Origin: Rhabdothermincola sediminis
Lineage (GTDB): Bacteria > Actinomycetota > Acidimicrobiia > Acidimicrobiales > Acidimicrobilacustridaceae
Direction: 5' to 3'
Assembly (NCBI RefSeq): GCF_014805525.1
Contig: NZ_JACFSZ010000009.1
Coordinates: 62,001 to 126,000, forward strand
DNA: 64,000 nt
Below the pieces are notes generated by a model. The model was not told where the DNA came from, ran no database searches, and was given only the letters and a program-made list of their open reading frames with translations. Both the position numbers and the translations under genes were made by a program. Shown piece after piece: positions 1 through 64,000 of the stretch (its first letter is position 1; every line of letters begins with the position of its first letter).

Positions 1-69
1 GGCCGGCTGCGCGGGGATCTCGACGAGCTTCGCACCGCTTTCGAGGCGTTCCGGACCTCGTTCGAGTAA
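1..69 (+). CDS. C-terminal end of a gene truncated by the window edge
   Basis: The first 22 codons read in frame to a TAA at 67-69 and encode a charged, probably helical tail ending in FRTSFE. The next gene lies on the opposite strand and converges on it. Too little remains to assign a family. Confidence 0.5.
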   Translation, partial: GRLRGDLDELRTAFEAFRTSFE

Positions 70-89
70 CCCGCCAGGCTGACCCGGCT

Positions 90-380
90 TCAGCGCAGCG
101 CCTGGGCCATCTCGCCGATCGCTCTCGCGATCTCGAGATGGGCGGCGGGGTCGGCAAGTCCTGATGCCCGGTCGTTCACCTGCTCGGCCAGCAGCCGCAG
201 CTGGGTCGCCACCGACTCGGCTTCGGCGCGGGTCACGCTGTCGCGGTCGCTCCGCAACAGGGGGGTGATCTGCGCTGCTTGCACGGCCACCGCCGCAGCA
301 CCTTCGTCAGCAGGGAGGCGCTCGTCGAGGACCGCCTTCGCTGTCTCGATGACGAAGCGGACGCGGTCTGATGGATGCAC
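90..380 (-). CDS. Small conserved-type hypothetical protein
   Basis: A 96-residue protein rich in Ala, Glu and Arg that should be almost entirely helical; no signal peptide, membrane segment or catalytic motif is visible. It starts MHPSDRVRFVIETAK and reads through without rare codons. It converges on the partial gene to its left and sits downstream of the LemA gene, about 100 bp away on the same strand. I do not recognise the family; function unknown. Confidence 0.5.
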   Translation of the reverse strand: MHPSDRVRFVIETAKAVLDERLPADEGAAAVAVQAAQITPLLRSDRDSVTRAEAESVATQLRLLAEQVNDRASGLADPAAHLEIARAIGEMAQALR

Positions 381-484
381 CGGCCAAGCCTCTCACGTGG
401 TGGGGGAGCGTGCAGGGGACGACGGACCCGTGGCCGCCCGCGATGGCGTGCCGTGCCCGGAAGGGTCAACGCTCCGACCCCAGC

Positions 485-1051
485 TCAGTGATCGAAGGAG
501 GCGGTGGGCGCCGATGCTGTGGCGAGCGCTTCGTCGATGTCGAAGTACTCGCGCTCGTTGAAGCGGAAGGCTCTCGCGACCAGGTTCGCGGGGATGCTCT
601 GCACGCGGGTGTTGTAGTCTCGCACGTTGTTGTTGTAGAAGCGCCGCGCGGCCTGGATACGGTCCTCGGTGGCGACGAGCTGACGCTGCAGGTCGAGGAA
701 TCCCTCGTTCGCCTCGAGGTCCGGATAGGCCTCGGCAACGGCCAGGAGCCCGCGGAGCGCCGAGACCAGCACGTTCTCGTCGGCCGCCTGCGTGGCCGGT
801 GAACCGTTCGATTCGGCCGCCTGCGAGCGGGCCTGCGTCAGCGCCTCCAGCGCCGCTCGCTCATGGTGTGCATAGCCCCGTACCGTCTCGACCAGGTTGG
901 GGATCAGGTCGTACCGCCGGCGCAGCTCGGTGTCAACGTTTGCCCAGGCATTGTCGATGAGCTGGTGCTGGCGGACGAAACGGTTGTAGGAGGCGACGAC
1001 GGCGAGGACGAGCACCACGAGCACCCCGCCGAGCCCGAGGATCACGATCAT
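485..1051 (-). CDS. lemA: LemA family protein
   Basis: A 188-residue protein with an N-terminal hydrophobic anchor (about residues 2-20), then the LemA helical domain. The family signatures are clear: YNRFV, IDNAWANVDTELRRRYDLIPNLVETVRGYA, which is split here only for length, and later AYPDLEAN and ARRFYNNNVRDYN. LemA proteins are small membrane-anchored helical-bundle proteins facing the outside; their role is poorly defined, with links to envelope stress. The gene lies 4 bp after the YbhB-like lipoprotein gene on the same strand, so the two are probably cotranscribed. Confidence 0.9.
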   Translation of the reverse strand: MIVILGLGGVLVVLVLAVVASYNRFVRQHQLIDNAWANVDTELRRRYDLIPNLVETVRGYAHHERAALEALTQARSQAAESNGSPATQAADENVLVSALRGLLAVAEAYPDLEANEGFLDLQRQLVATEDRIQAARRFYNNNVRDYNTRVQSIPANLVARAFRFNEREYFDIDEALATASAPTASFDH

Positions 1052-1055
1052 GGAT

Positions 1056-1679
1056 TCAACGCTCGTAGGTCCCGGTCATCACGGCCGGTGGTGCGGCCTG
1101 GGGGGCACGCTCGATGATGTCGATCGCTCTGGCAGGGTCTTGGCCTTCGACCACTCCTGAGGGAGCGGCGAGCGCGTAGAGCACGAAGTCGTAGTGGTGG
1201 GTCGACCCCGGAGGGGGGCAAGGCCCGAACCAGCCGACCGTGCGGGCGGAGGTGCTGGCCTGCACGGCGCCGCTGGGGACGGTTCCTTCTTCGATCGCGG
1301 TCGTCGATGGGGGGATGCCGGCCAACACCCAGTGCACGAAGTCGTTCGCATCGGCATCGGTGACCACGATCGCCAGTTCCGCGGTGCCGGGGGGGATCTG
1401 CGAGATGACCAGTGGGGGGGAGACGTTGGTGCCGTCGCACGTGTAGCGCTCGGGGATGACCGCTCCGGGGGCCCACGCGTCGGTGGTGAGCGCGAACACC
1501 GTCCCGAGGGTGGTGGAGGAGCCGAGCGTTCCCGCCGGTGCCGGCCGGCGTGGTGGGGCGGTGGCGCCAGGTGCCGGATCGCGCAGCTCCCGACCGGAGG
1601 AGCCACAGCTCGAGGTGGCCAGCGCGATGAGCACGGCGAGGGCGACGGCGACGGTTCGGGTCACGTTGCGGGTGGGCAT
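1056..1679 (-). CDS. YbhB/YbcL (PEBP-like) lipoprotein
   Basis: A 207-residue protein of the phosphatidylethanolamine-binding-protein-like YbhB/YbcL family. The N-terminus is a lipoprotein signal peptide with an ATSSC lipobox around residue 25, followed by a Pro/Ala-rich linker. The PEBP fold begins near residue 55, with YTCDGTNVSPPL and the ligand-site motif HWVLAGIP around residues 136-143, plus GWFGPCPPPGSTHHY. The role of bacterial members is unclear; small-ligand binding is likely. It is the first gene of a two-gene unit with lemA and faces away from the PhoU/TrkA gene. Confidence 0.88.
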   Translation of the reverse strand: MPTRNVTRTVAVALAVLIALATSSCGSSGRELRDPAPGATAPPRRPAPAGTLGSSTTLGTVFALTTDAWAPGAVIPERYTCDGTNVSPPLVISQIPPGTAELAIVVTDADANDFVHWVLAGIPPSTTAIEEGTVPSGAVQASTSARTVGWFGPCPPPGSTHHYDFVLYALAAPSGVVEGQDPARAIDIIERAPQAAPPAVMTGTYER

Positions 1680-1766
1680 CGACCGCTCAGGCTACGCGGC
1701 CGGTCGGGGCCGACGGGGACCCGTGCCCTATGCTGGGCTTTTGAGGGCCTCGGGCCCGCTGCTCGG

Positions 1767-3032
1767 ATGGACGAACGACCTCGCAACTTGCGCACGATGC
1801 TCTCGGAGGCGAAGGACACCTCCGAGCTGATGGTCGACTTGGCGTACGCCGCGCTCTACTTCGGGGATCCTGACATGGCCGAGGAGGTCCAGGAGCTGGA
1901 ACAGCAGATGAGCGCGCTGGTCCACGACATGCGGGAGGTGGCGATCCTCGCGGCTCGCAACCCTCGCGAGGCTGAGGCGATGGCGTCGGTGCTCCAGGTC
2001 ATCTCGGCGATCGAGCGCATCGCCGGCGATGCGGTCGACATCGCGCGCATCGTGACCCACCGGCTGGGTATCCCGCGCGAGCTGGTCGCCGACTTGTCCT
2101 CCGCGGCCGAGGTGTCGCATCGGGTGCTGGTGCGGGAGGGCTCCCACATGGCCCACCGTCCGCTGAGTGCACTGGAGTTGCCGGTCGCCACGGGCATGCG
2201 GGTGATGGCCATCCGCCGAGGTCGGGACTGGGTCACCGACGTCGAGGGCGACGAGGTGCTGCTACCGGGCGACGTGCTGTTCCTCGAGGGGCCTCCGGCG
2301 GGGATCATCCGGGTTCGAGAGCTGGCGAACGCGCCGTTCTGGGAGCCACCCACGCCACCCGAGGACGGCAGCCTCTCGGATCTCGATCGAGCGGTCGACG
2401 TGCTGGTGGAGATGAAGAACGTGTCCGAGGTGGCAGTGGGCCTGGCGTACTCGGCCATCGTCTTCCGTGACCAGGGTCTGGCCGCGGAGGTGCGTCATCT
2501 CGAGACTCGCCTCGACGAGATGAAGGACCGCTTGGAGGTGTGGGTCCTGCGCGCGGGGGCCGAGGCGATCGACCCATCTCCGCTTCGTGGGCTGTTGCAT
2601 CTCTCGCAGGCGGCGGAGGACATGGGCGACGCGGCCCAGCAGATGGTGTGGATCATCGAGCAGGGTGAGGCGGTGCACCCGATCCTGAACCTGGCGCTCG
2701 GCGAAGCCGATGAAGTGGTGGTGCGCATGCCGGTCGCCGAGTGGTCGACCGCGGCCGGTTCCACGCTGTCGGAGTTGCAGCTCAACACCGATCCGGGGTT
2801 CCACGTGCTCGCCGTGCGGCGCGGCGGGCGCTACTTCTATCGGCCGCGCGGCAGCGTACGGCTCCAGGCCGATGACGAGCTGATCGCGTCCGGACCCGAT
2901 GAGGGCCGGGAGATCCTGGCTCAGCTCTTGGGCTGGGACCTCCTCGCCCGCGACGATGACACCGGCGAGTTCGACCTTGCACCGCTGCGGGAGAAGGTGC
3001 CCGTTCGTACCTGGGATCCGAACCAGCTCTGA
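1767..3032 (+). CDS. Double PhoU / TrkA-C domain protein
   Basis: The protein (421 aa) is an internal repeat of two modules. Residues 1-100 are a PhoU-like helical domain (DTSELMVDLAYAALYF) and residues 105-190 a TrkA-C/RCK-C ligand-binding domain (GMRVMAIRRG, VLLPGDVLFLEG). Both recur at about 215-305 (NVSEVAVGLAYSAIVF) and 310-395 (GFHVLAVRRGGRYF, LQADDELIASG). TrkA-C domains bind nucleotide-like ligands in potassium and anion transport systems. No membrane segment or Rossmann RCK-N domain is visible, so this should be a cytosolic regulator. ATG at 1767 was chosen because earlier codons read antisense to the neighbouring lipoprotein gene and lack family similarity. Confidence 0.85.
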   Translation: MDERPRNLRTMLSEAKDTSELMVDLAYAALYFGDPDMAEEVQELEQQMSALVHDMREVAILAARNPREAEAMASVLQVISAIERIAGDAVDIARIVTHRLGIPRELVADLSSAAEVSHRVLVREGSHMAHRPLSALELPVATGMRVMAIRRGRDWVTDVEGDEVLLPGDVLFLEGPPAGIIRVRELANAPFWEPPTPPEDGSLSDLDRAVDVLVEMKNVSEVAVGLAYSAIVFRDQGLAAEVRHLETRLDEMKDRLEVWVLRAGAEAIDPSPLRGLLHLSQAAEDMGDAAQQMVWIIEQGEAVHPILNLALGEADEVVVRMPVAEWSTAAGSTLSELQLNTDPGFHVLAVRRGGRYFYRPRGSVRLQADDELIASGPDEGREILAQLLGWDLLARDDDTGEFDLAPLREKVPVRTWDPNQL

Positions 3033-3055
3033 GCAGGCGGGTGCGCGCCTGCCGC

Positions 3056-4057
3056 TCAGGTGGCCGGTGGTGACGGAGGGGCAGGAACTGGCTCGTTCTG
3101 GCCCGGGCTGCTCCCGGCGTGGCCGTCGAACAGCTCGCCGATCGACGCGATCGAGCCCGCGATGCCCGACAGTTCCGCGGGCAGGATGATCTTCGTCGCT
3201 CGACCGTCGGCGACCCGCTCCAACGACTGCAGGTAGCGGATCGCGATGAGGTCTGGGGTGGGATCGCCGTCGTGGATTGCGGCGTATACGGACCGGATCG
3301 CAGCTGCCTCGCCGTCGGCGACCACCTGCTGGCGGTACTGTTCCGCGTCGGCGACGGCGCGGATGGCCTGTGCCTGGCCTTCGGCCTCGAGGATCTGGCT
3401 TTGCTTGACGCCCTCCGCGGTGAGGATCGCGGCCTGCTTCTCGCCTTCGGCTCGGGCGATGGCCGCCGCACGGGCACCGTCGGCTTCCGTGACCACGGCG
3501 CGGCGGGTGCGCTCGGCCTTCATCTGCTCGTGCATGGCGCCCATCACGTCGGGCGGTGGGTCGATGCGTTGGATCTCGACCCGTACCACGCGCACGCCCC
3601 ACTTGTCGGTGGCGTCATCGAGGATCTGGCGCAGCTCGGCATTGATCTTCTCCCGTGAGGTGAGCGCCTGGTCGAGGTCCATGTCACCGATGAGGTTGCG
3701 CAGGTTGGTCTGCGCCAACTTCGTCACGGCGAGGATGAAGTTGGCCACGTTGTAGACCAGCCGGGTCGGATCGGTGGGCTCGTAGTACACGACGGCGTCG
3801 ACCGACACCACGACGTTGTCCTTGGTGATGACCTCTTGCGGTGGGACGTCGACGACCTGCTCCCGCATGTCGACGAGCTGCAGCTTCTGGACGATTGGGT
3901 AGATGATCCGCAGGCCCGGGTCGACGGTCTCCTTGTACTTGCCGAGCTGCTCGACGAGACCTCGCTGGTAGGGGCGGACCACGCGCACACCAGCGGCCAC
4001 GTAGAAGAAGAAGAAGACGACGAAGATGGCGACGACGCCTGCGATGACGGTGGTCAC
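3056..4057 (-). CDS. SPFH/Band 7 domain protein (stomatin-like)
   Basis: A 333-residue protein with one N-terminal transmembrane helix (about 4-25), a Band 7 domain from about residue 27 (VRPYQRGLVEQLGKYKETVDPGL), and a coiled-coil region at 185-260 rich in ARAEGEKQ and AEGQAQA repeats. SPFH proteins oligomerise on the membrane and organise membrane microdomains or protect membrane proteases. The NfeD gene is 13 bp upstream on the same strand, the standard NfeD-stomatin partnership. The tail is Pro-rich. Confidence 0.92.
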   Translation of the reverse strand: MTTVIAGVVAIFVVFFFFYVAAGVRVVRPYQRGLVEQLGKYKETVDPGLRIIYPIVQKLQLVDMREQVVDVPPQEVITKDNVVVSVDAVVYYEPTDPTRLVYNVANFILAVTKLAQTNLRNLIGDMDLDQALTSREKINAELRQILDDATDKWGVRVVRVEIQRIDPPPDVMGAMHEQMKAERTRRAVVTEADGARAAAIARAEGEKQAAILTAEGVKQSQILEAEGQAQAIRAVADAEQYRQQVVADGEAAAIRSVYAAIHDGDPTPDLIAIRYLQSLERVADGRATKIILPAELSGIAGSIASIGELFDGHAGSSPGQNEPVPAPPSPPAT

Positions 4058-4070
4058 GATTGCTCCTGTC

Positions 4071-4517
4071 TCAACTCGAGGGTTCGACTCGCGCGCGAGT
4101 CCCTCGCACGTCGCGCACGGTGACCGTGCTGCCGGCGGGGATGGGGTGGCCGTCGATGCTTTCGGCCCGCCACTGCTCCGCCCCGACCCGGATCATGCCG
4201 AAGTCGCCCGGCGGGATCTCTTCCAGCACCACCCCCTGCATCCCCACCAGACGCTTCGCGCCGACGCCCTGCGCGGGAGGGATCGACCGGTCGAGGCGGT
4301 GGGCGAGCGGGCGCAGGGCGGCGAAGACCGCGACCGACACGAGTGCGAAGGTGAGGAACTGCCAGGCCACCCCGACACCAAGGAACGCCAGCACGGCGGC
4401 CGCGACCGCGCCGATGGAGAAGGGGACGAGGAAGAAGCCCGTCGTGGCCATCTCGCCCAGCCCGGCAACGACCGCGAGGACCAGCCAGATCCACCGCCAG
4501 ACATCAGGATCGTCCAT
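4071..4517 (-). CDS. NfeD family membrane protein
   Basis: The 148-residue protein has hydrophobic segments covering roughly residues 8-85 and a C-terminal OB-fold domain (about 95-145: LVGMQGVVLEEI, VTVRDVRGTRARV). This is the short NfeD form without the protease domain. ATG at 4517 is preceded by GAAAGG at good spacing; an upstream in-frame start would add 25 residues without family character. NfeD proteins partner with SPFH proteins, and the adjacent downstream gene encodes one, so the pair forms an operon. Confidence 0.88.
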   Translation of the reverse strand: MDDPDVWRWIWLVLAVVAGLGEMATTGFFLVPFSIGAVAAAVLAFLGVGVAWQFLTFALVSVAVFAALRPLAHRLDRSIPPAQGVGAKRLVGMQGVVLEEIPPGDFGMIRVGAEQWRAESIDGHPIPAGSTVTVRDVRGTRARVEPSS

Positions 4518-4620
4518 GGCAACCTTTCGGAGATCCGGTCGTGCGCATCGCGCCCGGTGTGGATCAGGGTACCGACCGTCGCCGGTCGGCACCGGGGAAT
4601 TCCTCGCTAGCGTTGATTTC

Positions 4621-5484
4621 GTGAGCGATCAGGCCGCGCCGCTGTGCTTGCTGACGGTCCACGCGCACCCCGACGACGAAGCCTCGAAAGGCGCCTCGAC
4701 CGTTGCTCGCTACAAGGCGCAAGGGGTGCGCACCGTGCTCGTCACCTGTACCGGGGGTGAGGAGGGCGAGATCCTCAACCCGGCTATGGACACTCCGGAG
4801 GTCCGCCAGCATCTGGCCCAGGTCCGTCGCGACGAGCTCGATCTGGCGTCGAAGATCATCGGCTACGACGCGGTGGTGCTGCTCGGCTACCGGGACTCGG
4901 GCATGCCGGGCTCGGAGGCGAACACCCGCCCAGAGGCGTTCGCCAACGCGGACCTCGACGAGGCGGTCGGGCGACTGGTGGAGGTGATCCGCCGCGAGCA
5001 GCCGCAGGTCATCATCACGTACGCGGATGACCAACAGGGCTACCCCCATCCGGATCACCTGATGGTGCACGAGATCTCGGTGCCGGCGTTCGAGCGGGCT
5101 GGTGACCCCCGCTGGCGTCCCGAGCTGGGCCCTGCGTGGCAGCCGTTGAAGCTCTACTACACCGTATGGTCGCGGCAGCGGATCATGGCCACCCACGAGA
5201 AGATGATCGAGCTGGGGCTGGAGTCACCGTTCGACGAGAAGTGGTTCGAGCGGCCTTCCCACGACGAGCGCATCACCACCAGGGTGCCGATCGGCGAGTG
5301 GTTCGACGTGCGGTTGGAAGCGTTGCTCGCGCACGCGACCCAGGTCGACCCGAAGTCGCCGTTCTGGTTCGGGTTGCCCCGTGAGGTGGCCCGGACGGTG
5401 CACCCCTACGACGACTACATCTTGGCCCGCAGCCTGGTCGACTCACCGCTGCCGGAGTCCGATCTGTTCGCCGGCGTTCGTTGA
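4621..5484 (+). CDS. mca: Mycothiol S-conjugate amidase
   Basis: A 287-residue PIG-L/LmbE-fold zinc hydrolase. The metal-binding HAHPDDE is at residues 14-20 and the matching HPDH near residue 143. The length and C-terminal half (SPFWFGLPREVARTVHPYDDYILA) fit Mca rather than the deacetylase MshB. Mca cleaves mycothiol-toxin S-conjugates to a mercapturic acid and GlcN-Ins, a cytosolic detoxification step. The start is GTG at 4621; the longer frame to the left is antisense to nfeD. The gene implies that the host makes mycothiol, as most actinobacteria do. Confidence 0.92.
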   Translation: MSDQAAPLCLLTVHAHPDDEASKGASTVARYKAQGVRTVLVTCTGGEEGEILNPAMDTPEVRQHLAQVRRDELDLASKIIGYDAVVLLGYRDSGMPGSEANTRPEAFANADLDEAVGRLVEVIRREQPQVIITYADDQQGYPHPDHLMVHEISVPAFERAGDPRWRPELGPAWQPLKLYYTVWSRQRIMATHEKMIELGLESPFDEKWFERPSHDERITTRVPIGEWFDVRLEALLAHATQVDPKSPFWFGLPREVARTVHPYDDYILARSLVDSPLPESDLFAGVR

Positions 5485-5493
5485 CGCTGGTAC

Positions 5494-5892
5494 TCACCCG
5501 GCACGTCCGGGTCGAGGCACCACGTCGAGCACCAGCGTGACCTCGGGATCGAGGGCGTCTCGTACCTCGAGGGTGGTGGGCTCGTCACCGAGGACCACGG
5601 TGGTCGTCTCGCCTGGGCGCATGATGCCGGTGTCGAACGCCTCACCGGCTTGCAGCCGTCGTTCCCCCGGCCCGTCGTTGCGGACCTCGATCACGCTGCC
5701 CGCCGGGACCTGGCAAGGCGTGCCAAGGGCATGCATGACGCAGCCGAGACCGTCGGGGCTGGCGGTCACGATGGCGACCGGTGTGAAGTCGACGGTCGGC
5801 AGGGTCGGCTCGTGTGGCGTGCCGCCGCGGCAGGCCAGAGCTGGCAGCGACAGCACTAGGAGGAGGGTCCGCGCGGCGCGGGCACAACGCAC
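5494..5892 (-). CDS. Putative secreted or lipid-anchored small protein
   Basis: A 132-residue product from GTG at 5892. The N-terminus is Arg-rich followed by a hydrophobic stretch ending ALAC, a weak lipobox at about residue 23. The rest looks like a small beta-sandwich (VPAGSVIEVRNDG, MRPGETTTVVLGDE, EVTLVLDVVP), reminiscent of cupredoxin-like folds but without clear copper ligands. It follows the nitronate monooxygenase gene on the same strand and converges on mca. The longer frame to 5973 would overlap the neighbour. Function unknown. Confidence 0.6.
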   Translation of the reverse strand: MRCARAARTLLLVLSLPALACRGGTPHEPTLPTVDFTPVAIVTASPDGLGCVMHALGTPCQVPAGSVIEVRNDGPGERRLQAGEAFDTGIMRPGETTTVVLGDEPTTLEVRDALDPEVTLVLDVVPRPGRAG

Positions 5893-5924
5893 CGTCCGAA
5901 GTCTAGGAGTACGGCGCGCGCAGC

Positions 5925-7043
5925 TCAGGCGTTCGCCATGAGGTTGGTCAGCCGCTCGCTCGCCTCGATGCACTCCTCGACGAGCTCGAAGATGACGTCC
6001 TTGACCTTCCGAGGCTTGTTCATGCGTCCCACGATCTGGCCCACGGGGTTGAACCCGACGGCCTGAGCCTTGTCGGCGTACCGGTGGTGGCGAGCCACGG
6101 CGTCACCGGTGACCATGAACTGCAGTGGCATCCCGAGCGGATCGGGGGTGTCTTCGCGCTCCCATGCCTCGGTCCAGTCGTTGCGCAGCATCCGGCACGG
6201 CTTGCCGGTGAAGGACCGGGAGCGGACGGTGTCCTTGCTCGTGGCGTCGAAGTAGGCTTGCATCTGCGCGGGGGGCACGTCGGCTTCCTCCACCGTGAGC
6301 CACAGAGAACCGGTCCACACCCCTTGGGCCCCCATGGCCAGTGCGGCGGCCATCTGCCGGCCAGTTCCGATGCCCCCCGCAGCGAGCACGGGGGTGGGGC
6401 TGACCGCGTCGATGACCTCGGGCCACAGCACCATCGAACCGATCTCGCCGGTGTGACCACCGCCTTCGGTGCCCTGCGCGATCACGATGTCGACGCCGGC
6501 CGCTTGGTGTCGTGAGGCCTGCGCGGCAGATCCGCAGAGGGCGGCGACGAGTCGGCCGTGATCGTGGATCTCCTTGATGACCTCCGGTGGGGGAGTACCC
6601 AGGGCGTTGGCGATCAGGCGCACTCTCTCGTGCTGCATGGCCACCTCGATGAGGGGTGTAGCGGTGGCGAGCGTCCAGCCGAGGAGGCTCGGGGGCTCGA
6701 CGTCGTCGGGAAGCTCCGGCACCCCGTGATCGGCGAGCAGCTTGGCGGCGAACTGGCGGTGCTCCTCGGGGATCATCGCCTCGAGGTCTTGCTGGAGCTT
6801 CTCCGCGTCCATCTCGCCCATGCCCTCGTACTTGCCGGGGATGACCACGTCGACGCCGTAGGGCTTGTCGGTGTGTTCGTCGATCCATTGCAGCTCGACT
6901 TCGAGCTGCTCCGCGGTGAAGCCGACCGCGCCGAGCACGCCGAGGCCCCCGGCGTTGCTCACGGCGGCGACCACGTCGCGGCAGTGGGTGAAGGCGAAGA
7001 TCGGGAACTCGATGTCGAAGCGGTCGCAGAGCTCGGTGCGCAT
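5925..7043 (-). CDS. NAD(P)H-dependent flavin oxidoreductase / nitronate monooxygenase-like
   Basis: A 372-residue TIM-barrel FMN protein of the nitronate monooxygenase/2-nitropropane dioxygenase family. Visible motifs are SNAGGLGVLGAVGF (residues 30-43), IVIAQGTEGGGHTG (about 184-197) with the conserved His, and VLAAGGIGTGRQMAAALAMGAQGV phosphate-binding loops near 220-243. Such enzymes oxidise nitronates or act as NADH-quinone oxidoreductases. A TetR gene ends 29 bp upstream on the same strand and probably regulates it. A second, shorter member lies at 57.2-58.2 kb. Confidence 0.88.
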   Translation of the reverse strand: MRTELCDRFDIEFPIFAFTHCRDVVAAVSNAGGLGVLGAVGFTAEQLEVELQWIDEHTDKPYGVDVVIPGKYEGMGEMDAEKLQQDLEAMIPEEHRQFAAKLLADHGVPELPDDVEPPSLLGWTLATATPLIEVAMQHERVRLIANALGTPPPEVIKEIHDHGRLVAALCGSAAQASRHQAAGVDIVIAQGTEGGGHTGEIGSMVLWPEVIDAVSPTPVLAAGGIGTGRQMAAALAMGAQGVWTGSLWLTVEEADVPPAQMQAYFDATSKDTVRSRSFTGKPCRMLRNDWTEAWEREDTPDPLGMPLQFMVTGDAVARHHRYADKAQAVGFNPVGQIVGRMNKPRKVKDVIFELVEECIEASERLTNLMANA

Positions 7044-7072
7044 GATGGCTCCTCGGGTTGGTGGGTGATCGT

Positions 7073-7693
7073 TCAGCTGGTGGGGGATCGAGAGGGTTCG
7101 GGGGCCAGGGCGAAGAGGAGGCGCAGGCCTGTGACGGCGAGATCGTCGGGAACGGCGGCGGGGTCCACCCGGCGCTGCATGTCGAGGCCGAAGAGCAGAG
7201 CCAGCACGAGCACCGCGAGATCGTCGCCCGGGATCGGGAGCGGGCGATCGCTGTCGTCGGCCCAGCCTTGCCAGGATGCGCCCATAAGGTCGCGGGCGTG
7301 GGCGAAGCGGTTGGCGAGCAGCTCCCGGCTTTCGGGATGTCGGGCCGCGTGCAGCCAGAGCTCGTGTTCGAGCAGCATCCAGTGATCGTCTCCGGCATCC
7401 GCGTGCTCGGCGAAGGTGCGCCAGAGGGCCCGGAGACGGGCGTCGGTGTCGGCGGCGCCAGCGAGCGCCCCTTTGGTGTCGCGGCCCACCTCACGCGAGG
7501 TCTCGTCGAGGAGGGCGAGGAGGAGGCCCGCCTTGCCGCCGAAATGGGCATAGATCGCTCCCGTGGTCCGATCGGCGGCCTCGGCGACGGCCTCGAGGGA
7601 GACGGCGTGGACGCCCTTGGCGGCGAACAGTTCGGCGGCCGCGTCGAGGAGTCGGCGCCTGGTCTCGGCCTTCCGTTCCCCCTGCGTCGCCAT
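7073..7693 (-). CDS. TetR family transcriptional regulator
   Basis: This is a 206-residue TetR protein. The N-terminal HTH spans about residues 8-55 (TRRRLLDAAAELFAAKGV, AVAEAADRTTGAIYAHFGGK); the rest is a ligand-binding helical domain. It is the first gene of a unit with the nitronate-monooxygenase-like gene and is divergent from the GNAT gene. The 80-bp shared upstream region is strikingly AT-rich and is the likely operator. Confidence 0.9.
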   Translation of the reverse strand: MATQGERKAETRRRLLDAAAELFAAKGVHAVSLEAVAEAADRTTGAIYAHFGGKAGLLLALLDETSREVGRDTKGALAGAADTDARLRALWRTFAEHADAGDDHWMLLEHELWLHAARHPESRELLANRFAHARDLMGASWQGWADDSDRPLPIPGDDLAVLVLALLFGLDMQRRVDPAAVPDDLAVTGLRLLFALAPEPSRSPTS

Positions 7694-7735
7694 ATATCCA
7701 ATATCCTATATAAATACGAATCACTATGTAAAGGG
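7692..7735. promoter_or_regulatory. AT-rich divergent promoter/operator region
   Basis: About 44 bp of roughly 70-75% A+T inside GC-rich DNA, between the TetR start and the GNAT gene. It carries the direct repeat ATATCC at 7694-7699 and 7701-7706, followed by TATATAAAT, which gives plausible -10 elements. Placement suggests the TetR autoregulatory site; this is inference. Confidence 0.45.
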
Positions 7736-7773
7736 TGTCGGGGCGGCGCATCGGGGCGTCGTAACGTCACGTC

Positions 7774-8613
7774 GTGGAACGCTGGGGGCCCGAGCGGCTC
7801 GATGAGTTGGCCCGCCTGGTGGACCGTGCCTTGCCTCAGGAACGGCTCACCGCGGATGAGCTCCTGGCCTCGAGCTGGGATGATCCGGGCATCGTGCTCG
7901 GCACGCCTTCCGGCGACGGGGCCGTCTCGGCTGTGGTGCGCTCGTTCGGTGAGCTGCGCATCGGCTGGGTGAAGCTGATCGTGGTCGCTCCGGAACGCCA
8001 GCGGGAGGGCGTCGGGAAGGCACTGCTCCACACCGCTGAGACCTGGGCCTTCGACCAAGGCGCCAGCGAGGTGCAGCTCGGTGGCGCGGCGCCGTTCTAC
8101 CTGTGGCCCGGCGTGGACGTGGAGATGCTCGGCATGCTCTGCCTGGCCGAGTCGAGCGGGTACGAGTCGGTGGGTTCGGAGATCAACATGGCGCTGCCGA
8201 CCGAGTTCCGTGCTGAGCCGCCGGCGGGGGTGGCTCTGCGCCGGGTGCTCGATGACCGCGACATCGAGGCCGTGCAGACGTTCGTGTCCGCGCACTGGCC
8301 GTGGTGGCGCCCCGAGCTCGATCGGGGCGTCGAGCAGGGCGGCTGCCATGCCGCGTTCACGGTCAGCGCGCACGATGTCGTTGGCTTCGCCTGCCACTCG
8401 GTGAACCGAAGCGGCTGGATCGGCCCGATGGGCACCGACCCACAGCGGCGCCATGCGGGGGTGGGCCACGCCCTGCTCGGCGCACTGTGCGCCGACCTGA
8501 TGGTCGCCCACATCACCCGAGCCGAGATCTCCTGGGTGGGGCCGGTGCGCTTCTACGCCAAGGCCGGGGCTCGCGTCTCCCGATCGTTCCGGTCGTACCG
8601 GAAGCGTCGTTGA
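7774..8613 (+). CDS. Tandem-GNAT N-acetyltransferase
   Basis: A 279-residue protein with two GNAT folds. The first has the acetyl-CoA loop in LIVVAPERQREGVGKALL (about residues 69-86). The second has GTDPQRRHAGVGHALLGALC near 212-231. The second half ends with FYAKAGARV, a typical GNAT terminal strand. The substrate cannot be inferred. The start is GTG at 7774. It is divergent from the TetR/monooxygenase unit and shares its AT-rich promoter region. Confidence 0.82.
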   Translation: MERWGPERLDELARLVDRALPQERLTADELLASSWDDPGIVLGTPSGDGAVSAVVRSFGELRIGWVKLIVVAPERQREGVGKALLHTAETWAFDQGASEVQLGGAAPFYLWPGVDVEMLGMLCLAESSGYESVGSEINMALPTEFRAEPPAGVALRRVLDDRDIEAVQTFVSAHWPWWRPELDRGVEQGGCHAAFTVSAHDVVGFACHSVNRSGWIGPMGTDPQRRHAGVGHALLGALCADLMVAHITRAEISWVGPVRFYAKAGARVSRSFRSYRKRR

Positions 8614-8647
8614 GCATGTGCCGTGGCGGTTGTTGCCTCCGGGCCGC

Positions 8648-9487
8648 TCAGCTTCCGTTGCGCTGCAGCTCGCGCAGCTCGCGGTAGCCGATCAGCTTCA
8701 CGCCGGAGCGTTCCACCATGGCCCGTAGCGCGGTGTCGTGGGTGATGAGGTGATGGTCGTCGACCCGGTTCGCCCAATCGGGGGCGAGGGCCCGCAGCTC
8801 GGGGGTGTCGGTGGCCGGGTGGACGTACATCTCGGTGACCCCGGGTCGCAGATCGAAGAGGGACTTCTCGATCACCCGTCGACTGCCCACCCCGTTGGGT
8901 ACCAGGATGAAGTGGTCGGGGAAGACGACGCCTTCCTCGGCCGCCAGGCGGCGGAACGGGAACCCCACCAACGGTTCCGTGGAGGCTCCGGAGAGTCGGA
9001 GCGGGAGTCCGAACTCGACGGCCAACTCAAGGTAGATGTCGAAGAACTCGGGCTTGAGCTGCAGGGTGCCCATGTGGGAGTCGAGGTGGCTCACGTCGAA
9101 GCCCCACAGGATCGCCCGCTCGATCTGAGCCCGGCACTCCCGACGGACCTCGTCGAGATCCGCGTGGTCCCAGACATCCTGGACCGTGCGGGGGAACCCA
9201 CCGTCGCCGTCGAGCAGCGAGGGGGCCTGCGTGATCGGGCCCCAGCGGTACAGGTCGTACTCGGCGTTCAGGGTCAGGTGCACCCCGACGTCCTCGCCGA
9301 GGTACTGCGCCGCTGCCTCGCGCGCCCAGGGGCAGGGCACCATCAGCGAGGCGCTAGTGGCCAGGCCCTGACGCAGCGCCTCGTACACGCCGGTGTTGGC
9401 CGCGTGGCAGGCGCCGAGATCATCGCAGTTGATGATCAGCAGCCGGTCGTCGGGGGAGTAGCCGAGGCGTTCGGCGAGCGTGGTCAC
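8648..9487 (-). CDS. ChbG/HpnK family (YdjC-like) deacetylase
   Basis: A 279-residue YdjC/ChbG-type carbohydrate deacetylase. The metal-binding start LIINCDDLGACHAAN is at about residues 17-31, and the second metal site HLDSHMGTLQL near residues 135-145. Family members deacetylate chitooligosaccharides or, as HpnK, hopanoid-linked sugars. GTG at 9487 is chosen; the longer frame to 9850 runs antisense to the nuclease gene. The converging GNAT gene ends 34 bp away. The exact substrate is unknown. Confidence 0.85.
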   Translation of the reverse strand: MTTLAERLGYSPDDRLLIINCDDLGACHAANTGVYEALRQGLATSASLMVPCPWAREAAAQYLGEDVGVHLTLNAEYDLYRWGPITQAPSLLDGDGGFPRTVQDVWDHADLDEVRRECRAQIERAILWGFDVSHLDSHMGTLQLKPEFFDIYLELAVEFGLPLRLSGASTEPLVGFPFRRLAAEEGVVFPDHFILVPNGVGSRRVIEKSLFDLRPGVTEMYVHPATDTPELRALAPDWANRVDDHHLITHDTALRAMVERSGVKLIGYRELRELQRNGS

Positions 9488-9506
9488 GTTCGGAACGCTA
9501 GCGCCG

Positions 9507-10085
9507 TCATCGCGCTGGTACGCCCGGGCCGCCGCAGGCCCCCCACAGCCCGGCGCCCCGCTCGCGGGCGCGCCTGGCCGCTGCCACCAACTCGTCGGCG
9601 TGAGCGACGTTCGGGGGGATGGTGAGCGTTGCGGCATACCCCTGCTCGGCCAGCTCGCGGTTGACGAAGGCCCCGTCGGACTGCCGCCACACGTAGGCGA
9701 GGAGCCGGCCATAGGGGTCCCGCTCCTCGACGTCGCGCTCGAGCCGGACCACCGTGCCCGGCGGCAGTACCGCACGGGTGAACGCGCTGGCCTCCCGGCC
9801 GAAGCACTCCACCGGCTTGGAGGGATGCTTCGTCTCCGGTGTGTCGACACCGATAAGCCGAACGTGCTCGTCGACCCGCCCCACCCGCACGACGACCGTG
9901 TCGCCGTCGACCACCTCGACGACCGTGGGCTCCCGGGCCTCGGACGGCACCGCGTGAGGCCCGGACGGCGGCGAGCAGCCGACCACCGGGACAGCCAGCA
10001 CCACGGCGGTGGAGACCGCCGCGACGGCGGGCCGTGGAAGCCGGCGACGAGCAGGTGTGTGGTGGCGAGCTCGGGGTGCGGACAC
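9507..10085 (-). CDS. Secreted thermonuclease-family (SNase-like) protein
   Basis: A 192-residue staphylococcal-nuclease-like protein. The N-terminus is basic and hydrophobic with a VVGC lipobox at about residue 37, suggesting a surface lipoprotein. SNase-fold motifs are VVEVVDGDTVVV, VRLIGVDTPE (Arg, Asp and Glu of the active site), ERDPYGRLLAYV and VNRELAEQGYA. The fold hydrolyses DNA and RNA using Ca2+. It is followed closely by the ChbG-like gene on the same strand. Confidence 0.87.
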   Translation of the reverse strand: MSAPRARHHTPARRRLPRPAVAAVSTAVVLAVPVVGCSPPSGPHAVPSEAREPTVVEVVDGDTVVVRVGRVDEHVRLIGVDTPETKHPSKPVECFGREASAFTRAVLPPGTVVRLERDVEERDPYGRLLAYVWRQSDGAFVNRELAEQGYAATLTIPPNVAHADELVAAARRARERGAGLWGACGGPGVPAR

Positions 10086-10160
10086 GTAGACCTCCGACGG
10101 GACCAGGGGTGACGGACGGCTCCCGCCGTCGAGGCCGGTCGCGCCCGAGGCGCCCGATGA

Positions 10161-11339
10161 TCAGATGCGCTCGATGATGGTGCCGGTGCCCAGCCCCCCG
10201 CCGCAGCACATGGTCACCAAAGCGGTGGTCTTGTCGGCCCGATGCAGCTCATGGACTGCCTTGGTGATCAGGATGGCCCCCGAACCGCCGAGCGGGTGGC
10301 CGAGGGCGATGGCACCCCCGTTGGGGTTGACCGTGTCCATGTCGGGGTGCAGTTCCCGCTCCCAGGACAGCACGACCGAGGCGAAGGCCTCGTTGATCTC
10401 GACAAGGTCGATGTCGGACATCTGCATGCCGTTGCGCTGCAGCAGGTGGTGGGTGGCGTCGATCGGGCCGGTCAGCATGAGCACCGGGTCGACCCCCACC
10501 AGACAGGTGTCCACGACCCGTCCCATCGGCTCGAGCCTCAGGGCGCTGGCCTTCTCACGGGTCATGAGCAGCACCGCTGCCGCCCCGTCGGAGATCTGCG
10601 AGGAGCTGGCGGCGGTGTGCACGCCGTTCTCCCGTGCCACCGGCTTGAGCCCGGCGATCCCTTCGAGGGTGGTCTCGCGCAGGCCTTCGTCGCGCTCGAC
10701 CCGGTGGGTGGTGCCGGTCGGCTTGCCCTCTTCGTCGAGGTCGGGGGCGTCGATGGGCACGATCTGGGTGGCGAACCGGTCTTCGTCCCAGGCTTGGGCC
10801 GCGAGCTGCTGCGAGCGGACGCCCAGCTCGTCGCAGTCCTGGCGGGTGATACCCCACTTCTCCGCGATCCGCTCCGCCCCCTCGAACTGGGAAGTGAACT
10901 CGTAGCGGTCGAAGTAGCTCTTGGGGATGGCCTTGCCGAGATCGAGTCCCCGGGCCAGGCTCGCCCCCATCGGGACCCGGCTCATGATCTCCACGCCGCA
11001 GGCCACCGCCACGTCGACCACGCCCGAGCCCACCAGGCTGGTGGCCAGGTTGGTGGCCTGCTGCGAGGAGCCGCACTGGCTGTCGACCGTCGTGGCCGGC
11101 GCTCTGATGGGCAGCCCCGCGGTGAGCCATGCGGTGCGGGCGATGTTGAACGCCTGCATCCCCACCTGGCTGACGCAGCCCCCCACCACCTGCCCGACCT
11201 CTGCCGGGTCGACACCCGAGCGGTCGATCAGCTCCGCGAGCACGGTGGCCAGCAGATCGGCCGAGTGCATGGTGGACAGGCCTCCACCACGGCGACCGAT
11301 GGGGGAGCGGACGGCTTCGACGATCACGACTTCGCTCAT
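10161..11339 (-). CDS. Acetyl-CoA acetyltransferase / thiolase
   Basis: A 392-residue degradative or biosynthetic thiolase. The nucleophilic Cys lies in VDSQCGSSQQA (near residue 88), and the C-terminal catalytic motifs are NPNGGAIALGHPLGGSGA and VTMCCGGGLGTG (the acid/base Cys). It condenses or cleaves acyl-CoA and acetyl-CoA. The conserved VEINEAFASV is also present. It is full length for the family. Nearby lipid-CoA genes suggest fatty-acid or steroid catabolism. Confidence 0.93.
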   Translation of the reverse strand: MSEVVIVEAVRSPIGRRGGGLSTMHSADLLATVLAELIDRSGVDPAEVGQVVGGCVSQVGMQAFNIARTAWLTAGLPIRAPATTVDSQCGSSQQATNLATSLVGSGVVDVAVACGVEIMSRVPMGASLARGLDLGKAIPKSYFDRYEFTSQFEGAERIAEKWGITRQDCDELGVRSQQLAAQAWDEDRFATQIVPIDAPDLDEEGKPTGTTHRVERDEGLRETTLEGIAGLKPVARENGVHTAASSSQISDGAAAVLLMTREKASALRLEPMGRVVDTCLVGVDPVLMLTGPIDATHHLLQRNGMQMSDIDLVEINEAFASVVLSWERELHPDMDTVNPNGGAIALGHPLGGSGAILITKAVHELHRADKTTALVTMCCGGGLGTGTIIERI

Positions 11340-11394
11340 GGCTGCAGCCTACTGACGTGCCCGTCACCGGGGCCAACGATCCCTGACACGGCTG

Positions 11395-11604
11395 TCAGGC
11401 AGCTTTGCGGTCGCCACTCGGCGGCGGCTCACCCTCGACCGCCCTGCGGCGGGCGGCCTCCAGTGCCTGCCGTGCCTGAGTGATGCCGCGCCGGCCGATC
11501 TCGCGGGTGGTGGGGCTGAGCCGCCACGGATGTGCCCCTCCACGGGGGAACGGTGTGCCGTCCCTGGCGCTCGCCGTGGCCAGCAGTCGCAGCTGTGCAT
11601 CCAT
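11395..11604 (-). CDS. Small conserved-type protein with Arg-rich helical tail
   Basis: A 69-residue product beginning MDAQLRLLATASARDG. The C-terminal part (TREIGRRGITQARQALEAARRR) is a basic amphipathic helix. ATG at 11604 is chosen over a long upstream extension that is antisense to other frames and low in complexity. It sits between the amidase and thiolase genes on the same strand. I have an impression of similar short proteins in related actinobacteria, but function is unknown. Confidence 0.5.
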   Translation of the reverse strand: MDAQLRLLATASARDGTPFPRGGAHPWRLSPTTREIGRRGITQARQALEAARRRAVEGEPPPSGDRKAA

Positions 11605-11755
11605 GAGTCCATGATGCCGGGAAGGTGTGACAAGAAGGCCGGGCCGAAAGCCCTGAGCCCAGTGGATCTCCGAACGGCCCATCCTCCGTGGCGGGGGCAC
11701 ACGGCTCGATGGAAGTTCGGTGAGGGGCGGGATCCGGAGCCCTGCAGCACGCCGC

Positions 11756-13150
11756 TCACACCGGGGCGTCCGGAGCCACCAGTGGCCAGGGGCGCTCCCG
11801 CTCCACGACATGGGCGAGGTCGAGGACGAGGGCGTCCTCGTGGTGGCGGCCCATGATCTGCATCCCCACGGGGAGCCCGTCGACCTGCCCGATCGGCACG
11901 GACACGCTGGGGTTCCCGTAGATGTTGGCCGGGATGGTCAGCGCGCCGTTGTTCTCCGGCCCGACCTGCACGTCGCCCACCCGGGTGTTCAGGGTCACGT
12001 GAGCCGGGTAGGCGACGTCGGGGTTGGTGGCGCAGATCACGAAGTCGACCTGCTCGAAGACCCGGGCCATCGACTCGAAGGCCCTCATCCGGTTCTCCTC
12101 GCAGCGGGCGGCCATCTTCAGGTCGAAGTGCTCGGTCGCCATCTGCAGGCCGAACGACATCTCCATGGTCAGCTCGTCCTTGCACTCGGGCCAGCGGTCG
12201 CCGAGATCGGCGAGCAAGGTCGCGAGGTTGGCCATGGCCCACTCGAAGCCCAGCTCGGGCACCTCGACGTGCACGTCGTCGACGATCGTCAGGCCCGCGT
12301 CGGCCGCCAGTTGCTCGCCGGCTCGGCGGACCAGCTCCGCGACCTCCGGCCGCACCACCGCCTTGCCGAGGTCGGGTGCGATGGCGACTCGCCTGCCCGC
12401 CAGGTCGTAGCGGCCGAGGTTCGCTTCCCACCCGTCGACCCGGGGGAGGCTGTAGGGGTCCCGGGGGTCGTGGCCGTTGGTGACGTCGTACCAGCGGCAC
12501 ACGTCACGCACCGAGCGGGCCAGGCAACCGAGCAGCACGGTCATCGGGCCGGCCATCATCATCGGCCCCCTGGGGATGCGCCCCACGGTGCCCTTCATCC
12601 CCACCAGGCCGTTGAACCCGGCGGGGATGCGGATGGATCCGCCGCCGTCGCCCCCGGTGGCCAGGGTGACCAGGCCGCCGGCGACCGCGGACGCGCTGCC
12701 ACCGGACGAGCCGCCCGCGGTGCGGGTCGGGTCCCAGCCGTTGCCGGTGACGCCGTTGAGCTTGGTGACGCTGACGTTGAGCCCACCGAACTCGCTCGCG
12801 GTGGTCTGGCCGACGGGCACGCAGCCGCCGAGCTCGAGTGCCCGGCGGATCATGGTCCCGGTCCAGGTGGCCTTCCGGTCGCGGAACACGAGCGACGCCT
12901 CGGTGTTCGGCCAGCCCTCCACCTGGTCCAGTTCCTTGATGCCGATGGGCACCCCGCCGAACGGCAGCGACACGTCTGCCGATTTGGCGGCCTCGAGCGC
13001 GCGTTCGGGGTCGAGGAACGAGAAGGCGTTGAGCTCGCTGCCGTCGATCGCAGCCAACGTCGCTTCGAGCTCCTCGACGGGGGAGCGCTCGCCTCGGCGG
13101 AACGCGTCGATGAGCGAGCAGGTGTCTCCGAGCCAGGGGGTGTCAGCCAT
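11756..13150 (-). CDS. Amidase (amidase signature family)
   Basis: A 464-residue amidase-signature enzyme with the Ser-cisSer-Lys triad. Lys lies in GVPIGIKELD (near residue 75), the cis-Ser in GGSSGGSASAVAGGLV (near 150) and the nucleophilic Ser in GGDGGGSIRIPAG (near 173). It hydrolyses carboxamides to acids and ammonia; the substrate is not predictable. ATG at 13150 was chosen; the ORF extends 18 residues upstream but these overlap the promoter region of the divergent thioesterase gene. Confidence 0.92.
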   Translation of the reverse strand: MADTPWLGDTCSLIDAFRRGERSPVEELEATLAAIDGSELNAFSFLDPERALEAAKSADVSLPFGGVPIGIKELDQVEGWPNTEASLVFRDRKATWTGTMIRRALELGGCVPVGQTTASEFGGLNVSVTKLNGVTGNGWDPTRTAGGSSGGSASAVAGGLVTLATGGDGGGSIRIPAGFNGLVGMKGTVGRIPRGPMMMAGPMTVLLGCLARSVRDVCRWYDVTNGHDPRDPYSLPRVDGWEANLGRYDLAGRRVAIAPDLGKAVVRPEVAELVRRAGEQLAADAGLTIVDDVHVEVPELGFEWAMANLATLLADLGDRWPECKDELTMEMSFGLQMATEHFDLKMAARCEENRMRAFESMARVFEQVDFVICATNPDVAYPAHVTLNTRVGDVQVGPENNGALTIPANIYGNPSVSVPIGQVDGLPVGMQIMGRHHEDALVLDLAHVVERERPWPLVAPDAPV

Positions 13151-13231
13151 GAGCCGAGTGTGCCACGAAAACGAGCAGCGCTCACTTTCTGTGTCCGCCG
13201 TCATGCCGGGGCTCTCCTAGCATCGCCGGCC

Positions 13232-14008
13232 ATGGACGCCCGTGAGTGGCTCGGCCTGAAGCCCACCCACAACCCCATGCGCTGGTACCTACCGGTCGTG
13301 CCCGGCATCTCCGCTGGTGGAGCGTTCCTCTTCGGTGGGTGCGGGCTCGGCGCGGCGATCGAGGCCATGGAGGGCAGCACCGGCCGACCGGTCATCTGGG
13401 CCACCGCCCAGTACCTGTCCTTCGCTCGTCCGCCCGACGTCATGGACATCGACGTCACCATCGCCTCCCACGGCCGCTACACCACTCAGGCCCGGGCGGT
13501 CGGCCACGTCGGCGACACCGAGATCCTTACGGTGAACGCGGCGCTCGGATCACGCCCCTTCCCCGAGCGGGGCCAGTGGGTCGCTCGCCCCGAGGTGCCG
13601 ACGCCCGGTGAGTGCGAGCGTCGGGAGCCCCGCCGGGTGGTCGCGGAGTCGATCATGATGCGCCTCGACCAGCGCTGGGCCCTCCGGGACGGTCGCAACG
13701 GCCGCACCGCGGTGTGGACTCGCATGCCCGATCTGCTGGGTGTGTCCGCCTCGTCGCTCGCGGTGCTCGGTGACTACGTGCCGCTCGGTCTCGGGGAGCT
13801 GGTCGAAGCCGAGATCACCAGCAACAGCCTCGACAACACCCTGCGGGTGGCGAACGTGGTCGACACCGAGTGGGTGCTCGTCGACATCCGCATCGATCTC
13901 ATCAACCACGGCTTCGGCCACGGGACCGTGTACCTGTGGGCCGAGGACGGCACGCTCATGGCCACCGCCAGCCAGTCGGCGATCATCCGGCTCTGGAAGG
14001 GTGACTGA
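13232..14008 (+). CDS. Acyl-CoA thioesterase, TesB-like double-hotdog
   Basis: A 258-residue protein with two hotdog halves. The first includes the GGCGLGAAIEAME helix region and RPVIWATAQYLSFARPPDVMDIDV. The second includes LGLGELVEAEITSNSLDNTLR and HGTVYLWAEDGTLMATASQSA, typical of TesB-like proteins. It would hydrolyse acyl-CoAs. It is divergent from the amidase and is followed 58 bp later by an LLM oxidoreductase on the same strand. Confidence 0.82.
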   Translation: MDAREWLGLKPTHNPMRWYLPVVPGISAGGAFLFGGCGLGAAIEAMEGSTGRPVIWATAQYLSFARPPDVMDIDVTIASHGRYTTQARAVGHVGDTEILTVNAALGSRPFPERGQWVARPEVPTPGECERREPRRVVAESIMMRLDQRWALRDGRNGRTAVWTRMPDLLGVSASSLAVLGDYVPLGLGELVEAEITSNSLDNTLRVANVVDTEWVLVDIRIDLINHGFGHGTVYLWAEDGTLMATASQSAIIRLWKGD

Positions 14009-14066
14009 CCGTGGCCGGGTAGGTTTCGGGTTGCTGTTGCGCCAGGTTCGGCGGAGGGGGGCTGTG

Positions 14067-15044
14067 ATGAGTCGGTACGGCATGACCATCCCGTTCAACG
14101 GAGTCCCGCTGCACCAGCAGCGGGACTGGGTCGTGGAGCTCGCAGACCTGGGATACACCGACGTGTGGTCGGCCGAGGCCGATGGCGCCGACGCGTTCAC
14201 ACCGCTGGCGCTCGCGTCGGTGTGGGCGCCGTCATTGCGGCTCGGTACCGCCATCGTCCCCGCGTTCACTCGGGGGCCCGCCTGTCTGGCCCAATCCGTC
14301 GGCTCGCTGGCCCAAGCCGCGCCCGGCCGGTTCGCCTTCGGCATCGGCACCTCGTCGGACGTGATCGTGCAGCGCTGGAACGGCCTCCCCTTCGAGGCGC
14401 CCTACCAGCGGGTGCGCGACATGGTGCACTTCCTGCGGGCCGCGATGGCGGGCGAGAAGGTCACCCACGACTACGAGACCTTCTCGGTCAAGGGCTTCCG
14501 GCTCGGTGTGGTGCCCGAGGAGCCGGTGCCGATCCTTATCGCGGCGCTGCGGGAAGGGATGCTGCGCCTCGCCGGCCGTGAGGGAGACGGCGCGATCATC
14601 AACTGGCTGTCGGCCGACGACGTGGCCAGGGTGGCCCCCGTCGTGCGCCAGTTCGGACCCAACGCCGACGGCACCGACAAGGAGATCGTGGCCCGGATCT
14701 TCGTGGCCCCGGGAGTCGACGCCGACACCGCCCGTGGGTTCGGGAGGTTCGCCATCGCCGCGTACCTGAACGTGCCGGTGTACGCGAAGTTCCACGAGTG
14801 GCTGGGCCGGGGCGATCAGCTCGCGGGCATGTGGGCCAGATGGCGCGAGGGTGATCGCAAGGCGGCACTGGAGGAGATCCCCGACTCGCTGGTCGACGAG
14901 CTGATCGTCCACGGGCCCCCTGAGGCGTGCCGGGAACACGTGCAGCGCTATGTGGCCAACGGGGTGACCACCCCCGTGCTGGCCATCCTCCCCTTCCCCG
15001 GGGTGGACCAGCGGCAGGCGATGCGCGACGTCGCCCCTCGCTGA
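14067..15044 (+). CDS. LLM class F420-type oxidoreductase
   Basis: A 325-residue TIM-barrel protein of the bacterial-luciferase-like family. Motifs are SRYGMTIPFNG at the start, GYTDVWSAEADGADAF, RLGTAIVPAFTRGPA, GRFAFGIGTSSDVIVQRWNG and PILIAALREGMLRLAGREGDGAIINW. In actinobacteria many such proteins use cofactor F420; cofactor choice is inferred. The substrate is unknown. It follows the thioesterase gene and converges on the TetR pair. A GTG one codon upstream (14064) is an alternative start. Confidence 0.88.
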   Translation: MSRYGMTIPFNGVPLHQQRDWVVELADLGYTDVWSAEADGADAFTPLALASVWAPSLRLGTAIVPAFTRGPACLAQSVGSLAQAAPGRFAFGIGTSSDVIVQRWNGLPFEAPYQRVRDMVHFLRAAMAGEKVTHDYETFSVKGFRLGVVPEEPVPILIAALREGMLRLAGREGDGAIINWLSADDVARVAPVVRQFGPNADGTDKEIVARIFVAPGVDADTARGFGRFAIAAYLNVPVYAKFHEWLGRGDQLAGMWARWREGDRKAALEEIPDSLVDELIVHGPPEACREHVQRYVANGVTTPVLAILPFPGVDQRQAMRDVAPR

Positions 15045-15101
15045 GATCGAGCCGGCGGTCGAGCCGATCGCGACTCGCCACCACGTGGTCGGCAAGATCC
15101 T

Positions 15102-15737
15102 TCAGGCCGGCGGGCGCAGCATGGCATCGAACGCTTCGACCACTCCTGCCTGGTGGCGGGTGGTGGCGAGCCCACCCACGTGAACCATGGAGAACAACAG
15201 CGACACGATCAGCGCTTCGGCGCCGGCGGCGATCCGGCGGGTGTCCAGATCTGCTCGCACCTCGCCCCGAGCCTGCGCATCGCGCACCTCTGCCTCGAAC
15301 TGGCCGGTCGCGACCGCGAGGGCGGGCAGCTCGATGAGCCGTGGCACGACCTCTGGTTCCTCCCCGGCGAGCACACGGCGGGCGAGCGGATGCCGGTCGA
15401 GGCGGGAGAACAGCTCCACGATCCACGCCGGGATGAACTGGCGGATCGGCGTGCCGGCGACCGCGGCTCGTGACTCGGCGATGAGGGCGCTGGCATCGGC
15501 GTCGACCGCAGCCACGAACAGGGCTTCCTTGTTGGCGAAGTAGGCGTAGACCGCAGCTTGGGTGACGCCCGCGGCTCGGGCGATCTCGGAGACGGAGGTG
15601 GCCCGGAAGCCACCGGAGCCGAAGTGCTCGATGGCCAGCTCCAGCAACCGGCGCCGGGTCCGCTCGCCCTTGGTCTCGCCCTTGGTCCGTCCCTCGTCGT
15701 CGTTCGGAGGGTCCGCGACGAGCTCGGAGAGGCTCAT
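15102..15737 (-). CDS. TetR family regulator, second of a tandem pair
   Basis: A 211-residue TetR protein. Its HTH begins near residue 24 (ERTRRRLLELAIEHFG) and continues TSVSEIARAAGVTQAAVYAYF. Much of the N-terminal half and the following AAVDADASAL is shared with the adjacent upstream TetR, so they are recent paralogues. Its start overlaps the upstream gene's stop by 4 nt, showing translational coupling. The ligand is unknown. Confidence 0.9.
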   Translation of the reverse strand: MSLSELVADPPNDDEGRTKGETKGERTRRRLLELAIEHFGSGGFRATSVSEIARAAGVTQAAVYAYFANKEALFVAAVDADASALIAESRAAVAGTPIRQFIPAWIVELFSRLDRHPLARRVLAGEEPEVVPRLIELPALAVATGQFEAEVRDAQARGEVRADLDTRRIAAGAEALIVSLLFSMVHVGGLATTRHQAGVVEAFDAMLRPPA

Positions 15738-16417
15738 TCCGGTGGCCTCAGCACCGCGTCGAAGATCGTCAGCACCCCGAGCTGCCGGCGGGCCTCGGTG
15801 GAGGACCCCACCTGGCTCACGCTCATCAGCAGGCTGAGCACGATGGTCTCCGCCCCGCTGGCGAACAGGTCGGCGTCGAGGTCGGTGCGCACCTCGCCTC
15901 GGCCCTGCCCGGTCCGGACGGCGTCCGCGATGTCGCCGGTGAGCCGACCCAGGACTGGCAGATCGACCAGGCGGGCGAGCGCTTCAGGCTCCTGACCGCT
16001 CAGCACCCGTCGCACCAGCGGGTGCCGGTCGAGCCCGCCGAGGAACAGCACGAGGAGCATGGGCACGAGCTGGCGGACCGGGGTCCCGGCCAGCCTGGAC
16101 TCGGCCTCGCCGACCAGCGCCGACGCATCGGCGTCGACCGCGGCGTCGAAGAGGGCTTCCTTGCTCGGGAAGTACGCGTACGCCGCGGCCTGGGTGAGAC
16201 CGGCGGCCCGGGCGATCTCGGACACCGAGGTGGCCCGGTACCCCCGTTCCCCGAAGCGCTCGATGGCGATCTCGAGCAGCCGTCGCCGGGTGCGCTCGCC
16301 CTTGGTCTCGGGGGCGCGCTCGGAGGTCGCCGCCGGCCCTGCGCCAGCGGTCCCGTCCTCGCTCACCACGCTCGCCATGCTCGCCATGCTCGCCAACGGC
16401 GACACACCTCCACGCAT
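15734..16417 (-). CDS. TetR family regulator, first of a tandem pair
   Basis: A 227-residue TetR protein with HTH residues around 40-90 (ERTRRRLLEIAIERFGERGY, TSVSEIARAAGLTQAAAYAYF). The first 30 residues include a repeated MASMAS and are low in complexity, so a later start is possible. It is the leading gene of the pair and faces a small divergent gene across about 100 bp containing two inverted repeats, the likely operator region. Confidence 0.88.
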   Translation of the reverse strand: MRGGVSPLASMASMASVVSEDGTAGAGPAATSERAPETKGERTRRRLLEIAIERFGERGYRATSVSEIARAAGLTQAAAYAYFPSKEALFDAAVDADASALVGEAESRLAGTPVRQLVPMLLVLFLGGLDRHPLVRRVLSGQEPEALARLVDLPVLGRLTGDIADAVRTGQGRGEVRTDLDADLFASGAETIVLSLLMSVSQVGSSTEARRQLGVLTIFDAVLRPPE

Positions 16418-16431
16418 CGATCCTAAGGAAT

Positions 16432-16454
16432 GAATCGATGAGAGCGGTCGATTC
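16432..16454. promoter_or_regulatory. Inverted repeat, candidate TetR operator 1
   Basis: GAATCGA at 16432-16438 and TCGATTC at 16448-16454 are a perfect 7-bp inverted repeat with a 9-bp spacer. It lies just upstream of the tandem TetR genes in an AT-rich intergenic region, a typical autoregulatory position. Confidence 0.5.
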
Positions 16455-16461
16455 CTTGAAT

Positions 16462-16484
16462 CAATAGAGTTATAAGACCTATTG
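16462..16484. promoter_or_regulatory. Inverted repeat, candidate TetR operator 2
   Basis: CAATAG at 16462-16467 pairs with CTATTG at 16479-16484 across an 11-bp AT-rich spacer containing TTATAA. Overall length is 23 bp, the same as the neighbouring repeat, but the half-site sequence differs. It sits between the TetR pair and the small divergent gene. Confidence 0.45.
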
Positions 16485-16516
16485 TCCTAGGGATTTCGGC
16501 GGGTGACACTCGTCGC

Positions 16517-16777
16517 ATGGCCCTCACGGAAGCGTTCTCCACTGGCTTCGGGACCTCGGATCCCCTGGATCGTGAGGTCGCCGAGATGCAGTGGAGGATC
16601 GATCGGGCTCGCCGGAACCCGTGGCTGGGTGGGGATGTGCTGGCCCCCGAGTTCCGCTCTGCGCTGGCCGCCTTCATGGCGCCCCGCGCCGAGCGTCTCG
16701 GCGCTCGTCTCGAGCCCGGCCCGGTCTGGCAGGGCCACCGCAATCGGTGGCGGGAGGTGGTGCGCCCCGTCCGGTGA
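16517..16777 (+). CDS. Small hypothetical protein divergent from TetR pair
   Basis: An 86-residue protein starting MALTEAFSTGFGTSDPLDRE, with several Trp residues in the C-terminal half (NPWLGG, VWQGHRNRWREVV) and no signal peptide or membrane segment. It begins 33 bp after the second inverted repeat, so it is plausibly the regulated target of the tandem TetRs. I do not recognise the family. Confidence 0.5.
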   Translation: MALTEAFSTGFGTSDPLDREVAEMQWRIDRARRNPWLGGDVLAPEFRSALAAFMAPRAERLGARLEPGPVWQGHRNRWREVVRPVR

Positions 16778-16880
16778 TCTCCGGGGCTGCACAGGTGTTC
16801 AGGTGTCGGGCGCTCGTTGAGGGGCGAACGCCCGGCACCCGAACGTTCGAGCAGGTGACGGCGGCGCCCGGGCCGGTGTG

Positions 16881-17882
16881 CTACTCCTCGAGACCGACGG
16901 GCGCGCCGTCCACGATCTGGTCGAGGTACTCGGACCAGCCGTAGCCCACTCGCCCGTCCCCGAGCGTCCATTCCGTGAGGCCCTCGGAGATCCGGGTCAC
17001 GAGCCCATCTCGACGGTTCCGCAGGGGGATCAGGTTCAGCACCCGGCCGGTGACGGTCCATTCGAGCGGTTCGCCGCCGGGGCCCGCAGCCCGCAGGACC
17101 GCTTCGATGCTGCGGTGGTAGCGCTCCTGGCCTTCCCAGCCGGTGCTGATCCGGAGGTCGTGCACCGGGATCATCCGCGCACCGACCCACACGAAGCCTC
17201 CGCGGGTCCCCTCGCCGTCGCGCCGAGCGATGCGAGACCCCATGAAGCCGAACTCGGCCCCGAAGTTGGCGGTCAGCCAGCGGTAGTACCACGGCGCCTG
17301 CCAGGTGCGCGGACCCCACGAGTGGTCCCGCAGCCCGAACCCGGCGAGCTGCCACTGCTGCTCGCCCACCCGGCAGGTCCCCACGGCCGACACGAGTTGC
17401 TCGTAGTGGCCCCGGGCGAACTCCTCCCCCGGGCGCTCGTGGGCCTCCTCGGGCTCACCGCCGAACATGTCGCTCACCCGCCGGTAGACGAGTGCCACCT
17501 CGCAGTCGGCGTGCGGGTTCTCGGTGAAGGCTCGCCGGGGATTGGCCATCGCCAGCGGATCCTCGAGCAGCACCACCCCCCCGGAGTAGGACACCGTCAG
17601 CTGCTCGAACGGCTCGACGACCTCGAAACGCATGCCTGCGGCGTCGAACGCGTCGTTCGTGTGGACCTCCGGGCGCTGGAACATGAACGCCACCCGGCCG
17701 TCAGGGAGGTAGAGGCACACGGTCATCTCACCTCGACCCTCGTTGGCTCGGTTGCCCAGGCGGAAGAACCCACCCAGCTGCGCTCCCGGGTCGTAGACGT
17801 TGAAGTACATGCTCTCGTTGAACGTCGGCTCCGGGCCGAGCTCGTGCAGGTACTCGTCCTGGGGATCGAGGCGCACTCGCAT
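16881..17882 (-). CDS. Conserved beta-rich protein with DHSWG motif
   Basis: A 333-residue protein without signal peptide, rich in predicted beta strands. It contains GFGLRDHSWGPRTW (about residues 182-195) followed by aromatic-rich WYYRWLTANFGAEFGFMGS. This signature recurs in lipocalin-like proteins near steroid and lipid catabolism genes in actinobacteria, distantly resembling the AttH/CrtC fold. That placement is from memory and moderate at best. It is divergent from the large surface hydrolase. Catalytic function is unknown. Confidence 0.65.
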   Translation of the reverse strand: MRVRLDPQDEYLHELGPEPTFNESMYFNVYDPGAQLGGFFRLGNRANEGRGEMTVCLYLPDGRVAFMFQRPEVHTNDAFDAAGMRFEVVEPFEQLTVSYSGGVVLLEDPLAMANPRRAFTENPHADCEVALVYRRVSDMFGGEPEEAHERPGEEFARGHYEQLVSAVGTCRVGEQQWQLAGFGLRDHSWGPRTWQAPWYYRWLTANFGAEFGFMGSRIARRDGEGTRGGFVWVGARMIPVHDLRISTGWEGQERYHRSIEAVLRAAGPGGEPLEWTVTGRVLNLIPLRNRRDGLVTRISEGLTEWTLGDGRVGYGWSEYLDQIVDGAPVGLEE

Positions 17883-17950
17883 ACAGCCACCCTATTGCTA
17901 CGTTGAGTGCCTTGCCGGGCCGGACGGTGCCCGGGAGGAAGGGGGATCCG

Positions 17951-20743
17951 GTGTCACCACGAACGGTCGGGGCTCGTCGCGGGCTCGTGCTCCTCGTGAC
18001 GCTCGCGATGGCCGCGGGACTCGCCGGCCTGGCGCCTGCCGGCCAGGTGGAGGCGGCACCCCCGCCGTTCGCCGCCCACGGCAGCGTGAACCAGGTCTGG
18101 GTCGTGGACCTCACCCCCGGTGTCCCCGTCGAGCTGCTCGATGCCGGCGACGCGGTGGTGGGCAGCGGGATCGCGGACAGCCAGGGTGCGTACCTGTTCC
18201 GCCAGGTCCCTTCCGGTGGCGGCTACCGGGTTCGTCAGAGCGGCCAGCTGTCAGCCCCGCTCACGGTGACGGAGCCGACCGAGCACCCCGATGACGCGTT
18301 CTACGACGCCATCACCATCCCCATCGGCTACGGCTACCTGCCCACCCGCGACGGCACGACCTTGAGTGTGAACGTGAGCCCACCGCTCAACTACGAGCCC
18401 GGCAAGCGCTACCCGGTGCTGGTGAACTACTCCGGCTACGACCCGAGCGCGCCCGGCCAGGCCTCGCCGGAGACCCTGGTGTTCACGGTCCACGACTACT
18501 TCGTGGTCGGGGTGAACATGCGTGGAACCGGCTGCTCGGGAGGGGCGTTCGACTACTTCGAGACCCTCCAGTCGCTCGATGGGTACGACGTGATCGAGGC
18601 CCTCGCCCGCCAGAGCTGGTCCAACGGCGACGTCGGGATGGTGGGGATCTCCTACCCGGGGATCAGCCAGCTCTTCGTGGCCGCGACCCAGCCCCCGCAC
18701 CTGCGGGCGATCACCCCGTTGTCGGTCATCGCGGACACGGTCCGCTCCACCCTTTACCCCGGCGGGATCCTCAACAGCGGGTTCGCGCTCGGCTGGGCGA
18801 CCGACCGGGTCAACGCTGCCAAACCGGCGGCGGCCGGGTGGGCGAAGGCCAGGATCAACAACGGGGACACGACGTGCGCCGCCAACCAGAAGCTGCGCCT
18901 GCAGTCGGCGGATCTGCTGAGCCAGATCCAGCCCGAGCGCTACTACGAGCCCCGCTTCGACGCCCTGGCGCCTCGGACCTTCGTCAACCGCATCCAGGTG
19001 CCCGTGTACCTGTCGGGCTCGTTCCAGGACGAGCAGACCGGTGGTCACTTCTCGACCATGGTCGACGACTTCGATCCGTCGATCCCACTGAAGGTGACGC
19101 TCACCAACGGCACCCATGTCGAGCCGCTGGGCCCGGAGCAGCTCACCAGGGTGCTTGAGTTCGTCGACTTCTACGTCGGGCGGCGCATCCCGATGGTCAA
19201 TCCCCTGGTGCGCTTCGCCGTCGGGGATGTCTACACCACGCTGTTCGGCGCACCGGCGGCGCTCCCGCCGGATCGTTTCATCGGATACCCGGACTACGGG
19301 TCGGCACTGGCGGCGTACGAGGCCGAACCCACGGTCCGGGTGTTGTGGGAGAACGGCGGCACCGCTGACGCGCCAGGGATGCCGCTGTCCACCGCGGAGA
19401 CCACCTATGCCGACTGGCCTGTTCCCGGAGCGGTCACCACCAGCTGGTACCTCGACGCCGACGGTCGCCTCTCGAGCGCGCCGCCCACCATTCCCGACGG
19501 GGAGCCCCGGGGCGTCTCGTCCTACACCTACTCGCCCTCGGCGAAGCCGGCGCGCACGTTCTTCGGATCCACCGAGGCGATCTGGCAGCGTGACGCGGTC
19601 CTCGATTGGGAGCCGTTGGCCGAGGGCACGGCGCGCAGCTTCGTGACCGATCCGTTCAGCGTCGAGACGGCGATCGCCGGCATGGGCAGCGTCGACCTCT
19701 GGCTGCGCTCGGGCGCGCCGGACACCGATCTCGAGGTGACCATCACCGAGGTCCGTCCGGACGGGGAGGAGCGCTACGTGCAGAGCGGGTGGCTGCGTGC
19801 CCGGGGGCGTGCCCTCGACGAGGCGCGCTCCACCGAGCTCGAGCCCTTCCACACGTTCCTGGAGGCCGACGCCGCCCCGATGCCCGCGGGGCAGTTCGTA
19901 CCGGTGCGCATCGCGTTGTTCCCGTTCGCCCACGTGTTCCGCGAAGGCTCGCGCCTGCGGCTCAGCATCGAAGCGCCCGGAGGCAACCAACCGTTCTGGG
20001 AGTTCACCACCGGTGGGGTCGACGGTTCCCGCAACGACATCGCCCACAGCATCGGTCGGCCCTCCCGGCTGGTCCTGCCGGTGCTGCCCGCCTCGCTGGC
20101 ACCGAGCGTCCCCACCGAGTACCCGGCGTGCCCGTCGGTGCGTAACCAGCCCTGCCGCGAGTACCGGCCCGACCGGATCCCGACCGGGGTGACGATCACC
20201 GCGGACGGATCCGGTGCCTTGGTGGTCACATGGAGTCCGCCGCCATCGGGTGGGGAGCCGACGGCGTACCAGGTGGAGATCGAGCCCGAGGGAGCTGGCG
20301 GGGGCGTGCTGGCCGTCGGATCCGAGCCCCGCGGCACGGCGGCGCTGGAGCCGCTCTCGGTCGAGGTCGGCGGCGACGTGACCAGCTACCGGCTGACGGA
20401 CCCGGTGAAGGGGGTGCGGTATCGAGCGACGGTGCAGGCCCGCTACGACGATATCGAGGCACCGGTGTCGAACGCCTCGCTGCCGGCGGCGGTCGAGGAT
20501 CCGGCGGCGACCACCACCACGACCTCCGCTCCGGGCCAGCAGGTGACGGGAGGTCAGCCGCCCGCCGAGACCGAGCAGGCGGCGGAGCACCGGTCGTCGG
20601 TCGCCACCGGCGTCCTGCCGGTGACCGGTGTGGCGGCGGCGCTGCTGGCAGGGGTCGCCCTCGCGCTGGTGTTCGCGGGTGTGGCTCTCAACCGCAGCGA
20701 GCGAGCGCGCTCGCCGCTCGGAGGTGCTCGACGAGCTCGCTGA
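17951..20743 (+). CDS. LPXTG-anchored CocE/NonD (X-Pro peptidase S15-like) hydrolase
   Basis: A 930-residue surface protein with a signal peptide at residues 1-34 (GLVLLVTLAMAAGLAGLAP). A short beta domain at about 40-115 precedes an alpha/beta-hydrolase domain with the nucleophile motif GMVGISYPGIS near residues 230-240. A C-terminal jelly-roll domain typical of the CocE/S15 family follows, then a fibronectin-III-like domain near 755-855. The end is a sorting signal: LPVTG, a hydrophobic helix and a basic tail. GTG at 17951 has a strong GGAGGAAGGGGG Shine-Dalgarno. Substrates in the family include X-Pro peptides and esters. The 3' end overlaps the Mug-type gene by 56 bp on the other strand. 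Confidence 0.88.
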   Translation: MSPRTVGARRGLVLLVTLAMAAGLAGLAPAGQVEAAPPPFAAHGSVNQVWVVDLTPGVPVELLDAGDAVVGSGIADSQGAYLFRQVPSGGGYRVRQSGQLSAPLTVTEPTEHPDDAFYDAITIPIGYGYLPTRDGTTLSVNVSPPLNYEPGKRYPVLVNYSGYDPSAPGQASPETLVFTVHDYFVVGVNMRGTGCSGGAFDYFETLQSLDGYDVIEALARQSWSNGDVGMVGISYPGISQLFVAATQPPHLRAITPLSVIADTVRSTLYPGGILNSGFALGWATDRVNAAKPAAAGWAKARINNGDTTCAANQKLRLQSADLLSQIQPERYYEPRFDALAPRTFVNRIQVPVYLSGSFQDEQTGGHFSTMVDDFDPSIPLKVTLTNGTHVEPLGPEQLTRVLEFVDFYVGRRIPMVNPLVRFAVGDVYTTLFGAPAALPPDRFIGYPDYGSALAAYEAEPTVRVLWENGGTADAPGMPLSTAETTYADWPVPGAVTTSWYLDADGRLSSAPPTIPDGEPRGVSSYTYSPSAKPARTFFGSTEAIWQRDAVLDWEPLAEGTARSFVTDPFSVETAIAGMGSVDLWLRSGAPDTDLEVTITEVRPDGEERYVQSGWLRARGRALDEARSTELEPFHTFLEADAAPMPAGQFVPVRIALFPFAHVFREGSRLRLSIEAPGGNQPFWEFTTGGVDGSRNDIAHSIGRPSRLVLPVLPASLAPSVPTEYPACPSVRNQPCREYRPDRIPTGVTITADGSGALVVTWSPPPSGGEPTAYQVEIEPEGAGGGVLAVGSEPRGTAALEPLSVEVGGDVTSYRLTDPVKGVRYRATVQARYDDIEAPVSNASLPAAVEDPAATTTTTSAPGQQVTGGQPPAETEQAAEHRSSVATGVLPVTGVAAALLAGVALALVFAGVALNRSERARSPLGGARRAR

Positions 20744-21413
20744 GGGACGCGTGGGCGTTCACGCCGCTGGTGTTGGGCATGACGTAGAGGGGTGAGCCCG
20801 AGAGTCCGCCCGCCTGCACACCCACGACGGCCTGCCGGCCGGCGGCCGCCCGCCAGCCGGTGATCCCCACCAGGCACACCGCGCCCGGTCGCAACCACTC
20901 GACCAGGCGGCTGACCCGCTCCAGCCCGGCACGCAGCTCGACCGTGGACAGCGCGTGGGCCCGCGCGGTGGCTCGCTTCACCAGATCGGTCATGCCGACC
21001 CGGTGGTGGTGCAGGGCGTGGAGCGGATCGCGGTCGACCGTGACCAGGCCCGCGGCCAGAGCTGCAGGCCAGAACCGGTTGCCTGGACGAGCGAAGCCCA
21101 CGCCGGCATCGGCCGCGAAGAGGCTGGGATTCAGGCCCACCACGAGCAGGTGCATGTCGGGCGCCACGGTGTCGGCGAGGGTGCGGGACCGGCGGGCGGT
21201 GATCACCAGCCCATCCGCCTTGCGTCCGGGCCGCTGGATGGACTCCACCTCGAAGCCCGCCCCGGTGACCACGTCGCGGAGGCGTGCCCGGGGCCATCCC
21301 GGATCGACGGAGACCTCGAACCGCTCGCCGACCACCATGGCCCGGTGCTGTTCGGCCAGCGCGAGCGGCACGTCTCGCGGTGAGAGGTGGGCCAGGCGGA
21401 GCAGGCCGGTCAC
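20688..21413 (-). CDS. mug: Mismatch-specific DNA glycosylase (Mug/TDG-like)
   Basis: A 241-residue protein whose residues 85-235 are a Mug-type uracil-DNA glycosylase. The catalytic motif is GLNPSLFAADAGVGFARPGNRFWP (split families use GINPG) near residue 93, and the second motif MPNTSGVNAHAS lies near 213. Family members remove U or T opposite G. The first 75 residues (VSVDPGWPRARLRDVVTGAG, ITARR) resemble the C-terminal end of a SAM-dependent methyltransferase, so this may be a partial fusion. It is coupled by 4-nt overlap to the upstream small gene. Confidence 0.85.
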   Translation of the reverse strand: MTGLLRLAHLSPRDVPLALAEQHRAMVVGERFEVSVDPGWPRARLRDVVTGAGFEVESIQRPGRKADGLVITARRSRTLADTVAPDMHLLVVGLNPSLFAADAGVGFARPGNRFWPAALAAGLVTVDRDPLHALHHHRVGMTDLVKRATARAHALSTVELRAGLERVSRLVEWLRPGAVCLVGITGWRAAAGRQAVVGVQAGGLSGSPLYVMPNTSGVNAHASLSELVEHLRAASALARCG

Positions 21414-21724
21414 AGGAGCTCGAGCTGCTCGGTGCGGGCGGCCCGCTCGGCCAGGCTCTCCCAGACGGTCCCTCCCCGCGGCCCGGTGGTGCGCACCTGG
21501 AGGTGCTCGATGGTGATCGCCCGGGCGGCGCCCTTGGCGTCGCGCAACCCGACGCTCCCGTCACGCTCACGCCTCACCACGACGGCTTCCTTCCATCGCT
21601 CGTCGGCCCGGCGGCGGAACCGGACGTGATCACCCGGACGGAGCCCCAGGGCCGCGAGGCCCGGCTCCGGGAAGGGGTCCGGGGTCCGGCGCGGACCGCG
21701 ACCGGGGTCGCGCCGCTGGCTCAC
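21410..21724 (-). CDS. Small basic conserved-type protein next to mug
   Basis: A 104-residue basic protein with a central small beta domain (GDHVRFRRRADERWKEAVVV, GSVGLRDAKGAARAITIEHL) that may bind nucleic acid. It starts with GTG overlapping the SDR stop codon by 4 nt and overlaps the Mug start by 4 nt, so all three genes form one translationally coupled operon. No catalytic motif is visible; function unknown. Confidence 0.65.
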   Translation of the reverse strand: MSQRRDPGRGPRRTPDPFPEPGLAALGLRPGDHVRFRRRADERWKEAVVVRRERDGSVGLRDAKGAARAITIEHLQVRTTGPRGGTVWESLAERAARTEQLELL

Positions 21725-22494
21725 GGCTCACCGAGGAAGCGGGCTTGCAGGCGGCGCATGCCCGCCAGCCAGCGCTCGGGGTCGTCGGCCTTGCGGCGCA
21801 GGTACTCGGCGACTTCGGGGTGGGGCAGGATCAGGAATCGCTCCGCGGCCAAGCCGTCCAGGGCCGCCTCGGCCACCGCCTCGGGGGACAGCACGCCGTC
21901 GACTCCTGCCACGCCACCGCTGGCGGTGCCCCCGATCATGGGGGTGTCGACGGCTTGGGGACAGAGCACGGAGACCTTCAGACCCCGATCCCCGTGGGTG
22001 ATGGCCAGCCACTCCGCGAAGGCCACCGCCGCGTGCTTGGTGACCGTGTAGGGGGCGGAGCCGATCTGGCTGAGCAACCCTGCGGCCGACGCGGTGTTCA
22101 GCAGGTACCCGCCGCCTCGCTCGAGCATCCGGGGGACGAGGTGCCTGGCGGCCCACACGTGGGCCATCACGTTCACGTCGATGATCCGCCGCCAGGCGTC
22201 GTCGGGCACCTCGGGACCGCCGACGGCGAGGATCCCGGCGTTCGAGCAGAACAGGTCGATCGGGCCGTGCTCCGCTTCGGTGCGCTCGATCAGTGCCACG
22301 ATCTCGGGCTCGCGGGTGACGTCGGTGGGCGCCGCCGCCCCGCCGATCTCCGCCGCCACCCGCTCGGCGCCGCTGGCATCGCGATCCGCCACCACGACAG
22401 CAGCGGCTCCTGCTTCGGCGAAGCGGCGGGCGAGCGCTCGCCCGATGCCGGATGCCGCTCCGGTCACCACCACCACCCGGTCACGCACCTCCAT
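21721..22494 (-). CDS. SDR family NAD(P)-dependent oxidoreductase
   Basis: A 257-residue classical short-chain dehydrogenase. The cofactor loop is VVTGAASGIGRALARRF (residues 9-25), the structural motif CSNAGIL near 84, and the catalytic Ser and Y-x3-K are in NTASAAGLLSQIGSAPYTVTK. Substrate unknown. It leads the operon with the small basic protein and the DNA glycosylase. Confidence 0.9.
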   Translation of the reverse strand: MEVRDRVVVVTGAASGIGRALARRFAEAGAAAVVVADRDASGAERVAAEIGGAAAPTDVTREPEIVALIERTEAEHGPIDLFCSNAGILAVGGPEVPDDAWRRIIDVNVMAHVWAARHLVPRMLERGGGYLLNTASAAGLLSQIGSAPYTVTKHAAVAFAEWLAITHGDRGLKVSVLCPQAVDTPMIGGTASGGVAGVDGVLSPEAVAEAALDGLAAERFLILPHPEVAEYLRRKADDPERWLAGMRRLQARFLGEP

Positions 22495-22512
22495 GGCGGA
22501 CCTCCCGCGTCG

Positions 22513-23526
22513 CTACCGCCCTGCCGAGGCGGCGGCCTCGAGGGTGCGGCGGATGACGGTCATGCGGTCGGGGCCCCAGGGCAGTGGCATCACGATCGGT
22601 ACCTCGACACCGGCGTCGAGGTAGGCCCGCACGGTCGCGGCCACGTGGTCGGCGTCGCCCATGACGTCGATGGCGTCGATCATGCGGTCGGACACCGCGG
22701 CAAGCGCGCCTTCCCGGTCCCTGGCCCCGTGGCGGGCCCGGATCTCGGACACCTCCTCACCGAAGCCCGCCCGTTCGAAGTTGCGGGCATACGAGTCGAC
22801 CACGGCGTAGGAGAACAGGTCCCGCCGCGCGTGGTCGATGCCGTCCGGTCGCTCGCAGACCCCGACGTGCACGTAGGCGTAGATGGTGGCGTCACCGCCG
22901 GCACGGACCTGCTCGACCGACCAGGGGACGTGTGAAGCCGGCAGGTAGTTGAGCAGCACGCCGTCGGCCAGCTCACCCGCCAGCCGCAGCATCCCCGGGT
23001 TCAGCGCCCCGATCACGATCTTCGGCCGCCGCTCGCCGAGGCGCACCCCGAGACGGAATCGGTGCACCTCGTAGAACTCACCCGAGAACGACACCGACTC
23101 CCCCGACAGGCACTCGCGCAGCAAGGTGACGTACTCCCGCACCTGGGCTAGGGGTCGATCACCGAAGGGCGCGCCGTGCCACTGGCGAGTGACCACCGGG
23201 GAGCTGATACCTACCCCGAGCAGGATGTCGTTGTCGGGGTGCAGGGCCTGGAGCGTGGACGCGGCCATGGCGGCCAGCGGTGGGGTGCGCAGCTGGAGTG
23301 CGATCACCCCGGTGCCCAGATCCAGCGACGGCGCCACCTGGCCGACCGCGGCCAGGGTGGCGAACGCCTCGGGCCCGACGGTCTCGGCCGTCCAGAACGA
23401 GCGGTACCCGATCTCCTCGGCCCAACGGGCCGCGGTGATGGCGGCATCCAGGCCGAGGTTCATGAACCCGGCGAAGGTCACCCCCAGCGGTGCTCCGGCC
23501 GGGGCGTCGGCGGTCGGGGGGGTCAT
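22513..23526 (-). CDS. LLM class F420-type oxidoreductase
   Basis: A 337-residue luciferase-like TIM-barrel protein. Motifs are VTFAGFMNLGLDA, YRSFWTAETVGPEAFATLA, LDLGTGVIALQLRTPPLAAMAA, ILLGVGISSPVVTRQWHGAPF and PKIVIGALNPGMLRLAGELADGVLLNYLP. Likely F420-dependent by family and lineage. It lies 18 bp upstream of the SDR gene on the same strand, so it probably heads that operon. Confidence 0.88.
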   Translation of the reverse strand: MTPPTADAPAGAPLGVTFAGFMNLGLDAAITAARWAEEIGYRSFWTAETVGPEAFATLAAVGQVAPSLDLGTGVIALQLRTPPLAAMAASTLQALHPDNDILLGVGISSPVVTRQWHGAPFGDRPLAQVREYVTLLRECLSGESVSFSGEFYEVHRFRLGVRLGERRPKIVIGALNPGMLRLAGELADGVLLNYLPASHVPWSVEQVRAGGDATIYAYVHVGVCERPDGIDHARRDLFSYAVVDSYARNFERAGFGEEVSEIRARHGARDREGALAAVSDRMIDAIDVMGDADHVAATVRAYLDAGVEVPIVMPLPWGPDRMTVIRRTLEAAASAGR

Positions 23527-23617
23527 GGGCTGCGACCCTATCCCGCGCCGGCCCTCGCCTCGATTCGGTGCCGCCCTCCGTCGCCTGGGGCGCCGGATCC
23601 CCGGGTGGGATCGGCGG

Positions 23618-25081
23618 TCAGAACGATCCGGTGCGGGTGAGCCGGTAAGGGGCCGCCGAGCGGGCGTCGCCGTCCCAGCTCACCTGCGCGGTGAGCTCGG
23701 TGGAGTCATCCGTGAGGCAGTTCGGCTCCGGCACCGACACCGTCACCGGTGATCCGTCCCGGCTCACCTTCCCGCCCAGCAACTCCGATCCGTCGTAGAG
23801 CTCGAGCCGGGCCGCCGCGCCGGCCGGGCCGGCGAGCGTGACCTGGAAGGTGCCGTCGCAGAAGAGCTGGAACCGGTCCTGGACCGGGACGGGGTAGCGG
23901 TCGACATCGGCGCCCGGCACCAGGTTGGCTGACAGCGAGCTGGTCAGGGGCTGCCCGTCGACCGTGTCGGGGCCGGCCTCGCAGCCGTTGGTGGCGTCCG
24001 CGTCGTAGTCGGCGTGCTCACCGAGGCATCGGCTGCCGTCGGTGTTCGGCGCGGCCGGGGCACCGCACGGCTGGTACGGCTTGGGGGTGCAGGGCGACGA
24101 GGGGATGCTCGCCGCAGGCGATGCGGTGGCATCGGGACCGGCGAAGGCCACCCGGTGGCTGCGCAGGTACCACACGCCGGCGGCGATGGCACCGAGGCAC
24201 GCGACGGCAGCCAGGGTGCCGGCGCCGATCGCCGGCAGGAGCGCCGCCGAGCGCCGGCTCGGTCCCCGGGCGGCGACGATGGTGCCGGCGGGGCCGCCGG
24301 CCGCTGCGGCGGCCGAGGGTCGGCGACGAGGGTTGCGGTGCAGCATGGGTGCTAGCCGCCGGCGCAGGGAGCCGTTGAGTTCGCGGGGCAGTGGCGCCAG
24401 CCGGCCCTGCGCGGCTCGTTGGAGCGCGACGCGGGGGTCGCAGCGACCGTACGGTGGCTGGCCGGTGGCGGCGTACAGCAGGGTGGCACCGAGGGAGAAG
24501 ACGTCGCTCGCCGGGGTGGCGGGCTCGCCCCGGGCCTGTTCGGGAGCCATGAACTCGGGGGTGCCGATCGGGCTGCCGGTGGCGGTCAGCCCCGAGGTGG
24601 CGTCACGGATGCTCGCCACCCCGAAGTCGGCGAGGTGCGCTCGGCCCTCACGGTCGAACAGCACGTTGGCAGGCTTGATGTCCCGGTGGACGATGCCTTC
24701 CCGGTGCGCAGCCGCCAGCCCCGCCAGCAGGGTGTCGGCCAGGTGCTCGACCTGGCCCGGTGAGAGCGGGCCCCGCGTCCGCACGTGGTCGGCGAGGCCG
24801 CCACCGGCGAGGTACGGCATGACCAGCACGATCTCGTCACCGTCGTCGATCACGTCGAGGAGTGGCACGACGGCGGGGTGGTCCAACCGGGCCAGGGCCT
24901 CGGCTTCCCGGTGCACGCGCTGGCGGGCCTGTGCCAGGCCGAACGCGCTGCCGTGCAGCACCACTCGCTTCAGGGCGACGGGCCTGCCGGCCGGATCTCG
25001 GGCCAGGTCGACCACGCTCATGCCGCCACGTCCCAGGCGCTGTCGCAGTTCGTATCCGACGACTCGGGAGGAATGGCCCAC
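23618..25081 (-). CDS. Membrane Ser/Thr protein kinase (PknB-type)
   Basis: A 487-residue Hanks-type kinase. The Gly loop is GRGGMSVV at about residues 17-24, the ATP Lys in VALKRVVL, the catalytic loop HRDIKPANV and the metal loop DFGVAS. After MAPEQARGEP the domain ends near residue 265. A single transmembrane helix follows at about 293-313 (LLPAIGAGTLAAVACLGAIA), then a Cys-containing extracellular domain of about 165 residues with no PASTA repeats visible. GTG at 25081 is the best-supported start; longer frames add low-complexity sequence. Confidence 0.88.
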   Translation of the reverse strand: MGHSSRVVGYELRQRLGRGGMSVVDLARDPAGRPVALKRVVLHGSAFGLAQARQRVHREAEALARLDHPAVVPLLDVIDDGDEIVLVMPYLAGGGLADHVRTRGPLSPGQVEHLADTLLAGLAAAHREGIVHRDIKPANVLFDREGRAHLADFGVASIRDATSGLTATGSPIGTPEFMAPEQARGEPATPASDVFSLGATLLYAATGQPPYGRCDPRVALQRAAQGRLAPLPRELNGSLRRRLAPMLHRNPRRRPSAAAAAGGPAGTIVAARGPSRRSAALLPAIGAGTLAAVACLGAIAAGVWYLRSHRVAFAGPDATASPAASIPSSPCTPKPYQPCGAPAAPNTDGSRCLGEHADYDADATNGCEAGPDTVDGQPLTSSLSANLVPGADVDRYPVPVQDRFQLFCDGTFQVTLAGPAGAAARLELYDGSELLGGKVSRDGSPVTVSVPEPNCLTDDSTELTAQVSWDGDARSAAPYRLTRTGSF

Positions 25082-25341
25082 GCCTCCGCGAGCGTAGAGG
25101 GTCGGCGCGGCTGCTCTCGCGCGCCCTCCTGGTGGCGGGCGCGAGCGCGCAGGGTGATGCTCGTGGGGGCTTCGATGTCGGTAAGGTGGCGGGCAGTGGT
25201 GCAAGCGACCCTTGTCACAGCGGAATCGGGCTCGAAGTCGGCGAACATGCGCATTCGGCGCCGGGCCGCACCGGTCGCGCTGGAACAGTTCGGGCGTCGA
25301 CCGGTGTTGAGTACGTCGGACACACGACGACAGGAGACGAC

Positions 25342-25563
25342 ATGACCGAGACCGAGGTCGACACCATGCAGCAGATCGAGGTCGCCGATGTCGAGGCGCA
25401 CGGCGTCGATGGCGCGATCAGCGAGGCCCTCGCGCTGATCGACCGTGGTCTGGGCCACATGATGCATCGCGAGCTGGTGTCCACCGACGAGGTGGCCGAC
25501 CTGCTGCTCGATGTTCGCCTCCTGCTGACCGCGGATCTGGGCGAGGCGCCTTCGGCGAACTGA
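25342..25563 (+). CDS. Small acidic helical protein
   Basis: A 73-residue acidic protein (MTETEVDTMQQIEVADVEAH) with two predicted helices and no cysteines. The start is well marked by AGGAGA 6 bp upstream of ATG. It has its own upstream region of about 260 bp shared divergently with the kinase gene. The family is not recognised; it could be a kinase-linked adaptor, but only position supports that. Confidence 0.6.
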   Translation: MTETEVDTMQQIEVADVEAHGVDGAISEALALIDRGLGHMMHRELVSTDEVADLLLDVRLLLTADLGEAPSAN

Positions 25564-25578
25564 CGGTTCGACGCCGTC

Positions 25579-27024
25579 TCAGACGATGTCCGCCGCGGCG
25601 GCCGGACGGGTGGCGGCGATCAACTCGGCGTAAGCCTCGACCAGGCAGTCCCGGAGCAGCTCCGGCTGGGTGACCGCGCCCGTGTCGATGTGCACTCCCA
25701 TGTTGAGGGTGCCCCGGTAGCTCATCATCGTGAGGTTGAACGCGGTGTTGCTCACCGGTCCCAGGGGGTAGGTGGCCTCGATCAGCGCGCCGCCGATGAA
25801 CAGGTCGAACGCTGCCGCCCGGAGGTTGGACGTGGTGAAGTCGATGGTGCGCGCTTGATCCAGGGTGAAGCGGGCCAGGACCGAGGTCGGCAACAGGTTC
25901 GCGAGCCCGGCGACCTGGTCGATGACCCCGATCACCCGCTCCCGTTTGGTGCGGTCGAGGAGCTGGTGGATGGCGGCGAACCGCTCGATCGGGTCCTCTA
26001 TGTCGACCGGGATCACCACCCGGGTGGGCACGAAGGCGTTTCCCCCGGCGCTCCCGTCGATCCGGGTGCTGACCGGCATGGCCATCCGCAGCGAGGCGAC
26101 GGGCGAGCCGAGCCTCCGGTGGTACGCCCCGGCCGCCCCCGCGGCCCCGGACACGAAGAAGTCGTTGAGGCTGCCGCCCAGGGCCTTGGCGGTCCGGTGA
26201 GCGTCGTCGAAGGGCACGTCGAGCACTTCCAGGCGCCGCCGGAGGGAGCGCTCGGTCCACAGCGGGGAGTGCGCTCGATCCGCCACGGCCACCTGGCGCA
26301 GCATCGACGCCGCCGTCTCGCCGATCTCCGCGCTGGCCGTGCGCCACCGGGTGGGATGGGAGATCATGTCTGCCGCGCCCGTGACGCCTCGCAGCGCGAC
26401 ACCGAGGGTGCGCCGCCAGGTGTGCCCGAGGGTGTCGGCGGCGGCGGCGAGCAGCGTCGGCCGGCTTGGGGAGGGGTCGGAGTCGAGGGTGACCTCTTCG
26501 ATGTCCGGTGCGTCACGGGTGAGGTCGATGAACTGCTCCGACATGCGGATTCCGCCCTCGCCGTCGGTGATCGTGTGGTGCATCTTCTGCAGGAGTGCGG
26601 CGCGGCCGCCTTCGAGCCCCTCCACGACGACGAATGCCCACAGCGGGCGCGTGCGGTCGAGAGGGTCCTGCAGGAAGCGGGTGGCGAGGTCGAACAGCTG
26701 TCGCCGTGTGCCCGGGGTCGGCAACGCCAGATGGCGGAGGTGGTAGTCGATGTCGAAGTCGGGGTCGTCCTGCCACTCCGGGGGTGCCAGGCGCCCGAGC
26801 ATGGGAACCACCCGCTGGCGGAGACGGGGGATGCGTTGCACCATGCGCAGCAGCCGGCGGCGGAGGCGCTCGAGGTCTGGGGCCCGGTCCAGCAGGGTGA
26901 CGCTGGCGAAGCTCGGGTCGAGGTGCGGGTCCTTCTCGACGTTCCACATCAACGCCTCGAGGTCGGTCATGCGGCGGTCGGAACGGACCTCACGGGTGCG
27001 GCTCCCCGGAGCCTGCGGTGCCAT
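25579..27024 (-). CDS. WS/DGAT family O-acyltransferase
   Basis: A 481-residue wax ester synthase/diacylglycerol acyltransferase. The catalytic HHxxxDG motif is HHTITDGEG near residue 150. The C-terminal domain carries the family's NLRAAAFDLFIGGALIEATYPLGPVSNTAFNLTMMSYRG region, here noted only by parts: YPLGPVSNTAFN and MSYRGTLNMGVHID. These enzymes make triacylglycerol or wax esters from acyl-CoA at the membrane. An internal ATG 18 codons downstream (MTDLEALMW) is an alternative start. Confidence 0.9.
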   Translation of the reverse strand: MAPQAPGSRTREVRSDRRMTDLEALMWNVEKDPHLDPSFASVTLLDRAPDLERLRRRLLRMVQRIPRLRQRVVPMLGRLAPPEWQDDPDFDIDYHLRHLALPTPGTRRQLFDLATRFLQDPLDRTRPLWAFVVVEGLEGGRAALLQKMHHTITDGEGGIRMSEQFIDLTRDAPDIEEVTLDSDPSPSRPTLLAAAADTLGHTWRRTLGVALRGVTGAADMISHPTRWRTASAEIGETAASMLRQVAVADRAHSPLWTERSLRRRLEVLDVPFDDAHRTAKALGGSLNDFFVSGAAGAAGAYHRRLGSPVASLRMAMPVSTRIDGSAGGNAFVPTRVVIPVDIEDPIERFAAIHQLLDRTKRERVIGVIDQVAGLANLLPTSVLARFTLDQARTIDFTTSNLRAAAFDLFIGGALIEATYPLGPVSNTAFNLTMMSYRGTLNMGVHIDTGAVTQPELLRDCLVEAYAELIAATRPAAAADIV

Positions 27025-27085
27025 CGGCCACAGCGTAGGACGCCACGTCGGCGGGCGCCCCGGCGGGCGGTCGGAGGCGGCTGGC

Positions 27086-27688
27086 TCAGCGGTCGAGGGA
27101 GGTGTGCTTCAGCTCGTTGAGCTCGGGCCAGCCGGCGACCAGGGCCACGATCCGCTCGATGGTGCGGGTCGCCAGCTCAGCATCGCCACCCGAGTCGTTC
27201 ATGAGCCGCACGAAGGTCGCCCGCTCGCCCACCAGGAAGGTGGGGACTCCCCACACCTGGTGGCTCGCGGCTGCCGATTCGTGCTCTGCCCGCACGACGG
27301 GGAGCACCGCCCCGTTACCGATGGCTTCGAGCACCGCCGCCCAGTCGAGTCCCGCCCGGTCGAGCACCCCGGCGACCACCTCGGGATCTCGCAGGCGAAG
27401 GCCGTGGAGGTGGCGGGCATCGAACAGCTCTCGGTGTACGGCGAGGAACCGGTCGGGGTGATGGTCACGCACGTACACCCCCGCTTGTAGGGCGAGCAGG
27501 CCGCTGTCGTCGTCGGGTCGCTCCCAGATGTCGGGCTCTGTCTCGGCCAGGTGCACCTGGCCGAGACAGAAGGGCACGAAGCGGACGTCCCAACCCGCGC
27601 CGCCGAGGAGACCTTCGATGAGATGGTCGTGGATGTTGCGCGCGAACGGGCAGCGGTAGTCCCAGGTGACCCCGAAGCTCAGCGGCAT
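27086..27688 (-). CDS. DsbA-family thioredoxin-fold protein
   Basis: The protein has 200 residues. A thioredoxin-fold start TWDYRCPFARNIHD (Cys-Pro-Phe-Ala, near residue 13) is followed by a helical insertion and the cis-Pro loop WGVPTFLVGE near residue 145. The second active-site Cys is absent, as in DsbA-like isomerases and mycothiol-dependent members such as Rv2466c-type proteins. It has no signal peptide, so it is cytosolic. It precedes no obvious partner; the WS/DGAT gene ends on its far side. Confidence 0.82.
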   Translation of the reverse strand: MPLSFGVTWDYRCPFARNIHDHLIEGLLGGAGWDVRFVPFCLGQVHLAETEPDIWERPDDDSGLLALQAGVYVRDHHPDRFLAVHRELFDARHLHGLRLRDPEVVAGVLDRAGLDWAAVLEAIGNGAVLPVVRAEHESAAASHQVWGVPTFLVGERATFVRLMNDSGGDAELATRTIERIVALVAGWPELNELKHTSLDR

Positions 27689-27724
27689 GTGCGGTGCAAC
27701 CGGATGGTCCGTGCGGCCATTCCG

Positions 27725-28291
27725 TCAGCGGTTCCGGAGTGGCCAGAGCCTGCGGAACGCGACCCCGAGCGCGAGACCCATCGCGGCGCCGCCGATCACG
27801 TCGGACATGTGGTGGATCCGCACGTGGACCCGGCTGGCTCCGACCGCGGCGGCGAGTGCCCAGTAGGCGGGCGCGGCGCGGCGGCCCTCGCCGAGCAGGA
27901 TCGCCGCCACCACGGCCGAGCTGGCATGGCCGCTCGGGAAGCTGGTGGTGAGCGGGATGCGCAGCTTGTGCGGGCGCTCGCCCTGGTAGACGGGTCGTTC
28001 CCGCCGGAACATCGATTTCACCAGGCCGTTCACGATCACCGACTCGATACCGAGGCAGACCGACAGGCGGATCGCCGCCTCGAGGTCACGTTCGGACCGC
28101 AGCGCTCGTGACCAGGCGATGAGGTGCCACAGCAGCCCGAAGTCGGCGAGCTCGGTCACGGCATAGGTGATGCGATCGAGCGGCTCGCGCCCTCGAATCC
28201 GGTCGAACTGGCGATCGACCGCTTCGTCGAAGCGTTGGATGGCGGAGACTCGGTGTGGGGGTTCGAGCGGTCCGGCGGGGTCGGCGGTCAC
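27725..28291 (-). CDS. PAP2-family phosphatase
   Basis: A 188-residue membrane phosphatase. The three acid-phosphatase signatures are KSMFRRERP (residues 94-102), PSGHASS (near 121) and SRVHVRIHHMSDVIGG (near 151), with several hydrophobic helices. It would dephosphorylate lipid phosphates such as phosphatidate or polyprenyl diphosphate. The start codon GTG overlaps the RecB-like gene's stop by 4 nt, showing coupling. Confidence 0.88.
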   Translation of the reverse strand: MTADPAGPLEPPHRVSAIQRFDEAVDRQFDRIRGREPLDRITYAVTELADFGLLWHLIAWSRALRSERDLEAAIRLSVCLGIESVIVNGLVKSMFRRERPVYQGERPHKLRIPLTTSFPSGHASSAVVAAILLGEGRRAAPAYWALAAAVGASRVHVRIHHMSDVIGGAAMGLALGVAFRRLWPLRNR

Positions 28292-29160
28292 CCGGCGGAT
28301 GCTAGGGGGAGCACCAGGGGTCGTTCATCCGCGACCTCGTGGTCGGGCCGGGCGCGGCGTGCCTCGGCGACACGGCGGGCTTCATCGGGGTCGCCCCCGA
28401 AGGCCGGGCAGTAGGTCTTGAAGGCGCACCAGTCACACAGTCGGGATGGCCGGGGCTGGAAGCTGTCGTTCTCGCAGGCTCGCTCGATCGTCGACCAGAT
28501 GGCGAGCACCCGTCGCTCCAGCGCCCGGATGGACTGGTCGTTCGGTACGGCGGTGATCACCACCGGGTCGGCCAGGTAGAGGAGCTGAACCCTGGCTGGC
28601 CGGCGGCCGAAGAGCCGCTCGCAGAGGAACGCGTAGAACTGCACGCCGCTGAGCCTGCCCCGCTCCTGGTTCTGGTGCGGAGCCCGGCCGGTCTTGTAGT
28701 CGGTGACCACCAGCTCGCCGTCACGGTCGAGCTCCAGGCGGTCGATGATGCCGCGCAGCTTCAGGTCGCCGACGTCGGCTTCGAGCAGGAGCTCGAGGCC
28801 GATCGGGGTGACGGTGCGCGGGTCCTCGAGCTGGAAGTACCGACGCACGAGCTCCTCGGCGTCGTCGAGGAACGCCGCCTCGCCGGCGCGGTCGAGCCCG
28901 AGACCGGTGTAATCGGGGTCGGAGCGGAGGTCCTCGAAGGCCTCGTCGAGCGCGGTGAGCGCAGCAGGCAGGCTGCGCTGCTCGGGTGGCAGGAGGAAGA
29001 GCCGCTCGAGCGCCGCGTGGACCAGGGTGCCCTTGGTGGCCGGCAACGCCGGAGGCTCGGGTAGCCGGTCGATCGCCGAGAACCGGAACGCCAGGGCGCA
29101 ATCGGTGAACGACGAGACCTTCGAGGGTGACAACGAGGTGGGTAGCGACATCGACCCCAT
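28288..29160 (-). CDS. RecB-like PD-(D/E)XK nuclease
   Basis: A 290-residue single-domain nuclease of the Cas4/RecB C-terminal type. It starts LSPSKVSSFTDCALAFRFS, has the active-site segment GELVVTDYKTGRAP near residue 160, and ends with the iron-sulfur Cys motif CDWCAFKTYCPAF (with an earlier Cys at CALAF), consistent with a 4Fe-4S cluster. An alternative start lies three codons downstream (29151). No CRISPR array is nearby, so it is likely a repair nuclease. Confidence 0.87.
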   Translation of the reverse strand: MGSMSLPTSLSPSKVSSFTDCALAFRFSAIDRLPEPPALPATKGTLVHAALERLFLLPPEQRSLPAALTALDEAFEDLRSDPDYTGLGLDRAGEAAFLDDAEELVRRYFQLEDPRTVTPIGLELLLEADVGDLKLRGIIDRLELDRDGELVVTDYKTGRAPHQNQERGRLSGVQFYAFLCERLFGRRPARVQLLYLADPVVITAVPNDQSIRALERRVLAIWSTIERACENDSFQPRPSRLCDWCAFKTYCPAFGGDPDEARRVAEARRARPDHEVADERPLVLPLASAG

Positions 29161-29210
29161 GAGGGAACCCTACGCCAGGGGTCGGACAGCATCCGGGAAC
29201 CGGCCGGGGA

Positions 29211-30068
29211 TCAGGTCGCCGCGAACGCCCGTCTGACGGTGGCTGCGATCGCCTCCGGCTCCTCAAGGGGACCGAAGTGTCCGAGCTCGGGGTGCTCCTC
29301 GATGCGCCCATGGGGGAGGGCGGCCACGATGCGTTCGACGAACGTCGCGGGCCCGAACCCCGTGAACCCGCCCCGGGTCACGACCACGGGGCAGGTCACC
29401 CGGTCGAGCTGTGCGAAGGCATGGTGGGTCGCGCCCATCCGGTACACCTGCGCCTCGTGCTCCGGGCGGCACTTGAGAGCTACCGTCCCGGCTGCGGTGG
29501 GCGCGAAACCGTGGTCGACGTACGCCCGCAGCGCCTCCGGGTCGAGGGCCGAGAAAGGGGGCTTGGTGGCGAAGTTGTCGTAGGCGGCGTCGAAGGACTC
29601 GAACTCGGACCGTCGGCGGAGCGCGCCCTCCACGAGGGGGTTCGATCCGGCGTGGTCGGTGGCCTCGACCACGTCGGGGGGGAAGACCACCGGCTCGAAC
29701 AGGTACAGCGCTCGGAAGGTCCCGGGCCGCTGCTCCTCGGCCAGCAGGAGCGCGGCGCCTCCCTTGGAGTGGCCGACGCCGAACGGCCGTTTCATCCCCA
29801 GCGCGTCGACCACGGCCAGCACGTCGTCGGCGAAGCCGTCCCAGTGGAACTGCCCGTCATCCGGGGCTGTCGAGTCACCATGGCCCCGCAGGTCCGGAGC
29901 CCAGCACCGGAACCCGTGTCCCTCGAGGTGTCGGGCCAGGGGGGCCCAGACCCGGCCGTGGAAGCCGGTGGCGTGCGCCAGCAGGAGCGGATGGCCGCTC
30001 CCGCCGAGGTCGTGGACCGCCAGGCGGACGCCACCGGTCGACTCGACCAGCCTGGTCACGCTGGTCAC
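29211..30068 (-). CDS. Alpha/beta hydrolase
   Basis: A 285-residue alpha/beta-hydrolase. Motifs are LLLAHATGFHGRVW (oxyanion loop), APDLRGHGDS, the nucleophile elbow VGHSKGGAA near residue 90 and the C-terminal His in HPELGHFGPLEEPE. The start is GTG at 30068; a second GTG three codons later is equally possible, and the ORF extends further over the end of the neighbour. Substrate unknown; similar proteins act on esters or lactones. Confidence 0.85.
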   Translation of the reverse strand: MTSVTRLVESTGGVRLAVHDLGGSGHPLLLAHATGFHGRVWAPLARHLEGHGFRCWAPDLRGHGDSTAPDDGQFHWDGFADDVLAVVDALGMKRPFGVGHSKGGAALLLAEEQRPGTFRALYLFEPVVFPPDVVEATDHAGSNPLVEGALRRRSEFESFDAAYDNFATKPPFSALDPEALRAYVDHGFAPTAAGTVALKCRPEHEAQVYRMGATHHAFAQLDRVTCPVVVTRGGFTGFGPATFVERIVAALPHGRIEEHPELGHFGPLEEPEAIAATVRRAFAAT

Positions 30069-30093
30069 GGGGTGGTCCCGGTGGAGACGGGGC

Positions 30094-30567
30094 TCAGCTG
30101 GCGGCGGGGACGTCGTCGACCGGTTCGCACAGGTCGATCTTGGCATCCTCGGCGCAGACGCCGGTCCGCCAGCTCGGGAGCCGGCCTTCGTCGAGCAGGA
30201 GCCTGATGGTGGCGACGGTGCTGGGATCGATCACGACCGGCCCCTCCACCAGCGTCTCAGGGAGCAGGTCCAGGGGCACGGAGGTGGCCAAGCCGTTGCG
30301 CACGGGCGTGTCGTGGACGACGACGACCGCGTCGATGAACGGCACCCAGCTCACGTGCTCGGCGAGCGCGGTCCGGGTCGTGGCCGCCAGGTGGCCGGCC
30401 TGTTCCGCGGTCGTGGAGGGATCCGCGCCGGAGGGCAGCAGCACGAACGCACCGGGAGGGCCGACCACGAGGCGGGCTGCGCCGCTGGAGGCGACCACGC
30501 AGGCCGGCGGAAGGCCGGCCAGCACGCTGTCGATGCCGTCGAGCGATGCGTTGGCCACGTCGGTCAC
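30094..30567 (-). CDS. Hypothetical protein, possibly nuclease-fold-like
   Basis: A 157-residue soluble protein with alternating hydrophobic strands (ACVVASSGAARLVVGPPGAFVLLPSG, VPFIDAVVVVHDTPV). The pattern of an internal antiparallel sheet followed by a short hydrophobic core and a Leu-rich helix is faintly like small nuclease-related domains, but no catalytic motif can be confirmed. It lies upstream of the hydrolase on the same strand and is divergent from the AhpD/SCP2-like gene. Confidence 0.5.
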   Translation of the reverse strand: MTDVANASLDGIDSVLAGLPPACVVASSGAARLVVGPPGAFVLLPSGADPSTTAEQAGHLAATTRTALAEHVSWVPFIDAVVVVHDTPVRNGLATSVPLDLLPETLVEGPVVIDPSTVATIRLLLDEGRLPSWRTGVCAEDAKIDLCEPVDDVPAAS

Positions 30568-30590
30568 GTTCCCTCCATCGGCACCGGGGG

Positions 30591-30618
30591 ACTAGGCCTT
30601 TAGACCTAATACTAGGCC
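30591..30618. promoter_or_regulatory. Direct repeat and near-palindrome in divergent promoter
   Basis: ACTAGGCC occurs at 30591-30598 and 30611-30618, two helical turns apart. Between them AGGCCTTTAGACCT (30594-30607) is a near-perfect palindrome resembling the core of the actinobacterial DevR/DosR box, matching 8 of 12 central positions by eye. It is placed just upstream of the gene ending at 30094. Confidence 0.3.
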
Positions 30619-30697
30619 GGACGGCCCATGCGGGACGTCGGCGACTCCTGACGCTCCGTTTGGGAGTCGCCGAGGGCCTCCGGTGGGGGATCCGACC

Positions 30698-31594
30698 GTG
30701 CCGGAGAGCCCGGCCGTAGTGTTGATGCGGATGGAAGGGGACGGGGAGCGCCCCGCGGCACGGGCTCGGCGTCTCGGGGCCTGGCTGGCCGAGCTGGGAC
30801 GGGTCGCTCCCGGCCTGCTGGAAGCCCACCTGCCGGGGACGGGACTCGGCTCCCGTACCCGCGAGCAACTGGTGCTCACGGTCGCCGATGTCAACGGCTG
30901 CCGGGTGCTGGCGTGGGTCCACGGAGCCTGGCAGGAGTTCCTGGGTCCCGCCGACTCGGACGAGACCACCGAAGCGCTGGTGGCCTACGCCCGGGCGAGC
31001 GCCGAGGCCGGGATGCCTCTCGATGCCACCACCCTCGAGGCCATTTTCCCGGCGTCGGTGGTGCGCTCGACCCGGGCCACCGTGGCTCGAGCACAGCTCA
31101 GCAGCTTGCTGATGAACGGCGCTGGCCTGCTCGCCGACGAGTTGCTGAGCCGCCGCCCTGCCGGCGTGCTCGCCACGGCGGGACAGGTGGCCGCGGTGGC
31201 GCTGGTGCTGCCGGCACTCCTCCCCGCGGTGGCGGTGGCCGGCGCGTTGAAGGTCGCGGTGCGGGTCGCGCCAGCGCTCCCCGAGCCGGAGCTGCCGCCT
31301 GGCGACGACGCGAACCTGGTCGTCCACCTGCTGGCCGAAGCGCTGCCCTCGTACCTCGGCCACACCGTCGTGCGCTCGTTGCTGTTGTGGAGCCCGGTCG
31401 TGTTGGCGGTCGGGGTGCGGATGGAGGGCACCGCCGCGACCTTGCGCATCGGTCAGGGCCGGGTCTCGATCGTCAACGGCATCCGCTCCGATGCCCTGGT
31501 GATCGTGGAAGGTGGCCTGGAGCCGCTCTTCCACCTGGCCGCAGGCTCGATCGTGCGCCAGCTCGCGGCGAGCGCCCGGCGCAGCCGCGCCTGA
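30698..31594 (+). CDS. AhpD-like / SCP2-like two-domain protein
   Basis: A 298-residue protein of Ala/Leu/Val-rich composition. Around residue 61 (LTVADVNGCRVLAWVHGAW) it has the AhpD-type helix with Cys-x2-Leu-x3-His in place of the peroxidase Cys-x2-Cys-x3-His. The region 160-185 is very hydrophobic. The last 70 residues (GVRMEGTAATLRIGQGRVSI, LFHLAAGSIVRQL) resemble an SCP2 sterol-carrier half. GTG at 30698 follows a GGGGG; GTG at 30683 is possible. Assignment is tentative. Confidence 0.5.
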   Translation: MPESPAVVLMRMEGDGERPAARARRLGAWLAELGRVAPGLLEAHLPGTGLGSRTREQLVLTVADVNGCRVLAWVHGAWQEFLGPADSDETTEALVAYARASAEAGMPLDATTLEAIFPASVVRSTRATVARAQLSSLLMNGAGLLADELLSRRPAGVLATAGQVAAVALVLPALLPAVAVAGALKVAVRVAPALPEPELPPGDDANLVVHLLAEALPSYLGHTVVRSLLLWSPVVLAVGVRMEGTAATLRIGQGRVSIVNGIRSDALVIVEGGLEPLFHLAAGSIVRQLAASARRSRA

Positions 31595-31598
31595 GTTC

Positions 31599-32807
31599 TC
31601 AGGTGAAGGCGTTGAGGCCGGTGATCGCCTGCCCGAGCACCAGGGTGTGCACCTCGTTGGTGCCCTCGTAGGTGAAGACGCTCTCGAGGTTGTTCATGTG
31701 GCGGATGACGGGGTACTCGAGCGTGATGCCGTTCGCGCCGAGCACCGAGCGCGCCTCGCGAGCCACCCACAGGGCCTCCCGCACGTTGTCCATCTTGCCG
31801 AAGCTGACCTGTGCGGAGGTGAGCCGACCTTCGTCCTTCATGCGGCCGAGGTGCAGGGCGAGCAGGGTGCCCTTGTTGACTCGCACCATCATCTCGACGA
31901 GCTTGCGCTGCGTGAGCTGGAACGAGGCGATGGGCACGCCGAACTGCACCCGATCCTTGGAATAGGCGAGCGCCGCCTCGTAGCAGGCGCGCGCCGCGCC
32001 CATCGCCCCCCAGAGGATCCCGTAGCGGGCCTCGTTGAGGCACGACAGCGGCCCGCGCATGGTGGCCACCTCGGGCAGCCGGAGCGAGTCGGGGAGCCGG
32101 ACGTCGTCGAGGACCAGCTCGGAGGTCACCGATGCCCGTAGCGAGAGCTTCTTCGGGATGTCGTTGGCGGTGAAGCCGGGTGTGTCGGTGGGGACGATGA
32201 ACCCCGCGTAGCCGGACGTGCCCGAGTCGCCGTCGGTCCGGGCCCAGATGATGGCGACGTCGGCGATGCCGCCGTTGGTGATCCACATCTTCGTGCCGTT
32301 GAGGATCCAGTCCGATCCGTCCCGCCGAGCCGTGGTCCGCATGCTGGCAGGGTCGCTGCCCGAGTCGGGCTCGGTCAGACCGAAGCAGCCGATGACCTCC
32401 CCGGCAGCCATCCTGGGGAGCCACTCCTGCTTCTGCTCCTCGCTACCGAACCGCCAGATCGGGAACATCGCCAGCGAGCCCTGTACCGAGACGAAGCTGC
32501 GGGCGCCGCTGTCGCCCGCTTCGAGCTCCAGGCACGCCAGGCCGTAGGCGACCGCGCTCGTGCCGGCGCACTCGTAGCCCGTGAGGTGCATGCCGAGTAG
32601 GCCGAGCGCGCCCATCTCCTTGCCCAGCTCCTTGGGGAAGGTCCCTCGCTCGAACCAGTCGCCGACCTCGGGGAGGATGCGGTCGCCGACGAACTGGCGA
32701 ACCGTGTCCCGCACCAGGCGCTCCTCGTCGGAGAGCAGCGCGTCGAGCTCGAGGAAGTCGTGGGCGTCCCCCTCACCGAACCGCTTCTCGCCGGGCGCTG
32801 CCGTCAT
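31599..32807 (-). CDS. gcdH: Acyl-CoA dehydrogenase, glutaryl-CoA dehydrogenase-like
   Basis: A 402-residue FAD acyl-CoA dehydrogenase. FAD motifs include CFGLTEPDSGSDP and WITNGGIADVAIIWART. The C-terminal YEGTNEVHTLVLGQAITGLNAF pattern, quoted in part here as TYEGTNEVHTLVLGQ, closely matches glutaryl-CoA dehydrogenases, with the catalytic Glu in YEGT. That enzyme oxidatively decarboxylates glutaryl-CoA to crotonyl-CoA. ATG at 32807 has an AGGACG Shine-Dalgarno; the longer frame upstream is antisense to the phosphodiesterase. Confidence 0.85.
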   Translation of the reverse strand: MTAAPGEKRFGEGDAHDFLELDALLSDEERLVRDTVRQFVGDRILPEVGDWFERGTFPKELGKEMGALGLLGMHLTGYECAGTSAVAYGLACLELEAGDSGARSFVSVQGSLAMFPIWRFGSEEQKQEWLPRMAAGEVIGCFGLTEPDSGSDPASMRTTARRDGSDWILNGTKMWITNGGIADVAIIWARTDGDSGTSGYAGFIVPTDTPGFTANDIPKKLSLRASVTSELVLDDVRLPDSLRLPEVATMRGPLSCLNEARYGILWGAMGAARACYEAALAYSKDRVQFGVPIASFQLTQRKLVEMMVRVNKGTLLALHLGRMKDEGRLTSAQVSFGKMDNVREALWVAREARSVLGANGITLEYPVIRHMNNLESVFTYEGTNEVHTLVLGQAITGLNAFT

Positions 32808-32918
32808 CGTCGTCCGTCCTTCGCCTTCGCTCGGTCTGCCGTTCACCCGCCGTTCGCTCGCCACTCCTGCGGGCGGCGACGCTCTTCCCGCCGCAGGATC
32901 GCAGCCTACGCTTGAGGC

Positions 32919-34472
32919 ATGGCCACGACCGAACACAGCTCCCGACCGGCGACCGACGAGCACCTCGATGCGGTGGCGCGAGCGGAGGCGGCACTGCTCG
33001 ATCCGGCGCTGGCGCACCTGGTCGAGATGGTCCTGCGCCAGGTCGACGACGACACCTACGAGGCGGCCGCGGTCGACGGCCGGGTACGGGTGCGGCGCCG
33101 TGCCGATGGCCACGGCTGGTCGTTCGAGGAGCTGGCGGTCGAGGGGCGGAACCCACTCGCCGACCAGCGCACCGACCGGTTCTCACCGCTCGACGACGAG
33201 CGAGCCACTCCCTACCCGGCGCGCACCGAGAACGCGTACCCCTTCGCGTACGAGCAGCTCGGACAGCTCTTCGACCACCCGGCGGCGCCGGATCTCGTGG
33301 CGGTGCACACGGCCGCGCACAACTGGGAGGATCACGGCGGTCATCGCGGCGAGCACGGTTCGATCGACGTCGTGCAGGCCCGGGCGCCGTTCGTCCTCGC
33401 GGGGGCGGGAGTGCGCCAGCTCGGGATGGTGCCCCGGGCGTGCCGGCTGGTCGACGTGGCACCCACCGTGCTCACGTTGATGGGCGCGCCACTGAGGAGG
33501 GGCATCGGTCTGAACGGTGGCGAGCGCGACGATGCGTTGCTCGCCCGCCAGGACGGCGAGCCTCTGGTGGAGCTGATCGACTCCTCGTCGCCGCCGCCCG
33601 CGCACGTCGTCGGGTTCCTGCTCGACGGCACCAACGCGAACGTCCTGTACGACCTGGTGGCGAGAGGGGAGGCTCCGAACATCGCCCGGCTGATGGCCAT
33701 GGGCACCACCCTCGCCCACGGGGCGATGTCGTCGTTGCCCACGGTGACCTTGCCGAACCACACCACGATCCTGACGGGCGCGTATCCGGGGCACCACGGC
33801 ATCCTCCACAACGCGTGGTGGGACCGCGTCAAGCAGGCCCAGCTCGTCACCAACTCGCCCGCCACCTGGGTCACGGCCATGGACACCCTGGAGCCGGGGG
33901 TCGAGACCCTCTACCAGGCCGTCAAGCGAGCGTTCCCGGGGTCGGTGGTGGTCTCGATCAACGAGCCGTGTGACACGGGGGCCGATTACTCGATCTTCGA
34001 CCTGATGCGCCGGGGAGAGCAGATCGACCGCCCCCCACCGGCGGAGGAGCTGCCCCACACCAGCCAGATGTTCGTGCGGCCGGTGAAGGAGTACCGCTGG
34101 TCGTCGCTGATCGACCACACCGCCACGCAGCAGTTCGCCGGCATCTGGAGCGGGCATCACCGCGGGAGGTCGTGGCCGCTGCCTCGGTTCACGTGGGTGA
34201 ACTTCTCCCTGACCGACGCCGCGTTCCACGAGGGTGGGCCGTACTCGGAGATCGCCGCGGCGAGTCTGCGGGACACCGATGGGCGCATCGGTGAGGTCCT
34301 GGCCGCGGTCGAGCGGGCCGGGGTGTTCGACCGCACCGCGTTCTTCCTCGTCGCCGACCACGGGATGGAGGAGACCGACCCGTCCTGCACCGGCAACTGG
34401 GCCGGTGCGCTCGCCGAGAGCGGGGTCCCCCATCGCGACGAGGCGTACGGCTTCGTCTACGTGCGTCCGTAG
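32919..34472 (+). CDS. Alkaline-phosphatase-superfamily phosphodiesterase, apparently permuted
   Basis: A 517-residue soluble protein. The C-terminal two thirds hold the usual N-terminal core of nucleotide pyrophosphatase/phosphodiesterases: the first metal Asp in FLLDGTNAN (near residue 236), the nucleophile Thr in LPTVTLPNHTTILTG (near 277), D and H in SLTDAAFHEGGP and the DHG of VADHGMEE (near 480). The protein ends shortly after. The element normally following, a GxHG metal-His segment leading to VDVAPT, is instead at residues 140-185 (GGHRGEHGS, RLVDVAPTVL). This suggests circular permutation. Confidence 0.75.
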   Translation: MATTEHSSRPATDEHLDAVARAEAALLDPALAHLVEMVLRQVDDDTYEAAAVDGRVRVRRRADGHGWSFEELAVEGRNPLADQRTDRFSPLDDERATPYPARTENAYPFAYEQLGQLFDHPAAPDLVAVHTAAHNWEDHGGHRGEHGSIDVVQARAPFVLAGAGVRQLGMVPRACRLVDVAPTVLTLMGAPLRRGIGLNGGERDDALLARQDGEPLVELIDSSSPPPAHVVGFLLDGTNANVLYDLVARGEAPNIARLMAMGTTLAHGAMSSLPTVTLPNHTTILTGAYPGHHGILHNAWWDRVKQAQLVTNSPATWVTAMDTLEPGVETLYQAVKRAFPGSVVVSINEPCDTGADYSIFDLMRRGEQIDRPPPAEELPHTSQMFVRPVKEYRWSSLIDHTATQQFAGIWSGHHRGRSWPLPRFTWVNFSLTDAAFHEGGPYSEIAAASLRDTDGRIGEVLAAVERAGVFDRTAFFLVADHGMEETDPSCTGNWAGALAESGVPHRDEAYGFVYVRP

Positions 34473-34593
34473 GTGCCGGTTCCGCGCTCGAGCGGCGGGC
34501 CCGGTTCACCGCGCAGGAAAGGGGTGGGGGTTCGCTGCCGTGTTCCGTAGGCTCTTTCGGACGACCAGCGTCACCGCTTCACCCATCCCTGCC

Positions 34594-34643
34594 GTTCTGG
34601 CATGTCAAACGCGTGCTGCGGCACGCGTTTGACATGCCAGAAC
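34594..34643. repeat. Perfect 23-bp hairpin, repeat copy 1
   Basis: Positions 34594-34616 and 34621-34643 are perfectly inverse-complementary around a TGCG loop. The arm core is TGTCAAACGCGTGC. Two related, imperfect copies lie at 39064-39113 and 52795-52827, making this a dispersed palindromic repeat. It lies in the 235-bp gap between the phosphodiesterase and the ABC transporter. It lacks a U-tract, but could form a strong RNA hairpin. Confidence 0.8.
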
Positions 34644-34707
34644 TTGCGAGGAGCCGTGTGAGATCCCGGGTGGGGCGAGGACGCGCCAGATCTCAGGGAG
34701 TGAACGC

Positions 34708-35472
34708 GTGACCGCCACCGCCATGCCATCGGGCTCGCCGTCGGCCTCCGCGGCCGCGGCCCGCACCGTCGAGGCCACCAAGATCTACGGAACCGGGGAC
34801 ACCGAGGTGCACGCGCTCGACGGGGTGACCGTCGAGTTCGAAGCCCAGCGCTTCACGGCCATCATGGGGCCCTCGGGGTCCGGCAAGTCGACGCTCATGC
34901 AGTGCGTCGCGGGGCTCGACAACCTCACCTCCGGCCAGGTCTTCATCGGCGACACCGAGCTGGGCGCGCTGAGCGAGCGCCGGCTCACCCGCCTGCGGCG
35001 TGATCACGTCGGCTTCATCTTCCAGGCGTTCAACCTGGTGCCGACCCTGAACGCGATCGAGAACATCACTCTCCCGCTCGACCTGGCGGGGCGGAAGGTC
35101 GACCGTGAGTGGCTCGACTCGGTGATCGACACCGTCGGGCTGCGCGACCGCCTCCGGCACCGGCCGAGCGAGCTGTCGGGGGGCCAGCAGCAGCGGGTGG
35201 CGGTGGCCCGAGCCCTGGTGGGTCGTCCGACGATCATCTTCGGCGACGAACCGACCGGCAACCTCGACAGCAGGGCCGGGGCGGAGATCCTCGGGTTCCT
35301 GCGCCGAGCGGTCGACAGCCTCAGCCAGACCGTGGTGATGGTCACCCATGACCCGGTCGCGGCCAGCCATGCCGATCGGGTCGTGTTCCTCGGTGACGGG
35401 CGGATCGTGGGCGAACTCGCCGATCCCACCCCCGAACGGGTCCTGGACCGTCTGAAGCGGCCGAGCCGCTGA
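34708..35472 (+). CDS. ABC transporter ATP-binding protein (MacB/LolD-like)
   Basis: This is a 254-residue nucleotide-binding protein. The Walker A is GPSGSGKST (near residue 55), the signature [15 protein letters not shown], and the Walker B IIFGDEPTGNLDS; the Asp-Glu-Pro-Thr-Gly-Asn-Leu-Asp form is typical of the MacB/LolD/FtsE export class. GTG at 34708 has AGGGAG about 8 bp upstream. Its partner permease starts 35 bp downstream. Confidence 0.93.
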   Translation: MTATAMPSGSPSASAAAARTVEATKIYGTGDTEVHALDGVTVEFEAQRFTAIMGPSGSGKSTLMQCVAGLDNLTSGQVFIGDTELGALSERRLTRLRRDHVGFIFQAFNLVPTLNAIENITLPLDLAGRKVDREWLDSVIDTVGLRDRLRHRPSELSGGQQQRVAVARALVGRPTIIFGDEPTGNLDSRAGAEILGFLRRAVDSLSQTVVMVTHDPVAASHADRVVFLGDGRIVGELADPTPERVLDRLKRPSR

Positions 35473-35507
35473 CCGGCCGGCCGGACGGAGATCAGGAGCG
35501 ATCCGAC

Positions 35508-38042
35508 ATGCTGAAGGTGACGATCAAGGGCTTGTTCCAGCACAAGATCCGATTCCTCCTCACGACCATCGTGGTGATCCTCGGGGTGTCGTTCGTCGTC
35601 GCGTCGTTCACGCTCACCAGCAGCGTGCGGGCGCAGTTCGACCAGCTCTTCCGGGACATCAACGCGAACATCGATCTCACGGTGCGGGCCCAGGAACGCT
35701 TCGATACCGGCGCATTCGGCTCCCCAGGACCGGTGCCTGCGGACCTGCTCCCTGCGGTGCAGCAGGTGCCCGGGGTTGCCGCGGCCCAGGGATCGGCCGG
35801 CGGCATCCCAGCGGTGGTGATCGACCCGAGGGGCAAAGCCGTCCTTCCGACCGCCGGGCCGCCGCTGGGTGTGAGTTGGCCCACCGAACCACCGCTCTCG
35901 CAGGTCATCCTCACCGGCGGAGCTGCCCCGGCGGCCCGGGACGAGGTGGCGTTCGACGAGCGCCTCTTCGAGGCCTCCGGGTATCAGCTGGGGGACAGGG
36001 TGACGGTGCAGACCCCGAAGGGAAACGGCACCTACCGGCTCGTCGGCACCTTCAAGTTCGGCGAGGCCAATGCGCTCGCCGGCGCCTACCTGGTGGCGTT
36101 CACCCTGCCCGAGGCCCAGTCGGTGTTCAACCTGGAGGGTAAGTACCAGCAGATCGAGGTGCAGCTCGCGCCTGGCGCCGACAGTGCCGACGTGGAGCAG
36201 CGGATCGCGGCGACGCTCCCGCCCGGCTACGAGGTGGTGCGCACCGAACAGGTCGTGGAGGAGAGCCAGGCAGATCTGGGGTCGATCATCGACGTGTTCG
36301 GTTCCGTGCTGCTCGCTTTCGCGTTCATCACCCTCTTCGTCTCCGCGTTCTTGATCTTCAACACGTTCCTCATCGTGGTGGGGCAGCGGATCAGGGAGAT
36401 GGCGCTGCTTCGGGCCGTGGGCGCGAGCAGCACCCAGGTGGCGGGCTCGGTGTTCGGTGAGGCCTTCGTCGTCGGTCTGCTGGCATCGGTGATCGGCGTC
36501 TTCGGCGGACTGGGTCTGGCGGTGGCGCTCAACCTCATCCTGGCCGCGGGTGGGTTCGGTACCGACGAGACCCAGCTGATCGTCTCGCCGAGCACGATCG
36601 TCGCGGCCTTCGCGGTCGGCATCGGCACCACGCTCGTGTCCTCGGTCTTGCCGGCAGTGTGGGCGACGCGCATCCCACCGGTCGCGGCGATGCGCGAAGG
36701 GTTCCGGCTCTCCCTGGGGTCGGTGCGGCTGCTCGGGACCATCGGCGGCATCCTGGTGGCCGCCGGTGCGGCGTCGATCGCGTGGGCGCTGCTCAGCTCA
36801 CCGGACACGCTGCCGCTCTTCGCCGCCCTCGGAGCCGGTGCGCTGGTGGTCTTCATCGGCGTGGCCCTGCTCAGCGCGGCGTTCGCCAGCCCGGTGGCTC
36901 GGGTGCTGGGGCTGCCGTTCCGCCGCCTCTACAAGGTCACCGGCGAGCTGGCCCGCCAGAACGCGGCTCGCGAGCCGAGCCGGACCGCGTTCACGGCCGC
37001 GGCACTCATGATCGGGCTGGCGCTGGTGTCGATGTCGTTCGTGGTGGGCTTCTCGTTGCGGGACTCGTTCGTGTCGTCGCTGCGGGGGAGTGTCAACGCC
37101 GATTGGTACGTGCGGACGGACTCGTTCTTCGGGTTCTCCCCGGAGGTGGCACAGCGGCTGCGCGAGCGACCCGAGCTGACCGCGGTCAGCGCGCTCCAGC
37201 AGGGCCGCATGCAGGTCGGTGACTCGGTGAAGCAGTTCAGCACCATGGACTACTCGGTGCTGCCGGAGCTCATCGATCTCCACGTCGTGGCGGGAGCGAT
37301 CACGGACGACCGGGGTCTGCTCATCAACGCTGATCCCGCTCGTGAGCTCGGCGTGTCGGCAGGTGACGTGCTGACGGTCGTCTTCCAGGAGACCGGTCCC
37401 GTGCAGCTCCCGGTGTTGGCGGTCTACGACGACTCGAGCATCGTCGGCAACTGGATGGTCGACTCGGCCACCTATCGCGACAACTTCACCGACCAGACGG
37501 ATTTCATGGTGATCGCCAAGACCGCATCCGGTGTCAGCGAGGCGGAGGCCCGGGCGGCCATCGAAGCGGCCGTTGCCGACTACCCGCAGCTCAAGGTCGA
37601 GAACAGCGAGCAGTTCATCGGCAGCCAGGAGTCACAGGTGGACCAGCTCCTGGCGGTCATCACGGTGTTCCTGCTGCTGGCCGTGATCATCGCGGTGATC
37701 GGCATCGTCACCACCCTGGCGCTGTCGGTGTTCGAGCGCACCCGGGAGCTGGGCCTGCTGCGGGCGGTCGGCATGCTGCGCCCGCAGATCCGCCGGATGA
37801 TCCGCCTGGAGGCGGTGATCGTGGCCGTGTTCGGGGCGTTGCTGGGCGTGCTGGTGGGGGTGATCTTCGGGGTGGTGCTGGCCGCGGCCATCCCCCAGAA
37901 CATCATCAGCACCATCACCGTGCCCGTCGGCTGGCTGGTGGCGTTCGTGGTGGTGGCGGCGGCGTTCGGGGTGATCGCCGCGCTCTACCCCGCGGCCCGG
38001 GCCGGTCGCCTGAACGTCCTCGAGGCGATCGCCACGGAATAG
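35508..38042 (+). CDS. FtsX-like ABC permease
   Basis: An 844-residue membrane protein with two FtsX/MacB-like halves. An N-terminal helix (FLLTTIVVILGVSFVVASF) and a periplasmic-type domain precede a first three-helix FtsX core around 255-390 (FITLFVSAFLIFNTFLIVVG). A central pair of helices lies around 405-455. A second extracellular domain (about 510-690) and a second FtsX core (VFLLLAVIIAVIGIVTTLAL to the end) follow. It pairs with the upstream ATPase to export lipids, peptides or drugs or to transmit signals. ATG follows AGGAG. Confidence 0.92.
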   Translation: MLKVTIKGLFQHKIRFLLTTIVVILGVSFVVASFTLTSSVRAQFDQLFRDINANIDLTVRAQERFDTGAFGSPGPVPADLLPAVQQVPGVAAAQGSAGGIPAVVIDPRGKAVLPTAGPPLGVSWPTEPPLSQVILTGGAAPAARDEVAFDERLFEASGYQLGDRVTVQTPKGNGTYRLVGTFKFGEANALAGAYLVAFTLPEAQSVFNLEGKYQQIEVQLAPGADSADVEQRIAATLPPGYEVVRTEQVVEESQADLGSIIDVFGSVLLAFAFITLFVSAFLIFNTFLIVVGQRIREMALLRAVGASSTQVAGSVFGEAFVVGLLASVIGVFGGLGLAVALNLILAAGGFGTDETQLIVSPSTIVAAFAVGIGTTLVSSVLPAVWATRIPPVAAMREGFRLSLGSVRLLGTIGGILVAAGAASIAWALLSSPDTLPLFAALGAGALVVFIGVALLSAAFASPVARVLGLPFRRLYKVTGELARQNAAREPSRTAFTAAALMIGLALVSMSFVVGFSLRDSFVSSLRGSVNADWYVRTDSFFGFSPEVAQRLRERPELTAVSALQQGRMQVGDSVKQFSTMDYSVLPELIDLHVVAGAITDDRGLLINADPARELGVSAGDVLTVVFQETGPVQLPVLAVYDDSSIVGNWMVDSATYRDNFTDQTDFMVIAKTASGVSEAEARAAIEAAVADYPQLKVENSEQFIGSQESQVDQLLAVITVFLLLAVIIAVIGIVTTLALSVFERTRELGLLRAVGMLRPQIRRMIRLEAVIVAVFGALLGVLVGVIFGVVLAAAIPQNIISTITVPVGWLVAFVVVAAAFGVIAALYPAARAGRLNVLEAIATE

Positions 38043-38056
38043 CCGGGCAGAGTGAC

Positions 38057-38080
38057 GGCGCCCCGACGCCCCGGGGTGCC
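38057..38080. terminator. GC-rich hairpin between convergent genes
   Basis: GGCGCCCC (38057-38064) pairs with GGGGTGCC (38073-38080), with one G-T wobble, across an 8-bp loop. It lies in the 55-bp gap where the ABC permease and the SDR gene converge, a good place for a bidirectional terminator. No U-tract, as is common in actinobacteria. Confidence 0.5.
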
Positions 38081-38097
38081 GCCGCGCGGAGAGACCC

Positions 38098-39015
38098 TCA
38101 GGAGACCTTGCCTTCCTTGCCCTCGGTGAGGATGGTGAAGATCTTCTTCAGCTCGTCGTTGGGGCCCTCGGGGATGATGTAGCCCTCGGTGTCGCGGATC
38201 TCGTCCCAGTGGTCGCGAACATCCTCGACGGTGAGGTCCTTCTTGAAGTAGCCGGGGGTGAGCCCGATGAAGAACCGGGCCACGAGCCCCCCGGCGACCG
38301 AGTACACCTCGCCCGACACGTCGCATGCCTCGGAGGCCAGCCAGCACACCACCGGGGTGACCGTCGCGGGGTCGAGCATGTCGCCCACAGGGCCGAGCAG
38401 CTCTTCGGTCATGCGGGTCTTGGCCACCGGCGCGATGGCGTTGGCCTTGATGTTGTACTTGCGTCCTTCGTTGGCCAGCACCCGGGTGAACCCGACCAGC
38501 CCCATCTTCGCCGCGCCGTAGTTGGACTGCCCGAAGTTGCCGAGCAGGCCGGAGTTCGAGGACGTGTTGACCACCCGGCCGTAGCCCTTCTCGCGCATGA
38601 CGACCCACGCGGGCTGGGTGACGTAGAAGGCGCCGAGGAGGTGGACCTGGATCACCGGCTCGAGCAGATCGGGGGTCATGTTGTGAAAGGTCTTGTCCCG
38701 CAGGATGCCGGCGTTGTTGATGACGATGTCGACGGTGCCGAACGCGTCGAGCGCAGCCTGCACGATGGCCTTGCCCCCTTCGGGGGTACCGACGCTGTCG
38801 TGGTTGGCGACGGCCTCGCCACCGAGGTCGTTGATCTCCGCCGCCACCTTCTCCGCTGGGCTGGCGTCGCCGCCCTCGCCGGAGACGGAGCCGCCGAGGT
38901 CGTTGACCACCACCCGGGCGCCCCGGCGCGCCAGCTCCAGCGCGTGCTCCCGGCCGAGACCACCCCCCGCCCCGGTGACGATCGCGACCTTGCCGTCGTA
39001 GCCGATGTCTGCCAT
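38098..39015 (-). CDS. SDR family oxidoreductase (MFE-2/FabG-like)
   Basis: A 305-residue short-chain dehydrogenase related to the dehydrogenase part of peroxisomal multifunctional enzyme 2. Motifs are AIVTGAGGGLGREHALELAR (residues 11-30), VVVNDLGGS, INNAGILRDKTFHNM, and the catalytic SSNSGLLGNFGQSNYGAAKMG. It is likely a 3-hydroxyacyl-CoA or steroid dehydrogenase. The C-terminal 45 residues are a charged extension. An ATG four codons upstream (39027) is an alternative start; a GGGAGG lies just before it. Confidence 0.88.
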   Translation of the reverse strand: MADIGYDGKVAIVTGAGGGLGREHALELARRGARVVVNDLGGSVSGEGGDASPAEKVAAEINDLGGEAVANHDSVGTPEGGKAIVQAALDAFGTVDIVINNAGILRDKTFHNMTPDLLEPVIQVHLLGAFYVTQPAWVVMREKGYGRVVNTSSNSGLLGNFGQSNYGAAKMGLVGFTRVLANEGRKYNIKANAIAPVAKTRMTEELLGPVGDMLDPATVTPVVCWLASEACDVSGEVYSVAGGLVARFFIGLTPGYFKKDLTVEDVRDHWDEIRDTEGYIIPEGPNDELKKIFTILTEGKEGKVS

Positions 39016-39063
39016 GGCTTCGTCCATCCTCCCTGTGTGGTCCGTGGCAGCCTGCCCCTCTCC

Positions 39064-39113
39064 GTTCCGGCAGGTCAAACGCGTGCTGGGGCACGCGTTC
39101 GACAGGCCGGTTG
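39064..39113. repeat. Imperfect hairpin, repeat copy 2
   Basis: Left arm 39064-39086 and right arm 39091-39113 flank a TGGG loop. The innermost arm AACGCGTGC/GCACGCGTT is perfect and the outer arms carry four mismatches. It shares GTCAAACGCGTGC with copy 1 and the CAGGCCGGTTG right flank with copy 3. It sits upstream of the SDR gene and 27 bp before an IS end remnant. Confidence 0.75.
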
Positions 39114-39139
39114 GCTCAGGTGGGTGGCCCGCTTGTGGT

Positions 39140-39209
39140 GGGTCTGCCGCAAGTTCGGTTGACGGTGGTTGTGTGTGATCACGTTCCGTTGGCGTCCTGA
39201 TCGGGGTCG
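39140..39209 (+). mobile_element. IS3-family end remnant (about 70 bp)
   Basis: This 70-bp stretch starts GGGTCTGCCGC and differs from the left end of the IS at 51709 at only six or seven positions. It includes the last codons of the transposase on the minus strand (reading PDQDANGT and a stop). Homology stops near 39209; the rest of the element is missing, so it is a deletion remnant or a recombination scar. Confidence 0.75.
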
Positions 39210-39504
39210 CACGGTGATCATCGCTCGGCTTCGGCTTGCGGCAGCACGGGAGCGAGCGTATTGGCCGCTCTCGGCCTGGGCTGCGGTGTTCAGGCCGAGC
39301 GAGACTCGCGGTCGGTGTGGAGGTGGTCAGGCGTGCGGCAGGCGGCACGGGGACTCCCAGGCGATCGGGCCGCACGCTCTTGGCCGCGGCTGTGACCGCG
39401 AGAGGGAGAGAGAAGCCGGGAACGCCCGGGAAGCGCAGTGACCACAAATGTCCTGGTCATACCCTAGTTTCACCCCGTTCCCGCAGGTCAGAGCACTGGT
39501 GACG
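39210..39504. other. Gene-free stretch
   Basis: About 295 bp between the IS remnant and the tRNA fragment. Open frames are present on both strands but are Arg/Gly-rich without start signals or family character. I see no promoter, repeat or RNA structure that I can support. Confidence 0.4.
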
Positions 39505-39553
39505 TGGGATTCACACGGCAGAGGCCACTGGTTCGAGTCCAGTATCGCCCACC
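39505..39553 (+). pseudogene. 3' fragment of a tRNA-Val(CAC)-like gene
   Basis: It contains an anticodon loop TTCACAC (39510-39516; CAC at 39512-39514) followed by stem GGCAG, a perfect T arm (ACTGG, TTCGAGT, CCAGT at 39527-39543), acceptor strand ATCGCCC (39544-39550) and discriminator A, then CCC. The matching 5' half is absent: there is no GGGCGAT acceptor strand or CTGCC anticodon stem upstream. Such 3' ends are typical attachment-site scars of integrated islands. Confidence 0.65.
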
Positions 39554-39591
39554 CGCAGCCACGGGACGTCCCTGGGGCTACCCTCGAGGAC

Positions 39592-39948
39592 ATGGGAGGG
39601 ACGCGGCAGGTCGATGGCCCCGGACGGGACGGCTGCTGTGCCGCCCCCGACCTGAGCGGACCGCCTGCCGAACCCGCCGAGCTCGACGACGAGCAACTGG
39701 CGGGCATGGCCAAGGCGCTCGGCCACCCGCTCCGGGTCCGGATCCTGAGGCTGCTCGTGGAACGCAGGGCCTGTGTCACCGGGGACCTCGTCGCCGAGCT
39801 GCCGGTCGCGCAGTCCACCGTGTCCGAGCACCTACGGATCCTGCGTGAAGCCGGCCTCGTCCAAGGCGAGATCGAGGGGCCCCGGACCGCCTACTGCGTC
39901 AGCCCCGCCGGTCTCGCGGCCTTCAAGCACGCTGTCGCCGGGCTGTGA
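39592..39948 (+). CDS. arsR: ArsR/SmtB family arsenic-type repressor
   Basis: A 118-residue winged-helix repressor. The HTH region is AKALGHPLRVRILRLL (residues 39-54) and AELPVAQSTVSEHLRILREAG (near 67-87). Cysteines lie in the N-terminal DGCCAAP, in RRACVTGDL at the second helix region, and near YCVSP, so As(III) or Sb(III) sensing by a non-classical Cys set is plausible. ATG at 39592 follows GAGGA. It leads the arsD-arsA operon, separated by a palindromic operator. Confidence 0.88.
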   Translation: MGGTRQVDGPGRDGCCAAPDLSGPPAEPAELDDEQLAGMAKALGHPLRVRILRLLVERRACVTGDLVAELPVAQSTVSEHLRILREAGLVQGEIEGPRTAYCVSPAGLAAFKHAVAGL

Positions 39949-39993
39949 CGATCATCATCCGGAATGGGTTGCAGCGAGCTCACGCCACAGCTA

Positions 39994-40026
39994 GTGTTAT
40001 CGGCAATCGACGATTGACGATAACAC
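39994..40026. promoter_or_regulatory. 33-bp palindromic ArsR operator
   Basis: GTGTTATCG (39994-40002) and CGATAACAC (40018-40026) are perfect inverted 9-mers. CAATCG and CGATTG (40004-40009, 40011-40016) form a second nested pair around a central A. The site overlaps the arsR-arsD gap, about 15 bp before the arsD start, where repressor binding would block transcription of arsD-arsA. Confidence 0.7.
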
Positions 40027-40041
40027 GATGGAGGTCTGGCG

Positions 40042-40803
40042 ATGACGGTCATCGAGGTCTTCGACCCAGCGATGTGTTGCTCGACCGGCGTGTGCGGTCC
40101 CAGCCCCGACCCGGTGCTGGCGACCTTCACCGCCGACCTGGACTGGCTGGCCGCCCGGGGTGTGGAGGTTCGCCGGTTCAACCTCTCCCAGGAGCCGGGT
40201 GCGTTCGTGCAGCGACCGGCGGTCCAGCACCTGCTGACCCGCGACGGTGAGCAGGCCCTTCCCATCGTGGTCCTCGACGGGGAGGTGCGCTCGAGTGGTC
40301 GGTACCCGTCCCGCGGTGAGTTGGCCGGCTGGGCGGGCGTCGAGGCCGTGGAGGCGGTCGGTGTGTGGAGCGACGCCGTCGCCGAACTGGTCGCCGTCGG
40401 TGCCGCTGTCGGCGCGAACTGCGAGCCATGCTTCAAGTACCACTACGACAAGGCCCGCAAGTTCGGCGTGACCAACGAGGAGCTGGTCGCAGCGGTGCGC
40501 ACGGCCCAGGCGGTGAAGGACACTCCTGCCCGGGCGATGCTGTCGTTGGCCGCCAGGCTGCTGCGGGTGGACGCCGCCGCCTTCGGCTCCCCGCTGGCTC
40601 CCGCCTCGGCGCCAGCCGACGAGCCCACCACGGAGACGCCCGACAACGGCGGGAGCTGCTGTGGGTCCGACGAGCCCGTGGCGATCGGTGCCACCCCTGG
40701 GACCGGCTCCGCCGGTGCGTCGGTCACCGTCCCGCCGGCAGGCGACGATGGTCCCGGCATCCCGGCGTCGGGTGAGCCGACGGGCTCGGGTTGCTGTGGC
40801 TGA
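40042..40803 (+). CDS. arsD: ArsD-AhpD fusion arsenic metallochaperone
   Basis: A 253-residue protein. Residues 1-110 are an ArsD domain with Cys12, Cys13 and Cys18 at the same positions as classical ArsD. Residues 112-180 are a carboxymuconolactone-decarboxylase/AhpD-like domain with the redox motif C127-x2-C130-x3-H134. A Pro/Gly-rich tail follows with two vicinal Cys pairs (206/207 and 251/252), as at the end of classical ArsD (about 120 aa). ArsD hands As(III) to ArsA. The arsA start overlaps or abuts its stop. Confidence 0.85.
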   Translation: MTVIEVFDPAMCCSTGVCGPSPDPVLATFTADLDWLAARGVEVRRFNLSQEPGAFVQRPAVQHLLTRDGEQALPIVVLDGEVRSSGRYPSRGELAGWAGVEAVEAVGVWSDAVAELVAVGAAVGANCEPCFKYHYDKARKFGVTNEELVAAVRTAQAVKDTPARAMLSLAARLLRVDAAAFGSPLAPASAPADEPTTETPDNGGSCCGSDEPVAIGATPGTGSAGASVTVPPAGDDGPGIPASGEPTGSGCCG

Positions 40804-40810
40804 GCGGACC

Positions 40811-42592
40811 ATGAACCTCGACTCGCTCATTGGCGCCGCCGGTCGCTACGTGTTCTTCACCGGCAAGGGTGGCGTGGGCAAGACCTCCGTCTCCTCGGCG
40901 CTCGCCCTCGCCCTCGCCGACCGCGGCGCCCGGGTGCTGCTCGTGAGCACGGACCCCGCCTCCAACCTCGACGAGGTCCTCGCCACCCCATTGGGGTCCG
41001 GGCCCCGCCCGGTGAACGGGGTCGACCGGCTCTGGGCGATGAACGTCGATCCCGAGGCTGCCGCGGCCGCCTACCGGGAGCGGGTCGTCGGCCCCTACCG
41101 GGACCTGCTCCCGGCATCTGCCGTGGCGTCGATCGAAGAGCAGCTCTCCGGCGCGTGCACCGTCGAGATAGCGGCGTTCGACGAGTTCACCGCCCTGCTC
41201 ACCGACGATGAGCTGACCGCCGGTTTCGACCACGTCGTGTTCGACACCGCCCCGACCGGCCACACCCTGCGCCTGTTGGCACTGCCTGCGGCCTGGACGG
41301 CCTTCATCGACGAGAACACCCTCGGCACCTCCTGCATCGGACCCCTGTCGGGGCTGTCGCAGCAGCAGGAGCGCTACGCCCGTGCGGTGGACACGTTGGC
41401 CGACGCGGCGACCACCACGCTCGTGCTGGTCGCTCGTCCCGACCGGATCTCGCTCGGCGAAGCGGCACGTGCCGCCCGCGAGCTGGCGGAACTGGGGATC
41501 GCCGACCAGCACCTCGTCGTCAACGGGGTGTTCGTCGCCGGTGACCCGGCCGACCCCGTGGCCGCCGGGCTCGAGCGAAGGGGCCGGGAGGCGCTCGAAG
41601 CGCTCCCGTCCGAGCTGCGGCCACTCCCCAGGCACGAGGTGCCACTCGTCGGGTGGAATCCCGTGGGAACCGCCGGGCTGCGTGCCCTCGTCGGCGGTGC
41701 CGCCCCCGTCGAGGTGGAGCCGGCCCCTGCCGTCACGGACCTCCGGCTGGTCGGGCTGGCCGACCTGGTGGCCGATCTCGACGCCGCCGGCCACGGCCTG
41801 GTGATGACCATGGGCAAAGGTGGGGTGGGCAAGACCACCTTGGCGGCGGCCATCGCCGTCGAGCTGGCCCGCCGTGGGCACCGGGTGGAGTTGTCCACGA
41901 CCGATCCGGCCGCCCACCTCGACGCCACCGTCGGCTCGCACGCCGGGGTCGGTGACCTCGTGGTCCATCGCATCGATCCGGAGGTGGAGACCGAGGCCTA
42001 CACGGCGGAGGTCCTGGCCACGACGGGCGCCGGCCTCGACGACCGGGCACGGGCGGTGCTCGAGGAGGATCTCCGCTCCCCGTGCACCGCCGAGATCGCG
42101 GTCTTTCGTGCCTTCGCCCGCACGGTCGGGTCGGCGACCGACCGCTTCGTGGTGCTCGACACCGCCCCGACGGGCCACACCATGCTGCTGCTCGACGCCG
42201 CGCGTGCCTACCACCGGGAGCTGGGTCGCCAGAGCGGTGCCGTGCCCTCGGAGGTGTCGGCACTGCTCGACCGGTTGCGGGACCCGACCTTCACCCACCT
42301 CTTCGTCGTCACGCTCCCCGAGCCCACCCCCGTGCACGAGGCCGCCGACCTCCAGCAGGACCTGCGTCGGGCCGGCATCGAACCGGAGGCCTGGATCGTG
42401 AACCGGAGCCTCACGGTGGCGGGTTCGACCGATCCGGTCCTGGTGCGACGGGCACGCGACGAGCGACGCTGGATCGCGGAGGTGCACGACACGCTCGCCC
42501 GGCGGGTCGCCGTCGTGCCGTGGGCGGCCGAGCCACCGGTCGGTCCGGAGGAGTTGGGGCGGCTGTTCGGGGCGGTGCACGCCGGTCGGTGA
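40811..42592 (+). CDS. arsA: Arsenical pump-driving ATPase ArsA
   Basis: A 594-residue pseudo-duplicated ATPase. Both halves have deviant Walker A loops (TGKGGVGKTS at residues 17-26 and MGKGGVGKTTL near 336) and DTAPTGHT switch II motifs. Metalloid-site cysteines fall at 116 (SGACTVEIAAFDEF), 175 (GTSCIGPL) and 425 (LRSPCTAEIAVF), matching the three As(III) ligands of classical ArsA. It normally energises an ArsB or similar As(III) pump, but no pump gene is in this window. GTG at 40796 is an alternative start. Confidence 0.93.
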   Translation: MNLDSLIGAAGRYVFFTGKGGVGKTSVSSALALALADRGARVLLVSTDPASNLDEVLATPLGSGPRPVNGVDRLWAMNVDPEAAAAAYRERVVGPYRDLLPASAVASIEEQLSGACTVEIAAFDEFTALLTDDELTAGFDHVVFDTAPTGHTLRLLALPAAWTAFIDENTLGTSCIGPLSGLSQQQERYARAVDTLADAATTTLVLVARPDRISLGEAARAARELAELGIADQHLVVNGVFVAGDPADPVAAGLERRGREALEALPSELRPLPRHEVPLVGWNPVGTAGLRALVGGAAPVEVEPAPAVTDLRLVGLADLVADLDAAGHGLVMTMGKGGVGKTTLAAAIAVELARRGHRVELSTTDPAAHLDATVGSHAGVGDLVVHRIDPEVETEAYTAEVLATTGAGLDDRARAVLEEDLRSPCTAEIAVFRAFARTVGSATDRFVVLDTAPTGHTMLLLDAARAYHRELGRQSGAVPSEVSALLDRLRDPTFTHLFVVTLPEPTPVHEAADLQQDLRRAGIEPEAWIVNRSLTVAGSTDPVLVRRARDERRWIAEVHDTLARRVAVVPWAAEPPVGPEELGRLFGAVHAGR

Positions 42593-42781
42593 GCGGCCGT
42601 CGTCGGTGTGCCACCGTCGAATGAACCGGATCCGGCGCCGAACCTCGCCCCGCCGATGCCCCCGTGTAGTCGGCCGGGTGTGCCGTCGGTCCGGTCGGCC
42701 GGTGGGCCTCGGTTCGGCTCGACCCGCCCCATCGGGTGCAGGTCGAGCCTTGCGGTGCCGGCGATACTGGCATCTGTGTCC

Positions 42782-42796
42782 ATCGACTAGGTCGAT
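42782..42796. promoter_or_regulatory. Short palindrome upstream of the redox operon
   Basis: ATCGAC and GTCGAT flank TAG in the 257-bp gap between arsA and the Fe-S subunit gene. Position about 55-70 bp before the next start suggests a regulatory site, but the sequence differs from the arsR operator. Nothing else is evident in the gap. Confidence 0.35.
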
Positions 42797-42849
42797 AGGG
42801 GACCTTCGGCCCTCCGGGTCGCTCCGCGCTCGGTGGGACACTCCGTTTC

Positions 42850-43752
42850 GTGAGTGCCTTCACCAACACGGCGACCGCGGACACGCCCGGAGTCGCGGTC
42901 AGCCTCCGTTCCCGGCGTGGCCGCGTCCGACCCGGTGCTGATGGCCCGTCGATGGACCGCCGGCAGTTCGTCGACCGGCTCGCTGCCATGGGGGCCACCG
43001 GGTTGGCGGCGGTGCTCGCCTCCGGCGGGGTCGGAGGTGCCGTGCTCGGCGCCACCCGCCCTGCCGCCGCCGAAGCCGTCACCACCGGCCAGAAGTACCG
43101 GTACGGGATGGTCATCGACACGCGGCGCTGTGTGGGCTGCAAAGCGTGCATGGCGGCCTGCAAGACCGAGAACGTGACCCCGCCGGGCGTGTCCTACACG
43201 GTCGTGGTCGAAGAGCACAACGAACAGGCCTTCGACCGCCCCCTGTTCATGACCAAGCCGTGCTTCCACTGCTCGAACCCGCCGTGCACGAAGGTGTGTC
43301 CGGTCTCGGCCACGTTCAAGCGGGAGCAGGACGGCATTGTGGTGGTCGACTACGACCGCTGCATCGGCTGCCGGTACTGCATCACGGCCTGCCCCTACGG
43401 GGCCCGGTACTTCGACTTCGGGGAGCACTACCCGGCCACCGAGCCCGGCCAGGCCCTGGCGGAGCTCCCGTCGCCCGAGTACGGCCAGTACCGGGTACGC
43501 CGGGAGGGCGCCTCGCCGGTGGGCAACGTCCGCAAGTGCACCTTCTGCATGCATCTGCAGGACGCCGAGGGCCGGTACTCGAAGGAGGAGGGGCGTTGGC
43601 CGGCGTGCGCCAAGACCTGCACCGGCCACGCCATCCACTTCGGTGACCTGAACGATCCCGACAGCGAGGTCTCGATCCTGTTGCGCGAACGGCAGGCGGT
43701 TCGCCTGAAGGAAGAGCTCGGGACCGAGCCCAACGTCTTCTACCTGTTGTGA
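42850..43752 (+). CDS. Four-cluster Fe-S electron transfer subunit (PsrB/TtrB-like)
   Basis: A 300-residue protein with sixteen cysteines in the four 4Fe-4S motifs of DMSO-reductase-type electron-transfer subunits (C94/97/100/104, C138/141/146/150, C171/174/177/181, C230/233/253/257). A Tat-type signal (DRRQF near residue 37, then a hydrophobic stretch to about 70) puts it outside the membrane. It would pass electrons between the NrfD-type subunit and the Mo subunit. The start is GTG at 42850; ATG at 42952 would begin at the Tat motif. Confidence 0.9.
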   Translation: MSAFTNTATADTPGVAVSLRSRRGRVRPGADGPSMDRRQFVDRLAAMGATGLAAVLASGGVGGAVLGATRPAAAEAVTTGQKYRYGMVIDTRRCVGCKACMAACKTENVTPPGVSYTVVVEEHNEQAFDRPLFMTKPCFHCSNPPCTKVCPVSATFKREQDGIVVVDYDRCIGCRYCITACPYGARYFDFGEHYPATEPGQALAELPSPEYGQYRVRREGASPVGNVRKCTFCMHLQDAEGRYSKEEGRWPACAKTCTGHAIHFGDLNDPDSEVSILLRERQAVRLKEELGTEPNVFYLL

Positions 43753-43765
43753 GCGAGGTGGCGTC

Positions 43766-45049
43766 GTGAGCGAGGTGACCGTGGAGCGCTGGTTGAAGCG
43801 CGCGTTCTGGGCGGCGGGGATCGTGTTCGTCGCGATCGGTGTCGTCGGGTGGTACGACCGGCTGCGCTTCGGCCACCTCGACGCGGCCTACGGCAGCATC
43901 GTCCCCTGGGGTCTGTGGGTGGCTGCCTACATCTTCTTCATCGGGTTGTCGGCGGGGTCGTTCCTGATCTCGTCGCTCGTGTACGTGTTCGGCGTGAAGC
44001 GCTTCGAACCGATCGGGCGCATCGCCCTGTTCCAGGCCCTCATCACCCTCACCTTGGCGCTGCTGGCGATCTGGGTGGATCTCGGGCACATGGGTCGGGC
44101 GTTCAACGTGTACCGCTACCCGAACTTCTCTTCCCCGATGGCGTGGATGATCTGGCTCTACAGCGCCTACTTCGCGCTGTTGGCGACGGAGCTGTGGTTC
44201 CTGCTGCGGCGGGACCTCGCCGCCGGCGCGCAGGGTTCCGGTGGTCGGGCCCGCCTGTACCGGGTGCTCGCCCTCGGCACGAAGGACACCTCGTTCGAGG
44301 CGGCCGAGAAGGATCGGAAGGTCGTGAAGGTGCTGGCCACGATCGGCATCCCGATCGCCATCATGTTCCACGGCGGTGTCGGCGCCCTGTTCGGCGTTGT
44401 ATCGGCCCGTCCGGGTTGGAACAGCGGCCTGTTCCCCATCCTGTTCCTGCTCTCCGCCCTGGTCAGCGGTGGTGCACTGCTCATGCTGGTGGCGGCGATC
44501 TTCCAGGGCGGGTACCGGCGCAACGGCGACACGATCGTGGCTCTGGGTCGACTCGTGGCCGGGCTGCTCGTGCTCGACGTGATCTTCCAGATCTCGGAGT
44601 ACCTCATCGCCTCGTACGGGGAGGTGCCGGGCCACGTGGAGGGGCTGAAGCTCATGTTCTCCGGCCCCTACTGGTGGGTGTTCTGGGGATGGCAGCTCGC
44701 CCTCGGCACGATCATCCCGCTCGTCATCCTGTTCTCACGCCGCGGACGCCAGCCGCTTTGGGCCGCCGCGGCGGGAGGGCTGATCGCTCTCGGGTTCATC
44801 GGGGTGCGGCTCAACATCGTCATCCCCGCGCTCGCCACCGAGGAGATCGAGGGGCTGACGACCGCGATCGTCAGCTCACGGATCAGCACCGACTACTTCC
44901 CCAGCCTCATGGAGTGGCTGGTCGTGGTGGGCATCGCCGGCCTCGGGCTGCTGCTGTTCGGGCTGGGCGAGTCCCTCCTTCCCGTCGACCGTGCCGCCGA
45001 GCAGGCCGGTCCCGCCGACACCGCGGAGGTCGACCATGTACGTGTTTGA
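43766..45049 (+). CDS. NrfD/PsrC-type quinone-interacting membrane subunit
   Basis: A 427-residue polytopic protein with about 9-10 predicted helices and the NrfD family layout (GLSAGSFLISSLVYVFGVKRF; YRYPNFSSPMAWMIWLYSAY; HGGVGALFGV; WGWQLALGTIIPLVILFSRR). It anchors the complex and exchanges electrons with menaquinone. It starts 13 bp after the Fe-S gene and its last 14 bp overlap the Mo-subunit gene, indicating cotranslation. Confidence 0.9.
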   Translation: MSEVTVERWLKRAFWAAGIVFVAIGVVGWYDRLRFGHLDAAYGSIVPWGLWVAAYIFFIGLSAGSFLISSLVYVFGVKRFEPIGRIALFQALITLTLALLAIWVDLGHMGRAFNVYRYPNFSSPMAWMIWLYSAYFALLATELWFLLRRDLAAGAQGSGGRARLYRVLALGTKDTSFEAAEKDRKVVKVLATIGIPIAIMFHGGVGALFGVVSARPGWNSGLFPILFLLSALVSGGALLMLVAAIFQGGYRRNGDTIVALGRLVAGLLVLDVIFQISEYLIASYGEVPGHVEGLKLMFSGPYWWVFWGWQLALGTIIPLVILFSRRGRQPLWAAAAGGLIALGFIGVRLNIVIPALATEEIEGLTTAIVSSRISTDYFPSLMEWLVVVGIAGLGLLLFGLGESLLPVDRAAEQAGPADTAEVDHVRV

Positions 45050-47549
45050 CAGGGCCGTCGGCCGTCGTGCGTTCATCCGTGGTGGTGGCGCCACCGTCGC
45101 CGGGGCGGTCGCAGGCGTCGGGCTGACCGGCTGCGCCGGCGACGCCACCGAGCACGCCCTCCCCGTCGACGAGGAGGGCCGGGCTGTCTGGGGGCGCGAA
45201 TCCGGTGAGTGGATCCCGAGCTGCTGCAACATGTGCGGCGGGCAGTGCGGGATCATGGTCCATGTCGTCGACGGCACGGTCACGAAGATCGAGCCGAACA
45301 ACTGGAACCCGAACAACTACACCAACATCTCGACGGACTTCTTCGACGGCTACAGCGAGACCTACGGCGTCGCCGAGGGGTCGGTGATCTGCCCCAAAGG
45401 CAACGCCGGCATCGCCCAGCTGTACGACCCGGACCGCGTCTCGAAGCCGTTGAAGCGCACCAACCCCGACAAGTCGCTCGATGCCGACCCGGCCTGGGAG
45501 GAGATCTCCTGGGACCAGGCGCTCGACGAGATCGCCGGGCGTCTCCGCGCCCTGCGTGACGCCGGAGAGGCCCACAAGCTGCTGTGGATCAGCGAGGACC
45601 ACTCGTTCGTCCACATCCAGCAGGACTTCACCGAGCTGTACGGCACCCCCAACTACTCCAACCACTCGAACCTGTGCGACGTGGCGCGCAAAGCGTCGTG
45701 CAAGTCCGTCATGGGTGACGAACGGCCGTTGGCGGACACGATCCAGTCGCGGTACGTGATGCTGTTCGGCTGGAACCCGACGTCGGCGATCAAGTGGGTG
45801 CACCTGCCCCGGATCATCACCCGGGCCGTCGAGAACGGCGCCCGGCTCGTCGTGGTCGACCCCTACCTGTCTGACACCGCCGCGAAGGCCCACGAGTGGG
45901 TCTCGCTGCGCCCCGGCACTGACGGCGCGCTGGCGCTCGCCATGGCCCACGTCATCATCCGGGACGAGCTGTACGACCGGGAGTTCATCGAGAACTGGAC
46001 GGTCGGGTTCGACGAGTTCCGGGCTCACGTGGCCGACAAGACCCCCGAGTGGGCCGAGGAGATCACCTCCGTGCGGGCCGCCACGATCGAGCGGTTGGCC
46101 ACCGAGCTCGCGACCACCAAGCCAGCGCTGGTCGACTTCTGGAGTGGGCCCGGCCAGCACTCCAACGGGGTGCAGGGCGGGCGGGCGATCGCCCACCTCA
46201 ACACGCTGATCGGCTCCTGGGACCGGCCCGGGGGGATGATCATCCCGTCCCGCAAGGGCAACAAGCACGTGCACATCGACCCGGACCCCGCGGTCGAGGC
46301 GACCCTCGAGCAGCCACGGTTCGACCAACTCGACACCTACCCGCTCGGCCACAAGTCCGGGGTCTACGCCCGCATGTTCGAGAACCTGCTCGAGGGCAAG
46401 GGTCCCTACGACGCCAAGGCCATGGTGTGCATCTTCCAGAACCCGGTGATGGCCGTGCCGGGCGCGGATCGGGTCGCCGAGGCGCTCGCCAAGCTCGAGC
46501 TGTTCGTGGTCGTGGACACCATGCTCAGCGAGACGGCGATGCTCGCCGACTACGTGCTGCCCGGCAGCACCTACCTCGAGCGCTACGACTTGAACACCCA
46601 CTGGGTCACCTGGACCGCGATCGGTCTGCGCCAGCCGGTGCTCAAGCCGATCTTCGGTCAGCCGACCGAGTACGAGATCGTCACCGAGCTCGGCCGCCGG
46701 CTCGACCTGCGGGACGCGGACGGCAAGCCGTTCTTCCGGATCGGGCCCGTGTCGGGCACCGAGATCGACGACACGACGGCCTGGTACGAGGAGTACCTGT
46801 CGGCCGAGCTGCAGGCCGGCCCGGGCATCACCCTCGAGGAGCTGAAGGCCATGCCCGGTGCGGTGTATGTGAGCACCAAGGGCACCGAGTACGCCAAGTA
46901 CGACACCGTGTTGGCTCCGGACAAGCTCGCGACCGCGTACTTCGACGGTGACCCCACCGCCGAGGGCACCGCGATCTGGGACAAGCCCAAGGACGAGGGT
47001 GGCACGCTCATCGGTCACATCATCGGTGGCCAGCCCCGGCGGGGGTTCTTCACCGAGAGCGGCAAGGTGGAGTTCGTCTCGACCTCGCTGGCCGGCAAGA
47101 AGGACGCGGCCGGCAACGAGGTCGACCCGCTCCCGGTGTACACCCCCCGGGACTGGCAGCCCGACCGGCAGTACCCGCTCTACCTCATCAACTGGAAGGA
47201 GGCGTCCCACACGCACTCCCGCACCCAGAACAACGCCATCCTGCTCGAGTTGAAGGCCGACAACCCGCTCGTCGTGCACCCCGACACCGCGGAGCGCTTC
47301 GGCGTGAGAGACGGGGAGCAGGCCTGGGTGACGTCCCCCTACGGGAGGGTCCAGGCACGCGTGCAGGTCAGCCGGCGGATCCACCCCGAGGTGGTCGGCC
47401 TCCAGCACGGCTTCGGGCACCGGGCCCTGGGGCGGCTCGCCCGTGGGCGCGGGACCGCCGACGGGGTGCTCCGCCCCGTCAAGGCGGATCCGCTGTCGGG
47501 CATGGCGTTGCACAAGGAGGCCTGCGTCACCATCAGTCCTGTCCGCTGA
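45036..47549 (+). CDS. Molybdopterin oxidoreductase catalytic subunit (PsrA/PhsA/ArrA-like)
   Basis: An 837-residue Mo-bisPGD enzyme. Tat signal GRRAFIRGGG at residues 9-18 is followed by a lipobox LTGC at Cys33, suggesting a Tat-exported lipoprotein. The 4Fe-4S ligands are C64-x2-C67-x3-C71 and C119, with an unusually long 47-residue gap. The expected Mo-ligand position is Cys214 in HSNLC. Later Mo-cofactor motifs include DPYLSDTAAKAHEWV, PGGMIIPSRKGN and GLQHGFGHRALG. Location beside arsRDA suggests an arsenate reductase or arsenite oxidase, but polysulfide, thiosulfate or tetrathionate are open options. Confidence 0.85.
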   Translation: MYVFDRAVGRRAFIRGGGATVAGAVAGVGLTGCAGDATEHALPVDEEGRAVWGRESGEWIPSCCNMCGGQCGIMVHVVDGTVTKIEPNNWNPNNYTNISTDFFDGYSETYGVAEGSVICPKGNAGIAQLYDPDRVSKPLKRTNPDKSLDADPAWEEISWDQALDEIAGRLRALRDAGEAHKLLWISEDHSFVHIQQDFTELYGTPNYSNHSNLCDVARKASCKSVMGDERPLADTIQSRYVMLFGWNPTSAIKWVHLPRIITRAVENGARLVVVDPYLSDTAAKAHEWVSLRPGTDGALALAMAHVIIRDELYDREFIENWTVGFDEFRAHVADKTPEWAEEITSVRAATIERLATELATTKPALVDFWSGPGQHSNGVQGGRAIAHLNTLIGSWDRPGGMIIPSRKGNKHVHIDPDPAVEATLEQPRFDQLDTYPLGHKSGVYARMFENLLEGKGPYDAKAMVCIFQNPVMAVPGADRVAEALAKLELFVVVDTMLSETAMLADYVLPGSTYLERYDLNTHWVTWTAIGLRQPVLKPIFGQPTEYEIVTELGRRLDLRDADGKPFFRIGPVSGTEIDDTTAWYEEYLSAELQAGPGITLEELKAMPGAVYVSTKGTEYAKYDTVLAPDKLATAYFDGDPTAEGTAIWDKPKDEGGTLIGHIIGGQPRRGFFTESGKVEFVSTSLAGKKDAAGNEVDPLPVYTPRDWQPDRQYPLYLINWKEASHTHSRTQNNAILLELKADNPLVVHPDTAERFGVRDGEQAWVTSPYGRVQARVQVSRRIHPEVVGLQHGFGHRALGRLARGRGTADGVLRPVKADPLSGMALHKEACVTISPVR

Positions 47550-47565
47550 ACCGTTCAGCCCGTCT

Positions 47566-47610
47566 GCCGCCCCGGCGGTGCCTTGGTGTCCGAGGCGTCG
47601 CCGGGGCGGC
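47566..47610. terminator. Strong GC hairpin after the redox operon
   Basis: GCCGCCCCGGCG (47566-47577) and CGCCGGGGCGGC (47599-47610) are perfect 12-bp inverse complements around a 21-bp loop. It lies 17 bp after the Mo-subunit stop and before the Pho-box repeats; no U-tract. Confidence 0.55.
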
Positions 47611-47650
47611 GGCGTGTCCGGCCAGTTCGCCACCACGACCGTTACCTGCC

Positions 47651-47683
47651 GTTCACCCACAATTCAGCCAGGCCTCACCAGGT
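47651..47683 (+). promoter_or_regulatory. Pho-box-like direct repeats
   Basis: Three contiguous 11-bp units occur: GTTCACCCACA, ATTCAGCCAGG and CCTCACCAGGT. The first seven bases of unit one match the actinobacterial PhoP direct-repeat unit GTTCACC exactly, with the later units diverging. It sits about 70-100 bp upstream of pstS, a standard place for PhoP activation under phosphate limitation. Confidence 0.6.
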
Positions 47684-47752
47684 GGTCCGTCGGGATACAC
47701 CTCCGGTTCTTAGCGTCCCGTCGTCCATGACTTCACAGCCAAGGAGATGACG

Positions 47753-48745
47753 GTGCGAACGATTCGGTACGTAGGGCTGGCCCTTGCGCTCACAACGAGC
47801 GTGAGCCTGGCTGCCTGCTCGGACAGCGATACGTCCGGTGATGGCGGTTCGACTGCCACGACGGCGGCCCAGTCGGGCGGTTCCGGTTCCGATCAGAAGC
47901 TCTCGGGCTCGATCCGCATCGACGGTTCGAGCACCGTCACCCCCCTGATCTCGCTGGCCGCCGAGGACTTCCAGGCCGAGAACCCGGGCGTCCAGGTGAC
48001 GGTGGGCACCTCGGGCACCGGTGGTGGCTTCGAGAAGTTCTGCAACGGTGAGACGGACTTCTCGATGGCATCCCGCCCGATCAAGGACTCCGAGAAGCAG
48101 GCTTGCGCGGCGAAGGGCATCGAGCCGCTCGAGCTCATCGTTGCCAACGACGGTCTCTCGGTGGTCGTGAACCCGGCGAACGACTGGGCCGAGTGCCTCA
48201 CGGTGGAGCAACTCAACGAGATCTGGAAGCCTGGGAGCACGATCAAAAACTGGAACCAGATCGACCCGTCGTTCCCTGACGAGCCGCTGACCCTGTACGG
48301 CGCAGGCTCGGACTCGGGGACCTTCGACTACTTCACCGCCGCCATCAACGGTGAGGAGGGAGCGACCCGCACGGACTACAACCCGAGCGAGGACGACAAC
48401 GTGACGGTCACCGGGGTCGCCGGTTCGAAAGGGGCGATGGGCTACTTCGGTCTCTCCTACCTCCTCGAGAACAAGGGCAAGGTGAAGGGCCTCGCCATCG
48501 ATGGGGGTGACGGGTGCGTCGAGCCGACCACGGAGACCGTGCAGTCCGGCGAGTACAAGCCGCTTGGCCGGCCGCTGTTCATCTACACCAAGGCCGATGC
48601 CGCCAAGCGCCCCGAGGTGAAGGCTTTCGCCAAGTTCTACTTCGACAACCAGGAGATGATCACCGAAGAAGCGCTGTTCGTGCCGCTCACCGAGGAGCAG
48701 GTTTCGAAGGCACGAGAAGAGCTCGCGGCCATCGAGTCGAAGTGA
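47753..48745 (+). CDS. pstS: Phosphate ABC transporter substrate-binding lipoprotein
   Basis: A 330-residue PstS. The lipoprotein signal ends at LAAC (near residue 23). A Ser/Gly-rich linker leads to a periplasmic-binding fold with phosphate-site motifs [26 protein letters not shown] and [17 protein letters not shown] at 47753 is 6 bp after AAGGAG; the ATG at 47747 abuts that motif and is less likely. Four codons at its end overlap pstC by 4 nt. Preceded by Pho-box-like repeats. Confidence 0.94.
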
Positions 48746-49710
48746 GTGCGGCAACGTCGACATCGGTGCCCAGCCCGCTCGAGTTGGCGGAGGGGAGCCT
48801 GCTCCCCTCCGCCGGCCTGCGGCGGCGTCTTCTGATCGAGCGTCTGGTCCGTGCGTCGCTGGCCGTCGTGGCGCTGCTGTCGGTGGGCATCACCGTGGCG
48901 ATCGTGCTGTCGCTGCTACGACCGGCGATCGAGTTCTTCGCCGAGATCCCACTGTCGGAGTTCTTCGGTGGGACCACCTGGGCACCGCTGTTCGTGCCGC
49001 CACAGTTCGGGGTGTGGCCTCTGGTCACCGGCACACTGCTGATCATGGTGATCGCGGTCGCCGTGGCCGTCCCGTTCGGGCTCGGTGTGGCGTTCTACCT
49101 CAACGAGTACGCCTCCAGCCGCGTTCGGCGGATCCTCAAGCCGGTGCTCGAGATCCTCGCGGGCATCCCGACGGTCGTGTTCGGCTTCTTCGCCCTCTAC
49201 TTCGTCAACCCCGAGATCGTGCAGCGCTTCTGGCCGTTCGGTCAGGTGGGCACCTTCTCGGCTCTCGCCGCCGGTCTGATGGTGGGGGTCATGATCCTGC
49301 CGACGATGGCGTCGTTGTCCGAGGACGCGTTCTCGGCGGTCCCGGGCGCGCTGCGGGACGGCTCGCTCGCGCTGGGGGCCACCAGGCGTGAGACCTGCAC
49401 CAAGGTCATCCTTCCGGCGGCGGCGTCCGGTGTGATGGCCGCCACGGTTCTCGCCTTCTCCCGTGCGATCGGAGAGACCACGATCGTGCTGCTGGCCGCC
49501 GGCTCCAACCCCCAGTTCACGCTCGATCCGGGGCAGGGGGTCCAGACCATGGCATCGTTCATCGGCTTCGCCGGCATCGGCGACCAGCCGACCGGCTCGA
49601 CCGGTTACAAGACGATCTTCGCCGTCGGCACGCTGCTGTTCCTGATCACCTTCGTGCTCAACATGATCAGCGTCCGAGTGGTCAAGCGGTACCGGGAGGT
49701 GTACGAGTGA
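48742..49710 (+). CDS. pstC: Phosphate ABC transporter permease PstC
   Basis: A 322-residue permease with six predicted helices and the permease EAA-like loop GALRDGSLALGATRRETCTKVILPAA near 205-230. Conserved PstC features include AFYLNEYASSRVRRILKPVLEILAGIPTVVFGFFALYFV, cited as AFYLNEYASS and LAGIPTVVFG. GTG overlaps the pstS stop by 4 nt, and its own stop overlaps pstA by 4 nt. Confidence 0.93.
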   Translation: MSAATSTSVPSPLELAEGSLLPSAGLRRRLLIERLVRASLAVVALLSVGITVAIVLSLLRPAIEFFAEIPLSEFFGGTTWAPLFVPPQFGVWPLVTGTLLIMVIAVAVAVPFGLGVAFYLNEYASSRVRRILKPVLEILAGIPTVVFGFFALYFVNPEIVQRFWPFGQVGTFSALAAGLMVGVMILPTMASLSEDAFSAVPGALRDGSLALGATRRETCTKVILPAAASGVMAATVLAFSRAIGETTIVLLAAGSNPQFTLDPGQGVQTMASFIGFAGIGDQPTGSTGYKTIFAVGTLLFLITFVLNMISVRVVKRYREVYE

Positions 49711-50621
49711 CCTCCGCTCACTCCGCGAACGCCGCTGCCGGGGACGCGGTCTCGCTGGCCGACGCCACCTCGACCCGCCGACGTGGCATCGACGTCGTGT
49801 TCCGTGTGGCGCTGGCGTTCAGCGTCGGCGTCGCGCTGATCACGCTCGGGGCCCTCTTGATCGACGTCTTCCTTCAGGGACGGCCACGCCTGAACACCGA
49901 GCTGCTCACCAACATGCCGTCGAACCGGCCGGCCAAGGCGGGGATCCAGTCGGCCATCTTCGGCTCACTGTGGTGTGTCGGTATCACGGCGTTGGTGTCG
50001 CTACCGATCGGGGTGGGTACTGCGGTCTACCTGGAGCACTACGCCCGACGCGATCGATGGTACGTGCGGTTGACCGAGCTCAACATCCAGAACCTCGCCG
50101 GAGTGCCTTCGGTGGTGTTCGGAATCCTCGGGCTCGCCTTCATCGCCCGGGAGCCGTTGTCGTGGGGGTTCACCGTCGGAACCGGAGCGATGGTGCTCAC
50201 CATCCTCGTGCTCCCCACGGTGATCATCGCCTCCCGTGAGGCGATCCGCGCCGTCCCGCCGTCTTTGGTGGACGGGGCGTTGGCGCTCGGTGCCACTCGG
50301 TGGCAGGCCATCTGGCGTCAGGTGCTGCCCAGCGCTCTGCCGGGGATCGCGACCGGCAGCATCCTTTCCGTGTCGAGGGCGCTGGGGGAGTCGGCACCGC
50401 TGCTCCTGCTTGGCGCGCTCACGTTCGTGACCTTCAACCCGACGGGTCTCGACAGCGGCTACACCGTGCTGCCGCTGCTGATCTTCAAGTACGCGTCGGA
50501 CGCGAAGGCGGAGTTGCACGTGGTGGCGGCCGCCGCCATCGTCGTGCTGCTCGCCATGCTCCTGCTGCTCAACTCGACAGCCATCGTGCTTCGGAACCAC
50601 TTCGAGAAGCGTCGTTCCTAG
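49707..50621 (+). CDS. pstA: Phosphate ABC transporter permease PstA
   Basis: A 304-residue permease with six helices. The family motifs [33 protein letters not shown] and the EAA-like loop [30 protein letters not shown] are present (the last only summarised). Start GTG overlaps the pstC stop. It forms the membrane channel with PstC. Confidence 0.93.
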
Positions 50622-50649
50622 TAAGGCCCCCGACTCCGAGGATCAGGCA

Positions 50650-51510
50650 ATGCCCCAGAAGTCATCGCTCGTCCAGGTCTCGGCCCCCACCGCCGAGACC
50701 GCTACCACCGGAGTCGAGCCGTCCGACACCGAGGTCTTCGTCGTGAAGGACCTCTCCGTCTTCTACGGGGGCTTCCGGGCGGTCCGCGACGCGTCCATGA
50801 CCATCTACCAGGGTGAGATCACGGCGCTCATCGGCCCGTCCGGCTGCGGAAAGTCGACGCTGCTGCGCTGCTTCAACCGCATGAACGACCTGATCGAGGG
50901 CGCTCGGGTCGAGGGGCAGATCCTCTACCACGGCATCGACCTCTACGGGAAGGACGCCCATCCCGGCGAGGTCCGCCGTCGGATCGGGATGGTGTTCCAG
51001 AAGCCGAACCCGTTCCCGAAGAGCATCTACGACAACGTTGCCTTCGGACCCCGGGTCAACAACCGGATCCGCAAGACCGACCTCGACGACCTGGTCGAGC
51101 AGAGCCTGCGTCGAGCGGCGTTGTGGGACGAGGTGAAGGACCGCCTGAAGACCTCCGCCCTCGGCCTGTCCGGTGGGCAACAGCAGCGCCTCTGCATCGC
51201 CCGTGCGATCGCCGTGGACCCGGACGTGCTGCTGATGGACGAGCCCTGTTCGGCGCTCGACCCGATCGCCACGAGTCGGATCGAGGATCTCATGCACGAG
51301 ATCAAAGCCGACTACACGATCGTGATCGTCACCCACAACATGCAGCAGGCCGCCCGGGTGAGTGACCGCACAGCGTTCTTCACCACGGAGGTGTCCGAGA
51401 CCAGCGACCGGCGCACCGGGGTCCTCGTGGAGTACGACCGGACCGAGGTCATCTTCTCCAACCCCGCCGACGAGCGCACCGAGCTCTACGTCACCGGGCG
51501 TTTCGGCTGA
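50650..51510 (+). CDS. pstB: Phosphate ABC transporter ATP-binding protein PstB
   Basis: A 286-residue ATPase. Walker A is GPSGCGKST near residue 62, signature [15 protein letters not shown], Walker [15 protein letters not shown] and the switch His in [13 protein letters not shown]. PstB-specific [20 protein letters not shown] is present. Its N-terminal 25 residues are a Thr/Glu-rich extension. No phoU follows in this operon; the next DNA is the recD fragment. Confidence 0.94.
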
Positions 51511-51708
51511 GCTCGGTCCGCTCGGTCCCCGGCTGCGGCCACAGCCGCTCCCGCAGCCCCGAGGCGCGCCGGATCGGCCGGGCGACGGCGGACCGCACCG
51601 CGGCCTCGGTACCGACCACGGTGACTCGCTCGCGTGCCCGGGTCACGGCGGTGCAGAGCAGTTCCCGGGAGAGGATCGGTGAGCCGGCCGAGGTGAGGGA
51701 GACGACGG
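51491..51708 (-). pseudogene. recD: RecD-like helicase C-terminal fragment, IS-truncated
   Basis: The last 70 or so codons of an exonuclease-V alpha-like (RecD) superfamily-1 helicase. The conserved helicase motif VI region is readable as SPILSRELLCTAVTRARERVTVVG, divided here, then VARPIRRASGLRERLW. The rest of the gene is gone: the reading frame runs directly into the left end of the IS element at 51709. Its 3' end abuts pstB convergently. Confidence 0.75.
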
Positions 51709-51747
51709 GGGTCTGCCGCGAGTTCGGTTGGCGGTGGTTGTGTGTGA

Positions 51748-52431
51748 TCATGCTGCGTTGGCGTCCTGGTCGGGGTCGAAGGTGAGGTTGTACTCGACCG
51801 GGGTGAGGCTGCCCAGGGCGCGTTGGCGGCGGCAGTGGTTGTAGGTGTGTTCGATCCAGTGGACGACCTCGTTGTGGAGCTCGTCGCGAGTGTCCCACTG
51901 CTTGCGGTTGAGGACGTTGTTCTGCAGCAGCGAGAAGAACGACTCCATGGCCGCGTTGTCGCTCGCCGAGGCGACTCGGCCCATCGAGCCTTTGAGCGCG
52001 GCGGCTTTGAGGCCGGCCCGGAACAACCTCGAGCGGAACTGGCTGGCCTGATCCGGGTGGACGATGACCACACCGGCGGGCGATAGTGGCCGTGGCGCGG
52101 CGGCCAGCTTCGCGGTCATGTGGGGCCCGAGTGCGTAGCCCACGATCCGGTTCGAGAACACGTCCTTGATGACGCAGGCGTAGAGCTTGCCCTCGCCGGT
52201 GGGGTGCTCGGTGATGTCGGTGAGCCAGATGGCATCGGGCCGCGGCGCGGTGAGGTTCCGTCGGACCAGATCGTCGTGCACGGCGGGCTCCGACTGCTTC
52301 CCGGTGCCTTTTGCGGCCCTTGCGGACCGTCGTGGAGAACACCCTGTTTTACGAGCACAACCACCACACGCGGCGCTCACTGACGGTGTGGTCCCTTCGC
52401 CGGCAAGGTCACCGACCAGCGGGTGCATCAT
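51748..52431 (-). pseudogene. IS3-family OrfB transposase, N-terminally defective
   Basis: The frame (227 aa) encodes the DDE core of Orf[19 protein letters not shown] and [15 protein letters not shown] supply the three acidic residues. The first 45 residues are out of frame relative to the family: the true N-terminal sequence (ERRVWWLCS, then [14 protein letters not shown] after a stop) is visible in the next frame at about 52300-52378. About 100 residues are also missing compared with normal OrfB, so it is inactive as it stands. Confidence 0.75.
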
Positions 52432-52718
52432 CTTGGGATGGCGTCCTTCGCGAAGTGCGCCGTCGCTCGCCGCAGGATCTCCACCTCTTGCTCCAGGCGG
52501 CGCTTGTCCCGACGCAACCGGACGATCTCGGTCTGCTCCGCGGAGGTCAACCCGTCCAGGACGCCGTCGTCGATCTCGGCCGGGCGCTTCCAGAGGCGCA
52601 CCGACTCGAACGAGATACCGAAATCCGCAGCCACCTCGGCGAGCGTCATGTCACCCCGGCGCGCCACCCGGGCCACATCAGCCTTGAACTCGGGGGGGGG
52701 GGGGTACTTCTTGGGCAT
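52428..52718 (-). CDS. IS3-family OrfA helix-turn-helix protein
   Basis: A 96-residue OrfA. HTH residues 20-45 ([21 protein letters not shown]) and a C-terminal Leu-zipper-like coiled coil ([20 protein letters not shown]) are intact. Near the start [18 protein letters not shown] contains a 13-G/C homopolymer (52692-52704) encoding four prolines, longer than the usual two. OrfA and OrfB frames overlap at 52428-52431, as in programmed -1 frameshifting elements. Confidence 0.8.
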
Positions 52719-52794
52719 GGCATCCATCCGCTCCGGTGGGGGAACCCCACACATAACCCACACATAAGATGTCAACCAGACCCGCGGCAGACCC

Positions 52795-52827
52795 GCGTGC
52801 TGGGGCACGCCTTTGACAGGCCGGTTG
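52795..52827. repeat. Palindromic repeat copy 3, disrupted by the IS
   Basis: GCGTGC (52795-52800), loop TGGG, and right arm beginning GCACGCCTTTGACAGGCCGG (52805-52824) correspond to copy 2, but the outer part of the left arm is replaced by the IS right end. It is followed 26 bp later by the stop codon of the acyl-CoA synthetase gene. Confidence 0.7.
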
Positions 52828-52852
52828 GGCGGGTTGGGTGGATCAGGGTAGG

Positions 52853-54475
52853 TCAGTCGATGCTGACGCCGAGCTGCTCCGCGGCGTAGCGCTTGAGGCG
52901 CTTGTAGTCCACCTTGCCGTTGGGGGCTCGGCCGACGGTGTCGATGGCCACGACCCGCTTCGGGGCCTTGAAGGAGGCCAGGTGCTGCTTCACCCACCCG
53001 ATCAGCTCCTCCTGGTCGAGGCTGGCACCCTCCCGGAGCTGCACCACGGCGTTGACGGTCTCGCCGAACTTGTCGTCGGGCAGGCCGACGGCAACCGCGT
53101 CGAGCACGCTGGGATGGCGCTTGAGGATCTCCTCGACCTCCTCGGGGAAGACCTTCTCGCCGCCGGTGTTGATGCACACCGAGCCCCGGCCGAGGAGCGT
53201 CAAGGTGCCGTCCGCCTCGACCTGCGCGTAGTCGCCCGGCATCGAGTACGTCTCGCCGTCGATGGTCACGAAGGTGGCCGCGGACTTCTCCGGGTCCTTG
53301 TAGTACCCGATGGGGGTGTAGCCACGGACCGCCACCCGGCCGATCTCACCCGAGCCGGGCTCGACGTCGCGCCCGTCGTCGGTGATCACCCGGGCGTTCT
53401 CGCCCAGGACGAACTTCGCGGTCTTGGACTCGTTGCCGGCGGTGGAGACGGACTGCCCGAGACCGATGGCCTCGGAGGAGGAGAACGCGTCGATCAGCAT
53501 CATCGTCGGGTTGTGCTTGAGGAGCCCCTGCTTGACGGGCTCGCTCCACATCACCCCCGACGAGGTGATGAGGAACAGGCTGGAGAGATCCCATCGACCC
53601 GGGTTGGCGTCGAGCTCGGCCAGGATGGGCTTGGCGAACGCGTCGCCCACGATCGTGAGACCCTGGATCTTCTTGGCCTGGATGGTGTCGAGGATCTCGA
53701 CCACGTCGAGGTGTCGATTGGTCAGCGTCGTCACCGATCCGGCGTTCGACAGGGCGATGAAGGCCGTGAACTGGCCGGTCCCGTGCATGAGCGGGCACGC
53801 CGGGATCATCTGCAGGCCCGGTCCCTGGATCGATTCAGCCAGCTTTGCGTAGTCGGGCGTGGGCTCGGCGAACACCGCATTCGTGGTGGGGAGCACGGCG
53901 TGGATGAGGTCGTCCTGGCGCCACATCACCCCCTTCGGCATGCCGGTGGTGCCACCGGTGTACATCATGAGGATCTGGTGCCCGTCGCGACCCCAGGGGG
54001 CCACGACCCGCTCGCCGGTCCCTGCGCCAGCGGCATCCTCGTAGGGTGTCGCCCACTCGGGGCAGGCGCCGTCGCCGTCGTCGACCCACAGCCAGGTGCG
54101 CACCTTCGGCACCCGGTGGCGGATGGCCTCGATCCGCTCGGTGAAGGTGCCGTGGAAGACGACCGCCACCGCGTCGGCGTTGTCCCAGAGGTAGACGAGC
54201 TCCTCCTCGGCGTATCGGTAGTTGGTGTTGACCGGCACCAGTCCGGCCTTGAACACCCCGAACATCGACTCGAGGTACTCGGGACAGTTGTAGAGGTACT
54301 GGGCGACCTTGTCCTGCTCCCCGGCGCCCGCGTCGAGCAGGGTGCGGGCGATGCCGTCAGCTCGCCGATTGAACGCCGACCAGGTGATCTCCCGCTCGCC
54401 GTGCCGCAGCGCGACGGCGTCGGGCAGCTTGGTCGCGCAGACCTCCCAGATCTCGGCGAAGTTCCAGCCCGGCAT
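52853..54475 (-). CDS. Acyl-CoA synthetase (AMP-forming, FadD-like)
   Basis: A 540-residue ANL-superfamily ligase. The phosphate-binding loop is MMYTGGTTGMPKGVMW (near residue 177), the A5/A6 region DAFSSSEAIG, the A8 hinge GRGSVCINTGGEKVFPEEVEEIL and the catalytic Lys in GRAPNGKVDYKRLK. It activates fatty or steroid side-chain acids to acyl-CoA. ATG at 54475 is used; the frame extends upstream antisense to the acyl-CoA dehydrogenase. The divergent neighbour is that dehydrogenase. Confidence 0.92.
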   Translation of the reverse strand: MPGWNFAEIWEVCATKLPDAVALRHGEREITWSAFNRRADGIARTLLDAGAGEQDKVAQYLYNCPEYLESMFGVFKAGLVPVNTNYRYAEEELVYLWDNADAVAVVFHGTFTERIEAIRHRVPKVRTWLWVDDGDGACPEWATPYEDAAGAGTGERVVAPWGRDGHQILMMYTGGTTGMPKGVMWRQDDLIHAVLPTTNAVFAEPTPDYAKLAESIQGPGLQMIPACPLMHGTGQFTAFIALSNAGSVTTLTNRHLDVVEILDTIQAKKIQGLTIVGDAFAKPILAELDANPGRWDLSSLFLITSSGVMWSEPVKQGLLKHNPTMMLIDAFSSSEAIGLGQSVSTAGNESKTAKFVLGENARVITDDGRDVEPGSGEIGRVAVRGYTPIGYYKDPEKSAATFVTIDGETYSMPGDYAQVEADGTLTLLGRGSVCINTGGEKVFPEEVEEILKRHPSVLDAVAVGLPDDKFGETVNAVVQLREGASLDQEELIGWVKQHLASFKAPKRVVAIDTVGRAPNGKVDYKRLKRYAAEQLGVSID

Positions 54476-54616
54476 CGGTTCCCCCCTGTGTCTCGGCGGC
54501 TGTCGACCGGGGGAGTGTAGGAGGGGCACTCCCGGAGGTCGGCATCGCTGACGGCCTGTCAGGGCGCTGGTCCACCGAATCGTGCCGGGAGCGGGGCCGT
54601 CGCTAACCTCGCCGCC

Positions 54617-55789
54617 GTGGATTTCGAGCTCCCACCCGACGACGACCCTCGCCGGGTCGCGGTGCGCGAGTGGCTGGCTGCCCACCCCGACCCGACCGAC
54701 CGGCAGCTCGCCGAGTCCGGGTACGTGGCCCCGCACTGGCCCAAGCCCTACGGCCTCGACGCGGACCCGATCCACCAGCTCATCATCGACGACGAGCTCA
54801 AGCGCGCGGGGGTGCGGCGCCCGTCGAACCAGATCGGCATCGGGTGGGCCGGTCCCACCCTGCTGCACGCAGGCACCCAGGCCCAGAAGGACCGCTACCT
54901 TCTGCCGCTGCTCGCCGCCGAGGAGATCTGGTGCCAGCTCTTCAGCGAGCCCGACGCAGGGAGCGATCTGGCGAACCTGTCCACCCGGGCTGAACGCGAC
55001 GGCGACGTGTACGTGGTCAACGGGCAGAAGATCTGGACCTCGTTCGGTCACATCGCCCAGTTCGGCATCCTGATCGCCCGCACGAACCCGGATGCGCCGA
55101 AGCACAGGGGCATCTCGTATTTCATCTGCCCGATGGACCTACCCGGCATCGAGGTCCGGCCGATCGTGGAGATGACCGGCGCCCACACGTTCAACGAGGT
55201 GTTCTTCACCGACGTGCGCATCCCTGTCGAGAACCTGGTCGGCGAGGAGAACGAGGGCTGGAGCCTGGCGAAGGTCACGCTGGGCAACGAACGGGTCTCG
55301 CTCTCCGGCGGCGGGGCGCTCTGGGGTCTGGGTCCCACGGTCGCCGACCTGCTCGAGCTGATCCGCTCCGGGGGTGGGCTCACCGATCCCGTCCTGCGGC
55401 AGCGGGCCGCGATGGTGCACGTCGAGTCGGAGATCCTGCGTCTCATCCGTCTGCGTACGGTCACCGCGGCCATCAAGGGCGAGCCGCCGGGGCCGGAGGC
55501 GAGCGTGCGCAAGGTGCTCGCCGATGAGCACGGTCAGCACGTCATGGCCCTGGCCAAGGATCTCTGCGGAGCCGAGGGCATGCTGTCGGAGGGGGACGCG
55601 CTGGGTGGGCAGGCCGGCTTCTGGCATTACGGCTTCCTGTTCAGCCAGGCGCTGACGATCGGCGGCGGCACCGGGGACGTGCAGCGCAACATCATCGCCG
55701 AGCGGGTGCTCGGCCTCCCGCACGATGTCGACGTCGAGGCCGGGATGACCTGGGCCGAGGCCCGGGCTGCGGCCGGCGGGGCGCGCTGA
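54617..55789 (+). CDS. Acyl-CoA dehydrogenase
   Basis: A 390-residue FAD acyl-CoA dehydrogenase. Motifs are CQLFSEPDAGSDLANLSTRA, GQKIWTSFGHIAQFGILIART, FNEVFFTDVRIPVENLVGEENEGW and GGGTGDVQRNIIAERVLGLP. The catalytic Glu position is not obvious in the YEG form; several FadE-type actinobacterial paralogues instead act as heteromeric or structural partners. GTG at 54617. It is divergent from the acyl-CoA synthetase and followed by a small gene. Confidence 0.9.
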   Translation: MDFELPPDDDPRRVAVREWLAAHPDPTDRQLAESGYVAPHWPKPYGLDADPIHQLIIDDELKRAGVRRPSNQIGIGWAGPTLLHAGTQAQKDRYLLPLLAAEEIWCQLFSEPDAGSDLANLSTRAERDGDVYVVNGQKIWTSFGHIAQFGILIARTNPDAPKHRGISYFICPMDLPGIEVRPIVEMTGAHTFNEVFFTDVRIPVENLVGEENEGWSLAKVTLGNERVSLSGGGALWGLGPTVADLLELIRSGGGLTDPVLRQRAAMVHVESEILRLIRLRTVTAAIKGEPPGPEASVRKVLADEHGQHVMALAKDLCGAEGMLSEGDALGGQAGFWHYGFLFSQALTIGGGTGDVQRNIIAERVLGLPHDVDVEAGMTWAEARAAAGGAR

Positions 55790-55821
55790 GGGCGAATGCG
55801 AGGAGAGGAGCGATCGTCACC

Positions 55822-56094
55822 ATGGCCACGGTCACCAAGGACCAGGTGTTCAAGCGGCACCAGAAGGTGGTCGCCGCCGTCGACCTTCCGCACGTGCCGG
55901 CCGGGACGCCCGGGCGCGTCCTGTACGTCGCCGGCGTCACCTGGATCCGGTATCACGTGTTGTTCGACAACGGGCAGGTCGTCAGCTCGCTCGATGCCAC
56001 GCAGCTCATGAGCAGCGAGGACTGGGAGCGCAAGCAGTACGAGGGGCGGATCGCCGCCCGCAAGGGGTCCAGCCGGAGCGCGGTCGCGGCCTGA
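55822..56094 (+). CDS. Small SH3-like conserved-type protein
   Basis: A 90-residue basic protein starting MATVTKDQVFKRHQKVVAAV. Its core GTPGRVLYVAGVTWIRYHVLFDNG is a compact beta-rich, SH3-barrel-like stretch followed by a charged helix. ATG at 55822 follows GAGGAGAGGAGCG at good spacing. It lies 32 bp after the dehydrogenase on the same strand; function unknown. Confidence 0.65.
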   Translation: MATVTKDQVFKRHQKVVAAVDLPHVPAGTPGRVLYVAGVTWIRYHVLFDNGQVVSSLDATQLMSSEDWERKQYEGRIAARKGSSRSAVAA

Positions 56095-56140
56095 CCGCGC
56101 CCGTCACCTTTCGCACCGTTCACGACTGGGGGAACGATCG

Positions 56141-57175
56141 ATGAAGATCGGTATGCAGCTCGACTACTCGGGCGGCTTCAAGGCATCGGCCGCGCGGGTC
56201 GCCGAATACGAGCGGGCAGGTCTGGACATCGCTTGGGTGGCGGAGGCCTATGGCTTCGACGGGGTGAGCTTCATGGGCTACCTCGCACACGCCACCGAGC
56301 GGGTGCAGATCGCCTCGGGCATCCTGCCCATCTACACCCGCACGCCGACGCTGCTGGCGATGACAGCGGCGGGAGTGGATGCCATGTCGGACGGGCGCTG
56401 CATCCTCGGGCTGGGTGCGTCCGGTCCCCAGGTGATCGAAGGCTGGCACGGCGTTCCTTACGACGCCCCGCTCGGCCGCACCCGGGAGATCATCGACATC
56501 TGCCGGCTGGTGTGGAAGCGAGAGGAGCGGGTCACCTACGAGGGTCGCTACTACCGGCTCCCGCTACCGGAAGGTCAGGGAACCGGGCTCGGCAAGCCGC
56601 TCAAGATCATCGCTCATCCCGTCCGCCCGGCGATCCCGATCTACGTGGCGTCGCTCGGCCCCAAGAACGTTGCCATGACCGCGGAGGTGGCCGACGGCTG
56701 GCTGCCGATCTTCTACATCCCCGAGAAGGCCGGTGAGGTCTGGGGTGACGACCTGGAGGCCGGCTTCGCCAAGCGCTCGCCCGAGCTTGGCCCCCTGGAG
56801 ATCGCCGCCGGCGGCATGGTGGCGATCACCGACGAGCCGGAGCCCATCCTCGACATGGGACGGGGTCTGGCCGCGCTCTACATCGGTGGGATGGGTGCCC
56901 GGGATCGCAACTTCTACAACCAGCTCGCCTGCCGGTACGGCTACGAGGCCGAGGCGAAGGAGATCCAGGATCTCTACCTCGACGGCAAGAAAGCCGAGGC
57001 GGCGGCGAAGGTCCCGAGGGAGTTCCTCGAGCTGTCGAACCTGGTCGGGCCCGAGGGGTGGGTGCGTGAGCGCCTCGAGGCCTACCGGGAGGCCGGCGTG
57101 ACGAGTCTGAACATCGTGCCGATCGACCCGAATCCCACGGCGCTCATCGAGAAGCTCAAGACCTGGACCACCTGA
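56141..57175 (+). CDS. LLM class F420-type oxidoreductase
   Basis: A 344-residue luciferase-like TIM-barrel protein. Motifs are KIGMQLDYSGGFKASA, GLDIAWVAEAYGFDGVSFMG, RVQIASGILPIYTRTPTLLAMTA, CILGLGASGPQVIEGWHGVPY and PIYVASLGPKNVAMTAEVADGWLPIFY, which fits the F420 subfamily with tetrahydromethanopterin-reductase-like members. ATG follows GGGGGAACG. It is convergent with the second nitronate monooxygenase. Confidence 0.9.
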   Translation: MKIGMQLDYSGGFKASAARVAEYERAGLDIAWVAEAYGFDGVSFMGYLAHATERVQIASGILPIYTRTPTLLAMTAAGVDAMSDGRCILGLGASGPQVIEGWHGVPYDAPLGRTREIIDICRLVWKREERVTYEGRYYRLPLPEGQGTGLGKPLKIIAHPVRPAIPIYVASLGPKNVAMTAEVADGWLPIFYIPEKAGEVWGDDLEAGFAKRSPELGPLEIAAGGMVAITDEPEPILDMGRGLAALYIGGMGARDRNFYNQLACRYGYEAEAKEIQDLYLDGKKAEAAAKVPREFLELSNLVGPEGWVRERLEAYREAGVTSLNIVPIDPNPTALIEKLKTWTT

Positions 57176-57188
57176 ACCCCCCACCCCC

Positions 57189-57239
57189 CGAAGTGTTCAT
57201 CGGTGCGTGGTCTGGGGCCGCGTGGGGCTGAACAGTTCG
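57189..57239. terminator. Inverted repeat between convergent genes
   Basis: CGAAGTGTTCA (57189-57199) and TGAACAGTTCG (57229-57239) pair at 10 of 11 positions across a 29-bp loop, in the gap where the LLM and nitronate monooxygenase genes converge. Plausible bidirectional terminator. Confidence 0.4.
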
Positions 57240-57249
57240 GCATGGGGGA

Positions 57250-58221
57250 TCAGCGGAGGGCAGCGACGCGCTCGATGACCGCTTCGGCCTCGTCCACGAT
57301 CTGGCGGACCAGCTCGCCGGCGGGCACCAGACCGGTGATCGCCCCGACACCCTGGCCGGCCGGGAAGAACTCGCGGTCGGGGTCGACGGCAGCAGGGTCG
57401 GCCTCGTCGCCTTCGCCCAGGTGGTTCGCACCGTCCTGCCAGGAGCGGATGAACTGCGCGGGGAAGGGCTGCAGCTCGTCGGGGTGTTCCTCCCAGTAAC
57501 GGGTGTAGGTGTTCGCCACCACTCGGCAGGTCTTGCCCGTGTACGCGCGCGACACGGTGGTGCCGTCCTCGAGGGTTCGCAGCAGGGTCTCCTTGTAGCC
57601 GGGCGTGGCCCGGGCCTCCGGGGTGGCGATGAACCGGGTCCCGATCCACACCCCGTCCGCACCGAGCGACAACGCGGCGGCGAGGCCCCGACCGTCGAAG
57701 ATCCCCCCGGCGGCCACCACCGGCACCCGGTCACCCACCGCGTCGACGATCTGGGGTACGAGAGCCATGGTGGCGACCTGACCGGTGTGGCCGCCGGCCT
57801 CGGTGCCCTGGGCGACGACGAGGTCGCAGCCGGCTTCGACCGCAGCCACGGCATGGCGCACCTTGCCGCACATGTTCACCACCAGCACGTTGTGGTCATG
57901 GCACAGCTCGATGGCGTCTCTGGGGACGCCGAGGCCGGCGACGAACACCCGCGCCCCGTGATCGATGATGGCCTGCACTTGGGCCACCAGATCGCCGGGT
58001 GAGGCGGTGAGCAGGTCGACCCCGAAGGGCTTGTCGGTCAAGGCCTTCGTGGCTTCGATCTCGGCCACCATCCGGTCGAAGCCCATCGCCGAAGCGCCGA
58101 GGCATCCGAATCCGCCGGCGTTGGAGACCGCGGCGACCAGCTCGTGGTAGCTCACCCCACCCATGCCGGCGAGCATCACCGGGTGCTCGATCTCGAGGAC
58201 GTCGGTCAACCGTGTGCGCAT
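57250..58221 (-). CDS. Nitronate monooxygenase-like flavoprotein
   Basis: A 323-residue FMN TIM-barrel protein, the shorter relative of the one at 5.9-7.0 kb. Motifs are EHPVMLAGMGGVSYHELVAA, SNAGGFGCLGASAMG, LVVAQGTEAGGHTG with the conserved His, VVAAGGIFDGRGLAAALSLGADGV and RAYTGKTCRVVANTYTRYW. It likely oxidises nitronates or reduces quinones with NADH. ATG at 58221 is 17 bp from a 24-bp palindrome that should be its operator. Confidence 0.9.
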   Translation of the reverse strand: MRTRLTDVLEIEHPVMLAGMGGVSYHELVAAVSNAGGFGCLGASAMGFDRMVAEIEATKALTDKPFGVDLLTASPGDLVAQVQAIIDHGARVFVAGLGVPRDAIELCHDHNVLVVNMCGKVRHAVAAVEAGCDLVVAQGTEAGGHTGQVATMALVPQIVDAVGDRVPVVAAGGIFDGRGLAAALSLGADGVWIGTRFIATPEARATPGYKETLLRTLEDGTTVSRAYTGKTCRVVANTYTRYWEEHPDELQPFPAQFIRSWQDGANHLGEGDEADPAAVDPDREFFPAGQGVGAITGLVPAGELVRQIVDEAEAVIERVAALR

Positions 58222-58237
58222 CCGCAGATCGCAGCAC

Positions 58238-58261
58238 AAACTTGACCGATCGGTCAAGTTT
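58238..58261. promoter_or_regulatory. Perfect 24-bp palindromic operator
   Basis: The left half AAACTTGACCGA (58238-58249) is followed by its exact reverse complement. With one extra T allowed, GCACA and TGTGC extend it at both sides. It lies between the PaaI thioesterase stop and the nitronate monooxygenase start, immediately upstream of the latter, and has the form of a TetR-family binding site. Confidence 0.7.
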
Positions 58262-58324
58262 TGTGCGGGCCACACCGAGCCCCTGAGAGCGCAGACGGTG
58301 GGCCCGCGCAGACGATGCGGTCGC

Positions 58325-58765
58325 TCAGACGATGCGATACGTCTGCAGCGCGTGGGCCACCACCACCCCTCCGGCGTCGGTGGCGGTGATCTCGGTGAAG
58401 ATCAGCTCCTTCCCCCGCTTCACGGTGCGGGCGGTGCACACCAGATCCGACTGCTTGCACGCACCCACGTACTGCACCGTCATCGACACGGTCGATGCCC
58501 GGGTGCCTTTGTCGAAGTCGTGGTTCGACCAGGCCGCAGCGGCTCCGGCGGTGTCGATGGCCGAAGCGACCACACCCCCGTGGTAGTAGGTGCCGTCGTT
58601 GGTCAGCTCGGGCCGGAACGGCAGCCGGACCACCACCTCGTCGGGCTCGTAGCGGTCGAACACGAGCCCCAGCCAGCCGATGAACGGGGTGGCCGGGAAG
58701 ATCTCGGGGATCGCCCGCCGCCGCCGTTCCTGTTCCTCGTCGCTCAACTTCGCTCGCTCACTCAC
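58325..58765 (-). CDS. PaaI-like hotdog thioesterase
   Basis: A 146-residue hotdog thioesterase. The conserved substrate loop is TYYHGGVVASAIDTAGAAAAW near residues 60-80, followed by STVSMTVQYVGACKQSDLVC and KRGKELIFTEI. It hydrolyses small acyl- or aryl-acyl-CoA thioesters. GTG at 58765 is preferred; longer frames enter the neighbouring flavoprotein gene. It lies 10 bp after that gene on the same strand. Confidence 0.85.
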   Translation of the reverse strand: MSERAKLSDEEQERRRRAIPEIFPATPFIGWLGLVFDRYEPDEVVVRLPFRPELTNDGTYYHGGVVASAIDTAGAAAAWSNHDFDKGTRASTVSMTVQYVGACKQSDLVCTARTVKRGKELIFTEITATDAGGVVVAHALQTYRIV

Positions 58766-58775
58766 AGGCGGCAGG

Positions 58776-60011
58776 CTACGCCCCGCCGCTGAAGGCGCCG
58801 GGGCCCCGGAAGATGCCCGCTCGCCAGCGGAAGGGCGTGACCACGATCGCCCGGGGGTAGTCCTCGAAGAGCCAACGGGCGAAGTTGCGGCGGGTCCATG
58901 GGGTCGCGCCCGCCAGCCGGATGGCAGCCCGCGCACCCTTGCGGTGCTGCAGCGCGCGGACCAGCAGCGCCGACAGGGCGTGGTCGGTGACCAGCTCCCG
59001 GCGAACCCGTGACTCGTAGTGGGCCCGGGCCCGTTCGGCTGACGACGGCCCGGCGGCCAGGATGGCCTGGGCGGCCCAGGTGCCCGTCGCCAGGGCCTGA
59101 CCGATGCCTTCGCCGGTCATCGGGTCGGTGACCGCCGCGGCATCGCCCGCGAAGAGCACCCGGCCCGAGGTGAGGGGGAGCTCGCCGACCCGGGCCGGGA
59201 TCGGCCAGGCCCGCGGCGGGCCTTCCGGGCGGGCGCCCGCTCCGAGCACCTCGCGGACGTGGGGCCGGGCGAGGATCTCCCGCCACAGCTGGGCCATGTC
59301 GCCGACCTGCCAGGCTCCGCCCCGGCGGATGCCGAACCCGACGTTGGCGGTGCCCTCTCCCACGGGGAACGACCAGGCGTAGCCGGGGAGGAAGTCCGGC
59401 TCGAACCAGCAGAACAGTTGGCTGGCCGCCTCGTCGCTCACTCCCCGGACGTACTGCCGGAAGGCGTGCCAGTCCCCCCGGTAGCCGGGTACCGACAGGC
59501 CGAGCGCCTTGCGCACCGGGGACCACATGCCGTCCGCTGCCACCAGGTAGCGAGCGACGAGCCGGCGCCCGTCGGTGAGGCGCACCTGTACCAGGTCGCC
59601 GCGAGCGGTGACCTCTTCGCTAGCGACGCCTTCGACGACCTCAGCGCCCACCTTGCGGGTCAGCTCCACCATCGCCGCGTCGAGGTCCCGGCGCCGGGCC
59701 ACCGCCGCGAACAGCCCGTCACCGGGGAGTGGGAGGTGCACCCGGTGGCCGGCAGGACCGCGTAGCCACACGTCGTGGACCGGCGTCCAGGAGGCCACCG
59801 TGGCCGGCTCCAGCCCCAGCGCCTCCAGGCGGCGCAGCGCGCCCGCCGTCAGCCCGTCACCGCAGGTCTTGTCCCGGGGAAAGGTCGCCCGGTCGACAAC
59901 CACGACCTCGCGACCTGCCCGTGCCAGCGTGATGGCCGCGGCGGTGCCCGCCGGGCCCGCGCCGACGACGGCGACGTCGGCGAGGAGGGTCAGGGGTGGG
60001 GTCGAGGCCAC
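58776..60011 (-). CDS. Geranylgeranyl reductase family FAD oxidoreductase
   Basis: A 411-residue flavoprotein. The dinucleotide loop is DVAVVGAGPAGTAAAITLARAG (residues 12-33), with RATFPRDKTCGDGL typical of geranylgeranyl reductases and menaquinone reductase MenJ, and the second FAD motif VLFAGDAAAVTDPMTGEGIGQALATG. It saturates isoprenoid double bonds on quinone or lipid chains. GTG at 60011. A conserved-type membrane protein gene is upstream. Confidence 0.88.
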   Translation of the reverse strand: MASTPPLTLLADVAVVGAGPAGTAAAITLARAGREVVVVDRATFPRDKTCGDGLTAGALRRLEALGLEPATVASWTPVHDVWLRGPAGHRVHLPLPGDGLFAAVARRRDLDAAMVELTRKVGAEVVEGVASEEVTARGDLVQVRLTDGRRLVARYLVAADGMWSPVRKALGLSVPGYRGDWHAFRQYVRGVSDEAASQLFCWFEPDFLPGYAWSFPVGEGTANVGFGIRRGGAWQVGDMAQLWREILARPHVREVLGAGARPEGPPRAWPIPARVGELPLTSGRVLFAGDAAAVTDPMTGEGIGQALATGTWAAQAILAAGPSSAERARAHYESRVRRELVTDHALSALLVRALQHRKGARAAIRLAGATPWTRRNFARWLFEDYPRAIVVTPFRWRAGIFRGPGAFSGGA

Positions 60012-60020
60012 CCAGGGAGG

Positions 60021-60974
60021 CTATTCGCGCCCCGGCAGGGGCCGGCCTGGCCCCCAGGGGTCTTCGTGGTCCGCCACGACGTTGCCGTCGAGGTCGTGGT
60101 CGACACCGGGCGTGGGGTCCCAGGCCCCCTCGCGGCGGAGGTCCGGAGGGGGTGCGAACTCGAAAGCCCGCTGCGAGGCGGAATCCCAGTGGCTCTGGAA
60201 CACCCCGCCCAGGCCCCCAGATCGCTCGCCGGCAGGCGCCGCCGGGTCCGAGGCCGGCGCAGGCATGTGCTCGGTGCCCGCCCCGTCGGGGAAGGTGCCG
60301 TACAGCTCACGCACCACCGGGGGCACGAGCGCCAGGAACTGCTCGACCACCGCCAGGAGGCCCGGCATGAGTGCCGCGTCGACGTGGCTGGTCGAGGCGA
60401 GCAGGAAGCGCCCGCGGGTCTCGAAGCGGATCGTGCCCCTGGTGGTGAGGAGGAACTCCATCAGCTGGGGGCTGAGCAGGTCGGTGGCGAACTTGGCGTC
60501 GGCGCAACGTACGGCGAAGGTGCGGTTGAACTCCTCGGACTCGAACTCCACGGTCGGCAGTCCGAGCAGGCGGCCGACCCGGTCGGCGAAGGCCCCGCGT
60601 TCGATCGTGACGACCGGCCACGCCCCGTTGTGCTGCCCGAACGCGCAGCTGAGGTACTCCCAGCGCCGTCGCTCTCTGCCACGGCGATCGCGGTGTTCCT
60701 CGTACCAGCTGTAGTCGAACACCCGCGTCGGGGTGTTCGTGCTCCCTCGCGCTTCGCGCCACATCACGTTCTGGATGGTGCGCCCGTCACCAGCTCGGAA
60801 GAGCGGGAAGGGGACGGCGAGGGTGTTGAAGGGATCCACCTCGGAGAATCGCAGGCCTGCGGCCGCGGCCACGCCGGGCAGGGCCCGCGCCCGCTCGGCG
60901 CGCAACCAGGCGGCCCAGGCCAGGAGCAGGCCGGCGACCATCAGGGAGACGGTCAGGATGATGCCGGCGAGCAC
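60021..60974 (-). CDS. DUF3137-like membrane-anchored protein
   Basis: A 317-residue protein with one N-terminal transmembrane helix (ILTVSLMVAGLLLAWAAWL), then a soluble domain: RTIQNVMWREARGSTNTPTRVFDYSWYEE, with the pattern of DUF3137-like proteins, and FETRGRFLLASTSHVD near residue 210. The last 75 residues are Pro/Gly/Asp-rich and unstructured. Function unknown. It lies 3 bp from the EAL gene on the same strand. Confidence 0.6.
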   Translation of the reverse strand: MLAGIILTVSLMVAGLLLAWAAWLRAERARALPGVAAAAGLRFSEVDPFNTLAVPFPLFRAGDGRTIQNVMWREARGSTNTPTRVFDYSWYEEHRDRRGRERRRWEYLSCAFGQHNGAWPVVTIERGAFADRVGRLLGLPTVEFESEEFNRTFAVRCADAKFATDLLSPQLMEFLLTTRGTIRFETRGRFLLASTSHVDAALMPGLLAVVEQFLALVPPVVRELYGTFPDGAGTEHMPAPASDPAAPAGERSGGLGGVFQSHWDSASQRAFEFAPPPDLRREGAWDPTPGVDHDLDGNVVADHEDPWGPGRPLPGRE

Positions 60975-60977
60975 GGG

Positions 60978-62432
60978 TCAGCCGGGCAGCACGTTGGACG
61001 GGTCCCACCGGTCGGCACCCTTGGCCGCGTCCGGCGCCAGCCGCTTCGCGATCTCCTGCGCGGTCTGGGGCTTGCCGTACCGGAAGCCCTGCGCCAGGTC
61101 GACGCCGAGCTCGACCAGGAATCGCGCCTGCTCCTCGGTCTCCACCCCTTCGGCCACGGCCAGGCACCCCAGGTCGTGCGCGAGTGAGGCGATGTGCCGG
61201 ACGATCGCGTGGTCCTCCCGCGCGATGCCGAGCCCGCTCACGAAGAGCCGGTCCACCCGGAGCAGGTCGAGCTTCATCTCCCGCAGGACGCTGAGCGAGG
61301 CCTCACCGGTGCCGAAGTCGTCGAGACCGAGCTTGACGCCCTGGTTGCTGAGTGAGCGCAGCCCCGCCCAGACGGCGTCGCGCTGGAACCGGTTGTGGCG
61401 GAGCGCAGCTTCGGTGATGTCGAGGCACAGCTGCCACGGCTCGACGCCGTTGGAGTTGATGGCGCTCGTCACCGCGTCGGTCAACCCGCGGTCGGCCAGC
61501 TCGTGCGGCCCGACGTTGCAGCTGACGAACAGCTTCGGCACGTCGGGGGAGAGGGATTGCCACGCGGCGAGCTGCCAGCAGGCCTGGTTGAGCACCCAGC
61601 GCCCGACCTCCACGATACGGCCGCTCTTCTCGAGTAGCGGCAGGAAGTCGTGCGGGAACAGCATCCCGAGGCTGGTGGTGCCTGGCTGCAGCCAACGGAT
61701 CAGCGCTTCGACGCCGACCAGCTCGTCGTTGTCGAGGCGCACGATGGGCTGGTAGAAGAGCTCGAACTCACCCTGCTCGAAGGCGTCCTGCAGGCGCCTG
61801 TCGTCGATGCGGGTGCTGAACCGGGCCCGCTTGGTCTCGTCGTGGATGATGAACGCGGCGTTGCCCTCACCGCGCGCCTCGACCAGCGCCCCGTACCCGT
61901 CCCGGACCATGTCGTCGAGTTCGTCGTAGTTGTCGGTGCTCACCGCGGCCCCGACGATCGGCCCGATGCGGACCGAGGTCCCACCGATGGTGAACGGCTC
62001 GGAGAGGTGCTCGATCAGGAACCGGGCGATGGTCTCGGCCCCGGCCACGTTCGGCACCTTGGGGATCACGACGCCGAAGACCGCACCCTCGTAGCGGACG
62101 ACGGCGAGCCCGGGGACGTCGATCGCCCGAAGGCGCTCGCCGCCGAGCCGGAGGAGCTCGTCACCCACGTCGGGCCCGAGGGTGTCGTTGACGTCGCGCA
62201 GCGCGGCTGCTTCGACGAGTGCGAGGACTGCCACGGTGCTCTCGGACTTGCTCTCCTCGACCGCTCGCCGCAGGGCAGGCAGGAGCGCGGCCCTGGTCGG
62301 CAAGCCGGTGATGGGGTCGGTGGTCTGATCGGATTCGCTCGGCCCGTCGACGGGTGCTGCCGGGGACCGGAGCAGCCTGCGGAACTTGCCGCCTCGCTCC
62401 GCCTCGCCCGCTGGCTGCGCTGGCTGGTTCAT
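60978..62432 (-). CDS. EAL phosphodiesterase with degenerate GGDEF
   Basis: A 484-residue cytosolic protein. Residues 40-205 form a GGDEF domain whose active-site loop reads RYEGAVFGVV, lacking GGDEF/SGDEF, so it is probably not a cyclase. Residues 225-480 are an EAL domain with VEALIRWLQP, DITEAALR, DDFGTGEASLSVLREMKLDL (Tyr/Ser positions altered) and AVAEGVETEEQARFL, so c-di-GMP hydrolysis is plausible. ATG follows GGAGGGAGG; a GTG one codon earlier is possible. Confidence 0.88.
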   Translation of the reverse strand: MNQPAQPAGEAERGGKFRRLLRSPAAPVDGPSESDQTTDPITGLPTRAALLPALRRAVEESKSESTVAVLALVEAAALRDVNDTLGPDVGDELLRLGGERLRAIDVPGLAVVRYEGAVFGVVIPKVPNVAGAETIARFLIEHLSEPFTIGGTSVRIGPIVGAAVSTDNYDELDDMVRDGYGALVEARGEGNAAFIIHDETKRARFSTRIDDRRLQDAFEQGEFELFYQPIVRLDNDELVGVEALIRWLQPGTTSLGMLFPHDFLPLLEKSGRIVEVGRWVLNQACWQLAAWQSLSPDVPKLFVSCNVGPHELADRGLTDAVTSAINSNGVEPWQLCLDITEAALRHNRFQRDAVWAGLRSLSNQGVKLGLDDFGTGEASLSVLREMKLDLLRVDRLFVSGLGIAREDHAIVRHIASLAHDLGCLAVAEGVETEEQARFLVELGVDLAQGFRYGKPQTAQEIAKRLAPDAAKGADRWDPSNVLPG

Positions 62433-62540
62433 CACCGACCCTCCCTCCGGTAGGCAGCACGAATGCTACGCGCCTGACGGTGGGGACGCCGCGTGGATCG
62501 GCTCGTCCTGGGCCAGCGGTCGAGCTCGTACGGGCGGGAT

Positions 62541-63302
62541 CTACTCGTAGGCCGCGAGCCGTGCTTGCACCTTGGCGAGCAGCTTCGCCAGCTCCGAGTT
62601 GTCTGTGGCGGCCGGGGCGACGACGGTCAGCTCTGTCGCCTGGCTGGCGGCCATGATGTCGTCGGCAGAGGAGACGTTCTCGTTGATGGGGCTGACCACC
62701 GGGCTGGCGAGGCCGTCGTTGCCGACCCGGTCCTGGATGCTGACCGGTTGGAGGTCCTCGGTGCTGACCGGTTGGAGGTCCTCGGTGAACTCATCCAGCA
62801 GGGCGCCCCGGGCTTCGATGCGCTCCACCTCGGCGACGACGTCGACCTCGTCGAGCCGGTCGAGTGCGTCCAGGGGATTGCGATCGAGTGCCACCTCACC
62901 GTTCGACCAGCGGTCGCCTTCGTCCCAGGACGGGCCGGAGTCCCACGACTGATCCGAGCCCCACGACTGGCTCGCGTCGTCCCTCTCGGTCTCGCGGGCG
63001 GCCGCCTGGCCGCCCGCCAGCTGCGAGGGCGGTGTCCAGGTGGGAAGGGGCGCGGCAGGTGAGGAGGTCAGCGGGAGGGACGTTTCACCGATGAGATCGA
63101 GCGGTGTCTCCGCCTTCGAACGCGTGCCCTTGCCAGCGCCTGCCCCCGCTCCATCGGCCGTGCGCCGCAGGACGACCACCCCGGCGAGCACGCCCGCCAC
63201 CAGGACCCCCACGCCGGCGAGGGCATCCACCTTCAGGAAGACCACCGCGGCGACGAGCGCGATGACCGCGACTCCGGCGATGGTCTTTGCTTGTCTTCCC
63301 AC
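62541..63302 (-). CDS. Two-helix membrane protein with low-complexity tail
   Basis: A 253-residue protein. Two N-terminal transmembrane helices (about 7-45) precede a long acidic, probably disordered cytoplasmic region. It includes tandem Trp-Asp segments (QSWGSDQSWDSGPSW) and an exact eight-residue repeat TEDLQPVS encoded by a 24-bp tandem duplication. The C-terminus is a short helix (NSELAKLLAKVQARLAAYE). Function unknown. Confidence 0.65.
   Translation of the reverse strand: MGRQAKTIAGVAVIALVAAVVFLKVDALAGVGVLVAGVLAGVVVLRRTADGAGAGAGKGTRSKAETPLDLIGETSLPLTSSPAAPLPTWTPPSQLAGGQAAARETERDDASQSWGSDQSWDSGPSWDEGDRWSNGEVALDRNPLDALDRLDEVDVVAEVERIEARGALLDEFTEDLQPVSTEDLQPVSIQDRVGNDGLASPVVSPINENVSSADDIMAASQATELTVVAPAATDNSELAKLLAKVQARLAAYE
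62740..62787. repeat. 24-bp exact tandem repeat inside a coding region
   Basis: GCTGACCGGTTGGAGGTCCTCGGT is the repeat unit in part: it occurs at 62740-62763 and again at 62764-62787, encoding TEDLQPVS twice in the membrane protein gene. Confidence 0.8.
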
Positions 63303-63464
63303 TCGATCACCTCCGCGTTCGCGGCTTTCGCGGCGTGCACACCGGGACCCGCGACGGCGGGTACCACCTCTACGTCCTCTCTATCGGCAGATCGTGGCGG
63401 TTCTCCAGCGCGAAATTGCCCGAATGGGCCGGGCGCCGGGGGACCGGGTGGACGGCGAGCCGGC

Positions 63465-64000
63465 CTAGGAGCGCGGCAGCCCGAGGATCCGCTGGGCGAT
63501 GACGTTCTTGTTGACCTGGGTGGTCCCCCCGGCGATCGTCAGGGCCCGGGTGTACACCCGGTCGCGACCCCATTCGCCGGCGTTGGCGTCGGGGCCGAGC
63601 AACTCGGCGGCGATCAGGCCCAGGTCCTGCTCCAGCTCGCTCCACACCAGTTTGGCGACGCTCGACTCGGGGCCCGCCGCCCGGCCGTGGAGCGCACCCG
63701 ACACGGCCCGTTCCGCGAGCAGCTTGAGGTACTCGCCTTCGAGGTACGCCCGGGCCAGGCGCCGGCGCACCCCCGGGTCGCTGGTGAGGGGCCGACCGTC
63801 GACCTGCAGGTCACGAGCGGTGCCGATCAGCCTGCCGATCTTGGCCCGCACCCCGAGGTGCAGGTTGGCCACCCCGGCCCGCTCGTGGGCCAGGGTGGTC
63901 ATCGCCACCCGCCAGCCCTCGTTCTCCGGGCCGAGCAGGTTGCCCACCGGCACCCGCACGTCGATGAAGAGGATCTCGTTGAACTCCCGCTCACCGGTGA
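63465..64000 (-). CDS. Acyl-CoA dehydrogenase, C-terminal part
   Basis: The reading frame stays open to the window edge, encoding GEREFNEILFIDVRVPVGNL then the C-terminal helical domain. The end is a standard FadE-type motif, ALTIAGGTTQVNKNVIAQRILGLP. The catalytic Glu is not identifiable in this part. It belongs to the acyl-CoA dehydrogenase family used in fatty acid or steroid beta-oxidation. The start and N-terminal domains lie outside the window. Confidence 0.88.
   Translation of the reverse strand, partial: TGEREFNEILFIDVRVPVGNLLGPENEGWRVAMTTLAHERAGVANLHLGVRAKIGRLIGTARDLQVDGRPLTSDPGVRRRLARAYLEGEYLKLLAERAVSGALHGRAAGPESSVAKLVWSELEQDLGLIAAELLGPDANAGEWGRDRVYTRALTIAGGTTQVNKNVIAQRILGLPRS

Follow-up and report, generated by a model that had tools for sequence, protein, structure and literature searches.

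In the 64,000-nucleotide stretch of the Rhabdothermincola sediminis genome analysed here (contig NZ_JACFSZ010000009.1, positions 62,001 to 126,000; hereafter the window), one gene (arsD-ahpD, 40042-40803, plus strand) codes for an ArsD protein that continues into an AhpD/CMD domain and a disordered, cysteine-rich tail, all within a single intact open reading frame of 253 amino acids. The same architecture occurs in 20 proteins from many genomes and thus is neither a chance event nor an assembly artefact. With a probability of roughly 0.5, we read the product as a variant As(III) metallochaperone that carries a tethered AhpD dithiol, which would exchange with the cysteines of the ArsD part.

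The two domains were recognized independently by curated profiles. In Pfam searches, residues 1-105 matched PF06953 (ArsD; E = 5.8e-40, 136.8 bits, cut-off 27) and residues 107-164 matched PF02627 (CMD; E = 4.9e-10, 39.7 bits, cut-off 23), and the NCBIfam models NF033727 (chaperon_ArsD, 121.3 bits) and TIGR00778 (ahpD_dom, 31.4 bits) scored above their curated cut-offs of 90 and 27.8, respectively. The fusion proposed in the initial annotation is thereby borne out. Sequence matches in the PDB divide in the same manner: three ArsD structures align with residues 2-106 (E = 1e-30 to 3e-21), and CMD/AhpD proteins with residues 93-176. The ArsD part forms a thioredoxin-fold core (residues 1-101, 40042-40344, plus strand) and shares with ArsD of E. 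coli R773 (3mwh, 3kgk, 3ktb) this fold (Z 16-17), the C-terminal vicinal cysteine pairs, the arsD-arsA gene order and the identical positions of Cys12, 13 and 18 (40075-40080 and 40093-40095, plus strand), which had been noted from the sequence and are confirmed by the translation. These As(III)-site cysteines are invariant in all 20 fused proteins. The N-terminal three cysteines of ArsD are required for metallochaperone function, and the C-terminal pairs of E. coli ArsD are proposed to serve regulation (PMC4562236). The fusion differs from the R773 protein by an AhpD domain of about 70 residues ahead of the tail and by the positions of its pairs, which are 206/207 and 251/252, as against 112/113 and 119/120 in the latter (PMC4562236). 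Another two-domain form, the ArsD-ArsN fusion (cited in PMC6205960), likewise joins ArsD to a second domain, but its partner is ArsN and not AhpD.

The AhpD/CMD domain (residues 107-176, 40360-40569, plus strand) consists of three helices and contains the active-site motif C127-E-P-C130-x3-H134 (40420-40443, plus strand), in agreement with the C-x2-C-x3-H site originally suggested at 127-134. Glu115 (40384-40386) lies 12 residues N-terminal of Cys127 and completes the signature E-x11-C-x2-C-x3-H, just as Glu118 precedes Cys130 in AhpD of Mycobacterium tuberculosis. This signature and the helical fold are shared with the AhpD/CMD family (M. tuberculosis AhpD, PA0269, RclX 7y4r), from which the fusion differs in being a single short three-helix unit joined to ArsD and in one position of the active site. 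AhpD is an adaptor peroxidase that acts via its CxxC, and its proton relay in M. tuberculosis comprises Glu118, Cys130, His132, Cys133 and His137, with Tyr50 as the fifth relay residue in PA0269 (PMC3141380). Four of the relay residues are present in the fusion (E115, C127, C130 and H134); the His132/Tyr50 position alone differs from the M. tuberculosis enzyme and is occupied by Pro129, and the residue set of a catalytic AhpD hydroperoxidase is thus incomplete.

Structure prediction with AlphaFold2, based on a family alignment of 15 sequences, yielded pLDDT values that mostly exceed 90 in the ArsD core and the three AhpD helices (residues 111-124, 128-140 and 145-174; about 90-96 in the AhpD domain) and mostly stay under 50 in the tail (residues 187-253, 40600-40800, plus strand) with its pairs CC206/207 and CC251/252. 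The ArsD part superimposes on 3ktb with Z 17.2 and an rmsd of 1.7 over 102 residues, and on 3mwh with Z 16.2. For residues 108-176, the best fold match is RclX (7y4r; Z 10.7, rmsd 1.9 over 69 residues), and the AhpD core protein 2ouw also matches the AhpD part (Z 8.7). Helical fold matches of such size are moderate evidence when taken alone, and this one agrees with the profiles; a lack of any fold match, which would have spoken against the AhpD assignment, was not observed. The pTM of 0.52 leaves the relative orientation of the ArsD and AhpD domains uncertain.

The genomic setting is that of an arsenic resistance operon. The fused gene is preceded by arsR (39592-39948, plus strand; start codon ATG at 39592 inferred from sequence), which encodes an ArsR/SmtB-family repressor (HTH_5, 1.7e-14; NF033788, 70.2 bits, cut-off 55), and is followed after a short gap, directly downstream and on the same strand, by arsA (40811-42592), the gene for a two-domain arsenical pump-driving ATPase (TIGR04291, 768 bits, cut-off 650). 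Counted from the inferred start, the repressor has a Cys-Cys at residues 15-16 and a further cysteine at about 61, an arrangement that brings to mind the As(III) sensor of Corynebacterium. The interval from arsR to arsD-ahpD contains an inverted repeat of 16 bp, GTGTTATCGGCAATCG-A-CGATTGACGATAACAC (39994-40026), with arms that are 94% complementary; it is unique within the window, where none is expected by chance. This repeat is probably the operator through which ArsR controls the arsD-arsA unit, because its core is found again upstream of the fused arsD in an actinobacterial MAG (L048). No ArsB (PF02040) or ArsP (PF03773) was found in the genome of R. sediminis, which is rated 100% complete, and a clear ACR3 is absent from it, the matched stretch of its one SBF protein scoring 28.6 bits against an ACR3 cut-off of 282.8.

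Several features surrounding the operon were inspected. Just ahead of arsR, at 39490-39555, there is a tRNA-like 3' sequence with the T-arm GGTTCGAGTCC, present as a single copy in the genome. ARAGORN calls no tRNA here, and since a second genomic copy is lacking, the duplication of an attachment site, and with it a genomic island, is unsupported. On the other side, arsA is adjoined by genes for an FeS protein, an NrfD protein and a Tat-type molybdopterin oxidoreductase (42850-47549). The closest relatives of known structure are thiosulfate/polysulfide reductase (291 bits) and ArrA (216 bits), both matches being below the respective NCBIfam cut-offs. A fused locus in the Desulfobacterota (L015) has a similar FeS/NrfD pair about 6 kb downstream, but its molybdoprotein is only 25% identical and no such cluster was seen next to the fusion in those acidimicrobial relatives that were inspected; we therefore regard this cluster as separate and not as a partner of the fusion. 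A plasmid search found no PLSDB record covering at least 80% of the fusion, matches in viral contigs were confined to the ArsD core with none to the whole fusion, and PADLOC gave no match to defence systems.

Searches with the window protein and then with the family alignment gathered the 20 fused proteins, and the recurrence that the initial annotation had put up for examination extends well beyond the Actinomycetota. Besides R. sediminis, the fusion was found in five further genomes of the same order (G196, G384, G063, G205, G346), in other Actinomycetota (G576, L048 and L057, the last from Thermoleophilia), in Planctomycetota (L018, L019, L021, L022), Desulfobacterota (L015, G1524, G1635, G1594) and Nitrospirota (L014, G1708), and in an alphaproteobacterial MAG (L016). 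Among arsD-bearing genomes in evenly drawn samples, the fusion occurred in 6 of 12 from the class, 4 of 25 from the phylum, 1 of 8 Planctomycetota, about 4 of 12 Desulfobacterota, 2 of 3 Nitrospirota and 0 of 10 Pseudomonadota; all these shares except that of the Pseudomonadota are slightly high, as each sample includes a preselected centre genome. The ars setting is constant, with arsR and arsA in most fusions. Two of the loci (L145, L142) have ACR3 and an ArsC of the LMW type, and in two others (L255, L139) the fusion comes after acr3 and there is no intact arsA nearby. Therefore, the partner of the fusion need not be ArsA. At L145:2996-4167 (genome G384), a 118-aa gene without an assigned family and an FmdE-like gene of 272 aa are situated between arsR and the fused arsD; a similar gene pair lies downstream of arsA in G205.

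Conservation of the AhpD site bears on what the domain may do. Glu115 and Cys127 are each kept in 19 of the 20 fusions, Cys130 in 18 and His134 in all of them. The exceptions are L021 (Glu replaced by Gly), L057, in which SEPA has lost both CxxC cysteines, and L210, in which CEPG has lost one. At the fifth relay position, all 20 proteins have Pro, Ser, Thr or Gln and never His or Tyr. Peroxidase-type chemistry may thus be weak (PMC3141380). That the domain is an ordinary thiol peroxidase, which removes peroxides or organic hydroperoxides arising under arsenic stress and is attached to ArsD merely for co-expression, appears improbable to us for this reason, although Glu, both cysteines and His of the site are conserved and the AhpD-like PA0269 does reduce H2O2, if weakly (PMC3141380). 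The specific placement of the domain between the ArsD core and the cysteine tail and the association of AhpD genes with ArsM, ACR3 and ArsA likewise speak against it. Selenocysteine was considered as a further variation of the site and rejected: the in-frame TGA of L002-L004 is a normal stop, and no Sec form was seen among the fusions.

AhpD/CMD proteins are trimers or hexamers, and the domain might instead be mainly a structural or oligomerisation module that clusters ArsD and raises the local density of As(III) sites, its own cysteines being dispensable. This alternative deserves to be taken seriously, albeit as an unlikely one. It would explain why L057 and L210 retain the domain without an intact CxxC, and the RclX entry 7y4r, the best fold match, contains six chains. 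Moreover, planctomycete ars operons with either fused or plain arsD contain, between arsD and arsA, a second gene of the CMD family that lacks the CxxC (L018:2979-3419, L019:2171-2641, L021:10681-11061, L049:1470-1868 and L052:3336-3752). A purely structural role is difficult to reconcile, however, with the retention of both cysteines in 18 and of His134 in all 20 fusions, and stand-alone AhpD proteins of ars loci keep the CxxC although they cannot cluster ArsD by tethering. The same CxxC-less forms and the consistently missing fifth relay residue weaken a simple redox reading as well.

An alignment of fused and plain ArsD proteins revealed the same C-terminal cysteine tail in both, with AhpD located between the last helix of ArsD and this tail. 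Hence AhpD is best described as a cassette between the ArsD core and the tail, and the insertion ahead of the pairs 206/207 and 251/252, as first read from the sequence, was correctly placed. The fused L018 and the plain L043, neighbours in the ArsA tree, differ by just this cassette. In that tree (130 rows), the fused state requires 10 changes, at least seven of them on well-supported branches. In the tree of AhpD domains, the fused domains group together, with the exception of four planctomycete CMD proteins that lack Cys, and a single clade of fused domains is not rejected (p-AU 0.21, on 70 columns only). The fused domains thus probably share one origin, and the simplest reading of the two trees would be a single fusion event, with later transfer and repeated losses. 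A linker stretch in the plain L008 protein, DPVTAKLLG, resembles the start of AhpD helix 1, which is suggestive, but only suggestive, of a lost AhpD domain. Such frequent changes of state, with apparent losses among them, could also be expected of a neutral fusion in which AhpD hitch-hikes without any function. We consider this highly improbable: the active site is conserved across five phyla, separate AhpD genes are associated with ars loci in parallel (p = 6e-4), and in a close pair of fusions (L003/L004) dN/dS amounts to 0.14 in the AhpD part, 0.21 in ArsD and 0.26 in the tail (few substitutions), showing that the AhpD part is under purifying selection in this pair.

Stand-alone AhpD genes coding for 67-103 aa, many with CC tails, adjoin ars genes in various arrangements: arsR-arsD-arsA-(arsD-like)-ahpD-acr3 (L134, L135), ahpD-arsD-arsA (L205, L206), arsC-ahpD-acr3 (L260), arsR-arsP-arsC-ahpD with acr3 nearby (L252), and arsM-ahpD (L251). 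An ArsA, ArsD, ACR3 or ArsM gene was located within 5 kb of 11 of 26 stand-alone AhpD genes (two found through arsD being left out) and of 0 of 20 generic CMD/AhpD genes, a difference (Fisher p = 5.8e-4) that is indicative, since the test and control groups stem in part from different phyla and include related, hence non-independent, genomes. In L079 and L082, the stand-alone AhpD has kept the CxxC and lost Glu and His. AhpD is also fused to ArsM (L119, L157). Taken together with the stand-alone neighbours, these fusions give the impression that AhpD has repeatedly become a partner of As(III)-thiol proteins. The family NF041537 comprises triple-Sec ArsM-AhpD selenoproteins with CxxU in AhpD (PMC13188914). 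In it, as in the TIGR04169 AhpD-like partners of arsenosugar loci, AhpD is joined to or located beside another As(III)-thiol enzyme; its partner is ArsM rather than ArsD, and it has CxxU rather than CxxC (PMC13188914). The window protein matches the NF041537 profile weakly but significantly in its AhpD part only (29.7 bits, cut-off 510) and, having no ArsM domain, is not a member. In some ars loci, the stand-alone AhpD gene has a gene for an ECF-type sigma factor beside it or nearby (L206:6051-6947, L205:3987-6982, L254:4392-5255). Other ArsD fusions were encountered as well. At L226:1492-2883, in a Desulfobacterota genome, and also at L259:5331-6722, an ArsD domain (PF06953, 56 bits) is N-terminal to an ACR3-type pump (SBF, 191 bits), forming a chaperone-pump fusion, and at L152:1048-2025, in a planctomycete genome and next to arsR and arsA, ArsD is fused to DUF2703 (71 bits) and has a cysteine-rich tail.

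Arsenite classically targets vicinal dithiols, lipoamide among them, and AhpD of M. tuberculosis undergoes exchange with the lipoyl group on the E2 subunit. On this background, the AhpD domain might serve as an additional As(III) relay, in which the CxPC and the tail cysteines would pick up As(III), and do so specifically from dihydrolipoamide that it has poisoned or from another dithiol, before delivering it to Cys12/13/18. The recurrence of AhpD beside ArsM, ACR3 and ArsA and of CC tails on stand-alone AhpD proteins would fit such a role. As(III) binding in vitro would be expected of most small CxxC domains in any case, though, and we deem the relay rather improbable. A broader version, which we likewise regard as doubtful, is that AhpD might be a general ars accessory, recruited separately to ArsD, ArsM, ArsA and ACR3, that in the fusion docks on lipoyl domains or other dithiols, frees the cofactor most sensitive to arsenite in the cell from its As(III) and feeds this to the efflux chaperone.

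We favour the tethered dithiol because ArsD needs its N-terminal cysteines and AhpD works via its CxxC. The fused gene would be expressed together with arsA under control of the ArsR-type repressor, and the AhpD domain, with its E-x11-C-x-P-C-x3-H site, would swap with the chaperone cysteines. Some dithiol of the cell, or a low-molecular-weight thiol, may supply this domain with reducing equivalents or else with As(III), the direction of flow being our inference. Cys12/13/18 and the tail cysteines would thereby be kept reduced and loadable, and As(III) might be handed on faster, to ArsA or, where relatives lack arsA, straight to ACR3. A coupling of As(III) transfer to reduction by the AhpD domain, as first envisaged in the initial annotation, is thus plausible. 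The confident folds and above-threshold profiles of both domains, the conservation in five phyla, the low dN/dS of the AhpD part in one close pair, the constant ars context, the inverted repeat ahead of the gene and the independent recruitment of AhpD argue for this mechanism; the missing fifth relay residue, the persistence of the domain in L057 and L210 despite the damaged CxxC, the stand-alone AhpD of L079 and L082 without Glu and His, the uncertain domain orientation and the lack of ArsB, ArsP or a clear ACR3 in the R. sediminis genome as a receiving pump argue against it.

In the open-licence literature, we found no description of an ArsD-AhpD fusion or of AhpD as an ars component. As far as could be tested, the fusion is not a standard annotated architecture either, as no NCBIfam model describes it. 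InterPro and similar public architecture databases very probably contain such sequences, which annotation pipelines likely label simply as ArsD, since the equivalog model for ArsD gives a hit. The fusion appears to be a genuine but little-noticed component of arsenic detoxification with a putative role in this process. ArsD has been studied thoroughly as a metalloid chaperone, yet to our knowledge it is unsettled from where it receives As(III) and what keeps its cysteines reduced in bacteria without glutathione. A recurrent natural fusion to a dithiol domain offers a directly testable candidate for this loading or reduction step, and the stand-alone genes and ArsM-AhpD fusions suggest that AhpD-type dithiol proteins may be an overlooked class of ars accessory.
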